Shown: piece by piece, positions 1 to 64,000 of the stretch | How positions within the stretch are numbered: position 1 is the first letter of the stretch | Layout: each line of letters opens with the position of its first letter | Source: Thermoleophilum album | GTDB taxonomy: Bacteria; Actinomycetota; Thermoleophilia; Solirubrobacterales; Thermoleophilaceae | DNA length: 64,000 bases | Assembly: GCF_028867705.1 (NCBI RefSeq) | Contig: NZ_CP066171.1 | Location: forward strand, 1,116,001 to 1,180,000 | Direction of reading: 5' to 3' | The notes under the pieces: generated by a model | Database searches by the model: none | The model's input: only the letters and a program-made list of their open reading frames with translations | Told to the model about the DNA's origin: nothing | Program-made: the position numbers and the translations under genes

Positions 1-641
1 GCGAGGGCGGCGTAGATCCCCTTGGCGGGCAAACACAGCCGCGGGTCGGGGACGATGTTGGCGGTCGGAAACCCGAGCTCGCGGCCGCGCCGGTCGCCGT
101 GCGTAACTTCCCCCTCGAAGAGAAAGGGATGGCCCAGCAGCTCAGCTGCTGCTAGCACCTCGCCGCCGGCCACGAGCTCGCGGATGCGGCTCGAGGAGAT
201 CGGCTCGCCGCCGGCGCTCGCGAGCGGGACGACGCGCGTCTCGAACCTGTCGTCGCGCGCCAGGAGTTCGGCGTCACCCGCTGCGCCACGCCCGAAGCGA
301 AAGTTCTCGCCCACCGAGACGAACTCCGCCGTGAGTTGTTCGACGATCACTTCGTCGACGAAGCGCTCGGCGGGCGTGTCGGCGAGGCGCTGGTCGAACC
401 GTGCGACGACGAGCTCCTCCACCCCCAGAGCGGCGAGCAGATCGCGCTTGATCGCTAGCGGCGAGAGCAGTGGCGGTGCGGCGTCGGGACGCAGCACCGC
501 GAGCGGGTGCGGTTCGAAGGTGAGCACGGTGTCGCAACCGGCGATAACTCGGCGGTGGCCGCGGTGCACGCCGTCGAAAGTGCCGATCGCGACCCGTCGA
601 CCGGGGCGGGGCCGCACCTCGTCTAACCACAGGAACTTCAT
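1..641 (-). CDS. ribF: Bifunctional riboflavin kinase / FAD synthetase (3' end outside window)
   Basis: Converts riboflavin to FMN and then FAD in the cytoplasm. About 213 residues are visible, starting at ATG 641 (MKFLWLDEV). The nucleotidyltransferase domain shows GTFDGVHRGH, FEPHP and the ISSSRIRE motif. The riboflavin-kinase domain begins with GELGFPTAN-like residues (GRELGFPTAN) and is cut by the window edge. It lies 112 bp downstream of truB on the same strand, the usual truB-ribF arrangement. The 3' end cannot be judged. Confidence 0.93.
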   Translation of the reverse strand, partial: MKFLWLDEVRPRPGRRVAIGTFDGVHRGHRRVIAGCDTVLTFEPHPLAVLRPDAAPPLLSPLAIKRDLLAALGVEELVVARFDQRLADTPAERFVDEVIVEQLTAEFVSVGENFRFGRGAAGDAELLARDDRFETRVVPLASAGGEPISSSRIRELVAGGEVLAAAELLGHPFLFEGEVTHGDRRGRELGFPTANIVPDPRLCLPAKGIYAAL

Positions 642-753
642 CGACCAGCGCCCTTGCGCTCGAGGGTGCGCACGGGGACCGCAGCGCGGCTTTTGCTCGG
701 GGCCGGTGCCTGCCTTCGAATGACCATCTCGCCTCGTTGGCTGGCTGTCGCGT

Positions 754-1632
754 TCAGGAGGACGGCAGCAGCCTTGGGAACACTAAGGCCGGTCGCAGCA
801 GTCCGTCGCGCGACTCGGCGACAGCGACGAGGCGCCCCTGCTCGTCGAGGACGCGCACGATCGCGTCCCGGCTCTCGGTGAGCCGCCCGCGCACTGCGCG
901 CACCGGCAGCGCACGACCGTTGGCGAGCGCCCGCTCCCCGAGGTCGTCAACCGTGACCGCGGGCAGGAAGGCGAGCGCTTCGCCGAGCGGTACGACCCGT
1001 TCCGGATCGGCGTCGCGCAGATCGAAGGGACCTATACGCGTCCGCACGAGCCGCTCGCAGTACGCGTCACCGAGATCGGCGACGAGCTGGCGAATGTACG
1101 TGCCGGCCGAACACTCGATTTCGAACTCTGCTCGCTCGTCGTCATGCGCGAGCAGCTCGGCCCGATACACGGTGATCTCGCGGGCAGGCAACGCCGGCTG
1201 AGCGCCGCGCCGCGCGAGCCGGTAGGCGCGCTCGCCGCCCACCTTCACCGCCGAGTAGGCCGGTGGTACCTGGCGCTGCCGCCCGGTGGGGATGGCGAGC
1301 CGCTGCGGTCTACGGCCTGTGTGCTCGATCTCGCCCTCGGGATCACCGGTGGTCGAGCGCCAGCCGAGGCGCGCCACCGCCCGATAGGTCTTGGGCAGAC
1401 CGACGAACCAGCGTTGTGCTCGCGTCGCCCGGCCGAGCAGGATCAGGAGCAAACCCTCGGCGAAGGGGTCGAGCGTGCCAGCGTGGCCGACCTTTGTGCT
1501 GCGCGGGCACCGTCGCCGCACGGCAGCCACGGCGTCGTGCGACGTCGGTCCTGGCGGTTTCGGGTAGAGGATGACACCGCCCTCCGCCGGCACCGCGAGC
1601 CTGGCAGTTGTCTCTCTCCCTCGCTCCGCCAT
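754..1632 (-). CDS. truB: tRNA pseudouridine(55) synthase
   Basis: Makes pseudouridine 55 in the T-loop of tRNAs. The protein has 292 residues, normal for the family. Near residue 50 the GTLDP motif carries the catalytic aspartate, preceded by the KPPGPTSHD and KVGHAG motifs; VPPAYSAVKVGGERAY is the conserved tyrosine region. The C-terminal part resembles the PUA-like extension. ATG 1632 is followed by about 20 non-conserved residues, so a later start is conceivable. It sits 45 bp after nrnA in the translation operon. Confidence 0.95.
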   Translation of the reverse strand: MAERGRETTARLAVPAEGGVILYPKPPGPTSHDAVAAVRRRCPRSTKVGHAGTLDPFAEGLLLILLGRATRAQRWFVGLPKTYRAVARLGWRSTTGDPEGEIEHTGRRPQRLAIPTGRQRQVPPAYSAVKVGGERAYRLARRGAQPALPAREITVYRAELLAHDDERAEFEIECSAGTYIRQLVADLGDAYCERLVRTRIGPFDLRDADPERVVPLGEALAFLPAVTVDDLGERALANGRALPVRAVRGRLTESRDAIVRVLDEQGRLVAVAESRDGLLRPALVFPRLLPSS

Positions 1633-1677
1633 CGCTCTCCGCCGCGCCGCACCCGTGGCGAATGGCAGCCCGCTGCG

Positions 1678-2694
1678 TCAGGCGGAGTCGTCGAGCTGTG
1701 CACGCAGGAGCTGGGTCACGGTGGCGATGACTTCCTCGTGCGGCACGTCGGTGGTGAACCCGGCCGCCTGGCGGTGACCGCCACCGCCGAAGGCACGCGC
1801 TATGGCCGACACGTCGACGCCGCGACTCGACGTGCGCAAGCTGACCTTGCGCAGCCCGCGCCGACCGTCGTCGAGCTTGTCGCGCACGAGCACCGCCACC
1901 ACCGTTCCCTCGACGGCACGGAGCTGCTCGACGATGCCCTCGGAGTCAGACTCGCTGGCGCCCGCCTCCTCGAAGTCGGCGCGCGTCAACAGCGTGGCGG
2001 TGATCCGTCCGCCGTCGTGGCGCTCGAGTCGCGAGAGCGCGCGCTCGAGCAGCCGCAGGCGCGCCACCGGCACGTTCTCGTACACGCGGTGGTAGACGTC
2101 GTAGGGGTTGACGCCGGCCTCGATCAAGTCGGCAGCGACGCGGTGGGCCGCCGGCGTTGCGTTCTCGTACATGAAGCGGCCGGTGTCGGTGACGATGCCG
2201 ACATAGAGAGGCTCGGCGATCTCCGGCGTCAGCTGCACCCCGAGCCCGCGCGCGAGGCGGTAGACGATCTCGGCGGTCGACGACGCCGAGGGGTCGACGA
2301 GGTTGAACGCGCCGAAGCGGGTGTTGTCGTGGTGGTGGTCGACGTTGACGATGTGGCGGCCGTTTTCGCGCAGAAAGTCGACCGGCATACGATCGATGTT
2401 GCCGCAGTCGAGGAAGACGATCACCCGCTCTCCGACGTCTTCGGGGGGCTCGCCGACGAGACCCCGGAAGTCAAGGTGGCGGTATTCGGGCGGCAGCGGG
2501 AACTCCTGCGGCGAGAGGTACATGAGAACGTCTTTGCCGAGCTGTTCGAGCGCCCGGTGCATCCCGAGCAGCGAGCCGAGCGCGTCGCCGTCGGGGTTCT
2601 CGTGAGTCGTCAAGAGCAGCTTCGGCGCGCTGCGCAGCTCCTCGAGAACAGCTGCCTCGGCGGCAGCGATCGTCGCATCGGCGCTGGTGTTCAC
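1678..2694 (-). CDS. nrnA: DHH-family oligoribonuclease / pAp phosphatase
   Basis: A 338-residue DHH/DHHA1 phosphoesterase that by family knowledge degrades nanoRNAs and dephosphorylates 3'-phosphoadenosine 5'-phosphate. Visible metal-binding motifs are THENPDGDALGS near the N-terminus, FLDCGN, the NVDHHHDN signature and the C-terminal GGGGHRQAAGF substrate loop of DHHA1. It starts at GTG 2694, whose GTGA overlaps the rbfA stop codon by 4 bp, so it is translationally coupled. The rbfA-nrnA-truB order is typical of Gram-positive translation operons. Confidence 0.92.
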   Translation of the reverse strand: MNTSADATIAAAEAAVLEELRSAPKLLLTTHENPDGDALGSLLGMHRALEQLGKDVLMYLSPQEFPLPPEYRHLDFRGLVGEPPEDVGERVIVFLDCGNIDRMPVDFLRENGRHIVNVDHHHDNTRFGAFNLVDPSASSTAEIVYRLARGLGVQLTPEIAEPLYVGIVTDTGRFMYENATPAAHRVAADLIEAGVNPYDVYHRVYENVPVARLRLLERALSRLERHDGGRITATLLTRADFEEAGASESDSEGIVEQLRAVEGTVVAVLVRDKLDDGRRGLRKVSLRTSSRGVDVSAIARAFGGGGHRQAAGFTTDVPHEEVIATVTQLLRAQLDDSA

Positions 2695-3044
2695 GCGTCC
2701 GCTTTCCGGTCGCCGCTGTCGAGCAGCTGCGCAAGCCGCACCCCCCGCTCGACGGTGTCGTCGTAGACGAACTCGAGCGTCGGGGTGCGCTTGAGGCGCA
2801 GCTCGCTGGCGATCGCGCGCTGGAGCAGGCCGTGGGCGGAGGCAAGGCCGGCCAACGTGCGCGCGCGCTCTTCGGGCCCGCCGAACACGCTCACGTATAC
2901 GCGCGCGCGGCGCAGATCGGGGCTCGTGTCGACGGCAGTCACTGTCACGAATCCTATGCGCGGGTCCTTGAGATCTTCCGTGATCCTCGACGAGAGAACC
3001 TCGCGCAACGCCTCGTTGACGCGGCGCATGCGCTGTGTCGGCAT
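2691..3044 (-). CDS. rbfA: 30S ribosome-binding factor A
   Basis: A 117-residue ribosome assembly factor acting on the 5' end of 16S rRNA in late 30S maturation. The family signature is clear: RMRRVNEALREVLSS at the N-terminus, then ITEDLKDPRIGFVTVT and the LRRARVYVSVFG strand, ending with LKRTPTLEFVYDDT. One base separates it from the upstream DUF503 gene and 4 bp overlap the downstream nrnA. Confidence 0.95.
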   Translation of the reverse strand: MPTQRMRRVNEALREVLSSRITEDLKDPRIGFVTVTAVDTSPDLRRARVYVSVFGGPEERARTLAGLASAHGLLQRAIASELRLKRTPTLEFVYDDTVERGVRLAQLLDSGDRKADA

Positions 3045-3045
3045 C

Positions 3046-3351
3046 CTATCCCCCTAGGAGGTCGTCACGAGAAGCGATCCCGCGAGCGACGTGGACGGTG
3101 CCGGGATAGCGCTCGCACAGAAAGCGCTCGATGCGATCAGCTGTTGCCAGCACAGGTCCCGGGTCGGGCCCGACCAGCGCCGCCGACAGCGTCGCCCGCT
3201 GCCAGAGGTCGTGGTGGTCGGTCTCGGCGACCGCTGCCCCGAACCGTCGCTGCAGGTTCGCCTTCAACGAACTGAGCTCGCGGCGTTTGCCTTTAAGGCT
3301 GCCGTTGCCCGGCAGGTGCACCTCGATCTCGAGCAGGCAAACGAACCCCAT
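3046..3351 (-). CDS. DUF503 (YlxP-like) protein
   Basis: A 101-residue protein of the DUF503/YlxP family, found between infB and rbfA in many Gram-positive bacteria. Characteristic are LEIEVHLPGNGSLKGKR near the start and the VAETDHHDLWQRATLS segment. Its molecular role is not firmly established; the operon position suggests ribosome maturation or translation. It lies 72 bp after infB and 1 bp before rbfA. Confidence 0.88.
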   Translation of the reverse strand: MGFVCLLEIEVHLPGNGSLKGKRRELSSLKANLQRRFGAAVAETDHHDLWQRATLSAALVGPDPGPVLATADRIERFLCERYPGTVHVARGIASRDDLLGG

Positions 3352-3423
3352 CGCAGCGACCCCCTACGCTGGCCGCGAGCCCCTGCCTGGCCGACCACGA
3401 ATGCTCGGCGTGCCCAGGCGGGC

Positions 3424-5823
3424 TCAGGTGAGCTTCTTTTCGACTTCCCGCACCTCGTACGCCTCGACGACGTCGCCCTCTTTCACGTCCTGGTAGTTCT
3501 CGAGCGTGAGACCGCACTCGAGCCCCGCCTGGACCTCGCGCACGTCGTCCTTGAAGCGCCGGAGGCTGGCGATACGTCCGTCGTAGACCACGGTGCCGTC
3601 GCGCACGAGGCGTGCCTTCGCGCCCCGCCGGATCGTGCCCTCGCGCACGTAGCAGCCGGCGATCGTGCCGACGCGGGAGGCGCGGAAGATGGCACGCACC
3701 TCGGCGACGCCCACCACTTCCTCGACGTGCTCGGGCTCGAGCAAGCCCTCCATCGCCGCCTTGAGCTCCTCGGCCACCTGGTAGATGACCGAGTAGGTGC
3801 GGACCTCGACCCCCTCGCGCTGCGCCGTGGCAGCGGCGCCACCGACCGGGCGCACGTTGAAGCCGATCACGACCGCATCGGAGGCAGCGGCGAGCATCAC
3901 ATCCGATTCGGTGATGCCGCCAACCCCCTCGCGGATGACGTTGACGGTGACCTCGCTCTGCGGCAGCTTGGCGATCTCGTCGAGGATCGCTTCCAGCGAG
4001 CCCGTCACGTCGGCCTTGACGACCAGGTTGAGCTGCCGCTCGCCGCGCTCCGCGCGGGCGAGCACGTCCTCGAGCGAGACACGACGGCGCATCTGACGGG
4101 CCAGCGCTTCCTGCTTCAAGCGCTGGGCGCGCTCCTGGGCTAGACGGCGCGCCTCGCGCTCGTTCTCGACGACGCGGAAGCGATCGCCCGCCTCGGGCAC
4201 CCCGTCGAAGCCGAGCACCTCGACTGGCGTGCCCGGTCCGGCCTCGCGCAAGCGCTGGCCGCGGTAGTCAGTCATCGCCCGCACGCGCCCCGACTGCGTC
4301 CCAGCGAACAGAGCGTCGCCGACGCGCAGCGTGCCGCGCTGCACGAGCAGCGTCGCCACGGGACCACGCCCGGCGTCGAGCCGCGACTCGATGACGGTTC
4401 CCGAGGCCGGCGCCTTGGGGTTGGCGCGCAGCTCGGCGATCTCGGCAAGCGTGACGATCGTGTCGAGCAGCTCGCCGAGACCCTGGCCAGTCTTGGCCGA
4501 CACGTCGACGAACTCGGTGTCACCGCCCCACTCGGCCGGTGTCAGGCCTTTTGCGGCGAGCTCGCCGCGCACGCGCTGGGGATCGGCGTTCTCGAGATCG
4601 ATCTTGTTGACCGCGATGACGATCGGCACGTTCGCGGCGCGCGCGTGATCGATCGCCTCGAGGGTCTGCGGCATCACGCCGTCGTCGGCGGCAACAACGA
4701 TCACGGCAATGTCGGTGACCTGGGCGCCGCGCGCCCGCAGCGCGGTGAACGCCTCGTGGCCCGGGGTGTCGATGAAGGTGATGTTGTGGCCGTTAGTCGA
4801 AACCTGGTAGGCGCCGATGTGCTGCGTGATGCCGCCCGCCTCGCGGGCCGCGACGTCGGTCTGGCGGATGGCGTCGAGCAACGACGTCTTGCCGTGGTCG
4901 ACGTGCCCCATCACCGTCACAACAGGCGGTCGCGGCTCGAGGTCCTCTTCCCGGTCTTCTTCGTCCGCGTCCTGCTCGCCCTCATCGGCGGCGCTGGTGA
5001 TGGTGACCGTCTTGCCGAGGGCGTCGGCGAGCAGCTCGATCGCTTCGTCCGACAGCGTTTGCGTGAGCGTGGCGAGCTCGCCGAGCTCCATCAGTTTCTT
5101 GATCACCTCGGGCGCGGGTACACCGAGCGCCTCGGCGATCTCCTTGACGGTCGAGCCAGAGCGGATCGGAACCGCCTCTTCGCTCGGCGCCTCGGCCTCG
5201 GCTACAGCGGTCGCCGTCTCTACCGGCGCTGGTGGCTCATCGGGGAACGGCTGTCGCCGGCGGCTGCGCCGGCGGGGCCGCTGCCCGGGCGGGGCCGACG
5301 GCCCCGAGGGGCGGTCGGGACGCGACGCCTGGGCGTCGATGACGACGCGCCTTCGCCGCCCTCCCTCGCCAAGCCGTCCGGGGCGCACCGGTCGCGTGCG
5401 GCCGGGACGCTCCCGGCCCGCACCGGCCGTATCGCGCGCGCCGGGCGCCCGTCCCGGGGCGCTGGCGCCACCCCCCCGGGGTGGAGCAGAAGTTTGCCCG
5501 CCGGCGCGACCAGCGGCGGGGCGATCTTCACGGGTAGCGGGGCGGTCGCGAGTCGGTGCGCGCTCCCCCTGACCGGTCGGTCGCGCTCGCGGCGCGCGCG
5601 CTCCCGGCCGGGCCCCGCCGCTCTCGCCGCGCCCGTCCGCTTGAGGACGCTCGGGCTCGGCAGGGGGCGCGTCCGGATCGCCGAAGGCACGCGCGACGGC
5701 AGCCTCGTCGACGCTCGAAGCCGCAGCCTTGACGTCGAGGCCGGCGCGCTGCAGGATCGCGATGACCTCTTTGCTCGGGATCCCGCGCTCTTTGGCTATT
5801 TGATGGACGCGCTTCTTTGCCAC
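3424..5823 (-). CDS. infB: Translation initiation factor IF-2
   Basis: A 799-residue GTPase that places initiator tRNA on the 30S subunit and promotes subunit joining. Two IF2_N helical modules are visible (residues 1-45, and again just before the G domain, starting [15 protein letters not shown]). They are separated by a long Arg/Pro/Gly/Ala-rich linker. The G domain carries [16 protein letters not shown] and NKID, followed by domains II-IV ([13 protein letters not shown]). The gene overlaps the end of ylxR by 28 bp. Confidence 0.98.
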
Positions 5824-6053
5824 TCGTGAACGAAGTCTATGGTCTCTTGTGGAAGCTCAACCGCTGCCCGGAAAGCGCGTGCCAGTGCACGCTGGGCCTT
5901 CGCGAGGGCGGCGCCGCACTGCGGCGAGCCGCAGACGTAGGCACCACGACCGGCGTGGCGCCGCTCAGGGTCGGCGACGACGCGCCGACCGTCCGCCAAG
6001 GCGAGCCGTAGCAGCTCGTCCTGGTAAGCGCGCCGCCGACAGACGACGCACAT
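5796..6053 (-). CDS. ylxR: YlxR (DUF448) RNA-binding protein
   Basis: A small 85-residue YlxR/DUF448 protein encoded between nusA and infB, as in most Gram-positives. It begins at the only canonical in-frame start after the nusA stop, ATG 6053, immediately before the conserved CVVCRRR motif. GRGAYVC with CGSPQC supplies the rest of the family signature. Family members are described as RNA-binding proteins or transcriptional modulators. The start leaves almost no residues before the first cysteine, which is short for the family. Confidence 0.9.
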   Translation of the reverse strand: MCVVCRRRAYQDELLRLALADGRRVVADPERRHAGRGAYVCGSPQCGAALAKAQRALARAFRAAVELPQETIDFVHEWQRSASIK

Positions 6054-6107
6054 CCGAACCGGACGGTGCCGCCGCTCGCCGATCGCTGCCGCCGTCGCCG
6101 GTCGTTT

Positions 6108-7454
6108 TTAACTGTCGCCGCCCTCGTTCGCGACCTGCTCGGCGACACCGGGGGATGCGTCGCCGTCCGACGCCTCCGTGTCGCCCCTCGATCCCTCGGC
6201 CTCGCTGGCCTCGAGCGCTTGGTGGGCCGGCAGCCCGCAATAACGCGAACCCGGCAGCGCCGCGTTCGGGCAGCGACGCCCGTTGGCGAGGATCGCCGCG
6301 CAACGCCCCGAGACCTCCGCCTCCTCTTCCTCGAGGTCGAGCTGGGCCTCTTCCTCGGCGAACTCGCTCTCGGAGCGGATGTCGATGCGCCAGCCGGTGA
6401 GACGTGCCGCGAGCCGCGCGTTGAGACCTTCCTTGCCAATCGCCAACGACAGCTGGTCGTCGGGAACGATCACCGTCGCCTGGCGGGCGTCGTCGTCGAC
6501 CAGCACTTCGCGCACGCGGGCGGGCGACAGCGCCTTGGCGATGTAGCGAGCCGGCTCGTCGTTGTAGGGGATGATGTCGATCTTCTCGCCGCGCAGCTCG
6601 GAGACGACCATGCGGACCCGCGAGCCGCGCGGACCGACGCACGCCCCCACCGGATCGATACCGGTCTGGTGCGAGACGACCGCGATCTTGGAGCGAAAGC
6701 CGGGTTCGCGCGCGACGTTGACGATCTCGACAAGGCCGTCGGCGATCTCGGGGACCTCGAGCTCGAACAGCTTGCGGATCAGCTCGGGCGAGCGCCGCGA
6801 GAGGATGATGCTCGGACCTTTGGCCTGGGCCGATACGTCCGTGATCACCGCCTTGATCCGCTGACCGTGGTCGTAGCGCTCGCCCGGCACCTGCTCGGAG
6901 CGCGGCAGCAGCGCCTCGACACGCTCGCGCAGCTGCACAAGCGTGTAGCGGTTGTCGGACTGCTGCACGATGCCGGTGACGAGCTCGCCGACGCGGTCCT
7001 GGAATTCCTCGTAGGTCATGTCGCGCTCGGCTTCGCGGATCCGCTGGAGGATCACCTGCTTCGCTGTCTGCGCGGCGATGCGGCCGAAATCGCTCGGTGT
7101 GACGTCGCGCTGCTCGATGCGGTCGCCGTGCTCGGCGAGCAACCGCTCGACGTCGATCTCAACCGGTTCGGGCTCGCGCCGCTCGCCGGTCTCGGGATCG
7201 ATGCGCGCACCCTCCTCCTCGGCCTGCTCGGCCTCGGCGATCAGCTGGCGCTCGAGGTCCTCGGGAACGATCAGCTCGAAAACGCGGAATTCGCCCTGCT
7301 CGAGGTCGAACTCGACGCGTGCGTACTTGGCCGCCCCCGGCGTCTTTTTGTAGGCCGACAGCAGCGCATCCTCGATCGCCGCTTTGAGACGGCTCGCGCC
7401 GATGCCCTTCTCTTTAGCTAGCGCCCGTACGGCTTCGGCTATCTCCCTGGACAT
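6108..7454 (-). CDS. nusA: Transcription termination/antitermination factor NusA with Cys/His C-terminal extension
   Basis: Binds RNA polymerase and nascent RNA, influencing pausing, termination and antitermination. The 448 residues contain the N-terminal polymerase-binding domain ([18 protein letters not shown]), S1 ([13 protein letters not shown]) and two KH domains ([16 protein letters not shown], and [16 protein letters not shown]). Instead of acidic repeats, the tail carries Cys385, Cys395, Cys406 and His411 in a knuckle-like pattern, followed by a Glu/Ser/Gly-rich end. It is 3 bp downstream of rimP, a standard pairing. Confidence 0.97.
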
Positions 7455-7457
7455 CCG

Positions 7458-7886
7458 CTACTCCTCCAGCAGGTTGCCGCGGTTGATCTCCGCGTAGGGA
7501 ATCGACACCACCCCGGACTCGGTCGCGACCGTCACCGCGCGATCGTCGGCTCCAACGAGCTCGCCGCTGTAGGTGCGTCGACCGCCGCGCTCGGCGCGCA
7601 GCCGCAAGCGCGCGCGTCGTCCGAGATAGCGACGGAAGTGCGCCGGTTTGGTGAGCGGCCGTCGTGGCCCCGGAGAGGAGACCTCAAGCCCGACCTCGGC
7701 GACGAGATGCCAGAGCTGCCGCGTGACCCGCTCGCAGAGCGCGAGGTCGACACCTTGGGGGTGATCGATCACGAGTCTGATCCGTTCGCGCCCGGCGGGT
7801 TCGCAGGCGAGCAGCTCGACCTCGGGCTCGACCTTCGCGAGCCGTTGCTCGATCTCCGCCCGGAGCTCTTCGATCTTCCGCCGCAC
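7458..7886 (-). CDS. rimP: Ribosome maturation factor RimP
   Basis: A 142-residue 30S assembly factor. Recognisable segments are LVIDHPQGVDLALCERVTRQL, the LEVSSPGPRRPLTKPAHFRRYLG core that is the family's most conserved stretch, and the C-terminal SH3-like domain ending IPYAEINRGNLLEE. It starts at GTG 7886 behind a GGAAG Shine-Dalgarno-like sequence. It is the first gene of the translation operon. A hairpin followed by eight U lies only 27 nt upstream of the start. Confidence 0.94.
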   Translation of the reverse strand: MRRKIEELRAEIEQRLAKVEPEVELLACEPAGRERIRLVIDHPQGVDLALCERVTRQLWHLVAEVGLEVSSPGPRRPLTKPAHFRRYLGRRARLRLRAERGGRRTYSGELVGADDRAVTVATESGVVSIPYAEINRGNLLEE

Positions 7887-7913
7887 TGTCTTCCGAGACG
7901 CCTTCGCTAGTCG

Positions 7914-7941
7914 AAAAAAAAGGGGGGCCGAGGCCCACCCC
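7914..7941 (-). terminator. Rho-independent-type hairpin in the rimP leader (possible attenuator)
   Basis: Read on the minus strand: GGG, one unpaired T, GGGC, tetraloop CTCG, GCCC, CCC and then eight T residues. This is a textbook intrinsic terminator, yet it points into rimP and ends 27 nt before its start codon. A second hairpin (7946-7961, GCGGCC-gtaa-GGCCGC) lies directly before it. Because the upstream gene already has its own strong terminator at 8101-8138, this one may act as a regulated leader terminator. Confidence 0.72.
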
Positions 7942-7945
7942 AGGC

Positions 7946-7961
7946 GCGGCCTTACGGCCGC
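7946..7961 (-). promoter_or_regulatory. Hairpin preceding the rimP leader terminator
   Basis: A perfect 6-bp inverted repeat, GCGGCC with loop GTAA and GGCCGC, sits 4 nt before the terminator-type hairpin. Its GGCC/CGGCC segments could pair alternatively with the terminator arms. That would be an antiterminator arrangement, but this is inference. Confidence 0.4.
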
Positions 7962-8100
7962 AGTCTGAAGCTGTCGCTGCGAGTATAGCCCGCAGCTGTC
8001 TCACGGTCCCGGGTCCCGCGCGCGGGTCGCGCCTCTCCACCTGGCTCCGCCGTCACCCGCAGAAAGTGTCGAAGCGAACCCATGCCCTGCCTTGGACGGG

Positions 8101-8138
8101 AAAAAGGGCGGGCCGCCGCGTTACGCGGCGGCCCGCCC
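8101..8138 (-). terminator. Strong intrinsic terminator of the secreted-protein gene
   Basis: A perfect 15-bp stem (GGGCGGGCCGCCGCG and its complement) with a 3-nt loop, followed on the minus strand by five T residues. It lies 53 bp after the stop codon of the gene at 8191-8814 and separates that gene from the rimP operon. Confidence 0.88.
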
Positions 8139-8190
8139 GAGGACCGCTCTCTGGTGGGTCGGCGCTAGCACCGACCCGCTGGAGGCGTTC

Positions 8191-8814
8191 TCAGCTCGCG
8201 TTCGTCGGTGGCGCCAGCTGGATCTGGAACGGGTTACCCGGCCCCGACATCAACAGATTGAGGAGCGGGGTCGTCAACCCGCAGCCGGTCAGCGATGGCA
8301 GCGTCGTCGTTCCGGAGAACGAGATGCCCTGGCCGAGCTGGGCGAAGGGCACCGTCGCCGAGAGCGGCAACTCGACCGGCTGGGAGGTGCGGCACGTACG
8401 GCTGCTCACCAGGTTGAGCGGGAGGTACGGCGACGAGAGACGCCGGATGTAGATCGTCGACGCGGAGGTGGCCTTCACCGTGACGTTGCCATCCGTCCCG
8501 ATCGCGATCGAGCCCGACACCGGCCGCGCCTCGACCAGCTCGAGCGTCGCGTCGACCGGCAAGCCGAGAACCTTGAGGCGCGCCTTGATCGTGGGGATCG
8601 AAACGCTGCCCGAGAGAGCTCCGGTCGACACGTTCCAGCTGCCGTTGAACGTCGCGCCGCTCGGGATCGTGACGCTCTGATTGAGCTTCTTGATGCCGAG
8701 CGTGCCCGACACCTTCCAGTTAGTGAACGGGACTTCCTGCGCGGAAGCGGCAGGGGCTGCTACCGCGAACGCACCGACGACGGCAAGAGCCGCAGCCTTG
8801 CGGCGAAGTGCCAT
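8191..8814 (-). CDS. Secreted protein of unknown function
   Basis: A 207-residue protein that I do not recognise. Residues 1-26 form a Sec signal peptide (Arg/Lys-rich start, Ala/Val core, predicted cleavage after ASA before QEV). The mature part is rich in Ser, Thr, Val, Leu and Gly with alternating strands, suggesting a beta-rich extracellular domain. Two cysteines in the second half could form a disulfide. A GGAGG Shine-Dalgarno lies 7 nt before ATG 8814. It is monocistronic, with a strong terminator behind it. Confidence 0.8.
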   Translation of the reverse strand: MALRRKAAALAVVGAFAVAAPAASAQEVPFTNWKVSGTLGIKKLNQSVTIPSGATFNGSWNVSTGALSGSVSIPTIKARLKVLGLPVDATLELVEARPVSGSIAIGTDGNVTVKATSASTIYIRRLSSPYLPLNLVSSRTCRTSQPVELPLSATVPFAQLGQGISFSGTTTLPSLTGCGLTTPLLNLLMSGPGNPFQIQLAPPTNAS

Positions 8815-8868
8815 GCGAACGACCTCCCTCCAGGGAACGTTGGGTTTTCGGGATGTGGGGGACTTTGC

Positions 8869-8917
8869 GGCCTAGCGGACGCCTCCGGTGTCCGCTCCCG
8901 ACCTCGGGCGCTAGGCC
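8869..8917. repeat. Nested inverted repeat upstream of the secreted-protein gene
   Basis: An outer pair GGCCTAGCG / CGCTAGGCC (8869-8877, 8909-8917) encloses an overlapping inner pair GCGGAC / GTCCGC and a short CCCGA-CC-TCGGG element. It lies between dtd and the secreted-protein gene. It could be the dtd terminator or a structured leader; no T-run follows on either strand. Confidence 0.5.
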
Positions 8918-8935
8918 TTCGGCCGGTGGTCCGCC

Positions 8936-8953
8936 TGACCGTCCGATCGGTCA
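8936..8953. promoter_or_regulatory. 18-bp palindrome TGACCG-N6-CGGTCA, possible repressor operator
   Basis: A perfect inverted repeat with 6-bp arms and a 6-bp spacer between the dtd stop codon and the secreted-protein gene. The spacing resembles operators of TetR-type dimeric repressors, but no regulator gene is adjacent. It could alternatively be part of a transcript hairpin. Confidence 0.35.
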
Positions 8954-8967
8954 GCTGCGCTTCGATC

Positions 8968-9435
8968 CTACGACGGTTCGTCGCGGCGCGCAAGCAGCTG
9001 CGTGTCGAGCACGATCGTCACCGGCCCGTCGTTGACCAGCTCGACGCGCATGTGCGCACCGAAGCACCCGCGCTTGGCGCCCAACAATTCGCACAGGCGC
9101 TCGTAAAGCACCTCGGCGCGTTCCGGCGGCGCCGCCTCTTCGAAACTCGGGCGCCGGCCGCGACGCGCGTCGGCGAGCAGCGTGAACTGGCTGACGCAGA
9201 GGATCTCGCCGCCCACGTCCACGAGCGAGCGATCGAGCGGCCGGCGATCGCTCGGGAAGATGCGCAGGGCGCGGATCTTGCGTGCAAGCAGCTGACAGTC
9301 GCTCTCGGTGTCGTCGCGCGCGACGCCGGCCAGCACGAGCAGCCCGCGGCCGATTGCAGCCACGGCCCTCTCTCCCCCGTCCGGATCGACCACGCTCACG
9401 CGGGCGCGAGCCACCCTCTGCACCACCGCTTTCAT
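8968..9435 (-). CDS. dtd: D-aminoacyl-tRNA deacylase
   Basis: Hydrolyses D-amino acids (and glycine mischarged on tRNA-Ala) from tRNA. The 155-residue protein begins at ATG 9435 (MKAVVQRV), the conserved N-terminus of the family; the frame stays open upstream but is not conserved. Diagnostic motifs are ILCVSQFTLLAD (SQxT, the specificity motif) and NDGPVT (the NxGPxT/GP cis-proline motif). A TTATAG hexamer 11 nt before the ATG suggests a leaderless or nearly leaderless transcript. Confidence 0.95.
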   Translation of the reverse strand: MKAVVQRVARARVSVVDPDGGERAVAAIGRGLLVLAGVARDDTESDCQLLARKIRALRIFPSDRRPLDRSLVDVGGEILCVSQFTLLADARRGRRPSFEEAAPPERAEVLYERLCELLGAKRGCFGAHMRVELVNDGPVTIVLDTQLLARRDEPS

Positions 9436-9566
9436 GGCGCGCGAGGCTATAAGTCGGGCACCAGGTCGGGCACGGCACGACGCCGGCAGGCGGTCAGGGC
9501 ATAGCCGAGGCCGCCGCGAGCGCCGACTCGCTCGGGCGGCATCGTGCTCTGTTCGGAAGTCGGACG

Positions 9567-10037
9567 ATGAGCGAGCAACGACAAGCAAGTGGCGACCTCC
9601 GCTCCCTGGTCGGCGGCTACCTCGCCGGGCTCGGGGTACCGGTGCGGTCCTTGGCTGAAGGCGAGTGGGGCGTCACCCTGCCCGCTGGTGTGTGCGGCGA
9701 GCGAGCGCTCGACATAGGCCTGCGCGTCAGCGACGGGCTGCTGGCAGCGCGCGCCTTCGTGGCTGACGCAAGCCACGGCCTCGACCCGTTCGCGCTGCTC
9801 CACCTGAACCGCCACCTCACCCTGGTGCGCGTAGGGGCGTCACGCAGCGGCGAGTTGTGGATTCACGGGGAACTGCCTGTCGACCAGGTGTCCGTGTCGG
9901 CGCTCGACCGTCTTTTGGGTCACCTTGTCGAGACAGCGGCGCTCGTGCGCGAGGCGGCATGGCCGAGCGGCGCCGCCCGCTCGTGGGACTCGCCCTGGAC
10001 GCGCTTAGCCGAGCGCGGTGCGAGTCACGGGTTTTGA
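9567..10037 (+). CDS. YbjN-like conserved hypothetical protein
   Basis: A 156-residue protein starting at ATG 9567, 11 nt after GGAAG. The body has a compact alpha/beta pattern (GEWGVTLP, ALDIGLRVSDGLLAARAFV, LLHLNRHLTLVRVG, GELWIHGELPVDQVS, then a helix). This resembles YbjN / type III secretion chaperone-like proteins of actinobacteria. No catalytic motif is visible. It is divergent from dtd and convergent with the TPR gene. The family assignment is tentative and the biological role unknown. Confidence 0.65.
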   Translation: MSEQRQASGDLRSLVGGYLAGLGVPVRSLAEGEWGVTLPAGVCGERALDIGLRVSDGLLAARAFVADASHGLDPFALLHLNRHLTLVRVGASRSGELWIHGELPVDQVSVSALDRLLGHLVETAALVREAAWPSGAARSWDSPWTRLAERGASHGF

Positions 10038-10054
10038 AGAGACCCGCAGCGCCC

Positions 10055-10447
10055 TTAGCTCGCGCGCAAACGCTCGAGGAAAGCGCGGTAGTCGGCGCGG
10101 TCGGGCCGCATGCAAGCGGCTAACGCAGCGTGTCGGCGCGCTTCCAGGTGACGCCCGGTCTTCTCGGCCGCCCGCCCGAGGCAGTAGTGAGCGTAGTCGT
10201 CGACGGGATAGCGCTCGACCACCGCTGCGAACTCCTCGCGCGCCTCCTCGAAACGGCCGGAGCGGAAGTAAGCGCGCCCGAGAGCTTCCCGGATCGAGCT
10301 TTTGTCAGGCTCGAGCCGCCGTGCGCGCTCGAGCGGCACCTGGGCGGCCATGAAGTCGCCGGCAGCCAGCAGCGCACGCCCGCGCTCGAGCAGCTCGTAG
10401 ACGTGCTCGCCGCGTTCCTCGGGTGTGCGGAACTCGTCGCCGCTCAC
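10055..10447 (-). CDS. Tetratricopeptide repeat protein
   Basis: A 130-residue protein made almost entirely of about three TPR helix pairs: ERGRALLAAGDFMAAQVPLERA, then LGRAYFRSGRFEEAREEFAAV, then CLGRAAEKTGRHLEARRHAALA. TPRs mediate protein-protein contacts; the partner is unknown. It lies 204 bp downstream of coaBC on the same strand, so it may be read from the same transcript or from its own promoter. Confidence 0.82.
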   Translation of the reverse strand: MSGDEFRTPEERGEHVYELLERGRALLAAGDFMAAQVPLERARRLEPDKSSIREALGRAYFRSGRFEEAREEFAAVVERYPVDDYAHYCLGRAAEKTGRHLEARRHAALAACMRPDRADYRAFLERLRAS

Positions 10448-10539
10448 GCCATCCCGAGGTTAGAGAGCTCCCGCATCAAGCCGACACCGTCCGTTCGCGG
10501 ACGCCGGCCGATCGCGGCCGTCCGGCCCCTGCCCTCGCT

Positions 10540-10641
10540 CCGCCTGTGTACTCACGACCTCTCCGCGCGTGCGCGCGCGGCACGGCCATCCGCTGGCGCG
10601 TAGTACTTGCGCCGCCTGTGGACCCGCGACCTCTCCGCGCG
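10540..10641. repeat. Imperfect 30-bp direct repeat, two copies 72 bp apart
   Basis: Copies at 10540-10569 and 10612-10641 match at 27 of 30 positions, both ending GACCTCTCCGCGCG. They occupy the intergenic region between coaBC and the TPR gene. I see no coding frame, terminator or known family signature. Confidence 0.6.
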
Positions 10642-10651
10642 CGCGGCGCGA

Positions 10652-11947
10652 CTAGCGCGCTGCTCGGGTTACGAGCAGCCGCTCGACCTCGTCGAGAACG
10701 GCCTCGGCGACGGCACTTTTGGCTTGTCGCTCGACCCGCCGTTCGACGCCGTCGGCGGTGACGATCACGACAGCGTTTTCAGTGCTGTCGAAGCCGATCC
10801 CCGGCACGGAGACGTCGTTGGCGACGATCGCGTCCAACCCCTTGCGCGCGAGTTTGGTGCGGGCGCGAGCCACGAAGTCGCCGCCGTGCTCGGCAGCGAA
10901 GCCGACGACGAGCTGCTCGGCGCGCCGCTGCGATGCGAGCCCGGCGACGATGTCTTCGGTAGGTTCGAGTTCGATCGCCAGCCGCTCGCCGCGCTCGAGC
11001 TTCACGCGAGCGGCATCGGCAGGACGAAAGTCTGACACCGCCGCCGCCATCAGCAGCACGTCACAGCTCGGGAACCGCTCGTCGAGCGCGGCCGACAGCT
11101 CGGCGACGGTTTCGACAGCGACGTGCTCGACACCTACGGGGGGCGGCACGGCGAGGTTGGCGCCGACGAGAGTGACGCGCGCACCGCGCTTGTTGGCGGC
11201 GGCAGCAAGCGCCACTCCCATCCGCCCCGACGAGCGATTGCCGATGAAACGCACCGCGTCTAGCGGTTCGCGCGTACCGCCGGCCGTCACGAGCACGCGC
11301 TTGCCGGCGAGAGCGTTCGGTTGGGCCTCGCCGCTAGCGGGTAGCGCCGCCGGCTCGGGGGAACGCCCCTGCCCGCCGGCGAGCGTGCTCTCGAGCACGG
11401 CGAGGATGCGCTCGGGATCGGCGAGGCGCCCGGCCCCCCACTCGCCGAGCGAGGCCAAACGTCCTGTCTCGGGCTCGACGACCACGATTCCGGCCGCCCG
11501 CAACCGCTCGACGTTGGCGGACGTAAAGACGTTGCGCCACATCGCGTCGTTCATCGCTGGCGCGACCACGACAGGTGCGCGGCAAGCGAGCGCGGCGGTC
11601 GTCACGAGGCTGTCGGCCTGGCCGGCGACGAGCTTCGCGATCGTGTTGGCGGTCGCCGGCGCGATGCAGTAGACGTCGCAGCGTTCGACGAGCGCGAGGT
11701 GCGAGATCGGCTGGTGGCGCGGCATCTCCTCGCCCGGGTAGGCGCCACGGAGTGGGTCGGGCTCGAACTCGTCGACAAGCACCGGCGCGCCGGTGATCGC
11801 CTCGAACGTCGCCCGCCCGACGAAGCGCACGCTGGTGGGCGTCTGGACGACGCGCACTGCGTGCCCGCGCTCGGTTGCAAGCCGCACGAGCTCGGCGGCC
11901 TTGTAGGCGGCGATGCCGCCGCAGACGCCGAGAAGGATGCGCGCCAT
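10652..11947 (-). CDS. coaBC: Bifunctional phosphopantothenoylcysteine decarboxylase / phosphopantothenate-cysteine ligase
   Basis: Performs two consecutive coenzyme A steps: ligation of cysteine to 4'-phosphopantothenate, then FMN-dependent decarboxylation. Of 431 residues, the N-terminal CoaC flavoprotein domain shows GVCGGIAAYKAAELVR, the APATANTIAKL histidine/asparagine region and PAMNDAMW. The C-terminal CoaB domain shows VTAGGTREPLDAVRFIGNRSSG, AAAVSDFRP and the KLERG lysine. It follows rpoZ by 8 bp. Confidence 0.97.
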   Translation of the reverse strand: MARILLGVCGGIAAYKAAELVRLATERGHAVRVVQTPTSVRFVGRATFEAITGAPVLVDEFEPDPLRGAYPGEEMPRHQPISHLALVERCDVYCIAPATANTIAKLVAGQADSLVTTAALACRAPVVVAPAMNDAMWRNVFTSANVERLRAAGIVVVEPETGRLASLGEWGAGRLADPERILAVLESTLAGGQGRSPEPAALPASGEAQPNALAGKRVLVTAGGTREPLDAVRFIGNRSSGRMGVALAAAANKRGARVTLVGANLAVPPPVGVEHVAVETVAELSAALDERFPSCDVLLMAAAVSDFRPADAARVKLERGERLAIELEPTEDIVAGLASQRRAEQLVVGFAAEHGGDFVARARTKLARKGLDAIVANDVSVPGIGFDSTENAVVIVTADGVERRVERQAKSAVAEAVLDEVERLLVTRAAR

Positions 11948-11955
11948 CGCTTCCG

Positions 11956-12183
11956 CTACCGGTAGCGGTAGCGCAGCTTGCCGGCGGCGAGCTCCTCGAG
12001 CGCGACCTGCAGGTAGTTGGACGAGTCGGTGTCCACCATCGGCGGGGGATACTCCTCGAAGGTGCCCTCGCCGAGGCTGTGGTAGTAGCTGTTGATCTGG
12101 CGAGCCCGCCGCGCGGCGACGATCACCGCGGCATACGTGGAGTCGGCGTGCTCGAGGATCTTGTCGAGTCGCGGCTTGATCAT
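11956..12183 (-). CDS. rpoZ: RNA polymerase omega subunit
   Basis: A 75-residue omega subunit assisting assembly of the beta' subunit. Family features are the N-terminal LDKILEHADSTYAAVIVAARRARQIN helix region and the C-terminal VALEELAAGKLRYRY, typical of actinobacterial omega. It lies between gmk (54 bp) and coaBC (8 bp), the standard order gmk-rpoZ-coaBC. Confidence 0.95.
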   Translation of the reverse strand: MIKPRLDKILEHADSTYAAVIVAARRARQINSYYHSLGEGTFEEYPPPMVDTDSSNYLQVALEELAAGKLRYRYR

Positions 12184-12237
12184 CTCTCGGGTCGCTGTTG
12201 CCTGCTCGCTTCGGCGCTGCGGGCGCGCTTTGGCGCT

Positions 12238-12789
12238 CTAGCGGGCGACGATCTTACCGACCAGCCGCTCGAGCTCGGCGAGCGCGCGCTCGGCGTCGTC
12301 GTTGACGATGACGTGCGCGAACTCGTCGCGTGCTGCCAGCTCCTCACGGGCGGCGGCCAAGCGCTTGGCGATCTGCTCCTCCGAATCGGCGCCACGCCGC
12401 CGCAGGCGCCGCTCGAGCTCGTCGAGAGACGGCGGCGCGATGAACACCAACAGCGCGTCGGGTCGCTGCGCGCGGATCTGGCGCGCGCCCTGTACGTCGA
12501 TCTCCAAAAGCACCGCGCGCACCGGTCGCTCGAGTTCGGAGCGCAGCGTGCCGTAGCGGTTGCCCGCGTACACGGCGTGCTCGACGAACTCGCCAGCGCG
12601 CACGCGGCGCTCGAACTCCTCGGGGCTCAGGAAGTAGTAGTCGCGGCCGTCGACCTCGCCCGGACGCGGCGGCCGCGTGGTGGCGGACACCGCCACATGG
12701 ATGCAAGGAACGCGCTCGAGGAGCCCCTTGATCAGGGTTCCTTTTCCCACCCCCGAAGGGCCGGTGATGACGACGAGCGGCGTGACTAT
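12238..12789 (-). CDS. gmk: Guanylate kinase with apparent AUA start
   Basis: Phosphorylates GMP to GDP. The frame encodes VVITGPSGVGKGTL (Walker A), SATTRPPRPGEVDGRDYYFL (GMP binding), LLEIDVQGARQI and the RRGADSE lid. The first canonical in-frame codon, GTG 12750, lies inside the P-loop and would destroy the enzyme; a TGA closes the frame farther upstream. The only plausible start is ATA 12789, overlapping the mihF stop (gATAG). That gives 183 residues. The start is inference; the identity is certain. Confidence 0.88.
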   Translation of the reverse strand: MVTPLVVITGPSGVGKGTLIKGLLERVPCIHVAVSATTRPPRPGEVDGRDYYFLSPEEFERRVRAGEFVEHAVYAGNRYGTLRSELERPVRAVLLEIDVQGARQIRAQRPDALLVFIAPPSLDELERRLRRRGADSEEQIAKRLAAAREELAARDEFAHVIVNDDAERALAELERLVGKIVAR

Positions 12790-13091
12790 CGGCGCAGGTA
12801 GGCGACGAGCTCGTTGCGCTGCCGCTCAGACAGACCGCCCACGGTCTTGCTGGGCGAGATGCGGCAGTGCATGAGCGCACGGTTTACCTTCACGCGCCCG
12901 AACTTCGGAACCGCTAACAGCAGGTCGAAGACTTTCGCTGTCAGCAGGTAGTCGGGCGGATCGAGCAGCAGCTCGTCGATCCGTACCCGCCCGGCCTTGA
13001 GGTCGCGTTTCACGCGGGCACGGCGCGTGCGCACCTCGTTGGCCCGCCGTAGCGCCTCCATCCGCTGTGCAAGCGAGCGCTCGGGCGTCAC
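12786..13091 (-). CDS. mihF: Actinobacterial integration host factor (mIHF)
   Basis: A nucleoid-associated DNA-binding protein. From GTG 13091 (GAGG Shine-Dalgarno 5 nt before) the product has 101 residues, the usual size. It has a basic N-terminal helix (ANEVRTRRARVKRDL), KVFDLLLAVPKFGRVKVNRALMHCRI as the helix-hairpin-helix-like core, and VGGLSERQRNELVAYL at the end. The frame stays open upstream to ATG 13403 and beyond, encoding an Ala/Ser/Pro-rich stretch with less biased third positions; I exclude it but cannot rule it out. It is coupled to gmk. Confidence 0.85.
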   Translation of the reverse strand: MTPERSLAQRMEALRRANEVRTRRARVKRDLKAGRVRIDELLLDPPDYLLTAKVFDLLLAVPKFGRVKVNRALMHCRISPSKTVGGLSERQRNELVAYLRR

Positions 13092-13592
13092 CCCGCCTCG
13101 CCGTTGCTCGCTGCCCGAGACGGCAAGCGCCAGCGCCTCCGATTGCGCGTTGCTGGCACAACCATCGGCACGCGGCCGGCTTTCGCTGGCGGAGCTGTCG
13201 CTACCCGCGGCGAGCGACCCGCTGCGTACCTCGCCGACTGCCCAAGGGGCAGCGCTAGGCGCTGGTGGCAGGTCGCCGTCAGCGCTAGCCAGCTGCCCGT
13301 CGGTGCGCGGCGCACCACCGCTGGCAGCTTCCGCAGAGCTCTCGAAAAAGCGCGCGCGTGCGCTGGCTTTGGAGTGCGCGGCGGTTCTCGGGGGGACGAG
13401 CATGGGCGGCGATCTTACACGCGCTGCGCCGCTCGGGAGAGAGGCAAAAGCGCAAATAGCGGGCAATTGACATAAGGGTGAAGTCGAGGTTTAGAGTGCT
13501 TGGCGCTGGTCGAGGTCGGGCCCCTGCCGGCACCAGCGCATCTTTGGGCTCGGAGCAGTGTGCCCGGCACGAGCCTGCGAACGGCGCGGCTC
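13092..13592. other. 501-bp region between pyrD and mihF without a convincing gene
   Basis: Actinobacterial genomes often carry pyrF next to mihF, but no orotidine decarboxylase motif occurs in any frame here. Present are: an open minus frame continuous with mihF (low-complexity); an A+T-richer island at about 13446-13500 that probably contains the mihF-gmk-rpoZ-coaBC promoter; and an 8-bp inverted repeat GCGCTGGT / ACCAGCGC (13503-13510, 13532-13539) 54 bp after the pyrD stop codon that could end the pyr transcript. Confidence 0.5.
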
Positions 13593-14498
13593 TCACATCG
13601 CTCGCAACGCCTTGCGGATCGGCAGCGCCGCGAGCGGGTCGCGGAAGTTGGCCGTGCCGACCGCGACGTAGCTCGCGCCGGCGGCGAGAAAGTCCTCGGC
13701 GTCGGCGACCGCGGCGATACCCCCCATGCCGATCACCGGTATGCGCACAGCCGCCGCGACCGTGCGCACCTGAGCGAGCGCGAGCGGCTTGATCGCGGGA
13801 CCGGAGAGCCCGCCGTGGCCGCGCGCAAGAAGCGGCCGCCCACGCGCGAAAACCGTTCCGGGGAACGTGTTGACAAGCGACAGCGCGTCGGCGCCAGCAT
13901 CCGCGGCGGCGCGTGCTACGGCCGCCTGATCGCTCGCGGTGGGTGTCAGCTTCACCACGAGCGGCTTGGTGGTGAGAGCGCGCGCGCGTGCTACCGCGCG
14001 GGCGGTCTCGCCGGGATCCTGGCCGATCACCAGCCCGCTTTCGACGTTGGGGCAAGAGACGTTCAGTTCGATCGCAGCGACCTCCTCGCGCTCGCCGACA
14101 GCGGCGACGAGCGCGGCGAGCTCGTCGCCGCTGTGCCCCATCACCGATACGCAGACAGGCACGGGAAGCTCGCCCAGGCGCGGCAGGTCCTCGGCCAGGA
14201 AACGCGCGAGCCCTTTGTTCGGCAGCCCGATCGAGTTGACCATCCCCGCCGCCGTCTCGGCGATCCGCGGCGGCGGGTTGCCCACCCGCGGCTCGCGGGT
14301 GATCGTCTTCGAGACGTACACGTCGAAGGGAAACCGCTCGAGCAGCGCGTCGCCGAACACAGCGAGCGCAGCAAGCGCGTCGAATGTGCCGGACCCGTTG
14401 AAAACCCGTCCCGGTGGGCGCCAGCCGCCGATCGCGGGCGGCTCGTCGCGATCGCCTGCCGCGCCCTCGCCTGTGGTGTGCTCGTCAGCCATCGCCAC
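13593..14498 (-). CDS. pyrD: Dihydroorotate dehydrogenase, class 1B catalytic subunit
   Basis: Oxidises dihydroorotate to orotate with FMN. The 301 residues show YVSKTITREPRVGNPPPR, GMVNSIGLPNKG, the LNVSCPN catalytic-loop motif, VVKLTP with the FMN-binding lysine, SLVNTF, GGLSGPAIKPLAL and GMGGI. The SCPN cysteine (instead of serine) is typical of class 1 enzymes. The pairing with pyrK, overlapping by 14 bp, marks the NAD-linked 1B type. About 20 non-conserved N-terminal residues precede the conserved region, so a later start is possible. Confidence 0.95.
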   Translation of the reverse strand: MAMADEHTTGEGAAGDRDEPPAIGGWRPPGRVFNGSGTFDALAALAVFGDALLERFPFDVYVSKTITREPRVGNPPPRIAETAAGMVNSIGLPNKGLARFLAEDLPRLGELPVPVCVSVMGHSGDELAALVAAVGEREEVAAIELNVSCPNVESGLVIGQDPGETARAVARARALTTKPLVVKLTPTASDQAAVARAAADAGADALSLVNTFPGTVFARGRPLLARGHGGLSGPAIKPLALAQVRTVAAAVRIPVIGMGGIAAVADAEDFLAAGASYVAVGTANFRDPLAALPIRKALRAM

Positions 14499-15231
14499 CG
14501 GTGTCCCCTAGCTCGTACGCGTCGAGCACCGGGCCCTCGAGACAGAGGCGCACGAACCCCGTCCGCGTCGCTACGGCACAACCGAAACAGGCGCCGTACC
14601 CGCACGCCATCGGCGCTTCGTAAGCGAGCTGGCAGGGCACGCCCCACGCGCGCGCGATGCGGCCCACCTCGGCGAGCATCGGCTCCGGGCCGCAGGCGTA
14701 AATCGCGTAGTCCTCGTGGTCTGACCGCGCGAGCCGCTCGGCGAGCAGCTCGGTGACGAAACCGCGCCGCCCGACGCTGCCGTCATCGCTCGCCAACGCC
14801 ACCTCCGTTGCCGTGACCAGGCGCGCGGCGCGCGCGCACGGCTCGTCGCGGAAACCGAGCAGCGCTTCGCAGCTGCCGTCGAGGGCCTCGGCGAGCGCGG
14901 CGAGCGGCGCCACGCCGATACCGCCACCGACCAAGAGCGCTCGCCTGCCTTCGACGAGCGCGAAGCCGCGCCCGAGTGGTCCGAGCGCCAAAAGCTCCTC
15001 GCCTACCGCCGCCGACGCCAAACGGCGCGAGCCCGGTCCCACCGGATCGACTAGAAAGGTGAGCGGGTCGGCCGTCGCGTGCGAGAAGGGACGAGCAAGC
15101 CACGGCCTGCCCTCCTCTCCGCCCCAGCGCTCGGCGGTCGCGAGCATGTAGAACTGGCCGGGAGCTGGCGGCTGATCTACGCCGTCGACCGTGAGCAGCC
15201 GGTAGCGTCCGACCGCCTCGCTCGCGACCAC
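14485..15231 (-). CDS. pyrK: Dihydroorotate dehydrogenase electron-transfer subunit
   Basis: Passes electrons from PyrD through an iron-sulfur cluster and FAD to NAD+. Motifs are PPAPGQFYML and RPFSHA (FAD), LLVGGGIGVAPL (NAD) and the 2Fe-2S cysteines in MACGYGACFGCAV plus a later cysteine (RLCLEG). GTG 15231 is the only canonical start, but family similarity seems to begin a few residues earlier and no Shine-Dalgarno precedes it, so the exact N-terminus is uncertain. 55 bp separate it from carB. Confidence 0.93.
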   Translation of the reverse strand: MVASEAVGRYRLLTVDGVDQPPAPGQFYMLATAERWGGEEGRPWLARPFSHATADPLTFLVDPVGPGSRRLASAAVGEELLALGPLGRGFALVEGRRALLVGGGIGVAPLAALAEALDGSCEALLGFRDEPCARAARLVTATEVALASDDGSVGRRGFVTELLAERLARSDHEDYAIYACGPEPMLAEVGRIARAWGVPCQLAYEAPMACGYGACFGCAVATRTGFVRLCLEGPVLDAYELGDTGGDG

Positions 15232-15286
15232 ACGCAGCCGCTGCCGCTCGAGTAGCGCGTGTCTGCGTTCTGCGGCCAGCAGCGCT

Positions 15287-18411
<3,125 letters not shown>

Positions 18412-18412
<1 letters not shown>

Positions 18413-19611
18413 TAGCGCCTCCCTTCGATCAGCTGCTCGACGAAGCGGTCGAACTGGCGGACGGCGTCGTGCGGACCGGGACCAGCCTCAGGGTGGTACT
18501 GGACCGTCGCCGCCGGGACGTCGCGCAACACAAGTCCTTCCACGGTGCGGTCGTAGAGGTTGAGCTGGGCGAGCTCGGCGGTGCCGAAGTCGGTCTCCCA
18601 GCGCAGCGGCTCGTCGCCTTCGACGCGCCGCTCGCCGCGCGGTCCGAGCACCGCAAAACCGTGGTTCTGCGCGGTGATGTCGATCTTGCCGGTCGCGAGA
18701 TCCTTGACCGGGTGGTTGGCGCCGCGATGGCCGAAGGGCAACTTGAAAGTTTCGAGCCCGACCGCGCGGCAAAGGAGCTGGTGCCCGAGACAGATCCCCC
18801 AAAGCGGCACCTTGCCGACCAGCTCGCGAACCGTGGCGACGATCCTGTCGAGCGCCGCGGGGTCGCCCGGCCCGTTGGCGAGAAACACTGCGTCGGGCGA
18901 GGCGGCGAGCAGCTCGCTGGCCGGCGTGTAGGCCGGGTAGAGGCGCAAGCGCACGCCACGCTGGCGCAGGTTGCGCACGATCGAGGCCTTGATGCCCGTG
19001 TCGATCGCCGCGACGAAAGCGCGCTCCGCTACCCCCTCGGCTGGTGGCAACTCGTGCGGTTCGGAAGGCGTTACCTCGCCAACGAGGTCGCGGCCTGCCA
19101 TCGGCGGCTCAGCCGCTATCAGCTCGCGCGCCCGCTGTTCAGGAACCTCGGTGGGAAAGACACCGCCGCGCATCGCGCCCTTGTCGCGGATATGGCGCAC
19201 GAGCGCGCGCGTGTCGACACCCGACAGTGCCGGCACACCGCAGTCGCAGAGCCAGCTCAGCCAGCCGCCCTCAGCGGTGGGCGCGTCTTCGGCGTCGACC
19301 CCTTCGCGCATCACCACAGCGCGAGCGTGGATGCGGTCGGACTCCATGTGCCTCTCGGCGACGCCGTAGTTACCTACGAGCGGGTAGGTGAAGACGACGA
19401 TCTGGCCGCGGTACGAGGGGTCGCTGACGGTCTCTTGGTAGCCGCTCATCGACGTGGTGAAGACGACTTCGCCCACGGCGACTTCGTGGTGGGCGACCGA
19501 GAAGCCTTCGAAGCGGCTGCCGTCTTCGAGCAAGAGGTAGGCCGGCTGTGCGCCGAGCGGCCCGTGGTTGCGGCGTGCGGGTGCGGCGAGGCCGTGGTCC
19601 GAGGCGGGCAA
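18412..19611 (-). CDS. carA: Carbamoyl-phosphate synthase, small (glutaminase) subunit
   Basis: Supplies ammonia to CarB by hydrolysing glutamine. The 399 residues contain the N-terminal CarA domain ([31 protein letters not shown]) and a class I glutaminase domain. The latter has [15 protein letters not shown] (nucleophilic Cys), [13 protein letters not shown] and [11 protein letters not shown] (catalytic His-Glu). The first 20 residues are not conserved. It is 9 bp downstream of the isochorismatase-like gene and adjoins carB directly. Confidence 0.97.
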
Positions 19612-19620
19612 AAGCTCCTC

Positions 19621-20211
19621 CTACTTGATCAGCTGCTGGATCTCTTTGAAGTGCGGGTGGTCGGCACCGCGCACGAGCTCGAACAGCGCCGACTCGACCG
19701 TTTGCGGCACCACGCCCGCGAGCTCGAGCCGGCGTAGCGCCACGTCGCGGTCGTGCGCCTTGCGCGAAGCGACAGCGTCGACGACCAGGTGCACCGCGAC
19801 GCCGCGCGCGAGCAGCTCGAGGGCGGTCTGAGCGACACAGACGTGCGCCTCGATGCCGCAGACGAGCGCCTGCGTGCGCCCAGCAAGATCGAACCCCTCG
19901 GCCGCCGAAGCCGCGAAGCAGCGCTTCTCGACGCGCACATCGCCGTCGAGAAGCTCGGCTAGTTCCGGCACCGTCGGCCCGAGCCCACGCGGGTACTGCT
20001 CGCTGACGATCACCGGCAAACCGAGAATGTGCGCACCGCGAACGAGTTTGCGCGCCGCTGCGGCGACCCCGTCGAAGTCGCCGACGGCCTTGGCGAACGC
20101 CTCCTGGATGTCGACGACGATCAGCGCCGCACGCTGTGGGTCGAGCAGCACCCGCGCATGACGGTCGCCACCCCCGCCGGCCACGCCGAGTTGGTTCGAG
20201 CCTTCGCTCAC
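19621..20211 (-). CDS. Isochorismatase-family cysteine hydrolase within the pyrimidine operon
   Basis: A 196-residue alpha/beta cysteine hydrolase. The catalytic triad is visible: Asp34 (IVVDIQEAF), Lys96 (VEKRCF) and Cys125 (CGIEAHVCV), with the cis-peptide region just before the cysteine. The family includes nicotinamidase, isochorismatase, ureidoacrylate and N-carbamoylsarcosine hydrolases; the substrate cannot be told from sequence. GTG 20211 overlaps the pyrC stop codon (GTGA) and carA follows after 9 bp, so it is a true operon member. Confidence 0.88.
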   Translation of the reverse strand: MSEGSNQLGVAGGGGDRHARVLLDPQRAALIVVDIQEAFAKAVGDFDGVAAAARKLVRGAHILGLPVIVSEQYPRGLGPTVPELAELLDGDVRVEKRCFAASAAEGFDLAGRTQALVCGIEAHVCVAQTALELLARGVAVHLVVDAVASRKAHDRDVALRRLELAGVVPQTVESALFELVRGADHPHFKEIQQLIK

Positions 20212-21575
20212 GCTGCCACCTCCCGCATCAGGATCGAGCGATCGCGCCAGACGACAGCGCCAGCGCTGGTGGTCAAAAGCACCTTGCCGCGCAGACGGCG
20301 GCCGAGGAAAGCGTTGTTGGCGGAGCGGCTCTCGAAGCCGTTCTCGCCTACCGTCCACTCTTTATCGAGATCGACGAGGCAGAGGTTGGCGACGCTGCCG
20401 GGCTTTAGCGACGGCCGCTCGAAGCCGAGGACGCTGGCGCCGGCGGTGAGCTTCTCGACGAGCGTGGCGAGCGACAACTCGCCGGGTACGACGAGGTCGG
20501 TGTAAAGAGCGGCGAAGGCCGTTTCGAGACCGGTCGTACCCATCGGCGCCTCCTCGAACGGCGCTTCCTTCTCTTCCTGCGCGTGGGGAGCGTGATCGGT
20601 GGCGATGCAGTCGATCAGCCCCGAGCGCAGCGCCTCGCGCAGCGCTGTCCGGTCGCCGGCGCTGCGCAGCGGCGGGTTCATCTTGCGAGCGGTGTCGAGG
20701 CCAGCGACGTCTTCGTCGCAGAGAAGAAGGTGGTGCGGTGTCACTTCACAGGTGACGGCGACGCCGCGAGCGCGCGCCCACTCGACGATCGCCAGCGTCC
20801 GCGCCGACGACACGTGCTGGAGGTGAATCCGCCCGTCCTCGAGCTCGGCCAAGAGCACGTCGCGCGCTGCCATCACGGCTTCGCTCGCCCACGGGATCCC
20901 AGCGACGCCCAGACGCACCGAGACCGTTCCTTCGTGCATCGCGCCCTCGCCCGAAAGATCGGGGTCTTCCTCGTGCAACACGAGCGGCAGGCCGTGCAAG
21001 CGCTGGCACTGAAGCGCCTGTCGCATGACGCGCGCCGAGCGCACCGGCAAACCGTCGTCGCTGAAACAGACGGCACCAGCGTCGGCAAGCAGTGTTGTGT
21101 CGGTCAGCCGGTCGCCGCGCTGACCGACCGTGACCGCCGCCGCGAAACCGACCTGGACACGCGCCTCGCGATCGGCCCTGCGCCGCAAAGCACTCAAAAG
21201 CTCGGGGCTGTCGACGACCGGGTCGGTGTTGGCCATCGCTACGACGCAGCAGAAACCGCCCGCGGCAGCCGCGCGGGTGCCCGATTCGATGTCCTCTTCG
21301 TCTTCGCGCCCTGGTGTGCGCAGGTGGACGTGGGGATCGACGAAGGCCGGCACCGCCACACGCCCGCTCCCGTCGACCACCTCGCCGCTATCTGGCGCGG
21401 CGCCGCTTCCCGGCTCGGCGAGCGACGACACCACGCCGTCGCGAACCACGAGGTCGCACACCTGATCGATGCCCGCGACCGGATCGAGCGCGCGTACACC
21501 GGCGATCGTCAGGTTCGCTGGGGCGCCCTCGCTGACCGCGAGAGCCGGATGCAAAGTTCGCGCCGGTTCGCTCAT
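20208..21575 (-). CDS. pyrC: Dihydroorotase
   Basis: Cyclises N-carbamoyl-aspartate to dihydroorotate. From ATG 21575 the protein has 455 residues. Zinc and substrate motifs are PAFVDPHVHLRTPG, MANTDPVVDS, LHEEDPDLSGEGAMHEG, IHLQHVSSA, VTCEVTPHHL, RKMNPPLR and ATDHAPH, as in class I (long) dihydroorotases. Its ATG overlaps the pyrB stop (ATGA), and its stop overlaps the following hydrolase gene. Confidence 0.97.
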   Translation of the reverse strand: MSEPARTLHPALAVSEGAPANLTIAGVRALDPVAGIDQVCDLVVRDGVVSSLAEPGSGAAPDSGEVVDGSGRVAVPAFVDPHVHLRTPGREDEEDIESGTRAAAAGGFCCVVAMANTDPVVDSPELLSALRRRADREARVQVGFAAAVTVGQRGDRLTDTTLLADAGAVCFSDDGLPVRSARVMRQALQCQRLHGLPLVLHEEDPDLSGEGAMHEGTVSVRLGVAGIPWASEAVMAARDVLLAELEDGRIHLQHVSSARTLAIVEWARARGVAVTCEVTPHHLLLCDEDVAGLDTARKMNPPLRSAGDRTALREALRSGLIDCIATDHAPHAQEEKEAPFEEAPMGTTGLETAFAALYTDLVVPGELSLATLVEKLTAGASVLGFERPSLKPGSVANLCLVDLDKEWTVGENGFESRSANNAFLGRRLRGKVLLTTSAGAVVWRDRSILMREVAA

Positions 21576-22531
21576 GCCGGCTGCGGCGCCTCCTGCTCGC
21601 TGACCGCAGGGGTGCGCGCGCCGTCGCCGCCGGCGCCCGCCAGAAGCTCGTAGAGAACCGCCATCCGCACCGCCACACCCGCCTCGACTTGGTCGACGAT
21701 CAACGACTGTGGCGAGTCGCAGACTTCGCTCGCCAGCTCGACGCCGCGGTTGACCGGCCCGGGATGCATGACCACCTGCCCGGGGCGCAGGCGGCGCCCG
21801 TCGATCTGCCAGCGCTCGACGTACTCGCGCAGCGACGGAGCGACGATCCCGGCGATTCGCTCGCGCTGAACGCGCAGCGCGTAGATGACATCGGCACGCT
21901 CGACGCCGGCGAGGTCGTAGCGAACGCTGCAACCGAGCTCGGCGATCGCTCTAGGCACGAGCGTCGGCGGTCCGCAGACGGTCACCTCGCAGCCCATCGT
22001 GCGCAGCGCGACGATGCCCGATCGCGCGACGCGACTGTGCGCGACGTCGCCAATGATCCACACGCGCAGGCCGTCGAGGCGGCCGAGACGGCGCCGCAGC
22101 GTGAAGAGGTCGAGCAACGCTTGCGTCGGGTGCTCGTGCTTGCCGTCGCCGGCGTTGATGACACTCGCCCGCGACCAGCGCGCTACGAGCGCGGCCGCGC
22201 CGGCGTGCGGGGCGCGCACGACGATCGCCGACGGGTCGTAGGCCGAGAGGGTCAGCACCGTGTCTTTGAACGACTCGCCTTTCTCGACCGACGAGCCCTG
22301 AGCCTTGACGGTGACGACGTCCGCCGACAGGCGCTTCGCCGCGAGTTCGAACGAGGACTGCGTGCGCGTCGAGGGCTCCATGAAGAGGTTGATCACGGTG
22401 CGCCCGCGCAGCGTTGGCACTTTTTTGATCGGGCGGCCGGCGACCTCGGCGAAGCTCTCGGCGCGCGCAAGGATGCGCTCGATCCCTTCGCGCCCCAGGT
22501 CGCCGATGGCGAGCAAGTGCCGTGCGCTCAC
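21572..22531 (-). CDS. pyrB: Aspartate carbamoyltransferase catalytic subunit
   Basis: Condenses carbamoyl phosphate with aspartate. The 319 residues show the MEPSTRTQSSFELAAKRL carbamoyl-phosphate signature, KGESFKDTVLTL, VIRAPH-like VVRAPHAG, INAGDGKHEHPTQALLDLFT, and VMHPGPVNRGVEL near the C-terminus. No pyrI follows, and the downstream pyrC is active-looking, as usual in PyrR-regulated operons. It overlaps pyrR and pyrC by 4 bp each. Confidence 0.97.
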   Translation of the reverse strand: MSARHLLAIGDLGREGIERILARAESFAEVAGRPIKKVPTLRGRTVINLFMEPSTRTQSSFELAAKRLSADVVTVKAQGSSVEKGESFKDTVLTLSAYDPSAIVVRAPHAGAAALVARWSRASVINAGDGKHEHPTQALLDLFTLRRRLGRLDGLRVWIIGDVAHSRVARSGIVALRTMGCEVTVCGPPTLVPRAIAELGCSVRYDLAGVERADVIYALRVQRERIAGIVAPSLREYVERWQIDGRRLRPGQVVMHPGPVNRGVELASEVCDSPQSLIVDQVEAGVAVRMAVLYELLAGAGGDGARTPAVSEQEAPQPA

Positions 22532-23085
22532 GCCCTCACCTCCGCGAGCTCGCTGATCGAAACCTCGTCGACCCCGTCGACTTCGGCGAGACGCACGTTC
22601 ACCCGCTCCCGACGCGAGGTGGGAAGGTTCTTGCCGACGTAGTCGGGGCGGATCGGGAGTTCGCGGTGGCCGCGATCGCAGACGACAGCTAGCTGCACTC
22701 GGCGCGGCCTGCCGAACGCAAAGAGCGCCTCGATCGCCGCGCGCACCGTCCGCCCGGTGTAGAGGACGTCGTCGACGAGCACGGTCGTGTACTCCTCGAC
22801 GGGGAAATCGATTCGCGTCTCGCGCACCTCGGGTTGGTGTTCGGGACCGCGCAGCGAGAGATCGTCGCGGTAGAAGGAGATGTCGATCTCGCCGAAGGGG
22901 ACGTCCGCAGCGAGCAGTTCGGCGACCTTGTCGCGCAAGCGCCGGGCGATCACGACCCCGCGCGGTTGGATGCCGACGATCGCGACGGGGCCGTCGCTGT
23001 TGCGCTCGACGATCTCGTGCGCGATGCGCACGAGCATTCGACGCACGTCCTCGCTGTGGAGGACGATCTTTTCCTGGCTAGCGAT
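22528..23085 (-). CDS. pyrR: PyrR pyrimidine regulator / uracil phosphoribosyltransferase with apparent AUC start
   Basis: UMP-dependent RNA-binding regulator of the pyr operon. Motifs are RIAHEIVERN, VAIVGIQPRGVVIARRL and TTVLVDDVLYTGRTVRAA (PRPP loop), and YVGKNLPTS. Protein similarity should begin about 12 residues before the first internal GTG, yet no ATG, GTG or TTG is in frame there. ATC 23085 lies 9 nt behind AAGGAG and 4 nt behind GGAG and gives 185 residues, the normal length. The next upstream canonical start is 53 codons away in unconserved sequence. Confidence 0.88.
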   Translation of the reverse strand: MASQEKIVLHSEDVRRMLVRIAHEIVERNSDGPVAIVGIQPRGVVIARRLRDKVAELLAADVPFGEIDISFYRDDLSLRGPEHQPEVRETRIDFPVEEYTTVLVDDVLYTGRTVRAAIEALFAFGRPRRVQLAVVCDRGHRELPIRPDYVGKNLPTSRRERVNVRLAEVDGVDEVSISELAEVRA

Positions 23086-23095
23086 GGTTCTCCGC

Positions 23096-23127
23096 TCCTT
23101 CCGGCCTCGCTGGACCTGGTTAAAGGA
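23096..23127 (-). promoter_or_regulatory. PyrR-binding RNA hairpin overlapping the pyrR Shine-Dalgarno
   Basis: On the minus strand GGTC (23116-23113) and GGCC (23106-23103) close a hexaloop CAGCGA (23112-23107), matching the CNGNGA loop that PyrR recognises. CC and GG extend the stem around a bulged A. A lower helix TCCTT (23127-23123) with AAGGA (23100-23096) then traps the AAGGAG ribosome-binding site. This fits translational repression as known in mycobacteria. No intrinsic terminator follows. Confidence 0.85.
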
Positions 23128-23136
23128 CGCAGCCGA

Positions 23137-23142
23137 ACGGTA
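23137..23142 (-). promoter_or_regulatory. Possible -10 hexamer of the pyr operon promoter
   Basis: TACCGT on the minus strand would place the transcript start near 23130, just before the PyrR hairpin. No convincing -35 hexamer is visible. Confidence 0.35.
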
Positions 23143-23256
23143 CCACTCGACGGCGACGGCAGCGCTCCGCGCCCCCCGACCGGCACATACGCGACCGCGG
23201 CGCGGCGCGCCCGCCCGGCGACCGTTAGGCCGCGACCGCGGCACCTCTCGCCGCTG

Positions 23257-24273
23257 TCACTGGGGACCGACCGACCCGGCCCGGAGGTCGGACGATGCCG
23301 GAGCGAAGTCGGCGTTGCCGCCAGCCGGCGCCGGCCGCGCAGAGTGCTCGACGAGCCGCGGCTTCCCGCGCTCGGGAAACGGCACTTCCAGCCGGTCGAA
23401 GTCGCGCGGCACGAGCGTTGTGGCGAAGACCGCTTTCGCCTCCTCCGCGAGCAGCTTCGGGGGGTAGCGCGGCGAGAGATGGGTCAAAACGAGCGTGCGC
23501 GCCTCGCACTCCCGCGCCAGCTCGGCCGCCTCGCGGGCGGTCGAGTGCCGCGTCTTGCGCGCGCGGGACCGGTCCTCTTCGGCGAACGTCGCCTCGTGGA
23601 CCAGCACATCGCAGCGCCAGGCGGCTGCCCTGAGCAGTTCGCACGGCCGTGTGTCGCCACTGAAAACGAGCTTGCGTCCCGGTCGCGGCGGACCCATCAC
23701 CTGTTCGGGCTTGACCGGGCCCTTGCTGCCCGTGACTGTCTCGCCGCGCTGGAGCCGACCGAAGTCCGGTCCGGGCGCGACGCCGAGTTCCTGGGCGCGC
23801 ACCGGGTCGAACTGCCCCGGCCGCTCGTCCTCGACGATCGCGTAGCCGAGTGCGGCGACGCCGTGATCGACCGCGAAAGCACCGAGCCGCCAGCCGTCGT
23901 ACCGGAACTCGGCGGGCGGGTCGATCTCCTCCACCACCACTTCGTACGGAACGCGCCCAACCACAGATCGCAACGCTCTCAAGAGCGACGCGAGGCCGCG
24001 CGGGCCGCGCACGACGAGCGGAGTCGCGCGCTCCAGCAAGCCCCAGGTCTTGAGCAGCCCGGGCAGCCCCAGGACGTGGTCGGCGTGCAGGTGTGTGACG
24101 AGGATCTCGGGGATCTCGACGAGACCCTCCGAGCGCAGAAGTTGGCGCTGCGTCCCCTCGCCGCAGTCGATCAGAAGGCGGTGCCCGCCACGGCGCACGA
24201 GCGTGGCAGGCAGTGCGCGGCGCGCGGTCGGAACCGAGCCGGCGGTACCGAGAAAGAGGATCTCGAGTTCCAC
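23257..24273 (-). CDS. rnz: Ribonuclease Z
   Basis: Endonuclease removing tRNA 3' trailers, needed because the tRNA genes here lack encoded CCA. The 338 residues begin ELEILFLGTAGSVPTARR. The metallo-beta-lactamase motif THLHADH is followed by the exosite-like PGLLKTW region, VFSGDTRP, LVHEATF and the VLTHLSPRY histidine. The last 35 residues are Ala/Pro-rich and not conserved. It lies between pyrR and the divergent tRNA-Arg gene. Confidence 0.95.
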   Translation of the reverse strand: MELEILFLGTAGSVPTARRALPATLVRRGGHRLLIDCGEGTQRQLLRSEGLVEIPEILVTHLHADHVLGLPGLLKTWGLLERATPLVVRGPRGLASLLRALRSVVGRVPYEVVVEEIDPPAEFRYDGWRLGAFAVDHGVAALGYAIVEDERPGQFDPVRAQELGVAPGPDFGRLQRGETVTGSKGPVKPEQVMGPPRPGRKLVFSGDTRPCELLRAAAWRCDVLVHEATFAEEDRSRARKTRHSTAREAAELARECEARTLVLTHLSPRYPPKLLAEEAKAVFATTLVPRDFDRLEVPFPERGKPRLVEHSARPAPAGGNADFAPASSDLRAGSVGPQ

Positions 24274-24305
24274 GATCGCGCAATCTTTGCGCCTCGCGGC
24301 GCCAC

Positions 24306-24311
24306 TAGACT
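24306..24311 (+). promoter_or_regulatory. -10 hexamer of tRNA-Arg
   Basis: TAGACT, identical to the hexamer before tRNA-Met, ends 14 nt before the mature 5' end of tRNA-Arg. The -35 region is unclear. Confidence 0.5.
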
Positions 24312-24325
24312 GCTTCGTTGCACGA

Positions 24326-24398
24326 GCGCCCGTAGCTCAGTGGATAGAGCGCTGGCCTCCGGAGCCAGAGGTCACAGGTTCGAATCCTGTCGGGCGCG
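24326..24398 (+). tRNA. tRNA-Arg (anticodon CCG)
   Basis: A 73-nt cloverleaf: acceptor GCGCCCG pairs with CGGGCGC, followed by discriminator G. The anticodon stem CTGGC/GCCAG closes loop CTCCGGA with anticodon CCG, reading CGG. The T-arm is ACAGG-TTCGAAT-CCTGT. The 3' CCA is not encoded. Confidence 0.97.
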
Positions 24399-24549
24399 CT
24401 GCCCCTTCCCGCTCGCAGGCGAAGGCTGCGAGCGCTAAGTCCGCGGCGCAAGTTTCGCCCCTCTCTTGCGTTCTCCCTTACGGGGGCACGGCGGGTTCGG
24501 CAGCGGTCGGATCCGCCGCGCACACGCCAACCGCCAAGGGGGACGCAGG

Positions 24550-24921
24550 ATGTCGAACCAACCGCTCGAGCTGGGAGCGACGGCGACGTTCGGCGTGCGC
24601 CGTCTCGCACTGCGCCGCTCCGCTAGCGACGATGCTTTAGCCGCGGACTGGCTTAAGCTCGCTCGGCTCCCGACCGCTAAGCCCGTCCAACAGCGCGGCG
24701 ACCGTGCTACCCGCGACCGTCGGCGCGAGCCGGCCCCTGCGGCCGCTCAGCGCGCCTTCGAGCGGGCGCTCAGCGTGCCGTGCCCCACCTGCGGCATGGC
24801 CGCCGGTGTGCCTTGTGTTCCGGCGTCGCTGACCGAGCCGCACTTGGCGCGCTTGATGCGCGGTGCCGAGCAGGCGCGCGCCGCCTACCGGCACCACCAC
24901 CGTCACGAGCTTCGGGCGTGA
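24550..24921 (+). CDS. Small protein with C-terminal zinc-ribbon-like motif
   Basis: A 123-residue protein, not recognised by name. ATG 24550 follows a purine-rich GGGGGAC/GCAGG stretch; the frame is open upstream but looks non-coding. The N-terminal part is Ala/Arg-rich. The C-terminal part has VPCPTCGMAAGVPC followed by a conserved-looking histidine (EPHLARLMRG), a C-x2-C...C...H arrangement seen in small actinobacterial zinc proteins. Its last 19 bp overlap the convergent dehydratase gene. Confidence 0.6.
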   Translation: MSNQPLELGATATFGVRRLALRRSASDDALAADWLKLARLPTAKPVQQRGDRATRDRRREPAPAAAQRAFERALSVPCPTCGMAAGVPCVPASLTEPHLARLMRGAEQARAAYRHHHRHELRA

Positions 24922-25910
24922 GGGGAATCGAGCGCGGCTAGGTACCGGCGGTACCAGTCGTAGCTGCGACGAAGCCCCTCGCGGAGCGGCACGCGCGGCC
25001 GCCAGCCAAGCTCGCGCTCGATCGCGCTCGAGTCGAGCCACTGGGCGTCGATCTCGCCCGCTGGGGTGCCCTCCCCCAGGATCTCGGGCTCGAGTGCGAC
25101 ACCGGCAATCGCGACGAGCTCGCGCACGATCTCGATCACGGCCGTGGGCTCGCCGCTGCCCGCGTTCCAGGCGCGCCCGTGCAGCGCGCGATCGGCGAGC
25201 GAGCGGGCGACCGCCAAGTACGCCTCGACGGCGTCGTCGACGTAGATGAAGTCGCGCTTGGGCGAGCCGTCCGAGCGCAGGACTGGCCTTCTGCCCTCGG
25301 CCAGGGCGCGACACGTCTCGGGCACGATGCGTGACCAGTTGACGTCGCCCGGCCCGTACACGTTGGCTAGGCGTGTCACCGCCACCGGCAGCTCGTAGGT
25401 GAGCGCGTACGACCGCGCGATCAGGTCGGCGCACGCCTTCGACACGTCGTAGGGGAATGTCGGTCTGAGTGGCGTGTCTTCCTTGTAGGGCAGCTCGTCG
25501 CTCGGCCCGTATGCCTTGTCCGAGGAAGCGACGACTATCGCTCGCAGGCGGTCGGGGATGCTGCGGCACGCCTCGAGCAGGACGTAGGTCGCGCGCACGT
25601 TGGACTCGAACGTCGACAGCGGCGCGCGACGCGCGGTGCCCACGATCGTCTGCGCAGCGAGGTGGAAGACGTACTCGATCTCCTCTTCCGCGAGCACGCG
25701 TTGGACGCTCTCGACGGAGGCGAGGTCGCAAGCTACGAGCTCGCAGCGCTCCTCGATCCCCTCGCGTCGAAAACGCGAACGCGGGTGGACGTCGCGGCGG
25801 GGAACGACGACCCGCGCGCCCGCGGCGAGAAGGCGCTCGCAGAGGTGGGCGCCGACGAACCCCTGGCCGCCGGTGACCAGCACCGAAGCGCCACCGAACG
25901 GCACGGTCAC
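24903..25910 (-). CDS. NAD-dependent sugar-nucleotide dehydratase/epimerase (CDP-glucose 4,6-dehydratase-like)
   Basis: A 335-residue extended SDR. The Rossmann motif is VLVTGGQGFVGAHL. The active site shows SSDKAYG and YDVSK (Tyr-x3-Lys), with the FHLAAQ and RLANVYGPGD motifs. SDKAYG favours CDP-glucose 4,6-dehydratase (RfbG), but GDP-mannose dehydratase or another nucleotide-sugar enzyme is possible. The matching cytidylyltransferase-like gene lies at 51628-52359. GTG start 6 bp after the sulfur-carrier gene, so it may be co-transcribed. Confidence 0.82.
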   Translation of the reverse strand: MTVPFGGASVLVTGGQGFVGAHLCERLLAAGARVVVPRRDVHPRSRFRREGIEERCELVACDLASVESVQRVLAEEEIEYVFHLAAQTIVGTARRAPLSTFESNVRATYVLLEACRSIPDRLRAIVVASSDKAYGPSDELPYKEDTPLRPTFPYDVSKACADLIARSYALTYELPVAVTRLANVYGPGDVNWSRIVPETCRALAEGRRPVLRSDGSPKRDFIYVDDAVEAYLAVARSLADRALHGRAWNAGSGEPTAVIEIVRELVAIAGVALEPEILGEGTPAGEIDAQWLDSSAIERELGWRPRVPLREGLRRSYDWYRRYLAALDSPHARSS

Positions 25911-25916
25911 ACGTTG

Positions 25917-26195
25917 TTACCGACCGCCCGCGACGGCCGGGAGGATGGTCACCTCGTCGCCGTCCTTTACCGGCGTTTCGAGGCCGTCGAGGAAACGGAT
26001 GTCCTCGCCACCCACGTAGACGTTGACGAAGCGCCGCAGGGCACCGTCGTCGGAGATTCGGTCGCGCAGCCCCTCGTAGCGTTCGTAGAGGCGGTCGAGC
26101 ACCTCGCCGACCGTGGTCGCTCCGTCGATCACGGCCTCGGCCTCGCCGCCGGTCACCGAGCGCAGCTGCGTCGGGATCTTCACTGTCACACCCAT
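25917..26195 (-). CDS. metO: MoaD/CysO-like sulfur-carrier protein, probable MetO
   Basis: A 92-residue ubiquitin-like sulfur carrier. It starts VTVKIPTQLR and has FVNVYVGGEDIRFLDGL and DEVTILPAVAGG near the end, very like actinobacterial CysO-type carriers. The C-terminus is Gly90-Gly91-Arg92, so one residue must be removed before thiocarboxylation. Its place 78 bp behind a SAM-riboswitch-controlled threonine-synthase homologue matches the metM-metO pair known from Streptomyces, where thiocarboxylated MetO supplies sulfur for homocysteine. No activating E1 or JAMM protease gene is in the window. Confidence 0.85.
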   Translation of the reverse strand: MGVTVKIPTQLRSVTGGEAEAVIDGATTVGEVLDRLYERYEGLRDRISDDGALRRFVNVYVGGEDIRFLDGLETPVKDGDEVTILPAVAGGR

Positions 26196-26273
26196 CGCGT
26201 CAGCGAACTCTAACGGTGCTCTTCAACCGCTGCCGGTCTCTTGTCGCGCCCCGTGCTGCGTGCCCGCGCACGC

Positions 26274-27518
26274 TTAGCTCGCGGCGGCGCCCGCCAGTCC
26301 GAAGGCACGGTCGAACGCCTCGAGCCGCGGTTCGATGCGTACGACTTCGACAGCGTCGGCGATCGCGTCGAGCGTTTTCAGGCCCTCGCCCGTGTTGAGC
26401 ACGACCACGCGCTCGTCGGGAGCGATCTTTCCCTGTTCGGCGAGCTTGCGCAGCACGGCCACGGTGACGCCCCCCGCCGTCTCTGGGAAGATGCCGGTCG
26501 TCTCGGCGAGCAGTTCGATGCCCTCCACGATCTCGCGGTCGCTCACAGCCTCGATCGTGCCGCCGCTACGCCGTGCGAGCTCGAGCGCGTAGGGCCCGTC
26601 GGCCGGATTGCCGATCGCCAGCGACTTGGCGATCGTGTTCGGTTTCACCGGCCGGCAGACGTCCCAGCCGTTCGCGAACGCCTCGGCGACCGGCGCGCAA
26701 CCCGCCGCCTGCGCACCGCAGAAGATCGGGCCGCCACGCTCGGGCCTCGCGACCAGCCCGAGCTCGACCAGCTCGTCGAAGGCGCGCGCGATCTTGGTGA
26801 ACATCGAGCCTGAGGCGATCGGACAGACGACGCGATCGGGCAGTTCGAACCCGAGCTGCTCGGCGATCTCGTAGCCGAGAGTTTTCGAGCCCTCGGCGTA
26901 GTAGGGGCGCACGTTGACGTTGACGAAGGCCCACTCGCGCTCCGCCGAAAGCTCGGTGCAGAGGCGGTTGACGTCGTCGTAGGTGCCCTCGACGGCCACG
27001 ATCTTGGCGCCGTACACGCCGGTGGCAAGGACCTTCTCGCGCTCGAGATCGGCCGGTATGAAGACGTACGCGTCGAGACCCGCCGCCGCAGCATGCGCCG
27101 CCACGGCCTGGGCGAGGTTGCCCGTCGATGCGCAGGCGACCACCGAGTAGCCGAGCTCGCGCGCCTTGGCGATCGCCACCGCCACGACCCGATCCTTGAA
27201 AGAGTGGGTGGGGTTGGCGGCGTCGTTTTTCACCCACAGCTCGCCAAGGCCGAGGCGCTCGGCCAGGCGGTCGGCCCGGACGAGCGGTGTCAACCCGACC
27301 GGCAGCGGGCTAGCCGGCGGTGTCTCGAAGGGCAGCAGATCGGCGTAGCGCCAGATCGACGCCGGCCCGCTTTCGATCCGGGCACGCAGCGCTGATGCGT
27401 CGATAGCGCTCAGGTCGTACTCGACCTCGAGCGGCCCGAAGCAGCGCTCACAGACGTAGCGAGCGTCGAGCGGATACCTCTCTCCACACTCTTTGCACCG
27501 CAGTGCCTCGACGGCCAT
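26274..27518 (-). CDS. metM: Threonine-synthase homologue, probable homocysteine-forming MetM
   Basis: A 414-residue fold-type II PLP enzyme. An N-terminal zinc ribbon (Cys8, Cys11, Cys23, Cys26) precedes the catalytic domain. Lys108 in NPTHSFKDR binds PLP, with ASTGNLAQAVAAHAA and ASGSMFTK phosphate-binding loops. By sequence alone it would be called thrC. The SAM-I riboswitch in its leader and the downstream sulfur carrier argue that it turns O-phosphohomoserine plus MetO thiocarboxylate into homocysteine. ATG 27518 has GGGGGT 6 nt before it. Confidence 0.85.
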   Translation of the reverse strand: MAVEALRCKECGERYPLDARYVCERCFGPLEVEYDLSAIDASALRARIESGPASIWRYADLLPFETPPASPLPVGLTPLVRADRLAERLGLGELWVKNDAANPTHSFKDRVVAVAIAKARELGYSVVACASTGNLAQAVAAHAAAAGLDAYVFIPADLEREKVLATGVYGAKIVAVEGTYDDVNRLCTELSAEREWAFVNVNVRPYYAEGSKTLGYEIAEQLGFELPDRVVCPIASGSMFTKIARAFDELVELGLVARPERGGPIFCGAQAAGCAPVAEAFANGWDVCRPVKPNTIAKSLAIGNPADGPYALELARRSGGTIEAVSDREIVEGIELLAETTGIFPETAGGVTVAVLRKLAEQGKIAPDERVVVLNTGEGLKTLDAIADAVEVVRIEPRLEAFDRAFGLAGAAAS

Positions 27519-27595
27519 CTTGACCCCCTTGTCGACCGAAGATCCCTCGCCGCTTCCGTTCCTTTGTGACGAGGGCTTCGCCCGAAGCACTTCGT

Positions 27596-27708
27596 CACAT
27601 CTCCCGGGCCGCCCGGCCCGCTTGGAATTGGCACCGTTCCCGACCGCGCCGGGCCGAGATGGTTGCCGGGGTTTCACAGGGCCAAGTCCCTCCACCCCTC
27701 TCGATGTG
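27596..27708 (-). ncRNA. SAM-I (S-box) riboswitch aptamer
   Basis: P1 is CACATC (27708-27703) pairing with GATGTG (27601-27596). Between them lie the S-box landmarks in order: GAGAGGGGTGGAGGGA, TTGGCCCTGTGAAACCCC, GGCAACC, GGTGCCAATTCC and a GGGAGATGTG end. The 3' P1 strand overlaps GTGACGA, which can alternatively pair with TCGTCAC at about 27573-27567 in the expression platform. No T-run follows, so control is more likely at translation or by another mechanism. Confidence 0.95.
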
Positions 27709-27730
27709 AGCGGCGCTATGTGAGGCGGCA

Positions 27731-27736
27731 AGCATA
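27731..27736 (-). promoter_or_regulatory. Possible -10 hexamer of the riboswitch transcript
   Basis: TATGCT on the minus strand would start the transcript about 15-20 nt before the aptamer's P1 stem. No clear -35 hexamer is present. Confidence 0.4.
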
Positions 27737-27781
27737 GCGCCTTCTCGCCCTGTGGCGCGAGGGAAAAGCACGTACGGGCTC

Positions 27782-27787
27782 TACAAT
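27782..27787 (+). promoter_or_regulatory. -10 hexamer upstream of corA (leaderless type)
   Basis: TACAAT ends 9 nt before ATG 27797. That distance would make the ATG the first codon of the transcript. This ATG is, however, in a different frame from the CorA body. Confidence 0.6.
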
Positions 27788-27830
27788 CGACGGGTCATGA
27801 CGGTCCCCGAGGAGCCCCTCAGTCGCAGCG

Positions 27831-28850
27831 ATGCCGAGCGTGCCGAGACCGCGCATACGCCGCACGAGCCGCGCTCGCCTCGCTGCCGCGACTCCCTCGC
27901 GGACGCCGCTTAGGGACGAGCCAAATATCGCCGAGGTCGAGTACGACGGGCTGCGCTGGATCAACATCGAGCGCCCGGGGCCGCTCGAGCGTGCGTGGCT
28001 CGAAGAGCACTTCGACTTCCACCCCCTCGACTATGAGGACGTAGCGTCGCGCAACCAGCGCCCAAAGATCGACGAGTACCCCGACTACCTCTTCATCGTT
28101 CTGCACTTTCCCGTGTTCGACAAGGCGGTCGGCCGTCTCAACGCGGCCGAGCTAGACATGTTCGTCGGTCCGGACTATCTGATCACCATTCCCAACGAGC
28201 CGATACCCCCGGTTTCCTACCTGTTCGAACGCTGCACGTCGAACTCCGACTTCCGCGAGTCGCTCTTGTCGAAGGGGCCCGGTTACCTCCTGTACAGGAT
28301 CGTCGACGACGCGTTTGATTACTGCTTTCCGATGTTGCGCAAGATGGGCAACAAGCTCGAACGGATCGAGGAAGACATCTTCGAGGGGCGGTCGCGCGAG
28401 ATCGTGCGCGATATCTCGAACGCCAAACAGGAGATCATCAACTTCCGCAAGATCGTCCGCCCCCAGCGCGCTGTGCTCAACGACCTCGAGCGCACCAAGC
28501 AACGTTTCATCAGCGGCGATCTCGAGATCTACTTCGACGACATCGTCGACGCGTCCGAGCGGATCTGGGACGTTCTCGAGAACTACAAAGAGGTGATCGA
28601 GGCGCTCGAGTCCACCAACGAGTCGGTCATTTCGCACCGCGTGAACGACATCCTGTTGGTGCTGACGGCGATCAGCGTGGTCGTCCTGCCGCTCACGCTC
28701 GTAGCGAGCATTTTCGGCATGAACGTCGGCCTGCCCGGTGGTGGCGATCCCGCCGCCGGCCCCTCGACCAGCTTCTGGATCATCATCGGTTCGATGGTCG
28801 TGATGCTGCTCGGCATGTTCGGCTACTTCAGGTACCGGCGATGGCTGTAG
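27831..28850 (+). CDS. corA: CorA-family magnesium/cobalt transporter
   Basis: Homopentameric divalent-cation channel of the inner membrane. The cytosolic domain (VEYDGLRWINIERP to about residue 270) ends in a long helix (NESVISHRVNDILLVLTAISVVVLPLTL). The signature FGMNVG lies between two C-terminal membrane segments, followed by a basic tail RYRRWL. The true N-terminus is uncertain: ATG 27831 has no Shine-Dalgarno and is followed by Arg/Pro-rich sequence, whereas ATG 27797 has a good promoter but is +1 out of frame. The last 10 bp overlap the HIT gene. Confidence 0.88.
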   Translation: MPSVPRPRIRRTSRARLAAATPSRTPLRDEPNIAEVEYDGLRWINIERPGPLERAWLEEHFDFHPLDYEDVASRNQRPKIDEYPDYLFIVLHFPVFDKAVGRLNAAELDMFVGPDYLITIPNEPIPPVSYLFERCTSNSDFRESLLSKGPGYLLYRIVDDAFDYCFPMLRKMGNKLERIEEDIFEGRSREIVRDISNAKQEIINFRKIVRPQRAVLNDLERTKQRFISGDLEIYFDDIVDASERIWDVLENYKEVIEALESTNESVISHRVNDILLVLTAISVVVLPLTLVASIFGMNVGLPGGGDPAAGPSTSFWIIIGSMVVMLLGMFGYFRYRRWL

Positions 28851-29407
28851 CGGAAGACGGCAAGCGACCGCTGTGGGCGCCGTGGCGGATCGCCTACATC
28901 CGCGGCCCGAAGAGCGCGGAGTGCATCTTCTGCACAAGCCCCCGCCAGGCGAGCGGGCGGGAAGAGCTGATCGTCCACCGGGGCGAGCGCTGTTACGTGC
29001 TGCTGAACGCCTTCCCCTACGCGCCCGGCCACCTGATGGTCGCGCCCTACCGCCACGTCGGCGAGCTCGACGCGCTCGACGACGACGAGCTCCTCGAGCT
29101 CCAGACCCTGACGCGCGACTGCGTTCGTGCGCTGCGCCGCGCGTTCGCGGCCGACGGTTTCAACATCGGGATCAACCTCGGGAAGGTTGCGGGCGCCGGG
29201 TTCGCGGCGCACCTCCACCAGCACGTCGTGCCGCGCTGGCAAGGGGACAACAACTTCATGCCGGTGATCGCCGACACGCGTGTGATCAACCAGTCACTGG
29301 AAGCGGCCCGACAGGAAATCCTCGCCGCTTGGCCGACGGGCGCCGCGAGCGCGAGCGGCCCTCGCGGTGGCGGGCGCAGCACTGAAAGCGACGGGGCGAG
29401 CAGCTAG
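28841..29407 (+). CDS. HIT-family nucleotide hydrolase/phosphorylase
   Basis: A 188-residue histidine-triad protein. The HIT motif HLHQHVVPRW contains the nucleophilic histidine, preceded by the FCTSPRQ cysteine region, VLLNAFPYAPGHLMVAP and NIGINLGKVAGAG. Related actinobacterial enzymes split diadenosine tetraphosphate or act on nucleoside phosphoramidates. The last 30 residues are a low-complexity Ser/Gly tail. It overlaps the end of corA by 10 bp and begins the corA-HIT-mutase run. Confidence 0.9.
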   Translation: MAVAEDGKRPLWAPWRIAYIRGPKSAECIFCTSPRQASGREELIVHRGERCYVLLNAFPYAPGHLMVAPYRHVGELDALDDDELLELQTLTRDCVRALRRAFAADGFNIGINLGKVAGAGFAAHLHQHVVPRWQGDNNFMPVIADTRVINQSLEAARQEILAAWPTGAASASGPRGGGRSTESDGASS

Positions 29408-29419
29408 ATTCCCGCGGGC

Positions 29420-30802
29420 GTGCCCGGCACCGCAGTCGACAGCTCGATCTTCAAGGCTTACGACGTTCGCGGGCTCTACCCGAGCCAGATCGACGCGTCC
29501 GTCGCCGAGCGCATCGGGCGCGCCTTCGCTGCTGTTGTGGCGGAACTCGAGGGGACCCCGGTTAGCGAGCTCAAGCTCGCGCTCTGCCGCGACGTGCGCA
29601 CCTCGGCGCCGGAGCTCGCCGAGGCATACGCCCGCGGCATGGCAGCCGCCGGAGCCGACGTGCTCGACATCGGCATGACACCCACCGAGGTCCTCTACTA
29701 CGCGGTGGGATCGCGCGGTCTCGACGGCGGGCTCGCCTGCACCGCCTCGCACAACCCGCCGGAGTGGACGGGAGCGAAGCTGGTGCGCCGCAACGCGGTC
29801 GCGCTGTCGGGCGACAGCGGCATCGCCGAGCTCCGGGCTCTCGTCGAGGCTGGCGCACCGAGCGCCGGCGAGGGCGGTGCGGGCGAGATCGCGCGCGCCG
29901 ACCTTCTCGACGAATACCGCGACCACGTTCGTGCCTTCATCGATCCGGCCAGCGTGCGATCGATGAAGGTCGTGGTTGACGGCGGCAACGGCGTAGCCAA
30001 GATCGGTGTCGGCCCGCTGCTCGACGAGCTGCCGCTCGAGCTCGTGACGATCGCCTGGGAGCCCGACGGCCGCTTCCCCGAGCACGAGCCGAACCCGCTG
30101 TTGCCCGAGAACCGTCAGCTGGTGATCGACCGCGTGCTTGCCGAAGGGGCTGATCTAGGCATCGCCTGGGACGGCGACGCCGACCGTTGCTTTTTCATCG
30201 ACGACCAAGGTCGCTTCGTCGACGGCGACTTTTTGACGGCGCTGCTCGCCGAAGCGATTCTCGCGAAGGAGCCCGGCGCGACGATCCTCTACGACGTGCG
30301 CGCCAGCCGCGCGGTGCGCGACGTTGTCGAGCGGGCCGGTGGCACCGCGCTCGTCAACCGTGTCGGGCACGCCTTCTTCAAGGCTCGGATGCGCGAGACC
30401 GGCGCCGCCTTCGGCGGCGAGGTGTCCGGTCACTACTACTTCCGCGATTTCTACTGCTGTGACTCGGGCACAATTCCGGCGCTGCTGGTGCTCGAGCTTC
30501 TGTCGCGCCGCGGCGCCAAGCTGAGCGAGCTTCTCGCCCCCCTGCGCAGCCGCTACTTCATTTCCGGCGAGATCAACTCGCGTGTCGCCGATCCCCAGGC
30601 GAAGATGCGCGAGCTCGCCGAGCGTTACTCCGACGGTGAGGTGAGCTGGCTCGACGGGGTTTCGGTGGACTACCCCGACTGGCACTTCAACGTCCGCCCG
30701 TCCAACACCGAGCCGCTTTTGCGTCTCAACCTCGAGTCGCTCGTCTCGCCCGAGCACATGGCCGAGAAGCGCGACGAGGTGCTCGCGCTTATCCGCTCCT
30801 AG
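29420..30802 (+). CDS. manB: Phosphomannomutase / phosphoglucomutase
   Basis: Interconverts hexose 6- and 1-phosphates for cell-envelope sugar nucleotides. The 460 residues show FKAYDVRGLYP at the start, the phosphoserine loop TASHNPPEW (Ser110), the metal-binding DGDADRCFF near residue 251, and GEVSGHYYF in the sugar-binding domain. RPSNTEPLLRLN forms the C-terminal phosphate-binding loop. GTG 29420 start, 12 bp after the HIT gene. Mannose or glucose preference cannot be assigned. Confidence 0.94.
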   Translation: MPGTAVDSSIFKAYDVRGLYPSQIDASVAERIGRAFAAVVAELEGTPVSELKLALCRDVRTSAPELAEAYARGMAAAGADVLDIGMTPTEVLYYAVGSRGLDGGLACTASHNPPEWTGAKLVRRNAVALSGDSGIAELRALVEAGAPSAGEGGAGEIARADLLDEYRDHVRAFIDPASVRSMKVVVDGGNGVAKIGVGPLLDELPLELVTIAWEPDGRFPEHEPNPLLPENRQLVIDRVLAEGADLGIAWDGDADRCFFIDDQGRFVDGDFLTALLAEAILAKEPGATILYDVRASRAVRDVVERAGGTALVNRVGHAFFKARMRETGAAFGGEVSGHYYFRDFYCCDSGTIPALLVLELLSRRGAKLSELLAPLRSRYFISGEINSRVADPQAKMRELAERYSDGEVSWLDGVSVDYPDWHFNVRPSNTEPLLRLNLESLVSPEHMAEKRDEVLALIRS

Positions 30803-30810
30803 GTCGATCG

Positions 30811-32445
30811 GTGCGCGGGGGCGCGGCCTCGGGCTGGGCGCCGCTGCGCTACCCCACCTGGCGGCGCCTGTTCGTGGGGCAGCTCACGTCCCACGTCGGC
30901 ACGTGGATGCAGCTGGTCGGTGCGCAGTGGTTGATGATCGATCTCGAGGGTTCGGCGCTTGAGGTCGCGCTGGTGCAAACGGCGGTGAGCCTTCCCGTCG
31001 TGGTGCTGGCGCTCCCAGCAGGAGCGCTCGGCGATCTCGTCGACCGCCGTCGTGTGCTCGTCGCGAGCCAGTCGCTGGCGCTAGCTGCCGCTTTGGCACT
31101 GGCTGTCACGACCTTCAGCGGTGCAATCGACCCGGTGACGTTGCTCGCGCTGACCTTCGCTGTCGGCCTGGCCGACGCGTTGCGCCGTCCCGTGTGGCAA
31201 GCGGTGCAGCAGGAGCTCGTGCCGCGCGAGCTTATCCCTCACGCGGTCGCTCTGAACTCGGCGTCGGTGAACGCGGCGCGAGCGGTGGGACCGGCGATCG
31301 GCGGCGTGGTGGTGGCGGCTGCGGGTCCGGGCTGGGTGTTCGCTGCGAACGCGGCGTCGTTCCTCGCGGTGCTCTTGGCGGCGTCGACCTGGCGGCGAGA
31401 GCCGCAACCGGCGTCCCGCGAGCGGCTGCGCGGAGCGATCTGGGCGGGCGTTCGCTACACGCGGGCGTCTCCGCGGATGCGCCGGGTGCTATCCCGCACC
31501 TTCCCCTTCGCGCTTTTCGCCAGCGCGCTGTGGGCGCTCTTGCCGCTCGTGGCCGCGCGCCGTCTCGGGCTCGGCTCGGACGGTTACGGGCTTTTGCTCG
31601 GCGCTGTCGGCGTCGGAGCTCTCGCCGGCGTCATCGCGATCCCGCATCTGCGTGCTGCGCTCGGCGCCAACGGGACCGTGACCCTCGCGATTGCGGTGCT
31701 CGGCGTCGCGCTCGCGGCGATCGCCACCGCCCGCGCCTTTCTGGTCGGCGCGGCAGCACTGACGTTCGCGGGCGCGGCATGGATCGCCGCGGTGTCGTCG
31801 CTCAATGCCAGCGCGCAAACCGTGCTTCCCGCCTGGGTGCGGGCGCGCGGCCTAGCTGTGTTCCTGCTCACGCTGCAGGGCGGGCAAGCCGCCGGGGCCG
31901 CGCTGTGGGGCGCGCTCGCCGAACACTCCGCCCCCACCCTCCCCTTGTTCGTCGCCGCCAGCGGGCTCGCCGTGACGGCTGCGGTCGGCCTCTCGCGACC
32001 CGTACGCGGCGGCGAGGATCTCGATCTCAGTCCTGCCGAGGGGTGGTCGGAGCCGCAGCTTGCGTTCGAACCGGAGCCGGCCGTCGGGCCGGTGCTCGTC
32101 ACCGTCGAATACATCGTGCCGCAAGCGGCGCAGCCAGCGTTCGAAGCGGCGATGCAGCCGGTTGGCCGCGCGCGGCTTCGCGCCGGCGCGCGACGCTGGC
32201 AGCTCTTCCGCGACCTCGCCGATCGCGAGCGGTACGTCGAGACGTTCCTCGTCCCGTCCTGGGAGGAGTACCTGCAGCTAAGGCGACGCGCCACGCTCGC
32301 CGACTTGCGTTTCGAGCGCCGAGCCCGCGCCCTTGCGGCGCGCGAGCCGCGAACCACCCACCTCGTGGCGGCCGAGGCCGCGGCGCGGATGCGCGACGGT
32401 CAGCCGTCGGACACCGCCAGCACCTCGCCGGCGGAACGGCGGTAG
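30811..32445 (+). CDS. MFS_3-type transporter with C-terminal soluble domain
   Basis: A 544-residue major-facilitator protein of the enterobactin-exporter-like MFS_3 group. About ten to twelve hydrophobic segments occupy residues 15-405, with GALGDLVDRRRVL as the loop 2-3 signature and ARAVGPAIGG in segment 5. From about residue 430 a soluble domain (VLVTVEYIVPQAAQPAFEAAM, WQLFRDLADRERYVETFLVPSW) resembles antibiotic-biosynthesis-monooxygenase-like folds, as is usual for this family. Substrate unknown. GTG start 8 bp after the mutase. Confidence 0.85.
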   Translation: MRGGAASGWAPLRYPTWRRLFVGQLTSHVGTWMQLVGAQWLMIDLEGSALEVALVQTAVSLPVVVLALPAGALGDLVDRRRVLVASQSLALAAALALAVTTFSGAIDPVTLLALTFAVGLADALRRPVWQAVQQELVPRELIPHAVALNSASVNAARAVGPAIGGVVVAAAGPGWVFAANAASFLAVLLAASTWRREPQPASRERLRGAIWAGVRYTRASPRMRRVLSRTFPFALFASALWALLPLVAARRLGLGSDGYGLLLGAVGVGALAGVIAIPHLRAALGANGTVTLAIAVLGVALAAIATARAFLVGAAALTFAGAAWIAAVSSLNASAQTVLPAWVRARGLAVFLLTLQGGQAAGAALWGALAEHSAPTLPLFVAASGLAVTAAVGLSRPVRGGEDLDLSPAEGWSEPQLAFEPEPAVGPVLVTVEYIVPQAAQPAFEAAMQPVGRARLRAGARRWQLFRDLADRERYVETFLVPSWEEYLQLRRRATLADLRFERRARALAAREPRTTHLVAAEAAARMRDGQPSDTASTSPAERR

Positions 32446-32459
32446 TTTCCCCGCCCGTC

Positions 32460-33554
32460 ATGCCCGAAGCGAAAAGCGAGCGTGGGGAGCGCGCGAGCGC
32501 GAGAGCCGGCGCCGGGGCGCAAGGGTCGGCACCGCGCACCGCCGACACTGACATCGCTCACGCCGAGGGGTGGGCCACCGCCGAGCGTCTCGGCATCCAC
32601 CGGCTCGCGATCCCCACGCCGTTCGCCGTTGGCCGCGTCAACGTGCTGTTGATCGACGACGAGCCACTCACGCTTGTCGACACCGGCCCCAACTCGGGCA
32701 CGTCGTTGAACGCGCTCGAGCGTGGTCTCGCCGCGCTGGGACGGCGGATCGAGGACATCGAGCTCGTCCTCGTCACCCACCAGCACATCGACCACACCGG
32801 CCTCGTGCGGATCGTCGCGGAGCGATCGGGCGCCGAGGTGGCGGCGCTCGACGCGACCGCTCCGTTCATCGAGCGTTACCGAGAAGAGGCCGAGGCGGAG
32901 GACGCGTTCGCGCACGCGATGATGTTGCGCCACGGCATCCCGAGCGACGTGGCCACCGCGCTGCAGTCGGTCTCGCGCTCGTTCCGCGGTTGGGGCGCAA
33001 GCGGGCCCGTACACCGCGTGCTGCGCGACGGCGACATCGTCGAACTCACGCAGCGCCGGCTGCGCGTGCTGCACCGTCCCGGGCACAGCCTCTCGGACAC
33101 CGTCTTTCTCGACGAGCAGCGGGGCGTCGCGATCCTCGGCGATCACCTTCTCGCCCACATCTCGTCCAACCCGCTGCTGGCCCGTCCCCGCGAGGGCGAG
33201 CGCGAACGCCCGCGCGTCCTCCTGCGCTACCTCGAGTCGCTCTCGCGCACGCGCGAGCTCGATTTCGCGCTCGGCTTGCCGGGCCACGGCGAGACGATCG
33301 CCGACCACCGTGCGTTGATCGACGAGCGCTTCGCGCTCCACCGGCGCCGCGGCGAAAAGATCCGCCGCTTGATCGCCCAGCAGCCACGCACCGCCTACGA
33401 GATCGCCCAGGAGCTGTGGGGAAACGTGGCGGTGACACAGGCGTATTTGACGTTGTCGGAGGTGCTCGGCCACCTCGATCTGCTGCTCGCCGAGGGGCGC
33501 GCCAGAGAGATCGAGGCGGACGGCGTCGTGCGTTTCGAAGCGGCGGAAACGTGA
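32460..33554 (+). CDS. Metallo-beta-lactamase-fold hydrolase
   Basis: A 364-residue soluble hydrolase beginning at ATG 32460; the same frame is open far upstream but only as a shadow of the MFS gene. The metal site is THQHIDH (His107, His109, Asp111, His112), with LHRPGHS, ILGDHLL and LPGHGE supplying further ligands. The C-terminal 80 residues look like a winged helix, as in LACTB2-like hydrolases. Substrate unknown. Its stop overlaps the next start (GTGA), so it is coupled to the lipid kinase. Confidence 0.87.
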   Translation: MPEAKSERGERASARAGAGAQGSAPRTADTDIAHAEGWATAERLGIHRLAIPTPFAVGRVNVLLIDDEPLTLVDTGPNSGTSLNALERGLAALGRRIEDIELVLVTHQHIDHTGLVRIVAERSGAEVAALDATAPFIERYREEAEAEDAFAHAMMLRHGIPSDVATALQSVSRSFRGWGASGPVHRVLRDGDIVELTQRRLRVLHRPGHSLSDTVFLDEQRGVAILGDHLLAHISSNPLLARPREGERERPRVLLRYLESLSRTRELDFALGLPGHGETIADHRALIDERFALHRRRGEKIRRLIAQQPRTAYEIAQELWGNVAVTQAYLTLSEVLGHLDLLLAEGRAREIEADGVVRFEAAET

Positions 33555-34537
33555 CCAGCACTCGCCAAGACGCGGCGATCTCTCTTTCGGTTCTCGAGCG
33601 TCCGACGCGCAAGCGCCGGATGCTCGTGATCGTCAACCCCTTCGCGACAACCGTCTCGGCGCGCCTGCGCAACCTTGTGGTTCACGCTCTCGAGTCGCGC
33701 TACGACGTGACCGCGGTCGACACCGAGGCGCAAGGCCACGCCACCGCAATCTGCCGCGACGCTGCCGCCGAGGGCTACGACGTCGTGTGCGCTTTCGGCG
33801 GCGACGGCACCGTCAACGAGGCGGCGAACGGCCTGGCCGGCACTTCGACGCCACTGGCGGTCCTCCCGGGTGGATCGGCAAACGTTTTCTGCCGCAGCCT
33901 CGGCGTTCCCGGCGACGTCGTCGACGCCACCGAGCACCTCTTGCGCCTCGCCGACACGCTGCCGGTGCGAACGGTCGACCTAGGGCAAGCGAACGGCCGC
34001 TACTTCGTCTTCACCGCTGGTGTCGGTCTCGACGCCGAGGTGACCGAGCGCGTCGACGCCCACCCGCGCTGGAAGGCGCGGTTCGGACCGTGGTACTACG
34101 CAACTGTCGCTGTCGACCTCTTCACACGCCGTTACCTGCTCGGGCGCCCACCGCGCATGCGCATCGCCCTCGCCGACGGGCGACAGCAAGAGGCGATCAC
34201 GTGCATCGCCCAGAACTCCGACCCCTACACGTTCTTCGCGCGGCGCCCGGTGCGCGTGTGCGCCGACGCGGCGCTTGACAGCGGCACGCTCGCTTTCGCC
34301 GCACTCGACCGCATCGGTCCCCTCGAGGTTCCGTCGCTCGCGGCGCGCCTCCTTACCGGCAGCGCTCGCGCCGTCTCCCGCCACCGACGGATAACCGACC
34401 TCGGCGCCGCCACGTGCGCCGTCGTCGAGAGCCTCGACGGGCGGCCGCTGCCGCTGCAGGTCGACGGCGACTACCTCGGGCGCTGCGAGCGCGTCGAGCT
34501 GCGCGCACAGCCAGCGGCGCTGCGCTGCGTGGCCTGA
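33551..34537 (+). CDS. Diacylglycerol kinase-family lipid kinase
   Basis: A 328-residue DAGK-catalytic-domain protein (YegS/DgkB/BmrU type). Visible are LVIVNPFATTVS, the nucleotide-binding FGGDGTVNEAANGLAG, LAVLPGGSANVFCRSLG, the TAGVGLDAEVTER segment and a C-terminal QVDGDYLG motif. It likely phosphorylates diacylglycerol or a related lipid at the membrane. GTG 33551 overlaps the stop of the upstream hydrolase. It converges on relA with a 40-bp gap. Confidence 0.9.
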   Translation: MTSTRQDAAISLSVLERPTRKRRMLVIVNPFATTVSARLRNLVVHALESRYDVTAVDTEAQGHATAICRDAAAEGYDVVCAFGGDGTVNEAANGLAGTSTPLAVLPGGSANVFCRSLGVPGDVVDATEHLLRLADTLPVRTVDLGQANGRYFVFTAGVGLDAEVTERVDAHPRWKARFGPWYYATVAVDLFTRRYLLGRPPRMRIALADGRQQEAITCIAQNSDPYTFFARRPVRVCADAALDSGTLAFAALDRIGPLEVPSLAARLLTGSARAVSRHRRITDLGAATCAVVESLDGRPLPLQVDGDYLGRCERVELRAQPAALRCVA

Positions 34538-34577
34538 GCGCGCCGCCTCGCCGGCGACCGGCCGCGGCAGACCGTCC

Positions 34578-36941
34578 TCAACCGGTCGGCGTGACCCGGT
34601 AGGCGTCGAACACCGACTCGACGTTGCGCAGCTTCTGGATCACGCCCTTCAACACCTTCGTATCGCCGACCTCGACGACGAAGCGGTTCTTGACCATCGG
34701 ATGGTTGACGGTGCAGCGCGCCTCGACGATGTTGAGGCCCGACTCTGAGAAAGTTCGCGAGAGGTCCTCGAGCAGACCGGTCCGGTCCCAAGCGGCGATC
34801 TCGATCTCGGCCCGGAACGACGTCTCGGCGTCGCCGTCCCAGGCCACCGGCGTGAAGCGCTCGGCCGAGCTGCGCCGCAAAGCGCGAGCGTTCGCGCACT
34901 GCTCGTGGTGGACCGTGATGCCGCGCCCGAGCGAGATGTAACCGCAGATCGGGTCGCCCGGCACGGGACGACAGCACTTGGCGATCCGCACCGGCACGTC
35001 GTCGATGCCCTCGACACGAATCCCGTAAGCCGACGCCGCAGCCGTACGCCGCGGGCGCTTCTCGCGACGCGAAAGCAGCTCCGCCGAGGCACCCTCGCTG
35101 TCGCCGAGGCTCTCGCCGCGCTTGAGCCGCTGCATCAGCTTGTTGACAACGACGCGCGGCGAGATCTTCTCCTCGCCGAGAGCGACGTAGAAGTCGTCGG
35201 CCTTGCGGAACCCCATCTCGCGGATTACGTCCGCGAGTAGCGACGAACCGACGAGCTTCTGTGGCGGCAGGCTGTGGCGACGCAGATGCTCGTGCAGCAC
35301 CTCGCGCCCGTGGCGTTCGGCGTCCTCGCGGCGCTCGCGCTTGAACCAGGCGCGGATCTTCGACTGGGCACGTGTCGACTTGACGAGCGACAGCCAGTCG
35401 CGCGACGGCCCGCGTTCCTTCTTCGAGGTCAGGATCTCGCAGATGTCGCCCGAGCGCAGCTGGTAGTGCAGGGGCACGACCTTGCCGTTCACCTTGGCGC
35501 CAACACAGCGGTGACCGACGTCGGTGTGCACGGCGTAAGCGAAGTCGAGCGGCGTCGACCCGGCCGGCAGCGACTTGACCTCGCCCTTGGGCGTGAAAAC
35601 GAAAACCTCGTCCTCAAAGAGGTCGCGCTTCAGCGTTTCGGTGAACTCGCGAGGGTCCGACAGTTCCTGCTGCCAGTCGAGCAGGTGCCGCAACCACTCC
35701 ATCTTGTCCTCGGGCGCTTGCCCGCCCGCTTCTTTGTAAAGCCAGTGCGCCGCCACACCGAACTCGGCGGTGCGGTGCATCTCGTGGGTGCGAACCTGGA
35801 TCTCGAGCGGCTTGCCCTCTGGACCGATCACCGTCGTGTGCAGCGACTGGTACATGTTGAACTTGGGCATCGCCACGTAGTCCTTGAAGCGGCCCGGCAT
35901 CGGCTTCCAGAGGGCGTGGATGACACCGATCGCTCCGTAACAATCCTTCACCGAGTCGACGAGCACGCGCATCGCCGTGAGGTCGTAGATCTCGTTGAAC
36001 TCACGGCCTTTGCGCGTCATCTTCGTGTAGATGGAGTAGAAGTGCTTGGCGCGGCCCGAAATCTCGGCGGGAATACCGACCGCGGCTAGCTCGCGCTTGA
36101 GGATCTCGCCGGCGCGTTCGACGTAAGCCTCGCGCTCCGCACGCTGTTGGCTTACAAGCTCCTTGATTTCGTTGTATTTGCGCGGGTGGAGCGTCTGGAA
36201 GGCGAGATCTTCGAGCTCCCACTTGATTGCGTGGATACCGAGCCGGTGCGCGAGCGGAGCGAAAATGTGGAGCGTTTCGCGCGCCTTTTCTTGCTGCTTG
36301 TGGCGCGGCAGCGACTGGATCGTGCGCATGTTGTGGAGACGGTCGGCGAGCTTGATCAGGATCACCCTGATGTCCGCCGCCATCGCCACGAGCATCTTGC
36401 GGTAGTTCTCGGCCTGACGCTCGTCGCGGCTCTGGAAAGTGACACCGCTGAGTTTGGTGACACCGTCGACGAGAGTCGCGATCTCACCGCCGAAGAGCGC
36501 CTCGATCTCTTCCAGCGAGGCGCTGGTGTCCTCGACGGTGTCGTGGAGCAGTGCGGCGCAGAGCGTCTCGGTGTCGAGACGCATACCGGCGCAGATCTTC
36601 GCCACACCCACGGGATGGACGATGAACTCCTCGCCCGACGCGCGCCGCTGGCCGGCGTGACGTTCGCAGGCAAACACGAACGCGCGCTCGACGAGCTCTT
36701 GATCGACCGGACGCGCAGCCTCCTCGGCGTGCTCCTCGACGACGGCGAGGAGGTCGCCGAGCAAGGTGCGTTGCTCGGCGGTGAGACGGTCGACCGGCCC
36801 GGCCGGCGCGTGATCGCGCGCGACGTCGACCGGTAGCCGGTCGAAGGTCGAGCTCGCAGCGCCGCCAGCGTGCGCCGCGTGCCGCTCGTCGGCGACGGGC
36901 CCGTCCGGCCGTGTTGGCTTCTCGACCGCGCGTTCCGCCAT
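34578..36941 (-). CDS. relA: Bifunctional (p)ppGpp synthetase/hydrolase RelA/SpoT
   Basis: Makes and degrades the alarmone (p)ppGpp. The 787 residues show the HD hydrolase (FIVHPVGVAKI, LLHDTVEDT, KLADRLHNMRT), synthetase (GRFKDYVAMPKFNMYQSLHT, EIQVRTHEMHRTAEFGVAAHWLYK), TGS (VFTPKGEVKSLPAGSTPLDFAY) and C-terminal ACT domain. Both catalytic centres keep their key motifs, so a true bifunctional Rel. ATG 36941 lies 10 bp after recJ; a TAGACT hexamer 7 nt before the ATG might give it a leaderless transcript, although it overlaps the recJ stop codon. Confidence 0.97.
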   Translation of the reverse strand: MAERAVEKPTRPDGPVADERHAAHAGGAASSTFDRLPVDVARDHAPAGPVDRLTAEQRTLLGDLLAVVEEHAEEAARPVDQELVERAFVFACERHAGQRRASGEEFIVHPVGVAKICAGMRLDTETLCAALLHDTVEDTSASLEEIEALFGGEIATLVDGVTKLSGVTFQSRDERQAENYRKMLVAMAADIRVILIKLADRLHNMRTIQSLPRHKQQEKARETLHIFAPLAHRLGIHAIKWELEDLAFQTLHPRKYNEIKELVSQQRAEREAYVERAGEILKRELAAVGIPAEISGRAKHFYSIYTKMTRKGREFNEIYDLTAMRVLVDSVKDCYGAIGVIHALWKPMPGRFKDYVAMPKFNMYQSLHTTVIGPEGKPLEIQVRTHEMHRTAEFGVAAHWLYKEAGGQAPEDKMEWLRHLLDWQQELSDPREFTETLKRDLFEDEVFVFTPKGEVKSLPAGSTPLDFAYAVHTDVGHRCVGAKVNGKVVPLHYQLRSGDICEILTSKKERGPSRDWLSLVKSTRAQSKIRAWFKRERREDAERHGREVLHEHLRRHSLPPQKLVGSSLLADVIREMGFRKADDFYVALGEEKISPRVVVNKLMQRLKRGESLGDSEGASAELLSRREKRPRRTAAASAYGIRVEGIDDVPVRIAKCCRPVPGDPICGYISLGRGITVHHEQCANARALRRSSAERFTPVAWDGDAETSFRAEIEIAAWDRTGLLEDLSRTFSESGLNIVEARCTVNHPMVKNRFVVEVGDTKVLKGVIQKLRNVESVFDAYRVTPTG

Positions 36942-36951
36942 CGCTCCGAGT

Positions 36952-39423
36952 CTAGAGTCGGCTTGAAGCCGCCAGTTCTCTACCCCCGGCCCCGGTCGCC
37001 CTGGCGGCCGCGCGCTCGAGAGCGTCGAGGTGGCGCCGACAGCGCACGAAGGTGGGCGAGCGCTCGAGCTCGATGCGGCCAGGTGCTGTGGCGACCAGGA
37101 CAACACGGTGCGGGATCGGCGCGGGCCCCTCGATCACGACGAGGCCGAGCTCGCCGAGCGTGGCGAGCAAGGCGTGGACGAGCGACGGCGGGCGGCCGTG
37201 CCGGTAGCGACCGTGCAGCGCACGCGCGAGCTCATCCCCGGCGAGAGTTCCCCTGGCGGCGGCGAGCGCCTGCCAAAGCTCACGCAAGTGCGGCCGCAGA
37301 TCGAGCCGCCAGCGCCACACGCTGAGCGCGAAGCGCAGCTCGCGCTCCCCCCACAGCGCGTAGGCCCGCCGGCCGCAGGCGAGCGGCGCGAGAGCGTCGG
37401 GGGCTACCAACGCTTCGGGAAGCGGCGGTGGGTCGAGCGCCACGATGCGCTCGTAACCGTCGGCAAGCGCGGGGTCGGCTAGAAGCTCGTCCCACTCCGC
37501 TACCGCCGTGTCCGTGCCCAAACCGAGGCGCGCGAGGCCGTCGCGGCGGCGCGCGCTGTCGGCGACTGCCACGAGAGCGGACGCCGAGCCGTCGACCAGC
37601 CAATTGAGTCCCATCACCGGGTCGGTGCCGCGTAGGTCAACGACCTTGACGTCAGCGCTCGTGGCCTCGCGCGCTGACCGCGCTGCAGTGCTGATTACAG
37701 ATCCGCCGCGCGCACGCACGATCGCCGGTCCTGCGGACGCATAGCTACGGAAAGCGACGACGCGCGCACGCGCCTCCAAGAACCCGCCGCGTGCGTTGCG
37801 CTCGAGGCGCAAGGCGACCTCGCAGCCCTCGCGCGCAAGCGGTTGCAGCTCACCGGGTCGCACCCCGAAAGCGACCGCGTCGGCGCGACCGCTGGTGTCG
37901 GCAAGCGTCAAGCGGGTGTGCGTGCCGTTGCGCCCGAGCGCAGCGACCCGCTCGGCACGCACACCGCGGACGAGCAGAAGCGGCGGCGGGTTGCCTTCGC
38001 CGAACGGACGCAGACGCTCGAACTCGTCGGCGAGACCGAGGGTCAGGCGCGACAGCGTGACGACGGCGTCGACACGGGGCCGCAGCCGCAGATCCTCGGG
38101 CGAGAGGGTGCTGGCCGCGAAGCGCTGGAAGGCGTGTGTGAAGTCGTCGAGCGCAGCTGTCGGCAGTTCGAGGCCGGCCGCCAGGCGGTGGCCGCCGTAG
38201 CGCGACAGGTGATCTGCACAGGCGACGAGCGCGGCGTGCAGATCGAACACCGGCAGCGACCGTCCCGATCCGCGGGCGCGCTCACCCTCGATCGCCAGCA
38301 CCAGCGCCGGCCGTCGCCAGCGCTCGACGAGCCGGGACGCGACGATCCCGACGACGCCGGGATGCCAGCCCTCGCCGGCGACGACCAGCGCCGCCTCCGC
38401 CGCCTGACGAGCGCACTGGGCTTCGGCCGCGAACAGCGTTCGCGCCTCCTCCTCCTGGCGGCGGCGGTTGAGGGCGTCGAGCTCGGCCGCGATCTCGCGC
38501 GCCCGCTCGGCGTCGTCGCATAGCAAGAGGTCGAGTGCCGCGTCGGCGCGCTCGATACGCCCGGCGGCGTTCAGGCGCGGTCCGAGCAGAAAGGCGAGCT
38601 CGCGCTCGCCGACAGCGGCCGGCTCGGTGCCTGCCGACTCGCAGAGCGCGCGCAACCCCACCGACCGTGTCGCCGCGAAGGCGCGCAGACCATCGCGCAC
38701 GATCGTGCGGTTCTCGCCGACGAGCGGCACAACGTCGCAGACGGTCGCGAGCGCCGCGAGTTCGCGCGCGTGCGTGAGCACCTCGTCCTCGTCGGCACCG
38801 CAAACGCGGGCTACGAGCGCGAAAAGCTTGGCGGTGACAGCGGTGGCGCACAGCGACTCGGTCGGATAGCGTTCGCTGCCGAGCGCCGGGTGGACGATCA
38901 CGGCGTCGGGAAGCGCGGCGCCGGGGCGGTGATGATCGACCACCACCACCTCGATACCGAGCTCGCGCGCACGGGCGATCTCGGCTGTCGCGGTGATACC
39001 GCAGTCGACGGCGACGAGCAGACGACAGCCGCGAGCCGCCAGCCGTTCGACCGTCGCTAGCGACAGCCCGTAACCCTCGTCGCGTGCGGGAAGGTGCCAG
39101 GCAGCCTCGCAACCGAGGGCGCGCAAGGCGCGCACGGCAACAGCGGTGGCAGCGACCCCGTCGACGTCGTAGTCGCCGTGAACGACGATCCGCTCCGCCG
39201 ACGCCACGTGGCGCCCGATCAGCTCGGCTGCGGCGCGAGCGCCAGGCAGAAGTTCGGGGTCGTGGCACTCGTCGGCGGCCAAGAAGCGACGAGCGCTCGC
39301 GACGTCGGCGAAACCACGGCGCGCTAGTACCGCCGCCAGCTCGAGGGAGACCCTGAGTTCGGCAGCGAGGCCGCGCACCGTGTCGGGGTCGACCCGCTCG
39401 ATCAGCCAGTTGTGCGCACGCAC
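36952..39423 (-). CDS. recJ: Single-stranded-DNA exonuclease RecJ
   Basis: 5'-3' exonuclease in recombination and mismatch repair. The 823 residues carry the DHH motifs IVVHGDYDVDGVAATA, LLVAVDCGITA, VVVVDHHRPG and LGPRLNAAGRI. The DHHA1 part has GVVGIVASRLVERW and YGGHRLAAGLEL, followed by an OB-fold. A roughly 250-residue C-terminal region (from VKVVDLRGTDPV) resembles the extra domain of long RecJ proteins. GTG/ATG start at 39423 matches the family N-terminus (NWLIE). Confidence 0.95.
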   Translation of the reverse strand: MRAHNWLIERVDPDTVRGLAAELRVSLELAAVLARRGFADVASARRFLAADECHDPELLPGARAAAELIGRHVASAERIVVHGDYDVDGVAATAVAVRALRALGCEAAWHLPARDEGYGLSLATVERLAARGCRLLVAVDCGITATAEIARARELGIEVVVVDHHRPGAALPDAVIVHPALGSERYPTESLCATAVTAKLFALVARVCGADEDEVLTHARELAALATVCDVVPLVGENRTIVRDGLRAFAATRSVGLRALCESAGTEPAAVGERELAFLLGPRLNAAGRIERADAALDLLLCDDAERAREIAAELDALNRRRQEEEARTLFAAEAQCARQAAEAALVVAGEGWHPGVVGIVASRLVERWRRPALVLAIEGERARGSGRSLPVFDLHAALVACADHLSRYGGHRLAAGLELPTAALDDFTHAFQRFAASTLSPEDLRLRPRVDAVVTLSRLTLGLADEFERLRPFGEGNPPPLLLVRGVRAERVAALGRNGTHTRLTLADTSGRADAVAFGVRPGELQPLAREGCEVALRLERNARGGFLEARARVVAFRSYASAGPAIVRARGGSVISTAARSAREATSADVKVVDLRGTDPVMGLNWLVDGSASALVAVADSARRRDGLARLGLGTDTAVAEWDELLADPALADGYERIVALDPPPLPEALVAPDALAPLACGRRAYALWGERELRFALSVWRWRLDLRPHLRELWQALAAARGTLAGDELARALHGRYRHGRPPSLVHALLATLGELGLVVIEGPAPIPHRVVLVATAPGRIELERSPTFVRCRRHLDALERAAARATGAGGRELAASSRL

Positions 39424-39462
39424 GGAGGCTGATTCTCACGGCGCCGGCAGACAGAAAGCAGT

Positions 39463-39500
39463 GCGGGCCGCGGCCGGCTCCGGCACCGACCGCGGCCCGC
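39463..39500 (-). terminator. Hairpin behind the lipoprotein gene, likely terminator
   Basis: A perfect 11-bp stem GCGGGCCGCGG / CCGCGGCCCGC with a 16-nt loop lies 31 bp after the stop codon of the gene at 39531. Only a weak pyrimidine stretch (CTGCTTTCT) follows on the minus strand. Confidence 0.6.
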
Positions 39501-39530
39501 GACGTCGCGAGGCTTCCTAGCGCCTCACGC

Positions 39531-40205
39531 TCAGGACTTCTCGAAGCGCACGCCGCGGAAGGTCACCTCCGCACCCTTGGCGAGGGCAGGCTGTTGCGAC
39601 TCCTCGCCGTGGCGGGTGAAGGGCGGCGGCGTGATCCGCACTCTCAGCGTGTAGGTGCCCGGACGCGGAATCCTCACGTTGTCGGCGTAGTGGAAAAACT
39701 CGGCGTAGTAGAAGCGCGGCCGGGTGCGCACCACGACGTTGCCCGAGCTGTCGAGGATTTCGAGATCGATCCGGACGTCGGGCACGACGCGGCCGGTGGA
39801 GCGCTCGATCGGGATGATCTCGACGTGGTGCGTCTCGCCCCGCGCGGGACGGCGCCAGCGGTAGCTGCCGTTGCCGGTCGGTACCCACCAGCCCTCGGCG
39901 CCCTCGACGATGTAACCGATCTTCCACTCGCCGACCTCGCGCACGCCGCCCTCGTGCTCGAGCTCTTCGGCGAGCTTCTGCTGCTCGGCAACGACACCGG
40001 CCGGCACGGCGCCCGCAGCCGTAGTGCCGGTGCCGGAGTGGGTCGTGGTGCCAGTGCTCGTCGACGTGCCGGCGGTGCCTGTGCCCGTGCCCTCGACCGT
40101 GACGCTGCCACGGTCCTCGCCACCGCAGGCGGCGAGCGCCACCGCGGCAGCGACGGCCACGCCAGCGACGGCGGCCGATCTCAGGGAAAACGTCGCTCTT
40201 GCCAT
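39531..40205 (-). CDS. P19/Tp34-like periplasmic iron-binding lipoprotein
   Basis: A 224-residue lipoprotein with lipobox LAAC (Cys27) and a Gly/Thr-rich linker. The folded part (IGYIVEGAEGWWVP, THHVEIIPIERSTGRVVPDV, FFHYADNVRIPRPGTYTLRVRITPP) follows the pattern of Fe2+-transport P19/Tp34 proteins, with histidines suited to metal binding. ATG 40205 has AGGAG 7 nt before it; an alternative M lies 11 codons upstream. A DtxR/IdeR-like box about 100 bp upstream supports iron control. The exact function is inferred. Confidence 0.75.
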   Translation of the reverse strand: MARATFSLRSAAVAGVAVAAAVALAACGGEDRGSVTVEGTGTGTAGTSTSTGTTTHSGTGTTAAGAVPAGVVAEQQKLAEELEHEGGVREVGEWKIGYIVEGAEGWWVPTGNGSYRWRRPARGETHHVEIIPIERSTGRVVPDVRIDLEILDSSGNVVVRTRPRFYYAEFFHYADNVRIPRPGTYTLRVRITPPPFTRHGEESQQPALAKGAEVTFRGVRFEKS

Positions 40206-40305
40206 CTGACTGCTCCTGTGTTTTCGACTTCGCAACATCGCGGGGCCGACAGCCGAGCCCCGTGCACGTGGCGGACCCGGGGTACCGCCCGTGCGATCGC
40301 TTTAC

Positions 40306-40324
40306 TTAGGGCAGCCTAACATTT
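40306..40324 (-). promoter_or_regulatory. DtxR/IdeR-type iron box
   Basis: On the plus strand the 19-mer TTAGGGCAGCCTAACATTT matches 13 of 19 positions of the DtxR/IdeR consensus, with both TTAGG and CCTAA-type half sites in place. It lies in an A+T-richer patch about 100 bp upstream of the lipoprotein gene, a suitable promoter position. Confidence 0.7.
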
Positions 40325-40430
40325 TCCGCTCGGAGACCTCGGAATTGCGCACAGGGCAGCTCGCGCCGGTGCACTAGCGACGCTCCCGACCACCGTGCGA
40401 GCAAGGTTCGGGCGAAGCGGCTTCAGCTAG

Positions 40431-40703
40431 CTAGGCGCTCGCTGCGCGTCGCTCGCGGCGATCGCCCCACAACCAGCACACGGCGAGACCCACGAGTGAC
40501 CCGGGCAGCGCAAGCAGCGCTTGTGCGAGATCGGTCTCGCTGCGGCCCGGCACCGCGAACCCGTTCGCGACGAGGGCGAGGAGAAGCGCACCGGCGATGC
40601 TCGCCACGAACGCGCCGACGATCCCACCCAGAAAGCGGTCGGGCACGAAGACCGTGAAGTGCCAGACGGCGATCGCCATCATCGTCCAGACCACGAGCCC
40701 CAT
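40431..40703 (-). CDS. Small membrane protein downstream of secDF
   Basis: A 90-residue protein with about three hydrophobic segments (residues 2-18, 24-47 and 64-80), a GGIVGAFVASIAGALLLAL stretch in the middle and a basic C-terminus. I do not recognise a family; it is not YajC-like. Its ATG overlaps the secDF stop (ATGA), so it is coupled to secDF and may act in the membrane with it, but this is inference. Confidence 0.72.
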   Translation of the reverse strand: MGLVVWTMMAIAVWHFTVFVPDRFLGGIVGAFVASIAGALLLALVANGFAVPGRSETDLAQALLALPGSLVGLAVCWLWGDRRERRAASA

Positions 40704-43693
40704 CAGCGCGGCCTCCCGTGCTTGCGCTTGCGTTCGCTCCGACGCCGAGCACGCTTCTCGCGCTCAGCATCGGCGGCCGGAGACACGAGCGGCGGGTCCG
40801 CCGGCTGCGGTCGCGACGCCTCGGGCTCGGCCGCCGTCGCGGTGGCGACGGCACCCGGGCTGCGCTCGGCACCGCCCGCCGCCGCAGCGCCGGCGGGCGC
40901 GGGACCGCCGCGCCGGCGCGCGGTGCTGGGCGCGCCGCTAGCGGCTGTCTGCGTGGCGGCCGGCGCCAGGTCGGCGTCGAAGAATGCGGGCACCCGGCCG
41001 TACTCGGCGAGCCACAGCTCGCGCCGCCGCCGGAACAGCGACTCGCGCTCCTTCCACTCGACCAAAACCGGGGTAGCGATGAAGATCGACGAGTAGGTGC
41101 CCGAGACGACACCGACCATGAGGGCGAAGGCGAAGTCCTTGAGCGTCTCGCCGCCGAAGAAGTACAGCGCGGTGATCGGCAGCAGCGTAGACAAGCTCGT
41201 AGCGAGCGAACGTGTCAGCACCTCGGACATCGAGCGGTTGGCGATCTGGGCGAAAGTGGCGCGCGGCATCCGCGGCATGTTCTCGCGGATGCGATCGAAC
41301 ACGATGATCGTGTCGTAGAGCGAGTAGCCGAGGATCGTGAGGAGCGCCGCCACCGTCGCCGTCGTCACCTCGCGGTCGGTGATGGCGTAGACGCCGGCGG
41401 TGATGAGAATGTCGTGCACAAGCGCGATCAAGACCGGGACCGCAAACTTGGGCTGGAAGCGGGCGGCGATATAGACCGAGATCAACGCCAGCGAAGCGAG
41501 GATCGCGATCAGCGCCGTTTCGGCCACCTGTTTGCCGAACGTCGGGCCGATCGAGTTAACCGAAAAGTCGGCGCGACGCACGCCGAACCGCTGGTCGAGG
41601 CGCTCGCGCACCCGCTCGACCGCGTCCGGTGCCAGCCGTGGTGTCGATATCTGCACGACGTTGGCGCCGAGCTCGGGGTCGCGGACCTGCTGGATCTTCG
41701 CGTCGGCGTAGCCGAGCGGGGCGAGCGTGTCGCGCACCTGCTGCACCGAAGCCGGCCGCTCGAGCGGGGTCGTGATGCGCGTACCCGCCTCGAAGTCGAT
41801 ACCGAAGTTGATGCCGAGAGTTGAGATAGCGATCGCACCGGCAGCGATGATCACGCCCGACATCGAGAAGAAGAGCTTCGAGCGGCCCATGAAGTCGAAC
41901 CGCCAGGCGACGTGACGCCGCCCGATCCCGAGCGCTGACGGGCGCGCGAGCAGCCGCGAGCGCGCAAGCGTGCCGAGCACCGCCGAGGTGGCCAGCACCG
42001 CGGTGAACAGCGAGGTCAGCGTGCCCAGCAGCAGGGTGAAGGCGAAGCCTTTGACGCCCGCCGTGGCGAGCATGAAGAGGATGAAGGCGACACCGAGCGT
42101 GACGACGTTGGCGTCGACGATCGTGCGCAGCGCCTTCGAATATCCGGCCGATATCGCGGCCGGTATCGACCGCCCCGCGCGCACCTCCTCCTTGATGCGC
42201 TCGTAGATGACGATGTTGGCGTCAGCCGCGACCCCGAGGGTGAGGATCAGCCCGGCGATCCCTGGCAGCGTCAGCGTTACCGGGATCAGCTTGACGACCG
42301 CGAACAACAGCACCGCGTAGACAAACAGCGCGAGCGTCGCGATCACACCGAGCACGCGGTAGAAGGAGACGAGGAAAAGGATCGTCAGACCGAGCCCGGC
42401 GAGCCCGGCGACAAGACCCTGCTGCAGCGCTTGTTTACCGAGCGTCGCCGAGACCTGGGTTTGCGAGATCAACTTGAGGTTGATCGGCAACGCGCCGATG
42501 CGCAGGTTGCGGGCCAGATCCTGCGCCTCCTGGAGCGAACCGATCCCCTCGATCTGCGCGCCGGTGCGCCCGTCGATCCCCTCGGGGTTCTGAACGAAAT
42601 CGATCGTCGCGCGCGAGATGATGCGCCCGTCGAGGACGATCGCGAAACGCTGGAACGCGGTCTGGCGCGGCGCTCCCGGCGGCAGGATCTGCTGGGCGCC
42701 CCGCTCGGCTAGCCGGCGCGTGACGCGCTCGAAGGCGCGGCGCCCACGGTCGCTGAAGCGCATCGTGACGACCGGCTCGCCGGTGCGGGGGTCGAACTCT
42801 TGGCGGGGGTCACGGATGTCGCTGCCCGAAAGCTCGACGTCGTCTTCGATCACGAAGTAGCGCTTGATCTGCTCGGGCTGGTTCGGTGCGCGCTCGGCCT
42901 CGACGACGAGGATCCCCTGCGGAACCCGAACGACGACGCTGCCTGCCGGCGGGCCGCCTGCGCCCAGGGCGCGCAGCTCCCGCGCGCACTGCGTGCCCGG
43001 CGTGTAGCGCTTGGCAGCGCCGGGCCGCGGCTCGTAGTCCGAAAGCAGCTCGTTGCAGCTCGTGTCGGGCCCCTGAATGAGCCGGCGATCGGGACCGAAC
43101 AGGTAGTAGCGAGCGTTGGCGCTGTCGTTGCGCCGGTCGTAGTACTCGAGGATCTTGCGGCGGTCGCCGCCGAAACGTCGGCGCACGGCGGGTGAGACGC
43201 CTTCGGGCGGCACATCGGTCGGCTCGGCGCGTGGCTTCTGTCGCGACGCGACGCGTACCGCCTCCCACAGTGCGCGGCTGCCGGCGTACGGTTGGTCCGG
43301 ACCGCGGCCGCCCAGCACGTTCGCCTCCCAGTCGTAGAACTGGAGTTGAGCGGTGGTTCCGACCTGTTGGATCGCCCGCTCGGCGTTCTGGACGTCGGGC
43401 AGCCCGACGGAAATCTGATCGGCACCGGAGCGCTGGATCTCGGGCTCGGCGACACCGAGCGCGTCGGTGCGCTTGCGGATGGTCTCGATCGCATCGTCGA
43501 TCGCCTCGGGGGTGACCTTGGGCACCTGCGGGGTCGGCTGACCTTGGTAGATCAGCTCGACGCCGCCGCGCAGGTCGAGACCGAGACGCGTCGGTTTGTG
43601 CAGCGGCGAGCCGGGCACGATCACCAGCGCCGACAACACGAGCAGCGCGGCGACGAGCGCGAGGATCGCGCTGTTGCGCCGTCGGGAGGTCAC
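40703..43693 (-). CDS. secDF: SecD-SecF fusion protein-export membrane protein
   Basis: Uses the proton-motive force to help pull exported proteins through SecYEG. The single 996-residue chain holds SecD (GLDLRGGVELIYQ, P1 domain, LRIGALPINLK, GVAADANIVIYERIKEE) followed by SecF (GINFGIDFEAGTRI, YDTIIVFDRIRENM). That is about twelve membrane segments. The last 90 residues are an Ala/Pro/Arg-rich cytosolic tail. Fusion is common in some Gram-positives while many bacteria have separate genes. It overlaps the genes on both sides by 1-4 bp. Confidence 0.96.
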   Translation of the reverse strand: MTSRRRNSAILALVAALLVLSALVIVPGSPLHKPTRLGLDLRGGVELIYQGQPTPQVPKVTPEAIDDAIETIRKRTDALGVAEPEIQRSGADQISVGLPDVQNAERAIQQVGTTAQLQFYDWEANVLGGRGPDQPYAGSRALWEAVRVASRQKPRAEPTDVPPEGVSPAVRRRFGGDRRKILEYYDRRNDSANARYYLFGPDRRLIQGPDTSCNELLSDYEPRPGAAKRYTPGTQCARELRALGAGGPPAGSVVVRVPQGILVVEAERAPNQPEQIKRYFVIEDDVELSGSDIRDPRQEFDPRTGEPVVTMRFSDRGRRAFERVTRRLAERGAQQILPPGAPRQTAFQRFAIVLDGRIISRATIDFVQNPEGIDGRTGAQIEGIGSLQEAQDLARNLRIGALPINLKLISQTQVSATLGKQALQQGLVAGLAGLGLTILFLVSFYRVLGVIATLALFVYAVLLFAVVKLIPVTLTLPGIAGLILTLGVAADANIVIYERIKEEVRAGRSIPAAISAGYSKALRTIVDANVVTLGVAFILFMLATAGVKGFAFTLLLGTLTSLFTAVLATSAVLGTLARSRLLARPSALGIGRRHVAWRFDFMGRSKLFFSMSGVIIAAGAIAISTLGINFGIDFEAGTRITTPLERPASVQQVRDTLAPLGYADAKIQQVRDPELGANVVQISTPRLAPDAVERVRERLDQRFGVRRADFSVNSIGPTFGKQVAETALIAILASLALISVYIAARFQPKFAVPVLIALVHDILITAGVYAITDREVTTATVAALLTILGYSLYDTIIVFDRIRENMPRMPRATFAQIANRSMSEVLTRSLATSLSTLLPITALYFFGGETLKDFAFALMVGVVSGTYSSIFIATPVLVEWKERESLFRRRRELWLAEYGRVPAFFDADLAPAATQTAASGAPSTARRRGGPAPAGAAAAGGAERSPGAVATATAAEPEASRPQPADPPLVSPAADAEREKRARRRSERKRKHGRPR

Positions 43694-44145
43694 GAGGTCT
43701 CCACTTTCGGGGTAAGGATCAGCAGGGCGCCGCCGTCGTCATCGTAGGCGGGCAGGACGTCGCAGACCGCCGACTCCTCTTGGTCGCCCTCGGCGTGGAC
43801 GCGCACGTTGCGACCGAGCACGCGCACTCCCCACTCGAGTGCGGTGGCGATCGGGTCGTCGCCATCGGCGAAGCGCAGTCCGAGCACCTCGCGGGCAGGC
43901 CGCCCGATGACGTCTAGATCGCCGAGCCCGGTTAGCTCGCGCGCCCCCTTGCCCGTGCCGAGCAGCCGCCCCTGGCGATCGAGGATGAAAAAGGCCGCGT
44001 TCGGGGCTGGGTAGTAGTCGTCGAGTAGCTCGAACACGAACGCGAAACCGCAATGCGGACAGCCGCGTGGACGGTCGCTAAAGCCGGCGGTGCGCTCGGC
44101 GGCAGCGGAACGGCGCCCGCAGCTCGGACAGATGAAGATCGGCAC
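43690..44145 (-). CDS. Zinc-ribbon plus PAS-like domain protein
   Basis: A 151-residue protein beginning at GTG 44145. A zinc ribbon (CPSCGRRS, then CPHCGF) is followed by a PAS-like segment (YYPAPNAAFFILDRQGRLLGTGKGARELTG, VIGRPAREVLGL). No kinase or effector domain is attached. TACTCT ends 7 nt before the GTG, suggesting a leaderless transcript. It overlaps secDF by 4 bp, so it heads the secDF transcript; a sensory or regulatory role there is only a guess. Confidence 0.75.
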   Translation of the reverse strand: MPIFICPSCGRRSAAAERTAGFSDRPRGCPHCGFAFVFELLDDYYPAPNAAFFILDRQGRLLGTGKGARELTGLGDLDVIGRPAREVLGLRFADGDDPIATALEWGVRVLGRNVRVHAEGDQEESAVCDVLPAYDDDGGALLILTPKVETS

Positions 44146-44232
44146 GGCCAACAGAGTAGGGAGAAAGCTGCGCCCTGTGACGGTCGCCGCCCCGCACATT
44201 CTGTCGGCATCCGCCCGCACAGCAGCGACCGC

Positions 44233-45285
44233 TCAGAAAAGCGCCCTGGCGCGCGCGGGCGGCGTAGCTCCGAGGTGGCGGAAGGCTCGCTCGGTCGCGA
44301 CGCGACCGCGCGGCGTGCGCGCGAGCAAGCCGCGCTGCAACAGGTAAGGCTCGTAGACGTCCTCGATCGTGTCGGGCTCCTCGCCCACCGCCGCTGCCAA
44401 CGTCGATAGCCCGACCGGACCTCCCCCGAAGTCGCGGCAAATAGCGGCGAGGATCGCCCGGTCGGTGCGGTCGAGACCGACCTCGTCGATCTCGAGCAGC
44501 TCAAGGGCGGCGCGGGCGACGGCGAGATCGATCTCCCCTCCCCCGACCACCTCGGCGTAGTCGCGCACCCTGCGGAGCAGACGGTTTGCGACCCGGGGGG
44601 TGCCACGCGAGCGGCGCGCAATCTCGGCCGCCGCCTGGTCGGCGATCGCCACGCCGAGGATGCGAGCGGAACGGTGAACGATCCGGGCAAGCTCTTCCTC
44701 GGGATACAGCTCGAGGCGGATCGTCACACCAAAGCGGTCGCGCAGCGGCGTTGTCAAAAGGCCGGTGCGCGTCGTCGCGCCGACGAGCGTGAACGGCGGC
44801 AGGTCGAGGGTTATGACCCGCGCCCCCGCCCCCTGGCCGACCGTGATCGGCAAGCGGCGATCTTCCATCGCCGGATAGAAGGTCTCTTCGACGGCGCGGG
44901 GAAGCCGGTGGATCTCGTCGACGAAGAAGACCGAGCGCGGCTCGAGCGCCGTGAGGTAGGAGGCGACGTCGCCCTTGCGCTCGAGCGCGGGCCCGGCCGT
45001 CTGGACGAAGGCGACGCCAAGCTCGCGCGCCACGATCTCGGCCAGCGATGTTTTGCCGAGTCCGGGCGGTCCGGCGAGCAGCAGATGGTCGAGCGGCTCG
45101 CCGCGCGCCCGCGCCGCTTCGACGAAGACGGCGAGCTGGCGTTTTACGCGCTCCTGACCGACGAAGTCGTCGAGCGTGCGCGGTCGCAGCGTCACCTCGA
45201 GCTCCTCTTCGCGCGTCTGCGCGTGCGGAGCCTGCAGCCGCTCGACGCCCGGGGTTCGGATCGCTGCGGAGGCTTTCGCGCTCAC
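44233..45285 (-). CDS. ruvB: Holliday junction branch-migration ATPase RuvB
   Basis: The motor of RuvAB branch migration. From GTG 45285 it has 350 residues: [19 protein letters not shown], Walker [16 protein letters not shown], Walker [12 protein letters not shown], the sensor [18 protein letters not shown] and the winged-helix DNA-binding end ([17 protein letters not shown]). GTGA overlaps the ruvA stop. The end lies 87 bp upstream of the zinc-ribbon/PAS gene. Confidence 0.97.
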
Positions 45286-45899
45286 GCCGCCGCCCTCGCA
45301 GCTCGCAGTGCCGACGCCACGAGCTCCTCGACCGACGCGTCGCTGCCGCACGTGCTCAGTGCCGCGTCGACCAAGCGTTCGAGTTCGCTGCCCTCGAAAC
45401 CGAGCGCGGCGAGCCCGTCGCGCACGAGCGCGACCGTCTCGTCGTGCGCAACGCCGCGGGTGCTTTGCTTGGATGTCGGAGCGTGCGCGAGCTCGCTGGC
45501 GGCGCGCTCGCGCAGCTCGACGATGATCCGCTCGGCGGTGCGTTTGCCCACCCCGGGCACAGCCAGGAAACGCTCGCGCGCACCGCTCGCGATGGCGCGC
45601 GCAAGCTCGTCGGGCCCGCCCGCCGAGAGAACCGCCAGCGCGAGTCGCGGACCGACCCCCTGCACCCCCTGCAAGAGAAGAAACAGCTGGCGCTCGCTGG
45701 CGCTCGCGAAACCGTAGAGCTGCGCCTGGTCGTCGCGTAGCACGAGATGGCAGAAAAGCTCCGCCTCCTCACCGACCGCCGGCAGCCGGGCGAGCGTCCA
45801 TCCCGACACGGCGAGCGCAAAGCCGACACCTCCGGCGCACTCGAGCACCACCGTGCCGGGCGCTTTGGCGACCAAGGTGCCGCGCAGATGGTGGATCAC
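45282..45899 (-). CDS. ruvA: Holliday junction-binding protein RuvA
   Basis: Tetramer that holds the four-way junction for RuvB. GTG 45899 (overlapping the ruvC stop) gives 205 residues: an OB-fold ([26 protein letters not shown]), two helix-hairpin-helix motifs ([34 protein letters not shown]) and the flexible RuvB-binding C-terminal domain ([19 protein letters not shown]). The start is fixed by the family N-terminus. Confidence 0.96.
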
Positions 45900-46501
45900 A
45901 GCGCCACCTCCCGTGTCGCCGAGCGCGTCTTGCGAGCGGCACCGGTCGCGCGTGCAGACGCCGCGGCGCTGGCGATCGCGACCCCTGTCGGCAGCCGGTG
46001 GAGATGGCAGATCGCGACGGCCAAGGCGTCGGCGGCATGGTCGGGCTCCGGCGGTGCGGGCAGCGACAAGAGCGCCGCGACCATCCGCTGCACCTGGCCC
46101 TTGTCGGCCGCTCCGGTGCCGCAAACGGCCTGCTTCACCTGCTGGGGGGTGTAGGAGAAACAGGGCACGGAGCGTGCGCCAGCGGCCGCGAGCACGACGC
46201 CCCGCGCCTGACCCACCGCCATCGCCGTCTGCACGTTGCGCCCGAAGTAGAGATCCTCGACCGCGAGCGCCGTCGGCTGGTAGCGGGCGAGGAGCTCGTC
46301 GACGCCAGCGTGGAGCGCAGCGAGGCGCCGCTCGAGCGCGGCGGCGCGGGGCAGCGTGAAAACGCCACCGTCGAGCGCACCGAGCCGTCCGCCGCGTGCG
46401 ACGACCACGCCGTAGCCGCAGTGCTGCGAGCCAGGATCGACACCGATCACGACCACTGCCGATGGATTCTGCGGGCGCGACCGGACGCCTTCGCCCGGCA
46501 T
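45896..46501 (-). CDS. ruvC: Crossover junction endonuclease RuvC
   Basis: Cuts Holliday junctions symmetrically. The 201 residues show the four acidic positions: Asp in VIGVDPGSQHCGYG, Glu in LAVEDLYFGRN, and Asp residues in PEPDHAADALAVAICH. ATG 46501 leaves about 15 residues before the conserved VVIGVDPG; a GTG nearer that motif is an alternative. It is the first gene of ruvCAB, downstream of yebC but separated from it by the plus-strand rmlC. Confidence 0.95.
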   Translation of the reverse strand: MPGEGVRSRPQNPSAVVVIGVDPGSQHCGYGVVVARGGRLGALDGGVFTLPRAAALERRLAALHAGVDELLARYQPTALAVEDLYFGRNVQTAMAVGQARGVVLAAAGARSVPCFSYTPQQVKQAVCGTGAADKGQVQRMVAALLSLPAPPEPDHAADALAVAICHLHRLPTGVAIASAAASARATGAARKTRSATREVAL

Positions 46502-46546
46502 CCGCCTCTTACGTAGCGGTCGCCTGCTCGGTTAGCGTTAGCGGCC

Positions 46547-47119
46547 GTGATCGAGATCCTGCCCACCCGTCTGCCCGGACTCAAGCTGATCCAGCCGCGC
46601 GTGTTCGGCGACGAGCGCGGCTTCTTCCACGAGACTTACCGTCGCGACGCCTACGCGGCAGCGGGGATCGACTGCGAGTTCGTCCAGGACAACCACTCGC
46701 GCTCACGCCGAGGCGTCGTGCGCGGAATGCACTTCGCGCTGCCGCCCGGCCAAGCCAAGCTGGTGCGGTGCGCGCGCGGCAAGATCGTCGACATCGTCGT
46801 CGACATCCGTCGCGGCTCGCCGACCTACGGCCAGTGGGAGGCGTTCGAGCTCGACGACGAGAACCTCCGCCAGCTTTTCGTGCCAGTGGGGTTCGCCCAC
46901 GGCTTCTGCGTGTTGAGCGAGGTGGCGGACGTTGTTTACAAGTGCTCGCACTACTACGACCCCGAGCTCGAACGCGGGATCCATTTCCGCGATCCCGAGA
47001 TCGGGATCGAGTGGCCGCTTCCCGTCGACGAGCTCGTGCCCTCGGAGCGCGACCGCAACGCGCCCACGCTCGCCGACGTAGCCGACACGCTGCCGTTCGT
47101 GTACGACGGCGAGAGCTAG
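46547..47119 (+). CDS. rmlC: dTDP-4-dehydrorhamnose 3,5-epimerase
   Basis: Third step of dTDP-L-rhamnose synthesis. The 190-residue cupin shows PRVFGDERGFFHETYR, QDNHSRSRRGVVRGMHF (catalytic His), VRCARGKIVDIVVDIR and FVPVGFAHGFCVLSE. GTG 46547 start; a weak TTAGCG hexamer 9 nt before it suggests leaderless translation. It is the only plus-strand gene in this block. No rmlA, rmlB or rmlD is in the window. Confidence 0.94.
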   Translation: MIEILPTRLPGLKLIQPRVFGDERGFFHETYRRDAYAAAGIDCEFVQDNHSRSRRGVVRGMHFALPPGQAKLVRCARGKIVDIVVDIRRGSPTYGQWEAFELDDENLRQLFVPVGFAHGFCVLSEVADVVYKCSHYYDPELERGIHFRDPEIGIEWPLPVDELVPSERDRNAPTLADVADTLPFVYDGES

Positions 47120-47148
47120 CCCGCTGCCGCCACCGTCGGCCGCGCGCG

Positions 47149-47901
47149 CTAAACGCCCGCGGCCTGCTCGAGGAGCTCGGCGTCCATGTCGAAGTTGGCG
47201 TGGACCGCCTCGACGTCGTCGTGGTCCTCGAGCGCTTCGAGCAGCTTCAGCAGGCGACCGGCATCTTCGCGCGCGACCGGCGTTCTCGAGGTCGGGCGCA
47301 TCACGATCTCGGCCGACTCGACCTCCACGCCGCTCGCCGCGAGCGCGTCGCGCACCGCTGCAAAGTCGGCGGGATCGGTGACGATCTCCCACAGGTCGCC
47401 GTCGCGCGAGATGTCCTCGGCGCCGGCGTCGATCGCCGCGAACAGCGCGTCCTCGTCGTAGCGGCGCGCGTCGACGACGATCTCGCCCTTCTTCTCGAAC
47501 ACCCACGCGACCGAGCCCGGTTCGCCCATGCTCCCCCCGTGGCGGGTGAAGAGGTGGCGGATCTCGCCGCCGGTGCGGTTGCGGTTGTCGGTCAGCGCTT
47601 CGACCAGGATCGCGACACCGCCCGGCCCGTAACCCTCGTAGACGACCTTTTCGATCGCCTCTGCCCCGGCCTCGGCCCCCACGCCACGGGCGATCGCACG
47701 CTCGATGTTCTCCTTCGGCATGCGCGCCTCTTTCGCCTTCTGGATGGCGTGGGCGAGCGCGGGATTGCCGTCGGGGTCACCACCGCCCTCGCGCGCGGCG
47801 ACCTGGATCGCGCGCGCCAGCTTGGTGAAGAGCTGCCCGCGCTTGGCGTCTACAGCCTTCTTCTTGTGCTTGATCTGCGCCCACTTGGAGTGGCCTGCCA
47901 T
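47149..47901 (-). CDS. yebC: YebC/PmpR-family protein
   Basis: A 250-residue YebC-family protein. It begins MAGHSKWAQIKHKKKAVDAKRG and contains GNPALAHAIQKAKEARMPKENIERAI and the EGYGPGGVAILVEALTDNRNRT signature. The family is described as DNA-binding regulators, and more recently some members as translation factors easing proline stretches. Its usual neighbourhood with ruvCAB is kept apart from the rmlC insertion. Confidence 0.95.
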   Translation of the reverse strand: MAGHSKWAQIKHKKKAVDAKRGQLFTKLARAIQVAAREGGGDPDGNPALAHAIQKAKEARMPKENIERAIARGVGAEAGAEAIEKVVYEGYGPGGVAILVEALTDNRNRTGGEIRHLFTRHGGSMGEPGSVAWVFEKKGEIVVDARRYDEDALFAAIDAGAEDISRDGDLWEIVTDPADFAAVRDALAASGVEVESAEIVMRPTSRTPVAREDAGRLLKLLEALEDHDDVEAVHANFDMDAELLEQAAGV

Positions 47902-47939
47902 CGCGCAGCAGTTTAGGTCCGCTCAGGCAGTCACCGAGC

Positions 47940-49043
47940 TCAGATCGCGAAGCGACCGTCGCGCTGCAAGGTTTCGCCGTCGACGGTGATCTCGCCCCCG
48001 TTGCGGAGGTCGAGCACCATGTCCCAGTGGATCGCCGACTCGTTGCGACCGCCCGTCTCTGGGTAGCTGGCGCCGAGCGCAAGGTGGACCGTACCGCCGA
48101 TCTTCTCGTCGAGGAGGATCTCCTTCGTAGCGGTGGCGATCCCGTAGTTCGTGCCGATACCGAGCTCGCCCAAGCGACGCGCCCCCTCGTCGGTGTCGAG
48201 CATCTGGAAGAGATAGTCGGCGCCCCGCTCGGCGTCGGCGTCGACGACACGCCCGCCCTCGAACCGCAAGCGCACGCCCGCCACCTCGCGCCCGCCGTAG
48301 ACCGCCGGGAAGGTGAAGGTCACTTCGCCATCGACCGAGTCCTCGATGGGAGCGGTGAAAAACTCGCCATCGGGCATGTTGCGTTCGCCCACACAGGGGA
48401 TCCAGCGCCGCCCCTCGACCGCCAGGCGCAGATCGGTGCCGGGAGCGGTTATGCGCACCTCGCTGCGCCCCTCGACCCACTCGGCGAGCCGGCGCGTCTC
48501 GGCGGCGCGCTCGCGCCAGGCGGCGATCGCGTCGCCGCCGTCGACAAGGCACGCACCGTAGTAGAAGCGCTCGTACTGATCGAGCGACATCCCCGCCTCG
48601 GCTGCGTAGGCGTGGGTCGGAAAGAGCGTCAAGACCCAACGCAGCTCGCCGGCTGCCGAGCGCCGCATCTGCGTATCGAGGAGAGCGCGGCGGGCCTTCT
48701 GCGCGCGCGCCTGGCGCGCGGGATCGACCTGGGTCAGCGCGCGCGTGTTGTGCTCGGCGAGGATCGCGAAGCGCACGTCGGCTTCCTCGGCCGCCCACCG
48801 CGCCGGCGGCGGCACGAAGTCGAGCTGCTCGTCGTTCGCAAGCTCGTAGAAGAGCGCTGGCGCCTCCTCGGGCGACAGCTGGACGACGGGATGCCCACCG
48901 GCGCGCAGAACTTCCTCGAAGATCGCCAAAACCAGCGGCTCGGCGGCCGTCGACGCCTGGATGACGCACACGTCACCCGGTTTCACCTCGGTCGAGTAGC
49001 GCACGAGCACGCGCGCCAGCGCTTCGACACGTTGGTCCCTCAC
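47940..49043 (-). CDS. M29-family metalloaminopeptidase
   Basis: A 367-residue AmpS/PepS-like exo-aminopeptidase using two metal ions. It starts [24 protein letters not shown] and contains VGERNMPDGEFFTAPIEDSVDGEV (metal-ligand glutamates) and GTNYGI. The C-terminal SAIHWDMV motif carries His and Asp ligands. GTG 49043 overlaps the pdxT stop (GTGA), so it is coupled to the vitamin B6 genes; a functional link is not obvious. Confidence 0.92.
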   Translation of the reverse strand: MRDQRVEALARVLVRYSTEVKPGDVCVIQASTAAEPLVLAIFEEVLRAGGHPVVQLSPEEAPALFYELANDEQLDFVPPPARWAAEEADVRFAILAEHNTRALTQVDPARQARAQKARRALLDTQMRRSAAGELRWVLTLFPTHAYAAEAGMSLDQYERFYYGACLVDGGDAIAAWRERAAETRRLAEWVEGRSEVRITAPGTDLRLAVEGRRWIPCVGERNMPDGEFFTAPIEDSVDGEVTFTFPAVYGGREVAGVRLRFEGGRVVDADAERGADYLFQMLDTDEGARRLGELGIGTNYGIATATKEILLDEKIGGTVHLALGASYPETGGRNESAIHWDMVLDLRNGGEITVDGETLQRDGRFAI

Positions 49044-49735
49044 CTTCCCCGTACCTCCTCGTCGGTTGCCACTGCCGCGGTCCGCTCCGCCTGCGACCCA
49101 TCCGCGAGCCGGCGCGGCTCTCCCTCGAGCGCAGACGTTTCGCCCGTCTCGGCACCCTTCCGCGCGGCGGCCACGAGCTGGCGGTGCAGACGGACGTCAT
49201 CTGTGAGCTCGGGGTGGAAGGCGATTGCCACGGCCGCTCCCTGGCGCACCGCGACGGGGTGGCCCTTGACACTCGCCAGCACCTCGACGCCGGTGCCGAC
49301 CTCCTCGACCCACGGGGCGCGGATGAACACCGCGCGCAGGGGACCCCCCGCTAGCCCGCGCACAGGCAGCTCGCACTCGAAGGACGCCACCTGGCGGCCG
49401 AAAGCGTTGCGGCGGCAGCGGATGTCGAGGACGCCGAGGTGGTCACGGTCGAGCACGATCATCCCCGCGCAGGTCGCAAGGCAAGGCAGTCCGGCGGCGA
49501 GCAGTTCGCGCAACGGATCGGCTAGCCGCTCGCGCTCGATGCCCATCGTGATCGTGGTCGACTCGCCCCCCGGCAGCACCAGCGCGTCGACACCTTCGAG
49601 GTCGCGCGGGGTGCGGACACGCCGCGTGTCCGCACCGGCGCGCGCGAGCATTCGCTGATGCGCCTCGAAGTCGCCTTGGATCGCCAGTACGCCGACGAGC
49701 GGCCGCCGCTCCGAAGCAGCCTCCCCCACTACCAC
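49040..49735 (-). CDS. pdxT: Pyridoxal 5'-phosphate synthase glutaminase subunit
   Basis: Feeds ammonia from glutamine to PdxS. It shows [39 protein letters not shown] (nucleophilic Cys) and AIAFHPELT (His-Glu). Two start candidates, GTG 49735 and GTG 49729, flank the pdxS stop codon (GTGGTAGTG); the earlier is given (231 residues). After the HPELT motif there is an unusual acidic/Ala-rich tail of about 35 residues not typical of the family. Confidence 0.94.
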
Positions 49736-50613
49736 CCGCGCTGCTGGAGCAGGTTGCCGGAAGCCGCCAGCTCGCCGATCTCGATCCCAGTCATCGCCTC
49801 GCCGAGACCGCGCGACACAGCGGCGATCCGCTCGGGGTCGTCGTAGTGAGTGGTGGCCTCGACAATCGCCCGCGCCCGCCGCTCGGGATCCTCGGACTTG
49901 AAGATGCCCGAACCGACGAAAACGCCTTCCGCACCCAGTTGCATCATCAGTGCCGCGTCCGCGGGGGTGGCGATGCCGCCGGCGCTGAACAGCACCACAG
50001 GGAGACGACCGTGCTGCGCCACCCAGCGAACGAGCTCGAGCGGGGCGCCGAGCTCTTTCGCTGCCGCCGGCAGTTCGGCCTCGTCGAGCGTCGTCAGGCG
50101 GCGGATTTCGCTCGTGATCATGCGCATGTGGCGCACGGCCTCGACAACGTTGCCGGTGCCAGCCTCGCCCTTCGAGCGGATCATCGCCGCACCTTCGGCG
50201 ATCCTCCGCAGCGCCTCGCCGAGGTTCGTCGCCCCACAGACGAAAGGAACCTTGAACTGCCACTTGTCGATGTGGTGCTGCTCGTCGGCCGGGGTCAGTA
50301 CCTCGGACTCGTCGATGTAGTCGACCTCGAGCGCCTCGAGAACCTGCGCCTCGACGAAGTGACCGATCCGCACCTTGGCCATCACCGGGATCGTCACCGC
50401 TTGCTTGATCTCCTCGATCTTGGTGGGATCGGCCATCCGCGCGACGCCGCCGGCGGCGCGGATGTCGGCGGGCACGCGCTCGAGCGCCATCACCGCGCAG
50501 GCTCCAGCGGCCTCGGCGATTCGCGCCTGCTCGGCGGTGACCACGTCCATGATCACACCGCCTTTGAGCATTTCGGCGAGGCCCGTCTTGACGCGCAGCG
50601 TGCCGGTCTCCAT
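49729..50613 (-). CDS. pdxS: Pyridoxal 5'-phosphate synthase lyase subunit
   Basis: Builds PLP from ribose 5-phosphate, glyceraldehyde 3-phosphate and ammonia in the 12+12 PdxST complex. The 294 residues show [11 protein letters not shown] (catalytic Lys), [36 protein letters not shown] (second Lys), [18 protein letters not shown] and [25 protein letters not shown]. The PLP it makes is the cofactor of enzymes such as MetM. Confidence 0.97.
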
Positions 50614-50680
50614 CGTTCGGCAGGATACTTCGCGCGCGCGGCGGGCCGCCCGGCCCCGTCACCCGGCGGGCACGAGCGAC

Positions 50681-51523
50681 TTATTTGAGCTTGAACGCTT
50701 TGATGCGGTCGGCGTAAGCAGACTCATCGAGGGCGTACACGCCGTACGCGAGCGCCTGCACAAGCGAAAGCAGCGCAACGTGCGAGCGCACGTAGGCCGG
50801 GCTGTCGGAGGAGTAGAAGAGGGCTTCGTCAGCGACTCGTGCCGCCTCCGAGAGCGTCGAGTCGCAGATCGCGATCGTGCCGGCGCCGCGGTTGCGGGCG
50901 AGCTTGAGCGCCCGCACGACCAGCGCGTGCGGGCGGCCAGCGCTGAAACCGATCAGCAAGCTGCGCCTGTCGACGCGCGCCAGGCGCGCGAGCCCCTCCT
51001 GGCTCGGGCTCGCCACCACGTCGGCACGGAGATCGAGCAGCATCAGTAGATGGCGCAGGTAGCTGGCGAAAAACGCCATCTGGTCGGTGCCACAGAGGAC
51101 GATGCGGTCGGCGCGCGAGATCATGTCGACGCACCGCGCCACCGCGCCGCGATCGACCCGACGCGCGGTCGCCTCCAGGTTGCGGTGGTCAGCCTGGAGC
51201 GCGGCCTCGAACTCGGTCTGGTCGATCGGAAAGAGCGGCGGTGCGGCTAGACCCGCCAGCTCCTCGCTCTCGCGCCGGCGGCGGTACTCCTCGCGCGCGG
51301 CGTGCTGCAACTCGGGGAAGCCCTCGAAACCGAGCGCCTGGGCGAAGCGAACGACAGTCGAGCTGGAGGTGTTGGCGCGCCGCGCCAGCTGCTCGGCCGT
51401 GTGGAAGGCGGCTTCCTCGAGGTGGTCGATGATGTAGCGACCGACGTCCTTCTGGGAAGGCGAAAGCTCGTCGAACCTTTGCTTGATCTCCTCGGAGAGG
51501 GTTAGCGCTGCCGTGCGAGTCAC
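50681..51523 (-). CDS. RpiR/MurR-family transcriptional regulator
   Basis: A 280-residue regulator: an N-terminal RpiR helix-turn-helix (LSPSQKDVGRYIIDHLEEAAFHTAEQLARRANTSSSTVVRFAQALGFEGF) and a C-terminal SIS sugar-phosphate-binding domain (DRIVLCGTDQMAF, LIGFSAGRPHALVVRALKLARNRGAGTIAICD). Such proteins sense phosphosugars. The target genes cannot be told; it lies between pdxS and the nucleotidyltransferase gene, on the same strand. GTG start. Confidence 0.9.
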   Translation of the reverse strand: MTRTAALTLSEEIKQRFDELSPSQKDVGRYIIDHLEEAAFHTAEQLARRANTSSSTVVRFAQALGFEGFPELQHAAREEYRRRRESEELAGLAAPPLFPIDQTEFEAALQADHRNLEATARRVDRGAVARCVDMISRADRIVLCGTDQMAFFASYLRHLLMLLDLRADVVASPSQEGLARLARVDRRSLLIGFSAGRPHALVVRALKLARNRGAGTIAICDSTLSEAARVADEALFYSSDSPAYVRSHVALLSLVQALAYGVYALDESAYADRIKAFKLK

Positions 51524-51627
51524 GGCGCACTGTTTCGTGCGCGAGCAGCGACTTCCTGCCGAGCCCGGGTCGGCGCGCGCCCTCGGCGAGGGTCACGGAG
51601 ACGCCATGCGTGCGCGACGGTCGACCG

Positions 51628-52359
51628 CTAGCGGCGCATATCGAGCCAAGGCGGGCTACCGCGCGCGCACAGCTCGTCGAGCTGGTTGCGGTCCTTGTAG
51701 GTGTCGAGGCACGCCCAAAACCCCTCGTGGCGGGAGGCGTGGAGCTGGCCGGCGGCAGCGAGACGCGGGAGGACGTCGCGCTCGAGCACCGCGTCCGCTG
51801 CGAACAGCTCGAGCGCGCCGCTCTCGAAGACCATGAAACCGCCGTTGACGTAGCGCGGCGAGCGCGGCTTTTCCTCGAAGCCGCGCACGCGACCGCGCTC
51901 GTCGAGGTCGAGCACCCCGAACTGCAGGCGCGGGCGCACAGCGGTGACGGTCGCGAGTACGCCCGCACGCTCGTGCTCGACGAGCGTGCGGGCGAGGTCG
52001 ATGTCGGCGACCCCGTCGGCGTAGGTGAGGCAGAAACCACGACCGGCGAGGAGCTCCCGCGCCGCCCAGACGCGCCCACCGGTGGGAGTGTCGTCGCCGG
52101 AGCGGTGACAGCGCACGCTGACGCCCTCCGGCCAGCTCTCGCCGCGCGCGTAGCGCTCGACGAGATCACCCAGGAAGCCGGTGAGGAGAAGGAACTCGCG
52201 GAAACCCTGGCGGGCGTAAATCTGCACCACATGCCAGACGATCGGCTTGCCACCGACCTCGACGAGCGCCTTGGGGGTCGCCGGGCCGCTGCCGTTGAGC
52301 CTCGTTCCGCGCCCCCCACAGAGGATCGCGACCGGTCGCTGTTGCCGCTTCGCTGTCAC
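51628..52359 (-). CDS. Sugar-1-phosphate nucleotidyltransferase (glucose-1-phosphate cytidylyltransferase-like)
   Basis: A 243-residue NTP-transferase. The N-terminal AILCGGRGTRLNG binds nucleotide, followed by PKALVEVGGKPIVWHVVQIYARQG, LTYADGVADIDL (metal Asp) and FEEKPRSPRYVNGGFMVFE. The pattern matches RfbF, which makes CDP-glucose; the dehydratase at 24903-25910 could be the next enzyme. TDP- or UDP-sugar specificity cannot be excluded. It lies 104 bp after the RpiR gene start and next to a glycosyltransferase. Confidence 0.85.
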   Translation of the reverse strand: MTAKRQQRPVAILCGGRGTRLNGSGPATPKALVEVGGKPIVWHVVQIYARQGFREFLLLTGFLGDLVERYARGESWPEGVSVRCHRSGDDTPTGGRVWAARELLAGRGFCLTYADGVADIDLARTLVEHERAGVLATVTAVRPRLQFGVLDLDERGRVRGFEEKPRSPRYVNGGFMVFESGALELFAADAVLERDVLPRLAAAGQLHASRHEGFWACLDTYKDRNQLDELCARGSPPWLDMRR

Positions 52360-52481
52360 GGCGGCGCATTATCGGCGTCGCCGCAGCGGGGCCACGGCCC
52401 GACCGCGAGCAGGCATGGCCGCAGTCGCGACGACGGACACACCCGCACGCCCTCTGCGCGCGAGACCCGCTGCTCGGGCAG

Positions 52482-53714
52482 TCAGGCCGGGGTGGCAGCC
52501 AGGGACGCGCTTCCTGCAACCGGACGCCGGTCGGCGCGCTGCGCGGCGTTTGCGCTGCGCGCGACCAGCTCGACCGTGCGCCGCAGGCGCTCGCGGAAAC
52601 GGTGTTTGTCCCAACGCAGCGCGTGGCGGCGGATCGCGTCGCGATCGAAACGGTCCGGGTCGAAGCTGCGGATCGCTGCAGCGATCGCCTCCGGAGTCTG
52701 CTCGTCGAAAAGAACGCCCGTGTGCCCGTGCACCACGGTCCGGCGCGCACCGCCCCGACCGTAAGCGATGACCGGGCGCCCGCAAGCCATCGCCTCGATC
52801 GGCACGAGACCGAAGTCGTGCAACGTCGGCGACACGAGAGCTTTGCAGCGCTGCATCAGCTCGACGAGCGCACCGTCGGGAACGCGCCCGAGGAAGGTGA
52901 CGTTCGGCGGTGCGGCGGCGTGCAGCTCGCGCGCGGCAGGACCGTCGCCGACAACGATGAGCCGTTCGTGCGGCAGCTGCCGGAAAGCCTCGATCGCGAC
53001 GCTAGCGCGCAGATACGGCTCGACGAGGCGGCCGACGAGCAGGAAGTAGTCCTCGGGGTCGCCGGTACCGGGACGGAAGAGATCGCAGTCGACCGGGGCA
53101 CCGATAACCTCGGCGTCGCGCCCGTAGAAGGTCTTGATCTGACCGGCGATGAAGTCGCTTTGGGTGAGGAAGTGGTTGACCCGCTGGGCTGCACGACGGT
53201 CGGCGATCCGCATGGCGGCGGCGAAGATGTCGAAGGCCAGACCGCTCGCTCCTCCCCACGACCAGTGGCGGCGGTAATCGCGCGTCATCGTCCAGGCGAA
53301 ACGCAGCGGCGAGTGGCAGTAGCAGACGTGGGGCGCGCGGTTGGCGGTGCTGAAGCCGAGCGCGAAGGCATAGGAGGAGCTGACGAGCACGTCGGCTTCG
53401 GGCAAGGTGGTTCGTTCCACGACGAGCGGGAGCACCGGCGCAAGCAGCCGGTAGGAGCGCGCGAGCCGCTGGCGCGGCGGCAGGATCGAGTGGAAACGGT
53501 CGTCGATGCCCAGTTCGATCGCGACGCGACGGCTGCCGAGCAGCGAAAAGACCGGGGCGTCGGGAAAGGTGGCAGCGATCTCGCCGAGCACGCGTTCGGC
53601 CCCGCCCAAAACCTGGGCGAAGTCGTGCGCAATCACCACGCGCAGCGGCCGCCCGTCGCGATCGCGCAGGTCGGGCGACTCGCTGCCTCCTCCCTCGAGC
53701 GAGCTCGACTGCAT
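52482..53714 (-). CDS. Glycosyltransferase family 4 protein
   Basis: A 410-residue GT-B enzyme. The acceptor domain begins RVVIAHDFAQVLGGAERVL. The donor domain shows YFLLVGRLVEPYLRASVAIEAFRQL, VVGDGPAARELHAAA, VTFLGRVPDGALVELMQRCKALVSPTLHDFGLVPIEAMACGRPVIAYGRGGARRTV with the E-x7-E-like motif. It probably adds a hexose to a surface glycan. ATG 53714 is followed by about 20 low-complexity residues. Confidence 0.9.
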   Translation of the reverse strand: MQSSSLEGGGSESPDLRDRDGRPLRVVIAHDFAQVLGGAERVLGEIAATFPDAPVFSLLGSRRVAIELGIDDRFHSILPPRQRLARSYRLLAPVLPLVVERTTLPEADVLVSSSYAFALGFSTANRAPHVCYCHSPLRFAWTMTRDYRRHWSWGGASGLAFDIFAAAMRIADRRAAQRVNHFLTQSDFIAGQIKTFYGRDAEVIGAPVDCDLFRPGTGDPEDYFLLVGRLVEPYLRASVAIEAFRQLPHERLIVVGDGPAARELHAAAPPNVTFLGRVPDGALVELMQRCKALVSPTLHDFGLVPIEAMACGRPVIAYGRGGARRTVVHGHTGVLFDEQTPEAIAAAIRSFDPDRFDRDAIRRHALRWDKHRFRERLRRTVELVARSANAAQRADRRPVAGSASLAATPA

Positions 53715-53772
53715 CTACGGGCGAGGCTAACGCACCCGCTTGCGTTCCGAAAGAGCGCGCCCCAGAGCGGCA

Positions 53773-53778
53773 TAGACT
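53773..53778 (+). promoter_or_regulatory. -10 hexamer of tRNA-Met
   Basis: TAGACT, 10 nt before the mature tRNA-Met, the same hexamer as before tRNA-Arg. No clear -35 hexamer at standard spacing. Confidence 0.5.
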
Positions 53779-53788
53779 GGCGTCCCGC

Positions 53789-53861
53789 GGGCCGGTAGCT
53801 CAGCGGTCAGAGCAGCGGGCTCATAACCCGATGGTCGCAGGTTCGAATCCTGCCCGGCCCA
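53789..53861 (+). tRNA. tRNA-Met (anticodon CAT), elongator type
   Basis: A 73-nt cloverleaf: acceptor GGGCCGG pairs with CCGGCCC, discriminator A. The anticodon stem GCGGG... closes loop CTCATAA with CAT. The T-arm is GCAGG-TTCGAAT-CCTGC. The first pair G1-C72 excludes the initiator type; a lysidine-modified tRNA-Ile cannot be wholly excluded from sequence. CCA not encoded. Confidence 0.93.
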
Positions 53862-53884
53862 CTCACTCGCGAACCACCCGCTCT

Positions 53885-54958
53885 CTACCTCGAGACCCTG
53901 CCCGCTCCCCTCACAGCCGCGTCGAGCGCGCGCTCGAGCTCGTCGTAGCTGGCCGCACCCTCGATCCGCGCCGCTATCCGCCCATTGCGGTCGATCGCGA
54001 AAACCCACGGTTCGCTGCGCAGGCGCCACGCTTCGACCTGGGGCCGCAACCCCTTGTTGGGATCGTTGTCGCGGTAGATCTCCATGTGAATGAACGCCGC
54101 CCCCTCGCCGCGGCGGGCGCGTAGCTGCTCGGCAAGATCGACGACCGGCCCGCAGACACGGCTCTGGCAAAGCGCGGGGGTGGCAAACACCAAGAGGACC
54201 GGGCGCTTGCCGAGCACGTCGGCGAGATCGTCACGGTGCATCCCGTCGGGAGGGGTACGCGTTTCGATCGAGCGGATGTCGCCACGCACGTCGTCGACGG
54301 TCGGTGTGTGCACGGAGATCGCCCGCTCGCCGACGTCGGGCACCGGGCTGTCGCGCTTCACCGTGAGCACGGTCGGACGAGTCGAAACCAGGCGACCGTC
54401 GACGATCGCCAGCGCCACCGCGGTGTAGCGACCGGGGCGCGGGAAGGTCGGGAAAGCTACGTGCACAGAGCGGGCGATGTCCTGGTCGCGCGCGGTTTCC
54501 TCGCTGCGAAAGGCCGGTTTGACGGTGAGCGACTCCTCGCGTGCGGCAAACGGCCCGAGCGCCGGCTCGTCGCCGCGAGCCACGTAGAGCGCGGCCGGGA
54601 TCCCGAAGCGCGGGCCGCGCTGCGGGTCGATCAACGCGAAACCGAACCGCTGTCGCCCCCGCTCGAGTTCGACCCCAGCGGGCGCCAGCTCGAGCTGCGA
54701 GGGGCGCCCAAGAGCAGCGATCTGGTCGATCGAGCGCCCTTCTGCAGCGGGAAAGTCGGCGCGGGCGGCCGTGGTGGTGGCCGCTCGCTCGCCGCCCGAA
54801 CCGCACCCGGCCAGGGCGACGGCGGCGAGCCATGCGAGCGCCGCCCACGCTCCGACACGCTGTCGCGCGGAGCGTGCCGAGAGTCGTCTTTGCCGCGACC
54901 TTGTAGGGGCGACGGGGTGGACAGTGCGGGGCGAGCGATCGATCGACGGGGGAGGCAT
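53885..54958 (-). CDS. Thioredoxin-fold lipoprotein with a CX4C motif
   Basis: A 357-residue lipoprotein: basic N-terminus, hydrophobic stretch and lipobox ALAGC (Cys52), then a Ser/Thr/Ala spacer. The middle part is beta-rich (FGIPAALYVARGDEP, GRYTAVALAIVDG). The C-terminal 120 residues have a thioredoxin-like order (RPVLLVFATPALCQSRVCGPVV, AAFIHMEIY, EPWVFAIDRNGRI). The cysteines are spaced CX4C (264, 269) rather than CXXC. Extracytoplasmic redox function is inferred. A frame extension upstream to 55060 is unlikely. Confidence 0.78.
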   Translation of the reverse strand: MPPPSIDRSPRTVHPVAPTRSRQRRLSARSARQRVGAWAALAWLAAVALAGCGSGGERAATTTAARADFPAAEGRSIDQIAALGRPSQLELAPAGVELERGRQRFGFALIDPQRGPRFGIPAALYVARGDEPALGPFAAREESLTVKPAFRSEETARDQDIARSVHVAFPTFPRPGRYTAVALAIVDGRLVSTRPTVLTVKRDSPVPDVGERAISVHTPTVDDVRGDIRSIETRTPPDGMHRDDLADVLGKRPVLLVFATPALCQSRVCGPVVDLAEQLRARRGEGAAFIHMEIYRDNDPNKGLRPQVEAWRLRSEPWVFAIDRNGRIAARIEGAASYDELERALDAAVRGAGRVSR

Positions 54959-55075
54959 CGCGTCGAAGCGTAGGGGGTTAGCCTTCCGCGTCGCCAGCGG
55001 CGCAACGGCGCGCGCCGGCCAGCGAAGGCAGAGCGCCGGTTCGCCACCGCATTCCGACACCGACCAGGAGGAGCG

Positions 55076-55798
55076 ATGCCCGAACGCGCAGCGATCGTCA
55101 CCGGAGGATCGAGCGGAATCGGTTTCGACATTGCGCGCGCGCTAGCCGAGGACGGCTACGCGCTCACCGTCTCGGCGCGGCGTCCCGACAAGCTCGAGCA
55201 GGCGGCCGAACAGCTGCGCGCCGGTGGCGCCACGGTTCACGCGGTCGCTGCCAACATGGCTGAAGAAGAGGACATCAAGCGCGTCGTACGCGAGCACACG
55301 GAGCAGTACGGGCGTCTCGACGTGCTCGTCAACAACGCCGGTGTCGGTATCGCCGGACCGATCGAACAGACGGAGACCAAACGCCTCGACATCCAGCTCG
55401 ACGTCAACCTGCGCTCCGTCTACTTGATGACGCGCGAGTGCATTCCGCTTCTCAAGCGGGCCGGCGCCGAGCATCGCCGCGCGCACATCATCAACACTGC
55501 TTCGATCGCCGGCAAGATCCCGCAGCCCGGTCTCGCCGCCTACTCGGCCGCAAAAGCCGGTGTCGTCGCGCTCACGCAGGCGACGATTCGCGAGCTGTCG
55601 GCCGACGGTGTGCGCGCCACCGCGCTCTGCCCCGGCTTCGTGGCGACGCCGATGACCGACTGGATCAAGGAGCACGTTCCGCCATCGGAGATGATCCAGA
55701 CGGCCGACATCGTCGCGGCGGTGCGCTTCGTGCTGGCGTGCTCGCCCAACTGCATCGTGCCCGAGATCCAGTTCGTACGGCCCGGCGACATGCCGTGA
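55076..55798 (+). CDS. Short-chain dehydrogenase/reductase
   Basis: A 240-residue classical SDR (3-oxoacyl-ACP reductase-like). NADP-binding GGSSGIGFDIA, the NNAG motif in VNNAGVGIAG, catalytic Ser in NTASIAG and YSAAK (Tyr-x3-Lys) are all present, followed by RATALCPGFVATPM. ATG 55076 has AGGAGGAG 6 nt upstream, a perfect ribosome-binding site. Substrate unknown. Confidence 0.92.
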   Translation: MPERAAIVTGGSSGIGFDIARALAEDGYALTVSARRPDKLEQAAEQLRAGGATVHAVAANMAEEEDIKRVVREHTEQYGRLDVLVNNAGVGIAGPIEQTETKRLDIQLDVNLRSVYLMTRECIPLLKRAGAEHRRAHIINTASIAGKIPQPGLAAYSAAKAGVVALTQATIRELSADGVRATALCPGFVATPMTDWIKEHVPPSEMIQTADIVAAVRFVLACSPNCIVPEIQFVRPGDMP

Positions 55799-55863
55799 GC
55801 GCGGCAACGGCATAGCGAGCGCACCGGCAAGCGGGATCGGCAAGCGAGACAAGGGGTGGCAGA

Positions 55864-56904
55864 GTGAAGCTCGGACTGCACATCGGTTACTGGGGGCTCG
55901 GTCTTTCGGCTCAGGATCAGCTCGAGCTCGTGCGCGAGGCCGAGCGCGTCGGGTTCGACTCCGTGTGGTCGGCGGAGGCGTACGGGTCCGACGCGGCGAC
56001 GGTGCTCGCGTGGATAGCCGCCCAGACCGAGCGCATCCGCATCGGCTCGGCGATCTTCCAGATTCCTGCGCGCTCGCCAGCGATGTGCGCGATGACGGCA
56101 GCCACGCTCGACCACCTGTCGAACGGGCGCATGATCCTGGGCATCGGCGCCTCCGGTCCGCAGGTCGCCGAGGGCTGGCACGGTCAGCGCTTCGCCCGGC
56201 AGCTGCAGCGCACACGCGAGTACATCGAGATCGTGCGCATGGCGCTGGCCCGCGAGCGCGTCGTCTACGACGGCGAGATCTACAAGCTGCCGCTGCCTGA
56301 TGGTCCGGGGAAAGCGTTGAAGCTCACGATCTCGACCGTCCAGGAGCGAATCCCGATCTACCTGGCGGCGCTCGGCCCGAAGAACACGCAGCTCGCCGGC
56401 GAGATCGCCGACGGCTGGATTCCGACGCTGTTTTCGCCCGAGCACGTGGCACAAGCACGCGAGCTGCTCGAGGAGGGCGCGCGCCGCGCGGGTCGCAACC
56501 TTGACGGGTTCGACATCGCCCCGTCGGTGAACGTCGCGATCGACGACGACCTCGAGCGTGCCCGCGACGTGATGCGGCCGTACGTGGCGCTCTACGTCGG
56601 CGGGATGGGGTCGCGCGAGCGCAACTTCTACAACCAGCTCGTGCGCCGCTACGGCTTCGAGGAGGCGGCCGAGAAGGTCCAAACTCTCTACCTGGAGGGC
56701 AAGAAGGAAGAGGCAGCCGCTGCCCTCCCGCCCGAGCTGATCGACACCGTCACGCTCTGCGGCCCGCGCGAGCGCATCCGCGAACGGCTCGCCGTCTACA
56801 AAGAGGCGGGCGTCGGCACGCTGATGGTCACGCCGATGTCGTTCGAACCGCAGGCGCGGCTGCGTATGGTGCGCGAGCTCGCCGAGCTCGCAGCCGAGGT
56901 CTGA
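55864..56904 (+). CDS. LLM-class F420-dependent oxidoreductase
   Basis: A 346-residue luciferase-like TIM-barrel oxidoreductase. It begins LKLGLHIGYWG-like (KLGLHIGYWGLGLS) and shows ERVGFDSVWSAEAYGSDAATVLAWIAAQTERI, the SPAMCAMTAATLDHLSNGRMILGIGASGPQV cis-peptide region and IYLAALGPKNTQLAGEIADGW. Close relatives use coenzyme F420 and act on diverse substrates; FMN cannot be excluded. GTG 55864, 65 bp after the SDR gene. Confidence 0.88.
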   Translation: MKLGLHIGYWGLGLSAQDQLELVREAERVGFDSVWSAEAYGSDAATVLAWIAAQTERIRIGSAIFQIPARSPAMCAMTAATLDHLSNGRMILGIGASGPQVAEGWHGQRFARQLQRTREYIEIVRMALARERVVYDGEIYKLPLPDGPGKALKLTISTVQERIPIYLAALGPKNTQLAGEIADGWIPTLFSPEHVAQARELLEEGARRAGRNLDGFDIAPSVNVAIDDDLERARDVMRPYVALYVGGMGSRERNFYNQLVRRYGFEEAAEKVQTLYLEGKKEEAAAALPPELIDTVTLCGPRERIRERLAVYKEAGVGTLMVTPMSFEPQARLRMVRELAELAAEV

Positions 56905-56954
56905 AGGCAAGCGTCGAAAACCGAGACCGCGGGCCTACCACCCGCCCGCTGCGC

Positions 56955-58169
56955 GTGCTGCTCGCCTCGTTCGGCGACCCGGGCCACGCCTTCCCGCAGA
57001 TCGCTCTCGGTCGCGAGCTGGTGCGGCGCGGCCACCACGTCTGTTTGCAGACCTGGCGGGCTTGGCGGGAGCACGTCGAACGGGAGGGGATGCGCTTCGC
57101 CGCCGCACCCGAATACCAGGTGTTCCCGACCCGCGAGCGACCGCTCTCCCCTTACCAGGCGGCGGTGCGGGCAGCGCGCGAGACGCAGCCGCTCGTGCGC
57201 TCGTTCGCGCCTGATGTCGTCGTTGTCGACATCCTGACGGTGGCTGCCGCACTGGCGGCCGAGCGCGAGGGACTGCCCTGGATCACGCTCGTCCCCCATC
57301 TGTTGCCGTTGCCGGACCGTGCACTGCCGCCCTACGCGATCGGTGCGTTGCCGCCGCGGACAGCGGTGGGGCGCGCGTTCTGGCGGCTCTTTCGGCCGTT
57401 GTTGCGCCTCGGCGAGGAGCGTGGGCGGCGCGAGCTGAACGAAGCGCGCCGCCGTCTCGGCCTCGCGCCTCTCGCCTACCCGCACGGCGGAATCTCGCGG
57501 CTGCGTGCGTTGGTCGCGACCTTCCCGCAACTCGAGGAGGCGCGCTCCGAGCTGCCCGCATTCGCTCGCATAACCGGCCCGCTCGAATGGGAGCAGCCCT
57601 ATCCCCCCGTCGAGCTTCCGGCAGGCAGCGAGCCGCTGGTGCTGGTGGCACCGAGCACCTCCCAGGATCCCGACCACCGGCTGTTGCGCTGCGCGCTTGC
57701 CGGTCTGCGCGACGCGCCAGTGAGGGTGCTGGCGACGACCAATCGGCGGCCGCTGCGCGAGCAGGTCGAGATCGGGCGGAACACGGTCCTTGTCGACTGG
57801 GTGTCCTACTCGCAGACGATGCCACGGGCCGACCTGGTGGTCTGCCACGGCGGCCACGGTACGGTGGTTCGTTCGCTCGCGAGCGGCACCCCCGTCCTGT
57901 GCGTGCCGGCAGCGGGCGACATGGCCGAGAACGCTCTGCGCGTGGCATGGGCGGGCGCGGGTTTCGCGCTGCCCTCGCGCCTGCTGTCGCCGCGCAACCT
58001 GCGGGCAGCGGTGCTGCGCGCGCTCGCCGATCGCTCCACCCAGCGCCGTGCGAGCGAGTTCGCAGCGTGGGCTCGCGCCAATCCCGGTGGCGCGGGCGCG
58101 GCTCGCGAGGTGGAAAGGGTCGTGGAAGAGCTCCGGGGGCGGGACTCGAACCCGCAACCTACTGGTTAA
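56955..58169 (+). CDS. GT1-family (MGT-like) glycosyltransferase
   Basis: A 404-residue GT-B glycosyltransferase acting on lipid or small-molecule acceptors. The N-terminal domain starts VLLASFGDPGHAFPQIALGRELVRRGH. The C-terminal domain has the nucleotide-sugar motif LVVCHGGHGTVVRSLASGTPVLCVP and DMAENALRVAWAGAGF. GTG start. The last 13 codons run antisense through the tRNA-Asn gene and end RDSNPQPTG, a well-known translation of tRNA sequence, so the natural C-terminus is odd. Confidence 0.87.
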   Translation: MLLASFGDPGHAFPQIALGRELVRRGHHVCLQTWRAWREHVEREGMRFAAAPEYQVFPTRERPLSPYQAAVRAARETQPLVRSFAPDVVVVDILTVAAALAAEREGLPWITLVPHLLPLPDRALPPYAIGALPPRTAVGRAFWRLFRPLLRLGEERGRRELNEARRRLGLAPLAYPHGGISRLRALVATFPQLEEARSELPAFARITGPLEWEQPYPPVELPAGSEPLVLVAPSTSQDPDHRLLRCALAGLRDAPVRVLATTNRRPLREQVEIGRNTVLVDWVSYSQTMPRADLVVCHGGHGTVVRSLASGTPVLCVPAAGDMAENALRVAWAGAGFALPSRLLSPRNLRAAVLRALADRSTQRRASEFAAWARANPGGAGAAREVERVVEELRGRDSNPQPTG

Positions 58170-58203
58170 CAGCCAGCCGCTCTGCCAGTTGAGCTACCCC
58201 GGA
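58131..58203 (-). tRNA. tRNA-Asn (anticodon GTT)
   Basis: A 73-nt cloverleaf on the minus strand: acceptor TCCGGGG pairs with CCCCGGA, discriminator G. The D-arm is AGCTC-AACTGGCAGAGC and the anticodon loop CTGTTAA has GTT. The T-arm is GCGGG-TTCGAGT-CCCGC. CCA is not encoded. It lies 90 bp downstream of sigA and overlaps the 3' end of the convergent glycosyltransferase gene by 39 bp. Confidence 0.97.
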
Positions 58204-58292
58204 CCGAGTGCCCCGCCCGCGCAGCGAACCGCGCAGGCGCACGAGCGAACCCAATGCTACCTCTAGCCACGCGCGAGCCACCCGACCCCGCG

Positions 58293-59414
58293 CTAGCGGA
58301 CCTCCTCCGTCGTGCCCGCCAGTCGGCGCGCCTCCTCGAGGTTCTTGAGCAGTATCAGCGTCTTCGCCTCGATCTGGCGCACGCGCTCGCGCGTGACACC
58401 CACGTGCTTGCCGATCTCCTCGAGCGTCATGGGCCCCTCCGGCACGAGCCCGTAGCGCAGCTCCAACACACGCCGCTCCCGCCAGGGAAGCATCGCCAGC
58501 ACGCGCTGCAGATCCTCGTCTCGGATGCGCCGCGCCACGACCTCGAGCGGCGGATCCGAGTCGTCCTCGATGAAATCGCCGAGCTCGGCAGGGTCGCCGT
58601 CGTCGGAGCCGACCGGTGTCTCGAGCGACACCGGCTCCTGCCCGAGCTTGAGCAGCTCCTCGACTTTCTCCGCCGGCATCTCGACCGCTTCCGCCACTTC
58701 CTCGGTGGTGGGATCGCGGTTCAGTTTCTGCGCTAGGTCACGCCGCGCCCGCAGCACCTTGTTCAACCGCTCCACCATGTGTACCGGGATCCGGATCGTG
58801 CGCGACTGGTCGGCGAGCGCACGCGTTATCGCCTGCCGGATCCACCACGTGGCGTAGGTCGAGAACTTGTAACCGCGTCGCCAGTCGAACTTCTCGACCG
58901 CGCGGATCAGACCGACGTTGCCCTCCTGGATCAGGTCAAGGAGCGTGAGCCCGCGCCCCGTGTAGCGCTTCGCGATCGACACGACGAGACGCAGGTTGGC
59001 CTCGATCAGGGCGTTCTTGGCCGCCATGTCGTTGCGCTCGACGCGCTTGGCGAGCCGCACCTCGTCCTCCTTGGTCAGGAGCGGCACGCGCCCGATCGCT
59101 CGCAGATAGAGGCGAACGGCGTCCTCGGATGCCTCTTCCGTCGCAGGTTCGACAAGACCGGAGGTGACCACGCCGCCCTCTTCGAAGAGGTCCGGCACCC
59201 CCTCGGTCGCCTCAAGTCGCTCCTCGTGCGGCTCGCCGATCGCTTCCTCGCTGTCCCACTCGTCGCCGACGTCGGTTCGGGCCAGCTCCTCAGGTAGCTG
59301 TTCCTCGGCGGGTCCGCGACCGTTGGCGAGGCGCTCGCGCGCTGGCTGTTGCTGAGCTCGACGGCGCGGTGTTGCGGTCGAACGGGCGGCGCGCTGGTTG
59401 CGCTTGACCTTCAT
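58293..59414 (-). CDS. sigA: Primary RNA polymerase sigma factor (RpoD/SigA)
   Basis: Housekeeping sigma factor. Its 373 residues show region 1.2 ([28 protein letters not shown]) and region 2 ([50 protein letters not shown]), the latter recognising -10 DNA. Region 3 and region 4 ([34 protein letters not shown]) follow. The N-terminal 90 residues are Arg/Gln then Glu-rich. It overlaps dnaG by 4 bp (ATGA), the classical macromolecular-synthesis pairing. Confidence 0.97.
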
Positions 59415-61357
59415 CGCGTGCGACTCCCGAGCATGCGGTCGAGCGCGGCGAGCAGTTCCTGACGCTCGCGCACGAGCTGCGCGCGCTCCTCGGGCGCCAG
59501 CCGCGCTGGCGCCGACGTGAGCCGCCGTTCGACGGCACGCAGTTGGAGTTGCAAGAGCTGCGTTTCGAGCAGAGCTTCGTCGCTGCGGCCGCGGGCCTGC
59601 GCTGCATGGACGACTTCGGTCATCGCTTTGGCGATCGCCGCCCCATCGCGCTCGGCTTTAGCGATCGGATCGTCGAACCCGCTCCGCAGGAGGTCGAACA
59701 GGCGGCGCCACAGCGGCGAGGCGAACAGGTCGCGCGACGCCCGCTCGAGGGCAGCGCGCCCGCCATCGCCAGCGGCAAGAGCGGCGACAAGAAACTCGCG
59801 CTCGGCTGCGTGAGGATCGGGCGCTGGCGGGGTCGGGCCGAGGTGGGCCCCGCCACGCGTGCTCGCACCCGCGCCTGCTCGATCGGCGCCGGCACCGGCG
59901 CTTCGCGCCGCCCTTCCCGCGCGCCCGCTACTGGTACTGCCATCGGCGGTTGGGCGGGGCGCCGCCAGCGCATGCTGCGTTTCGCGTAAGCGCGCCCAAA
60001 CCCAGGCTGGCGGAAGCTCGAGCTGGTCGCACAATTCGTCGACGAGCCGGCGAGTGCGGTGTCGCCCTGCGTCCGTGCTAGCGATCAAGCGGAGCGCCTC
60101 CTCTGCTGCGCGGTCTCGCGCGTCCGGGTCCTCTGCGTCGGCATCGGCAAGGAGGCGCGACACTTGATACTCGAGCAGCGGTTTCGCGCTCGCGACAGCG
60201 TTTTGCACGACCTCGGTGGCGCCCTCCGCTACGAGGTCGGCAGGATCCTTGCCAGCGGGAAGGACGGCGATGCGCAGCTCGAGACTCTCGGCACCGGCGA
60301 TCTCTCCGGCGCGGCTCATCGCCGCTAGCCCGGCCGGGTCGGGATCGAAGGCGAGCACGGCGCGGGGCGCGAGACGGGCAATCTCTGCGAGCTGCTCGCC
60401 GGTCAGCGCAGTGCCCATCGCGGCGACCGTCTCCGGCAGCCCGGCCTGGTGGAGAGCGAGCGCGTCAACGTAACCTTCGACGACGATCACGCGCCCCCCA
60501 CGCGACGCGGCCGCACGCGCCCGGTCGAGTCCGAACAACGCGCGGCGCTTGCGAAAGAGCTCGGTCTCGGGACTGTTCAGATACTTCGGGCCGGCGGGGC
60601 TGCGGCTCACGAACGGCCCGGCTGGTTCCCCCGCCCGCTGCGGCGCGCGGTCACCGCTGCCGGCGCCCGTCCCCGCGCTGTCAGCGCCGTCGAGGGTTCG
60701 CGCGCCGAAACCGAGGACGCGCCCGCGGCGGTCACAGATCGGGAAGGTGACACGCGCACGGAAGCGGTCGTAGAGACCGCGCTTACCCTGCGAGGCGAGA
60801 CCGGCTGCGGTGAGCTCGTCGTCGCTGAAACCCTGGCCGCGCGCAGCCGTGACGAGACGATCCCACGCGCCGGGTGCGAAGCCGACACGAAACTCCCGCA
60901 ACACGCGCTCGTCGAGACGCCGCTCGCCCAGCAGATAGCGCCGCGCTCGCTCCGCCTCGGCCGACTCCCACAGCGCCCGCTGGTAATAGGACGCGGCCCG
61001 TTCGAGCAGCTCGAACAGGCGCTGGCGCCGCCGCTCGCCGCGGTCGCTCGCCCCCGCGCCCCGCTCGCGCTCGAGTTCGACACCGAAGCGCGCGGCGAGG
61101 TGTTCCACGGCCGCGACGAAGTCGAGCGCTTCGGTCTCCTCGACGAAACGGATCGCGTCGCCGCTCGCGCCGCAACCGAAGCAGTGGTAGAGCTTCTCCT
61201 CGGCATTGACCGAGAACGACGGCGTGCGCTCGTCGTGGAAGGGGCAGAGCCCCACCCAGCGGCTCCCGACGCGCTTGAGCTCTGTGCGCTCGCCGACCAG
61301 CGCGACCATGTCGATCGCGTCGCGCAACCGGTCGAGCGATGCGCGCGTGAAAGGCAT
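59411..61357 (-). CDS. dnaG: DNA primase DnaG
   Basis: Makes RNA primers at the replication fork. The 648 residues comprise the zinc-binding domain ([11 protein letters not shown] with [15 protein letters not shown]) and the TOPRIM RNA-polymerase core ([26 protein letters not shown]). Between residues 470 and 520 is an Ala/Gly/Arg/Ser linker, then a helical C-terminal domain for helicase contact. It follows dgt by 19 bp and overlaps sigA. Confidence 0.97.
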
Positions 61358-61376
61358 CGACGCCGGGCCGCGCCCG

Positions 61377-62435
61377 CTAGAACCCCTTGGGCACGGCCAA
61401 CTCCTCGAACGCGCGGATGGCGAAGCGATCGGTCATACCGGCGAGCCAGTCGATCACCCGGTCGGCCAGGTCGGCACCGGGCGCCAGCGCCGGCGGCGGG
61501 TTCTCGACGTAGTAGTCGAACAAGGCTCGCAGCATGCGCTCGATGCGCGGCTGTTCCCGTTGCGCCTCGTCGTCCAGGTAGACGCGCTCGAACATGAAGG
61601 CGCGCAAGCGCGCCATCGCCGCGCCGACCTCCTCGCCCTGCACGATGTCGCCGGCCCGTGCCGAATGGTCGATGAGGTCGCGCACGAGCGTCTCGATGCG
61701 CTCGGAGCCGGTCTCGCCGAGCAGCGCGATCTCTTCCGCCGGCAGCTCCTCGCGGCGCAGCACGCCCGCGCGCAAAGCGTCGTCGATGTCGTGGTTGATG
61801 TAGGCGATGCGGTCGACGAGCCGCACGATCTTGCCCTCCAACGTGCTCGGCTCTTCAGGCCCGGTGTGGTGCAGGATGCCGTCGCGCACCTGGGCTGTGA
61901 GGTTGAGCCCCTGCCCGTCGCGCTCGAGAACGTCGACAACGCGCAGCGAGTGCTCGTTGTGGCGGAAGCGGCGGCCGAAGTGCTGGCGGGCGCACTCGTC
62001 GAGTACCGCCTCGCCGATGTGGCCGAACGGGGCGTGCCCGAGATCGTGGCCAAGGCAGATCGCCTCGGTGAGATCCTCGTTTAGACCGAGCGCGCGCGCG
62101 ACGTTGCGGGCGATACCGCACGTCTCGAGCGTGTGCGTGAGGCGCGTGCGGTAGTGGTCGCCCTCGGGAGCGATGAAGACCTGCGTTTTGTGTTTCAGGC
62201 GACGGAACGCTTTCGAGTGGACGATGCGGTCGCGATCGCGCTGGAACGGTGTGCGGTGGGTGGAGTCGGGCTCGGGGCGCAAGCGGCGAGCCGGGTACGA
62301 ACGCTGCGCAAGGGGCGAGAGCAAGAGATCCTCGGCACGTTCGATGCGCTCGCGGAAGCGTTCGCCGCGAATCGAGATCTCGCCGCTAGCCGCTGTTGGA
62401 GGGTGCTTCTGCAAGTTCACTGGCACCTGTGCCAC
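61377..62435 (-). CDS. dgt: Deoxyguanosinetriphosphate triphosphohydrolase-like HD protein
   Basis: A 352-residue HD-domain dNTPase-like protein. Visible are SKAFRRLKHKTQVF, TRLTHTLETCGIARNVARALGL, the HD pair GHDLGHAPFGHIGE, the HNEHSLRVVDVLE metal region and LVDRIAYINHDIDDA. Such proteins hydrolyse dNTPs to nucleosides and triphosphate and often precede dnaG in Gram-positives, as here. ATG 62435; the first 25 residues are not conserved. Confidence 0.94.
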   Translation of the reverse strand: MAQVPVNLQKHPPTAASGEISIRGERFRERIERAEDLLLSPLAQRSYPARRLRPEPDSTHRTPFQRDRDRIVHSKAFRRLKHKTQVFIAPEGDHYRTRLTHTLETCGIARNVARALGLNEDLTEAICLGHDLGHAPFGHIGEAVLDECARQHFGRRFRHNEHSLRVVDVLERDGQGLNLTAQVRDGILHHTGPEEPSTLEGKIVRLVDRIAYINHDIDDALRAGVLRREELPAEEIALLGETGSERIETLVRDLIDHSARAGDIVQGEEVGAAMARLRAFMFERVYLDDEAQREQPRIERMLRALFDYYVENPPPALAPGADLADRVIDWLAGMTDRFAIRAFEELAVPKGF

Positions 62436-62505
62436 TGCCAGATGATCGCAGCTGGTCGGGCCGGCATCCTCGCGCTGCTCGCGCGGTGCGCCCTCCTCTC
62501 CGACG

Positions 62506-63246
62506 CTAGGCGACCCTCCGCAGCTGGACGTGGGCGTGGTGTTCGACCATCGCCCCTAGGGCACGGTCAACACGGGCGAGCACGTCGGGTGGCGCCTCGG
62601 GAGCTTCGCGCAACGGGCGGGCCAGCGCTTGCACGGCGAAGGTGTGCTCGGCAACCCCAAAGGCGAGACCGTGACGGGCGCAGCGCTCGCAGACGATTCC
62701 ACCGTCGCCCGGCGAAAAACCAGCGAGCGGAAATGTTCCCGGGCCGTCGCGCAGCGCGCGCCCGCAGCTTGCGCAGTGCGCAAGCTCGGGTGCGAAACCG
62801 GCGGCGAGCATCAGCTTGAGCCGAAAGGCGAGAGCGAAGCTGCGGCTGGCACGCTGCGGCTCGCAGTCGAGCAGCGCCAGCGCGTTCGCGAGCAGGTTGT
62901 AGGCGGAGCGGTTCGGGTCTGCGGCATCGAGCAGCCGCGCTGTCGCTTCGGCACTCTCGAGCGCGCAGCGCAGGGCTTCGCGGTGCTCGCGCAAGCGTGC
63001 GTGGGCGCACACCGTGTCGACGCTCGAGAGCGTGTAGAGATCGCTGTTGCCCGGGCGCAACACGAGCTGGGCGCGCACCAAAAGCTCGAGCCGACCGGCG
63101 CGCCGTGAGCGCGCTCGGCGCACGCCTTTGGCGATCGCCGCGATCCGCCCGAGCTCGCGCGAGTAAAGGTGCAGGACGCGGTCGGCCTCGCCGTAGCGGA
63201 TCGACCGCACGACGATCGCTTCGCACTGGCAGGGTCGTCGCGCCAC
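62506..63246 (-). CDS. recO: DNA repair protein RecO
   Basis: Loads RecA with RecFR in gap repair. The 246 residues show an OB-fold N-terminus (EAIVVRSIRYGEADRVLHLYSRELG, AIAKGVRRARSRRAGRLE) and a four-cysteine zinc site (HCASCGRAL with IVCERCARHG). A C-terminal helical domain follows. GTG 63246 is divergent from glutaredoxin with 20 bp between the two start codons. Confidence 0.93.
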   Translation of the reverse strand: MARRPCQCEAIVVRSIRYGEADRVLHLYSRELGRIAAIAKGVRRARSRRAGRLELLVRAQLVLRPGNSDLYTLSSVDTVCAHARLREHREALRCALESAEATARLLDAADPNRSAYNLLANALALLDCEPQRASRSFALAFRLKLMLAAGFAPELAHCASCGRALRDGPGTFPLAGFSPGDGGIVCERCARHGLAFGVAEHTFAVQALARPLREAPEAPPDVLARVDRALGAMVEHHAHVQLRRVA

Positions 63247-63251
63247 GCCCC

Positions 63252-63257
63252 TACACT
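63252..63257 (+). promoter_or_regulatory. -10 hexamer of the glutaredoxin gene (leaderless type)
   Basis: TACACT ends 9 nt before ATG 63267, the same distance as TACAAT before ATG 27797. The transcript would begin at or within 3 nt of the start codon. Confidence 0.55.
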
Positions 63258-63266
63258 GTGGCGGCG

Positions 63267-63563
63267 ATGGCGGACGAAACCAGTAGCGGTGCGACCGCCC
63301 GCGGGCAGACCGCGCAGGTCGTCGTGTACACCACCGAGCCGTGCGCGTACTGCGTCCAGGCGAAGCGCCTGCTCGACGCGCGTGGCATTCCCTACACCGA
63401 GGTGAACCTCGCCCGCGATCCGTCCGGTCGCGCCGAGCTCGTCGCCCTGACAGGCCGCTATACGTTCCCTCAAGTCGTCGTCGGTGGACGGTCGGTAGGC
63501 GGTTTCAGCGAGCTGCTCGCAGCCGACCGCGCCGGGCGTTTGCGCGACCTGCTCGCCGCCTGA
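63267..63563 (+). CDS. Glutaredoxin-like protein
   Basis: A 98-residue thioredoxin-fold protein. The redox motif is EPCAYCVQAKRLL (CAYC in place of the usual CPYC), with YTFPQVVVGGRSVGGFSEL carrying the cis-proline TFPQV and the glutathione-binding-like GG motif. The first 15 residues are not conserved. As many actinomycetes use mycothiol, a mycoredoxin-like role is possible, but CAYC fits both. The 3' end overlaps mutM. Confidence 0.9.
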   Translation: MADETSSGATARGQTAQVVVYTTEPCAYCVQAKRLLDARGIPYTEVNLARDPSGRAELVALTGRYTFPQVVVGGRSVGGFSELLAADRAGRLRDLLAA

Positions 63564-64000
63564 CAGCGGCCACAAAAGTAGGTTCCGCGACCGGCGATCC
63601 GTTCTTTGCGCACGGCCGTTCCGCAGCGCGGGCACGGCAACCCTGCACGGCGGTGCACGAGGAACTCGTTCTGGAAGTTGCCGCGCCTCCCGTCGGGGTG
63701 GCGGAAGTCGTCGATCGAGGCACCGCCGTGCTCGATCCCGGCGCGGAGCGCATCGCGAATCCCCGCCACCAGCCGCTCCAGGTCGCGGCGCAGCAGGCGG
63801 CCGGCCGGTCGCGCGGGATGGATGCCGGCCCGGAACAGCGCCTCGTCGGCATAGATGTTCCCGATCCCCGCGACCGTGCGCTGGTCGAGCAGTAGGGCCT
63901 TTACCGGCGCCCGCCGTCGCGCGAACGCCCGTGCGAGCACCGTCGCGTCGAAGGCATTGGAGAGCGGTTCCGGACCGAGGCGGTCGAGCAGCTGGGCGGC
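63470..64000 (-). CDS. mutM: Formamidopyrimidine-DNA glycosylase (5' end outside window)
   Basis: Removes oxidised purines such as 8-oxoguanine. Only the C-terminal part is visible: LLLDQRTVAGIGNIYADEALFRAGIHP (helix-two-turn-helix with the lysine/asparagine region), ASIDDFRHPDGRRGNFQNEFLVHRR, and the zinc finger CPRCG...FCGRC that binds DNA. Homologues normally stop a few residues later; here the frame continues 27 residues (Ser/Arg/Pro/Thr-rich) antisense over the glutaredoxin gene. The catalytic N-terminal proline lies beyond the edge. Confidence 0.92.
   Translation of the reverse strand, partial: AAQLLDRLGPEPLSNAFDATVLARAFARRRAPVKALLLDQRTVAGIGNIYADEALFRAGIHPARPAGRLLRRDLERLVAGIRDALRAGIEHGGASIDDFRHPDGRRGNFQNEFLVHRRAGLPCPRCGTAVRKERIAGRGTYFCGRCQAASRSRKRPARSAASSSLKPPTDRPPTTT

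Follow-up and report, generated by a model that had tools for sequence, protein, structure and literature searches.

The rimP-nusA-ylxR-infB operon on the minus strand of the window (the whole 64,000-nucleotide stretch of Thermoleophilum album DNA analysed here) is preceded by a conserved attenuator of the known rimP-leader type, an element that is genuine and for the most part unremarkable. Sequence comparison gives good support for attenuation of the rimP-nusA operon: it revealed a promoter-proximal conserved terminator, covariation in the stem, and one strong covariance model match per genome. In our full reading, to which we assign a rough probability of 0.78, a long form of an upstream hairpin (long P1) would compete with the terminator and so set transcription into the operon, NusA favouring termination. 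The new detail is that, in folding calculations for the window's family, a strand at the 5′ end of the leader can pair with the base of the terminator 5′ arm, the two states being of near-equal energy. The rimP-leader is widespread and has seldom been tested; these observations extend this attenuator to a deep branch of the Actinomycetota, and they define P1, the 5′ strand, and the terminator base as elements that are open to mutation. The antiterminator, if true, would also explain how a promoter-adjacent terminator is passed in an essential operon, and how NusA could tune this passage.

Table 1. Features of the rimP leader, the operon, and the upstream region (window positions).
Feature	Position	Strand	Description
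Upstream gene	8814-8191	minus	207 aa, probable secreted protein without convincing family
Upstream-gene terminator	8138-8101	minus	stem 8138-8106 of 15-16 bp, then T5
Weak -35, GGGACC	8010-8005	minus	by inspection
-10 element, TATACT	7987-7982	minus	inferred rimP promoter; similar spacing to the terminator in aligned relatives
Putative antiterminator 5′ strand, GCUUCAG	7971-7965	minus	pairs with CUGGGGU, 7943-7937
Upstream hairpin P1	7962-7945	minus	UGCGGCC 7962-7956 / GGCCGCG 7951-7945, loop GUAA; by folding
Terminator stem-loop, GGGUGGGC CUCG GCCCCCC	7940-7922	minus	contains the GGGc(...)gCCC motif
U8 tract of terminator	7921-7914	minus	U tracts in most relatives too
rimP	7886-7458	minus	first operon gene, GTG start at 7886; Pfam RimP C-terminal SH3 (2.7e-11), RimP_N (6.9e-5)
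nusA	7454-6108	minus	second operon gene; Pfam NusA_N (2.1e-24), KH_5 (7.8e-27), S1
ylxR	6053-5796	minus	downstream operon gene; Pfam YlxR (1.3e-17)
infB	5823-3424	minus	downstream operon gene; Pfam IF-2 (9.7e-38)

The operon was identified by Pfam matches to RimP, NusA, YlxR, and IF-2, which occur in this order in a genome of 2.11 Mb assembled as a single contig; by kinship, the window was assigned to family f1. As shown in Table 1, direct reading of the sequence placed the elements of the leader, 5′ to 3′ on the minus strand, in the order -10 element, 5′ strand, P1, terminator, 27 nt, and rimP GTG codon. The terminator that the first-pass annotation had located 27 nt before rimP was thus confirmed, by reading and by folding, at 7940-7914, and the second hairpin that had been described just before it was found as P1. 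In the terminator, GGG (7940-7938) pairs with CCC (7924-7922) and GGGC (7936-7933) with GCCC (7928-7925), with U7937 bulged and a CUCG loop at 7932-7929. Folded alone, it reached -14.8 kcal/mol (z -2.34; 5 of 200 shuffles were as good).

Farther upstream, the 207-aa gene is flanked by dtd (9588-8968) on one side and by the rimP leader on the other, and it seems also to be carried by L002, which belongs to the same genus as the window; in several other relatives, a dtd-like sequence lies directly 5′ of the rimP leader. An imperfect inverted repeat (GGGTCGGCGCT / AGCACCGACCC, 91%) lacking a T run was also noted at 8156-8177, between the stop codon and the terminator of the upstream gene.

Transcription of rimP probably starts at about 7975-7974, as judged from the position of the -10 element. 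Because both the terminator and P1 lie downstream of this conserved element, both would fall within the rimP mRNA. A start between 7914 and 7886, which would place the hairpin outside that mRNA, found no support; the conserved -10 element is 5′ of both hairpins, and inspection of the sequence revealed no TANNNT-type element placed to start transcription in that interval. The same evidence bears on whether the hairpin might be a mere transcription terminator of the upstream gene with no role in control. Inspection of several relatives showed a dtd-like coding sequence close to the leader with no other obvious terminator, as such a function would have it; however, the upstream gene in the window possesses a stronger terminator of its own (8138-8106 plus T5), just as the first-pass annotation had stated, a conserved -10 element intervenes between that terminator and the rimP-leader hairpin, and the terminator stays at rimP in families with differing upstream sequence. 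Given the separate terminator and the intervening -10 element, this explanation was rejected as highly improbable.

When positions 7000-9500 were scanned for a terminator pattern, two terminator-like sites were obtained, namely the rimP-leader terminator and the upstream-gene terminator, compared with 1.3 expected (sd 1.1) from shuffled sequences, and the pattern scan by itself is therefore no proof; chance sites of this kind are common in this GC-rich region. The interval from 700 to 400 nt 5′ of nusA was then considered in 126 loci of the class (15 from f1, 6 from f2, 14 from f3, 16 from f4, 14 from f5, 20 from f6, 17 from f7, 19 from f8, 1 from f9, and 4 from f10), two of which had too short an interval. 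A nusA match was present in 113 class genomes; G033, G049, G083, and G105 were omitted (their nusA start being absent or close to the end of a contig), as were L027, the second fragment of the L024 locus, and L020, which is without rimP. A sense-strand terminator preceded rimP-nusA in 121 of the 124 testable loci, and the GGG..CCC stem was found on the sense strand in 110/124, compared with 1/124 when these intervals were read on the reverse strand. Terminator stems varied among families and yet still paired (AGUGGGC, AAAUGGGCGC, and AGUCGGUG). The order of elements was the same in the leaders of the window and of 24 relatives, apart from L020, and in all 15 f1 leaders the terminator and a -10-like element occurred in the same order before rimP. 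A chance hairpin was thus rejected on class-wide conservation, whereas the pattern scan alone would still allow one.

Outside the class, one genome per family was sampled from the phylum (37 families, from 146 genomes with a match; five further families were omitted with the match at a contig edge or not among the matches listed), and the interval was too short in one locus. The remaining 36 loci yielded a terminator in 28 and the GGG..CCC stem in 25, versus 2 on the reverse strand. Named loci from many phyla were also scanned over a 400-nt interval (77 of 80 were covered, three having too little upstream sequence); 70 had a terminator and 61 the motif, with 12 showing the motif on the reverse strand. 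Conservation, proposed earlier as a check on both hairpins, held for the terminator in the class as a whole and in a large part of the phylum; P1 was conserved within the family and was not seen as such in every family of the class. As to individual lineages, the GGG..CCC terminator was absent from 11 of the 36 testable loci of other families (L146, L150, L154, and others), 8 of which had no terminator whatever in the interval; the rimP-leader element seems to be lost or different in some lineages of the phylum. In family f10 (L017:3265-3376 and L019:3307-3419), a further hairpin (CGGCGA..UCGCCG) with a run of six U after it was seen just 5′ of the rimP-leader terminator, an arrangement that looks like the tandem terminator reported for some Gammaproteobacteria.

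Structural conservation was assessed with a covariance model, R1, for which 12 f1 leaders of 12 other genomes were used; the window and its genus were excluded. R1 matched the window leader at 7977-7915 (E 1.9e-9), at rimP, and nowhere else in the genome. Among 21 relatives, 12 had a match at E 0.1 or better; strong matches occurred once per genome, at leaders already read, and partial matches were a second one in G129 (E 0.006) and one in G011 (E 0.042). The four f1 genomes that gave no R1 match also gave no nusA match, which fits assembly gaps. In the model-based alignment (31 distinct rows, including reverse readings of some palindromic terminators), 93.6% of the cells of the terminator and upper P1 were paired, and two-sided changes numbered 41 cells compared with 14.7 in shuffles (0 of 500 shuffles were as high); this result leans toward structure, because the alignment was fitted to that structure. 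The class-wide terminator, the covariation of its stem, and the single model match at rimP give good support to the attenuation of the nusA operon that had been hypothesized from the window alone.

The rimP-leader was the most widespread attenuator found by Naville & Gautheret 2010 (PMC2965389). In that work, its general form consists of a conserved GGGc(...)gCCC terminator stem with a U stretch, located 4-130 nt from the gene start, with no larger element and no visible antiterminator; more complex forms are described in Gammaproteobacteria, and NusA is named as the best candidate regulator. Measured against this description, the window element likewise precedes rimP as the first gene of a rimP-nusA-infB operon, likewise has GGGC CUCG GCCC followed by CCC and U8, and lies 27 nt from the gene start, inside the 4-130 nt range. 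Unlike the general form so described, it has a conserved P1 and a possible antiterminator strand before the terminator. We take the conserved P1 to mark a variant that keeps its membership, because the paper itself includes the more complex Gammaproteobacteria forms. The Rfam family RF01770 (rimP) shares both gene context and name with the window element, yet its covariance model does not match the window (5000-11000, to E 5) or any of 13 relatives; among 14 control genomes, it matched Escherichia coli only. In our search of literature on Thermoleophilia and attenuation, none of the matches listed concerned the window element.

Precedents for autoregulation come from several other bacteria. 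According to a 2025 review citing Mondal et al. 2016 (PMC12288461), B. subtilis NusA autoregulates by leader termination; the window resembles that nusA operon in having intrinsic termination in the leader, and differs in that NusA dependence, reported for B. subtilis, would here be supposed for a different phylum. For gbs0413-0418 of Streptococcus agalactiae, NusA feedback was proposed from RNA-seq (PMC4448216); as in the window, a short leader RNA and an intrinsic terminator precede the rimP-nusA operon, the leader ending 31 nt after the start there and probably about 62 nt after it here. In E. coli, rimP is preceded by two terminators, and the operon is under the control of its product NusA (PMC6511841). 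By such precedent, NusA would be the regulator here as well.

A mechanism can be proposed on this basis. Transcription would start near 7975, and RNA polymerase would make a leader of about 62 nt ending at the intrinsic terminator; a fraction of polymerases would stop at 7914 while the remainder read into the operon. As long as the terminator lacks its 3′ arm, long P1, whose lower strands are 7971-7965 and 7943-7937, would hold the base of the terminator 5′ arm; synthesis of the missing arm could then let the terminator displace long P1, so that competition between the two would set the stopping fraction. NusA, a product of the operon, may favour pausing and the terminator fold, as reasoned from B. 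subtilis, and we therefore propose that much NusA would give less read-through. Folding is consistent with these steps. For RNA 7975-7933, which ends before the 3′ arm, the best fold, at -22.1 kcal/mol, was long P1 including seven lower pairs, and for the complete leader it was P1 plus terminator (-31.2 kcal/mol); with each state enforced, the window gave -27.9 kcal/mol for the antiterminator versus -29.1 kcal/mol for the terminator. When 24 of the 28 f1 and f3 leaders were scored (four were without a 5-bp helix), the terminator was energetically favoured in all 24, by a mean of 3.3 (range 0.2 to 8.6); read-through therefore needs kinetics or a factor. The shared GGCC pieces noted in the first-pass annotation are unlikely to be the switch; the piece able to compete is GCUUCAG against CUGGGGU, the latter overlapping the terminator 5′ arm.

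Whether the 5′ strand acts as an antiterminator has to be weighed against a leader in which the terminator is the only working part, with RNA polymerase or the terminator as the direct target of NusA and no antiterminator formed by P1 and the 5′ strand. This alternative, which we hold at a little short of even odds, accords with the general rimP-leader, in which Naville & Gautheret (PMC2965389) saw no antiterminator, and with families f5 and f7, which show none. It also accords with the test against dinucleotide shuffles of the upstream part: pairing was not in excess in f1 (mean z -0.12; 0 of 15 leaders at p<=0.05), nor in f3, f7, and the rest of the phylum (mean z -0.3, 0.03, and -0.09, respectively). 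Against it, all 15 f1 leaders show pairing between the 5′ strand and the terminator arm (5-8 bp; 7 or more in 13), and when parts of the window leader were swapped, a foreign arm did as well in 0 of 60 cases and a foreign upstream part in 1 of 60. Over all f1 trials, an equally good score was reached in 11% when the arm was replaced by those of other families and in 17% when the upstream part was replaced by foreign ones. Covariation in the lower helix was modest (92.0% paired versus 90.4% in shuffles, of which 39 of 500 were as high; in alignment A5 alone, 83 of 500 were as high). By inspection, the window (L001), L002, and L004 have one base fewer in both strands of the lower helix, as the loss of a pair would give, while in L024 that base is missing from one strand only; because L001 and L002 share one genus, the paired losses amount to about two events. 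Taken together, these data make it plausible that the lower P1 helix serves as an antiterminator in the window's family.

Another possibility is that a ligand other than NusA reads the leader, such as RimP or a P1-binding ribosomal protein. In its favour, P1 is conserved, its pairs showing two-sided changes in the model-based alignment, and RimP feedback is named as possible by Naville & Gautheret (PMC2965389). Nevertheless, no Rfam family matched window positions 5000-11000 at E up to 5, and P1 as such was not seen in every family of the class whereas the terminator is nearly universal; we consider this explanation unlikely. A known riboswitch or ribosomal-protein leader was likewise rejected on the Rfam search, including the RF01770 result in the relatives.

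Returning to the competition of long P1 with the terminator, we asked how far it might apply beyond the family. That the rimP-leader in the class is a true two-state switch, in which the 5′ strand changes in step with the base of the terminator 5′ arm, is a tentative suggestion that we lean somewhat against. Tracking pairs were seen in f1 and f3 (ACUUUCR versus YGRAGGU/YGAAAGU), in f6 (AUUUC versus GAAAU), and in f8 (ACUGCGA versus UCGGAGU). In the shuffle test, some excess of pairing was found in f4 (mean z -1.41, 9 of 15 at p<=0.05) and f6 (mean z -1.32, 4 of 17); with very short leaders such as those of f6, a further shuffle-based helix search gave no information, and it missed the f8 helix, which contains a G.G mismatch. 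Six Bacillus-type leaders have (A/G)CUCU versus AGAGU, the Bacillus-type group as a whole being not significant, and these pairs hint that an antiterminator strand may perhaps be wider than the class.

Two further arrangements were observed in individual families. In f4 leaders (for example L044:727-782 and L063:941-995), pairing among the segments CCGGG, ACCCGG, AGCGGGUC, and GACCCGCU could give 1:2, 2:3, and 3:4 hairpins as alternatives, an arrangement that resembles a classical attenuator; f4 was also the family that performed best in the shuffle test. In f8 leaders (for example L083, L093, L110, and L112), ACUGCGAR is also able to pair with YUUGCAGU just 3′ of the terminator, near the rimP start, and one 5′ strand may thus have two partners.
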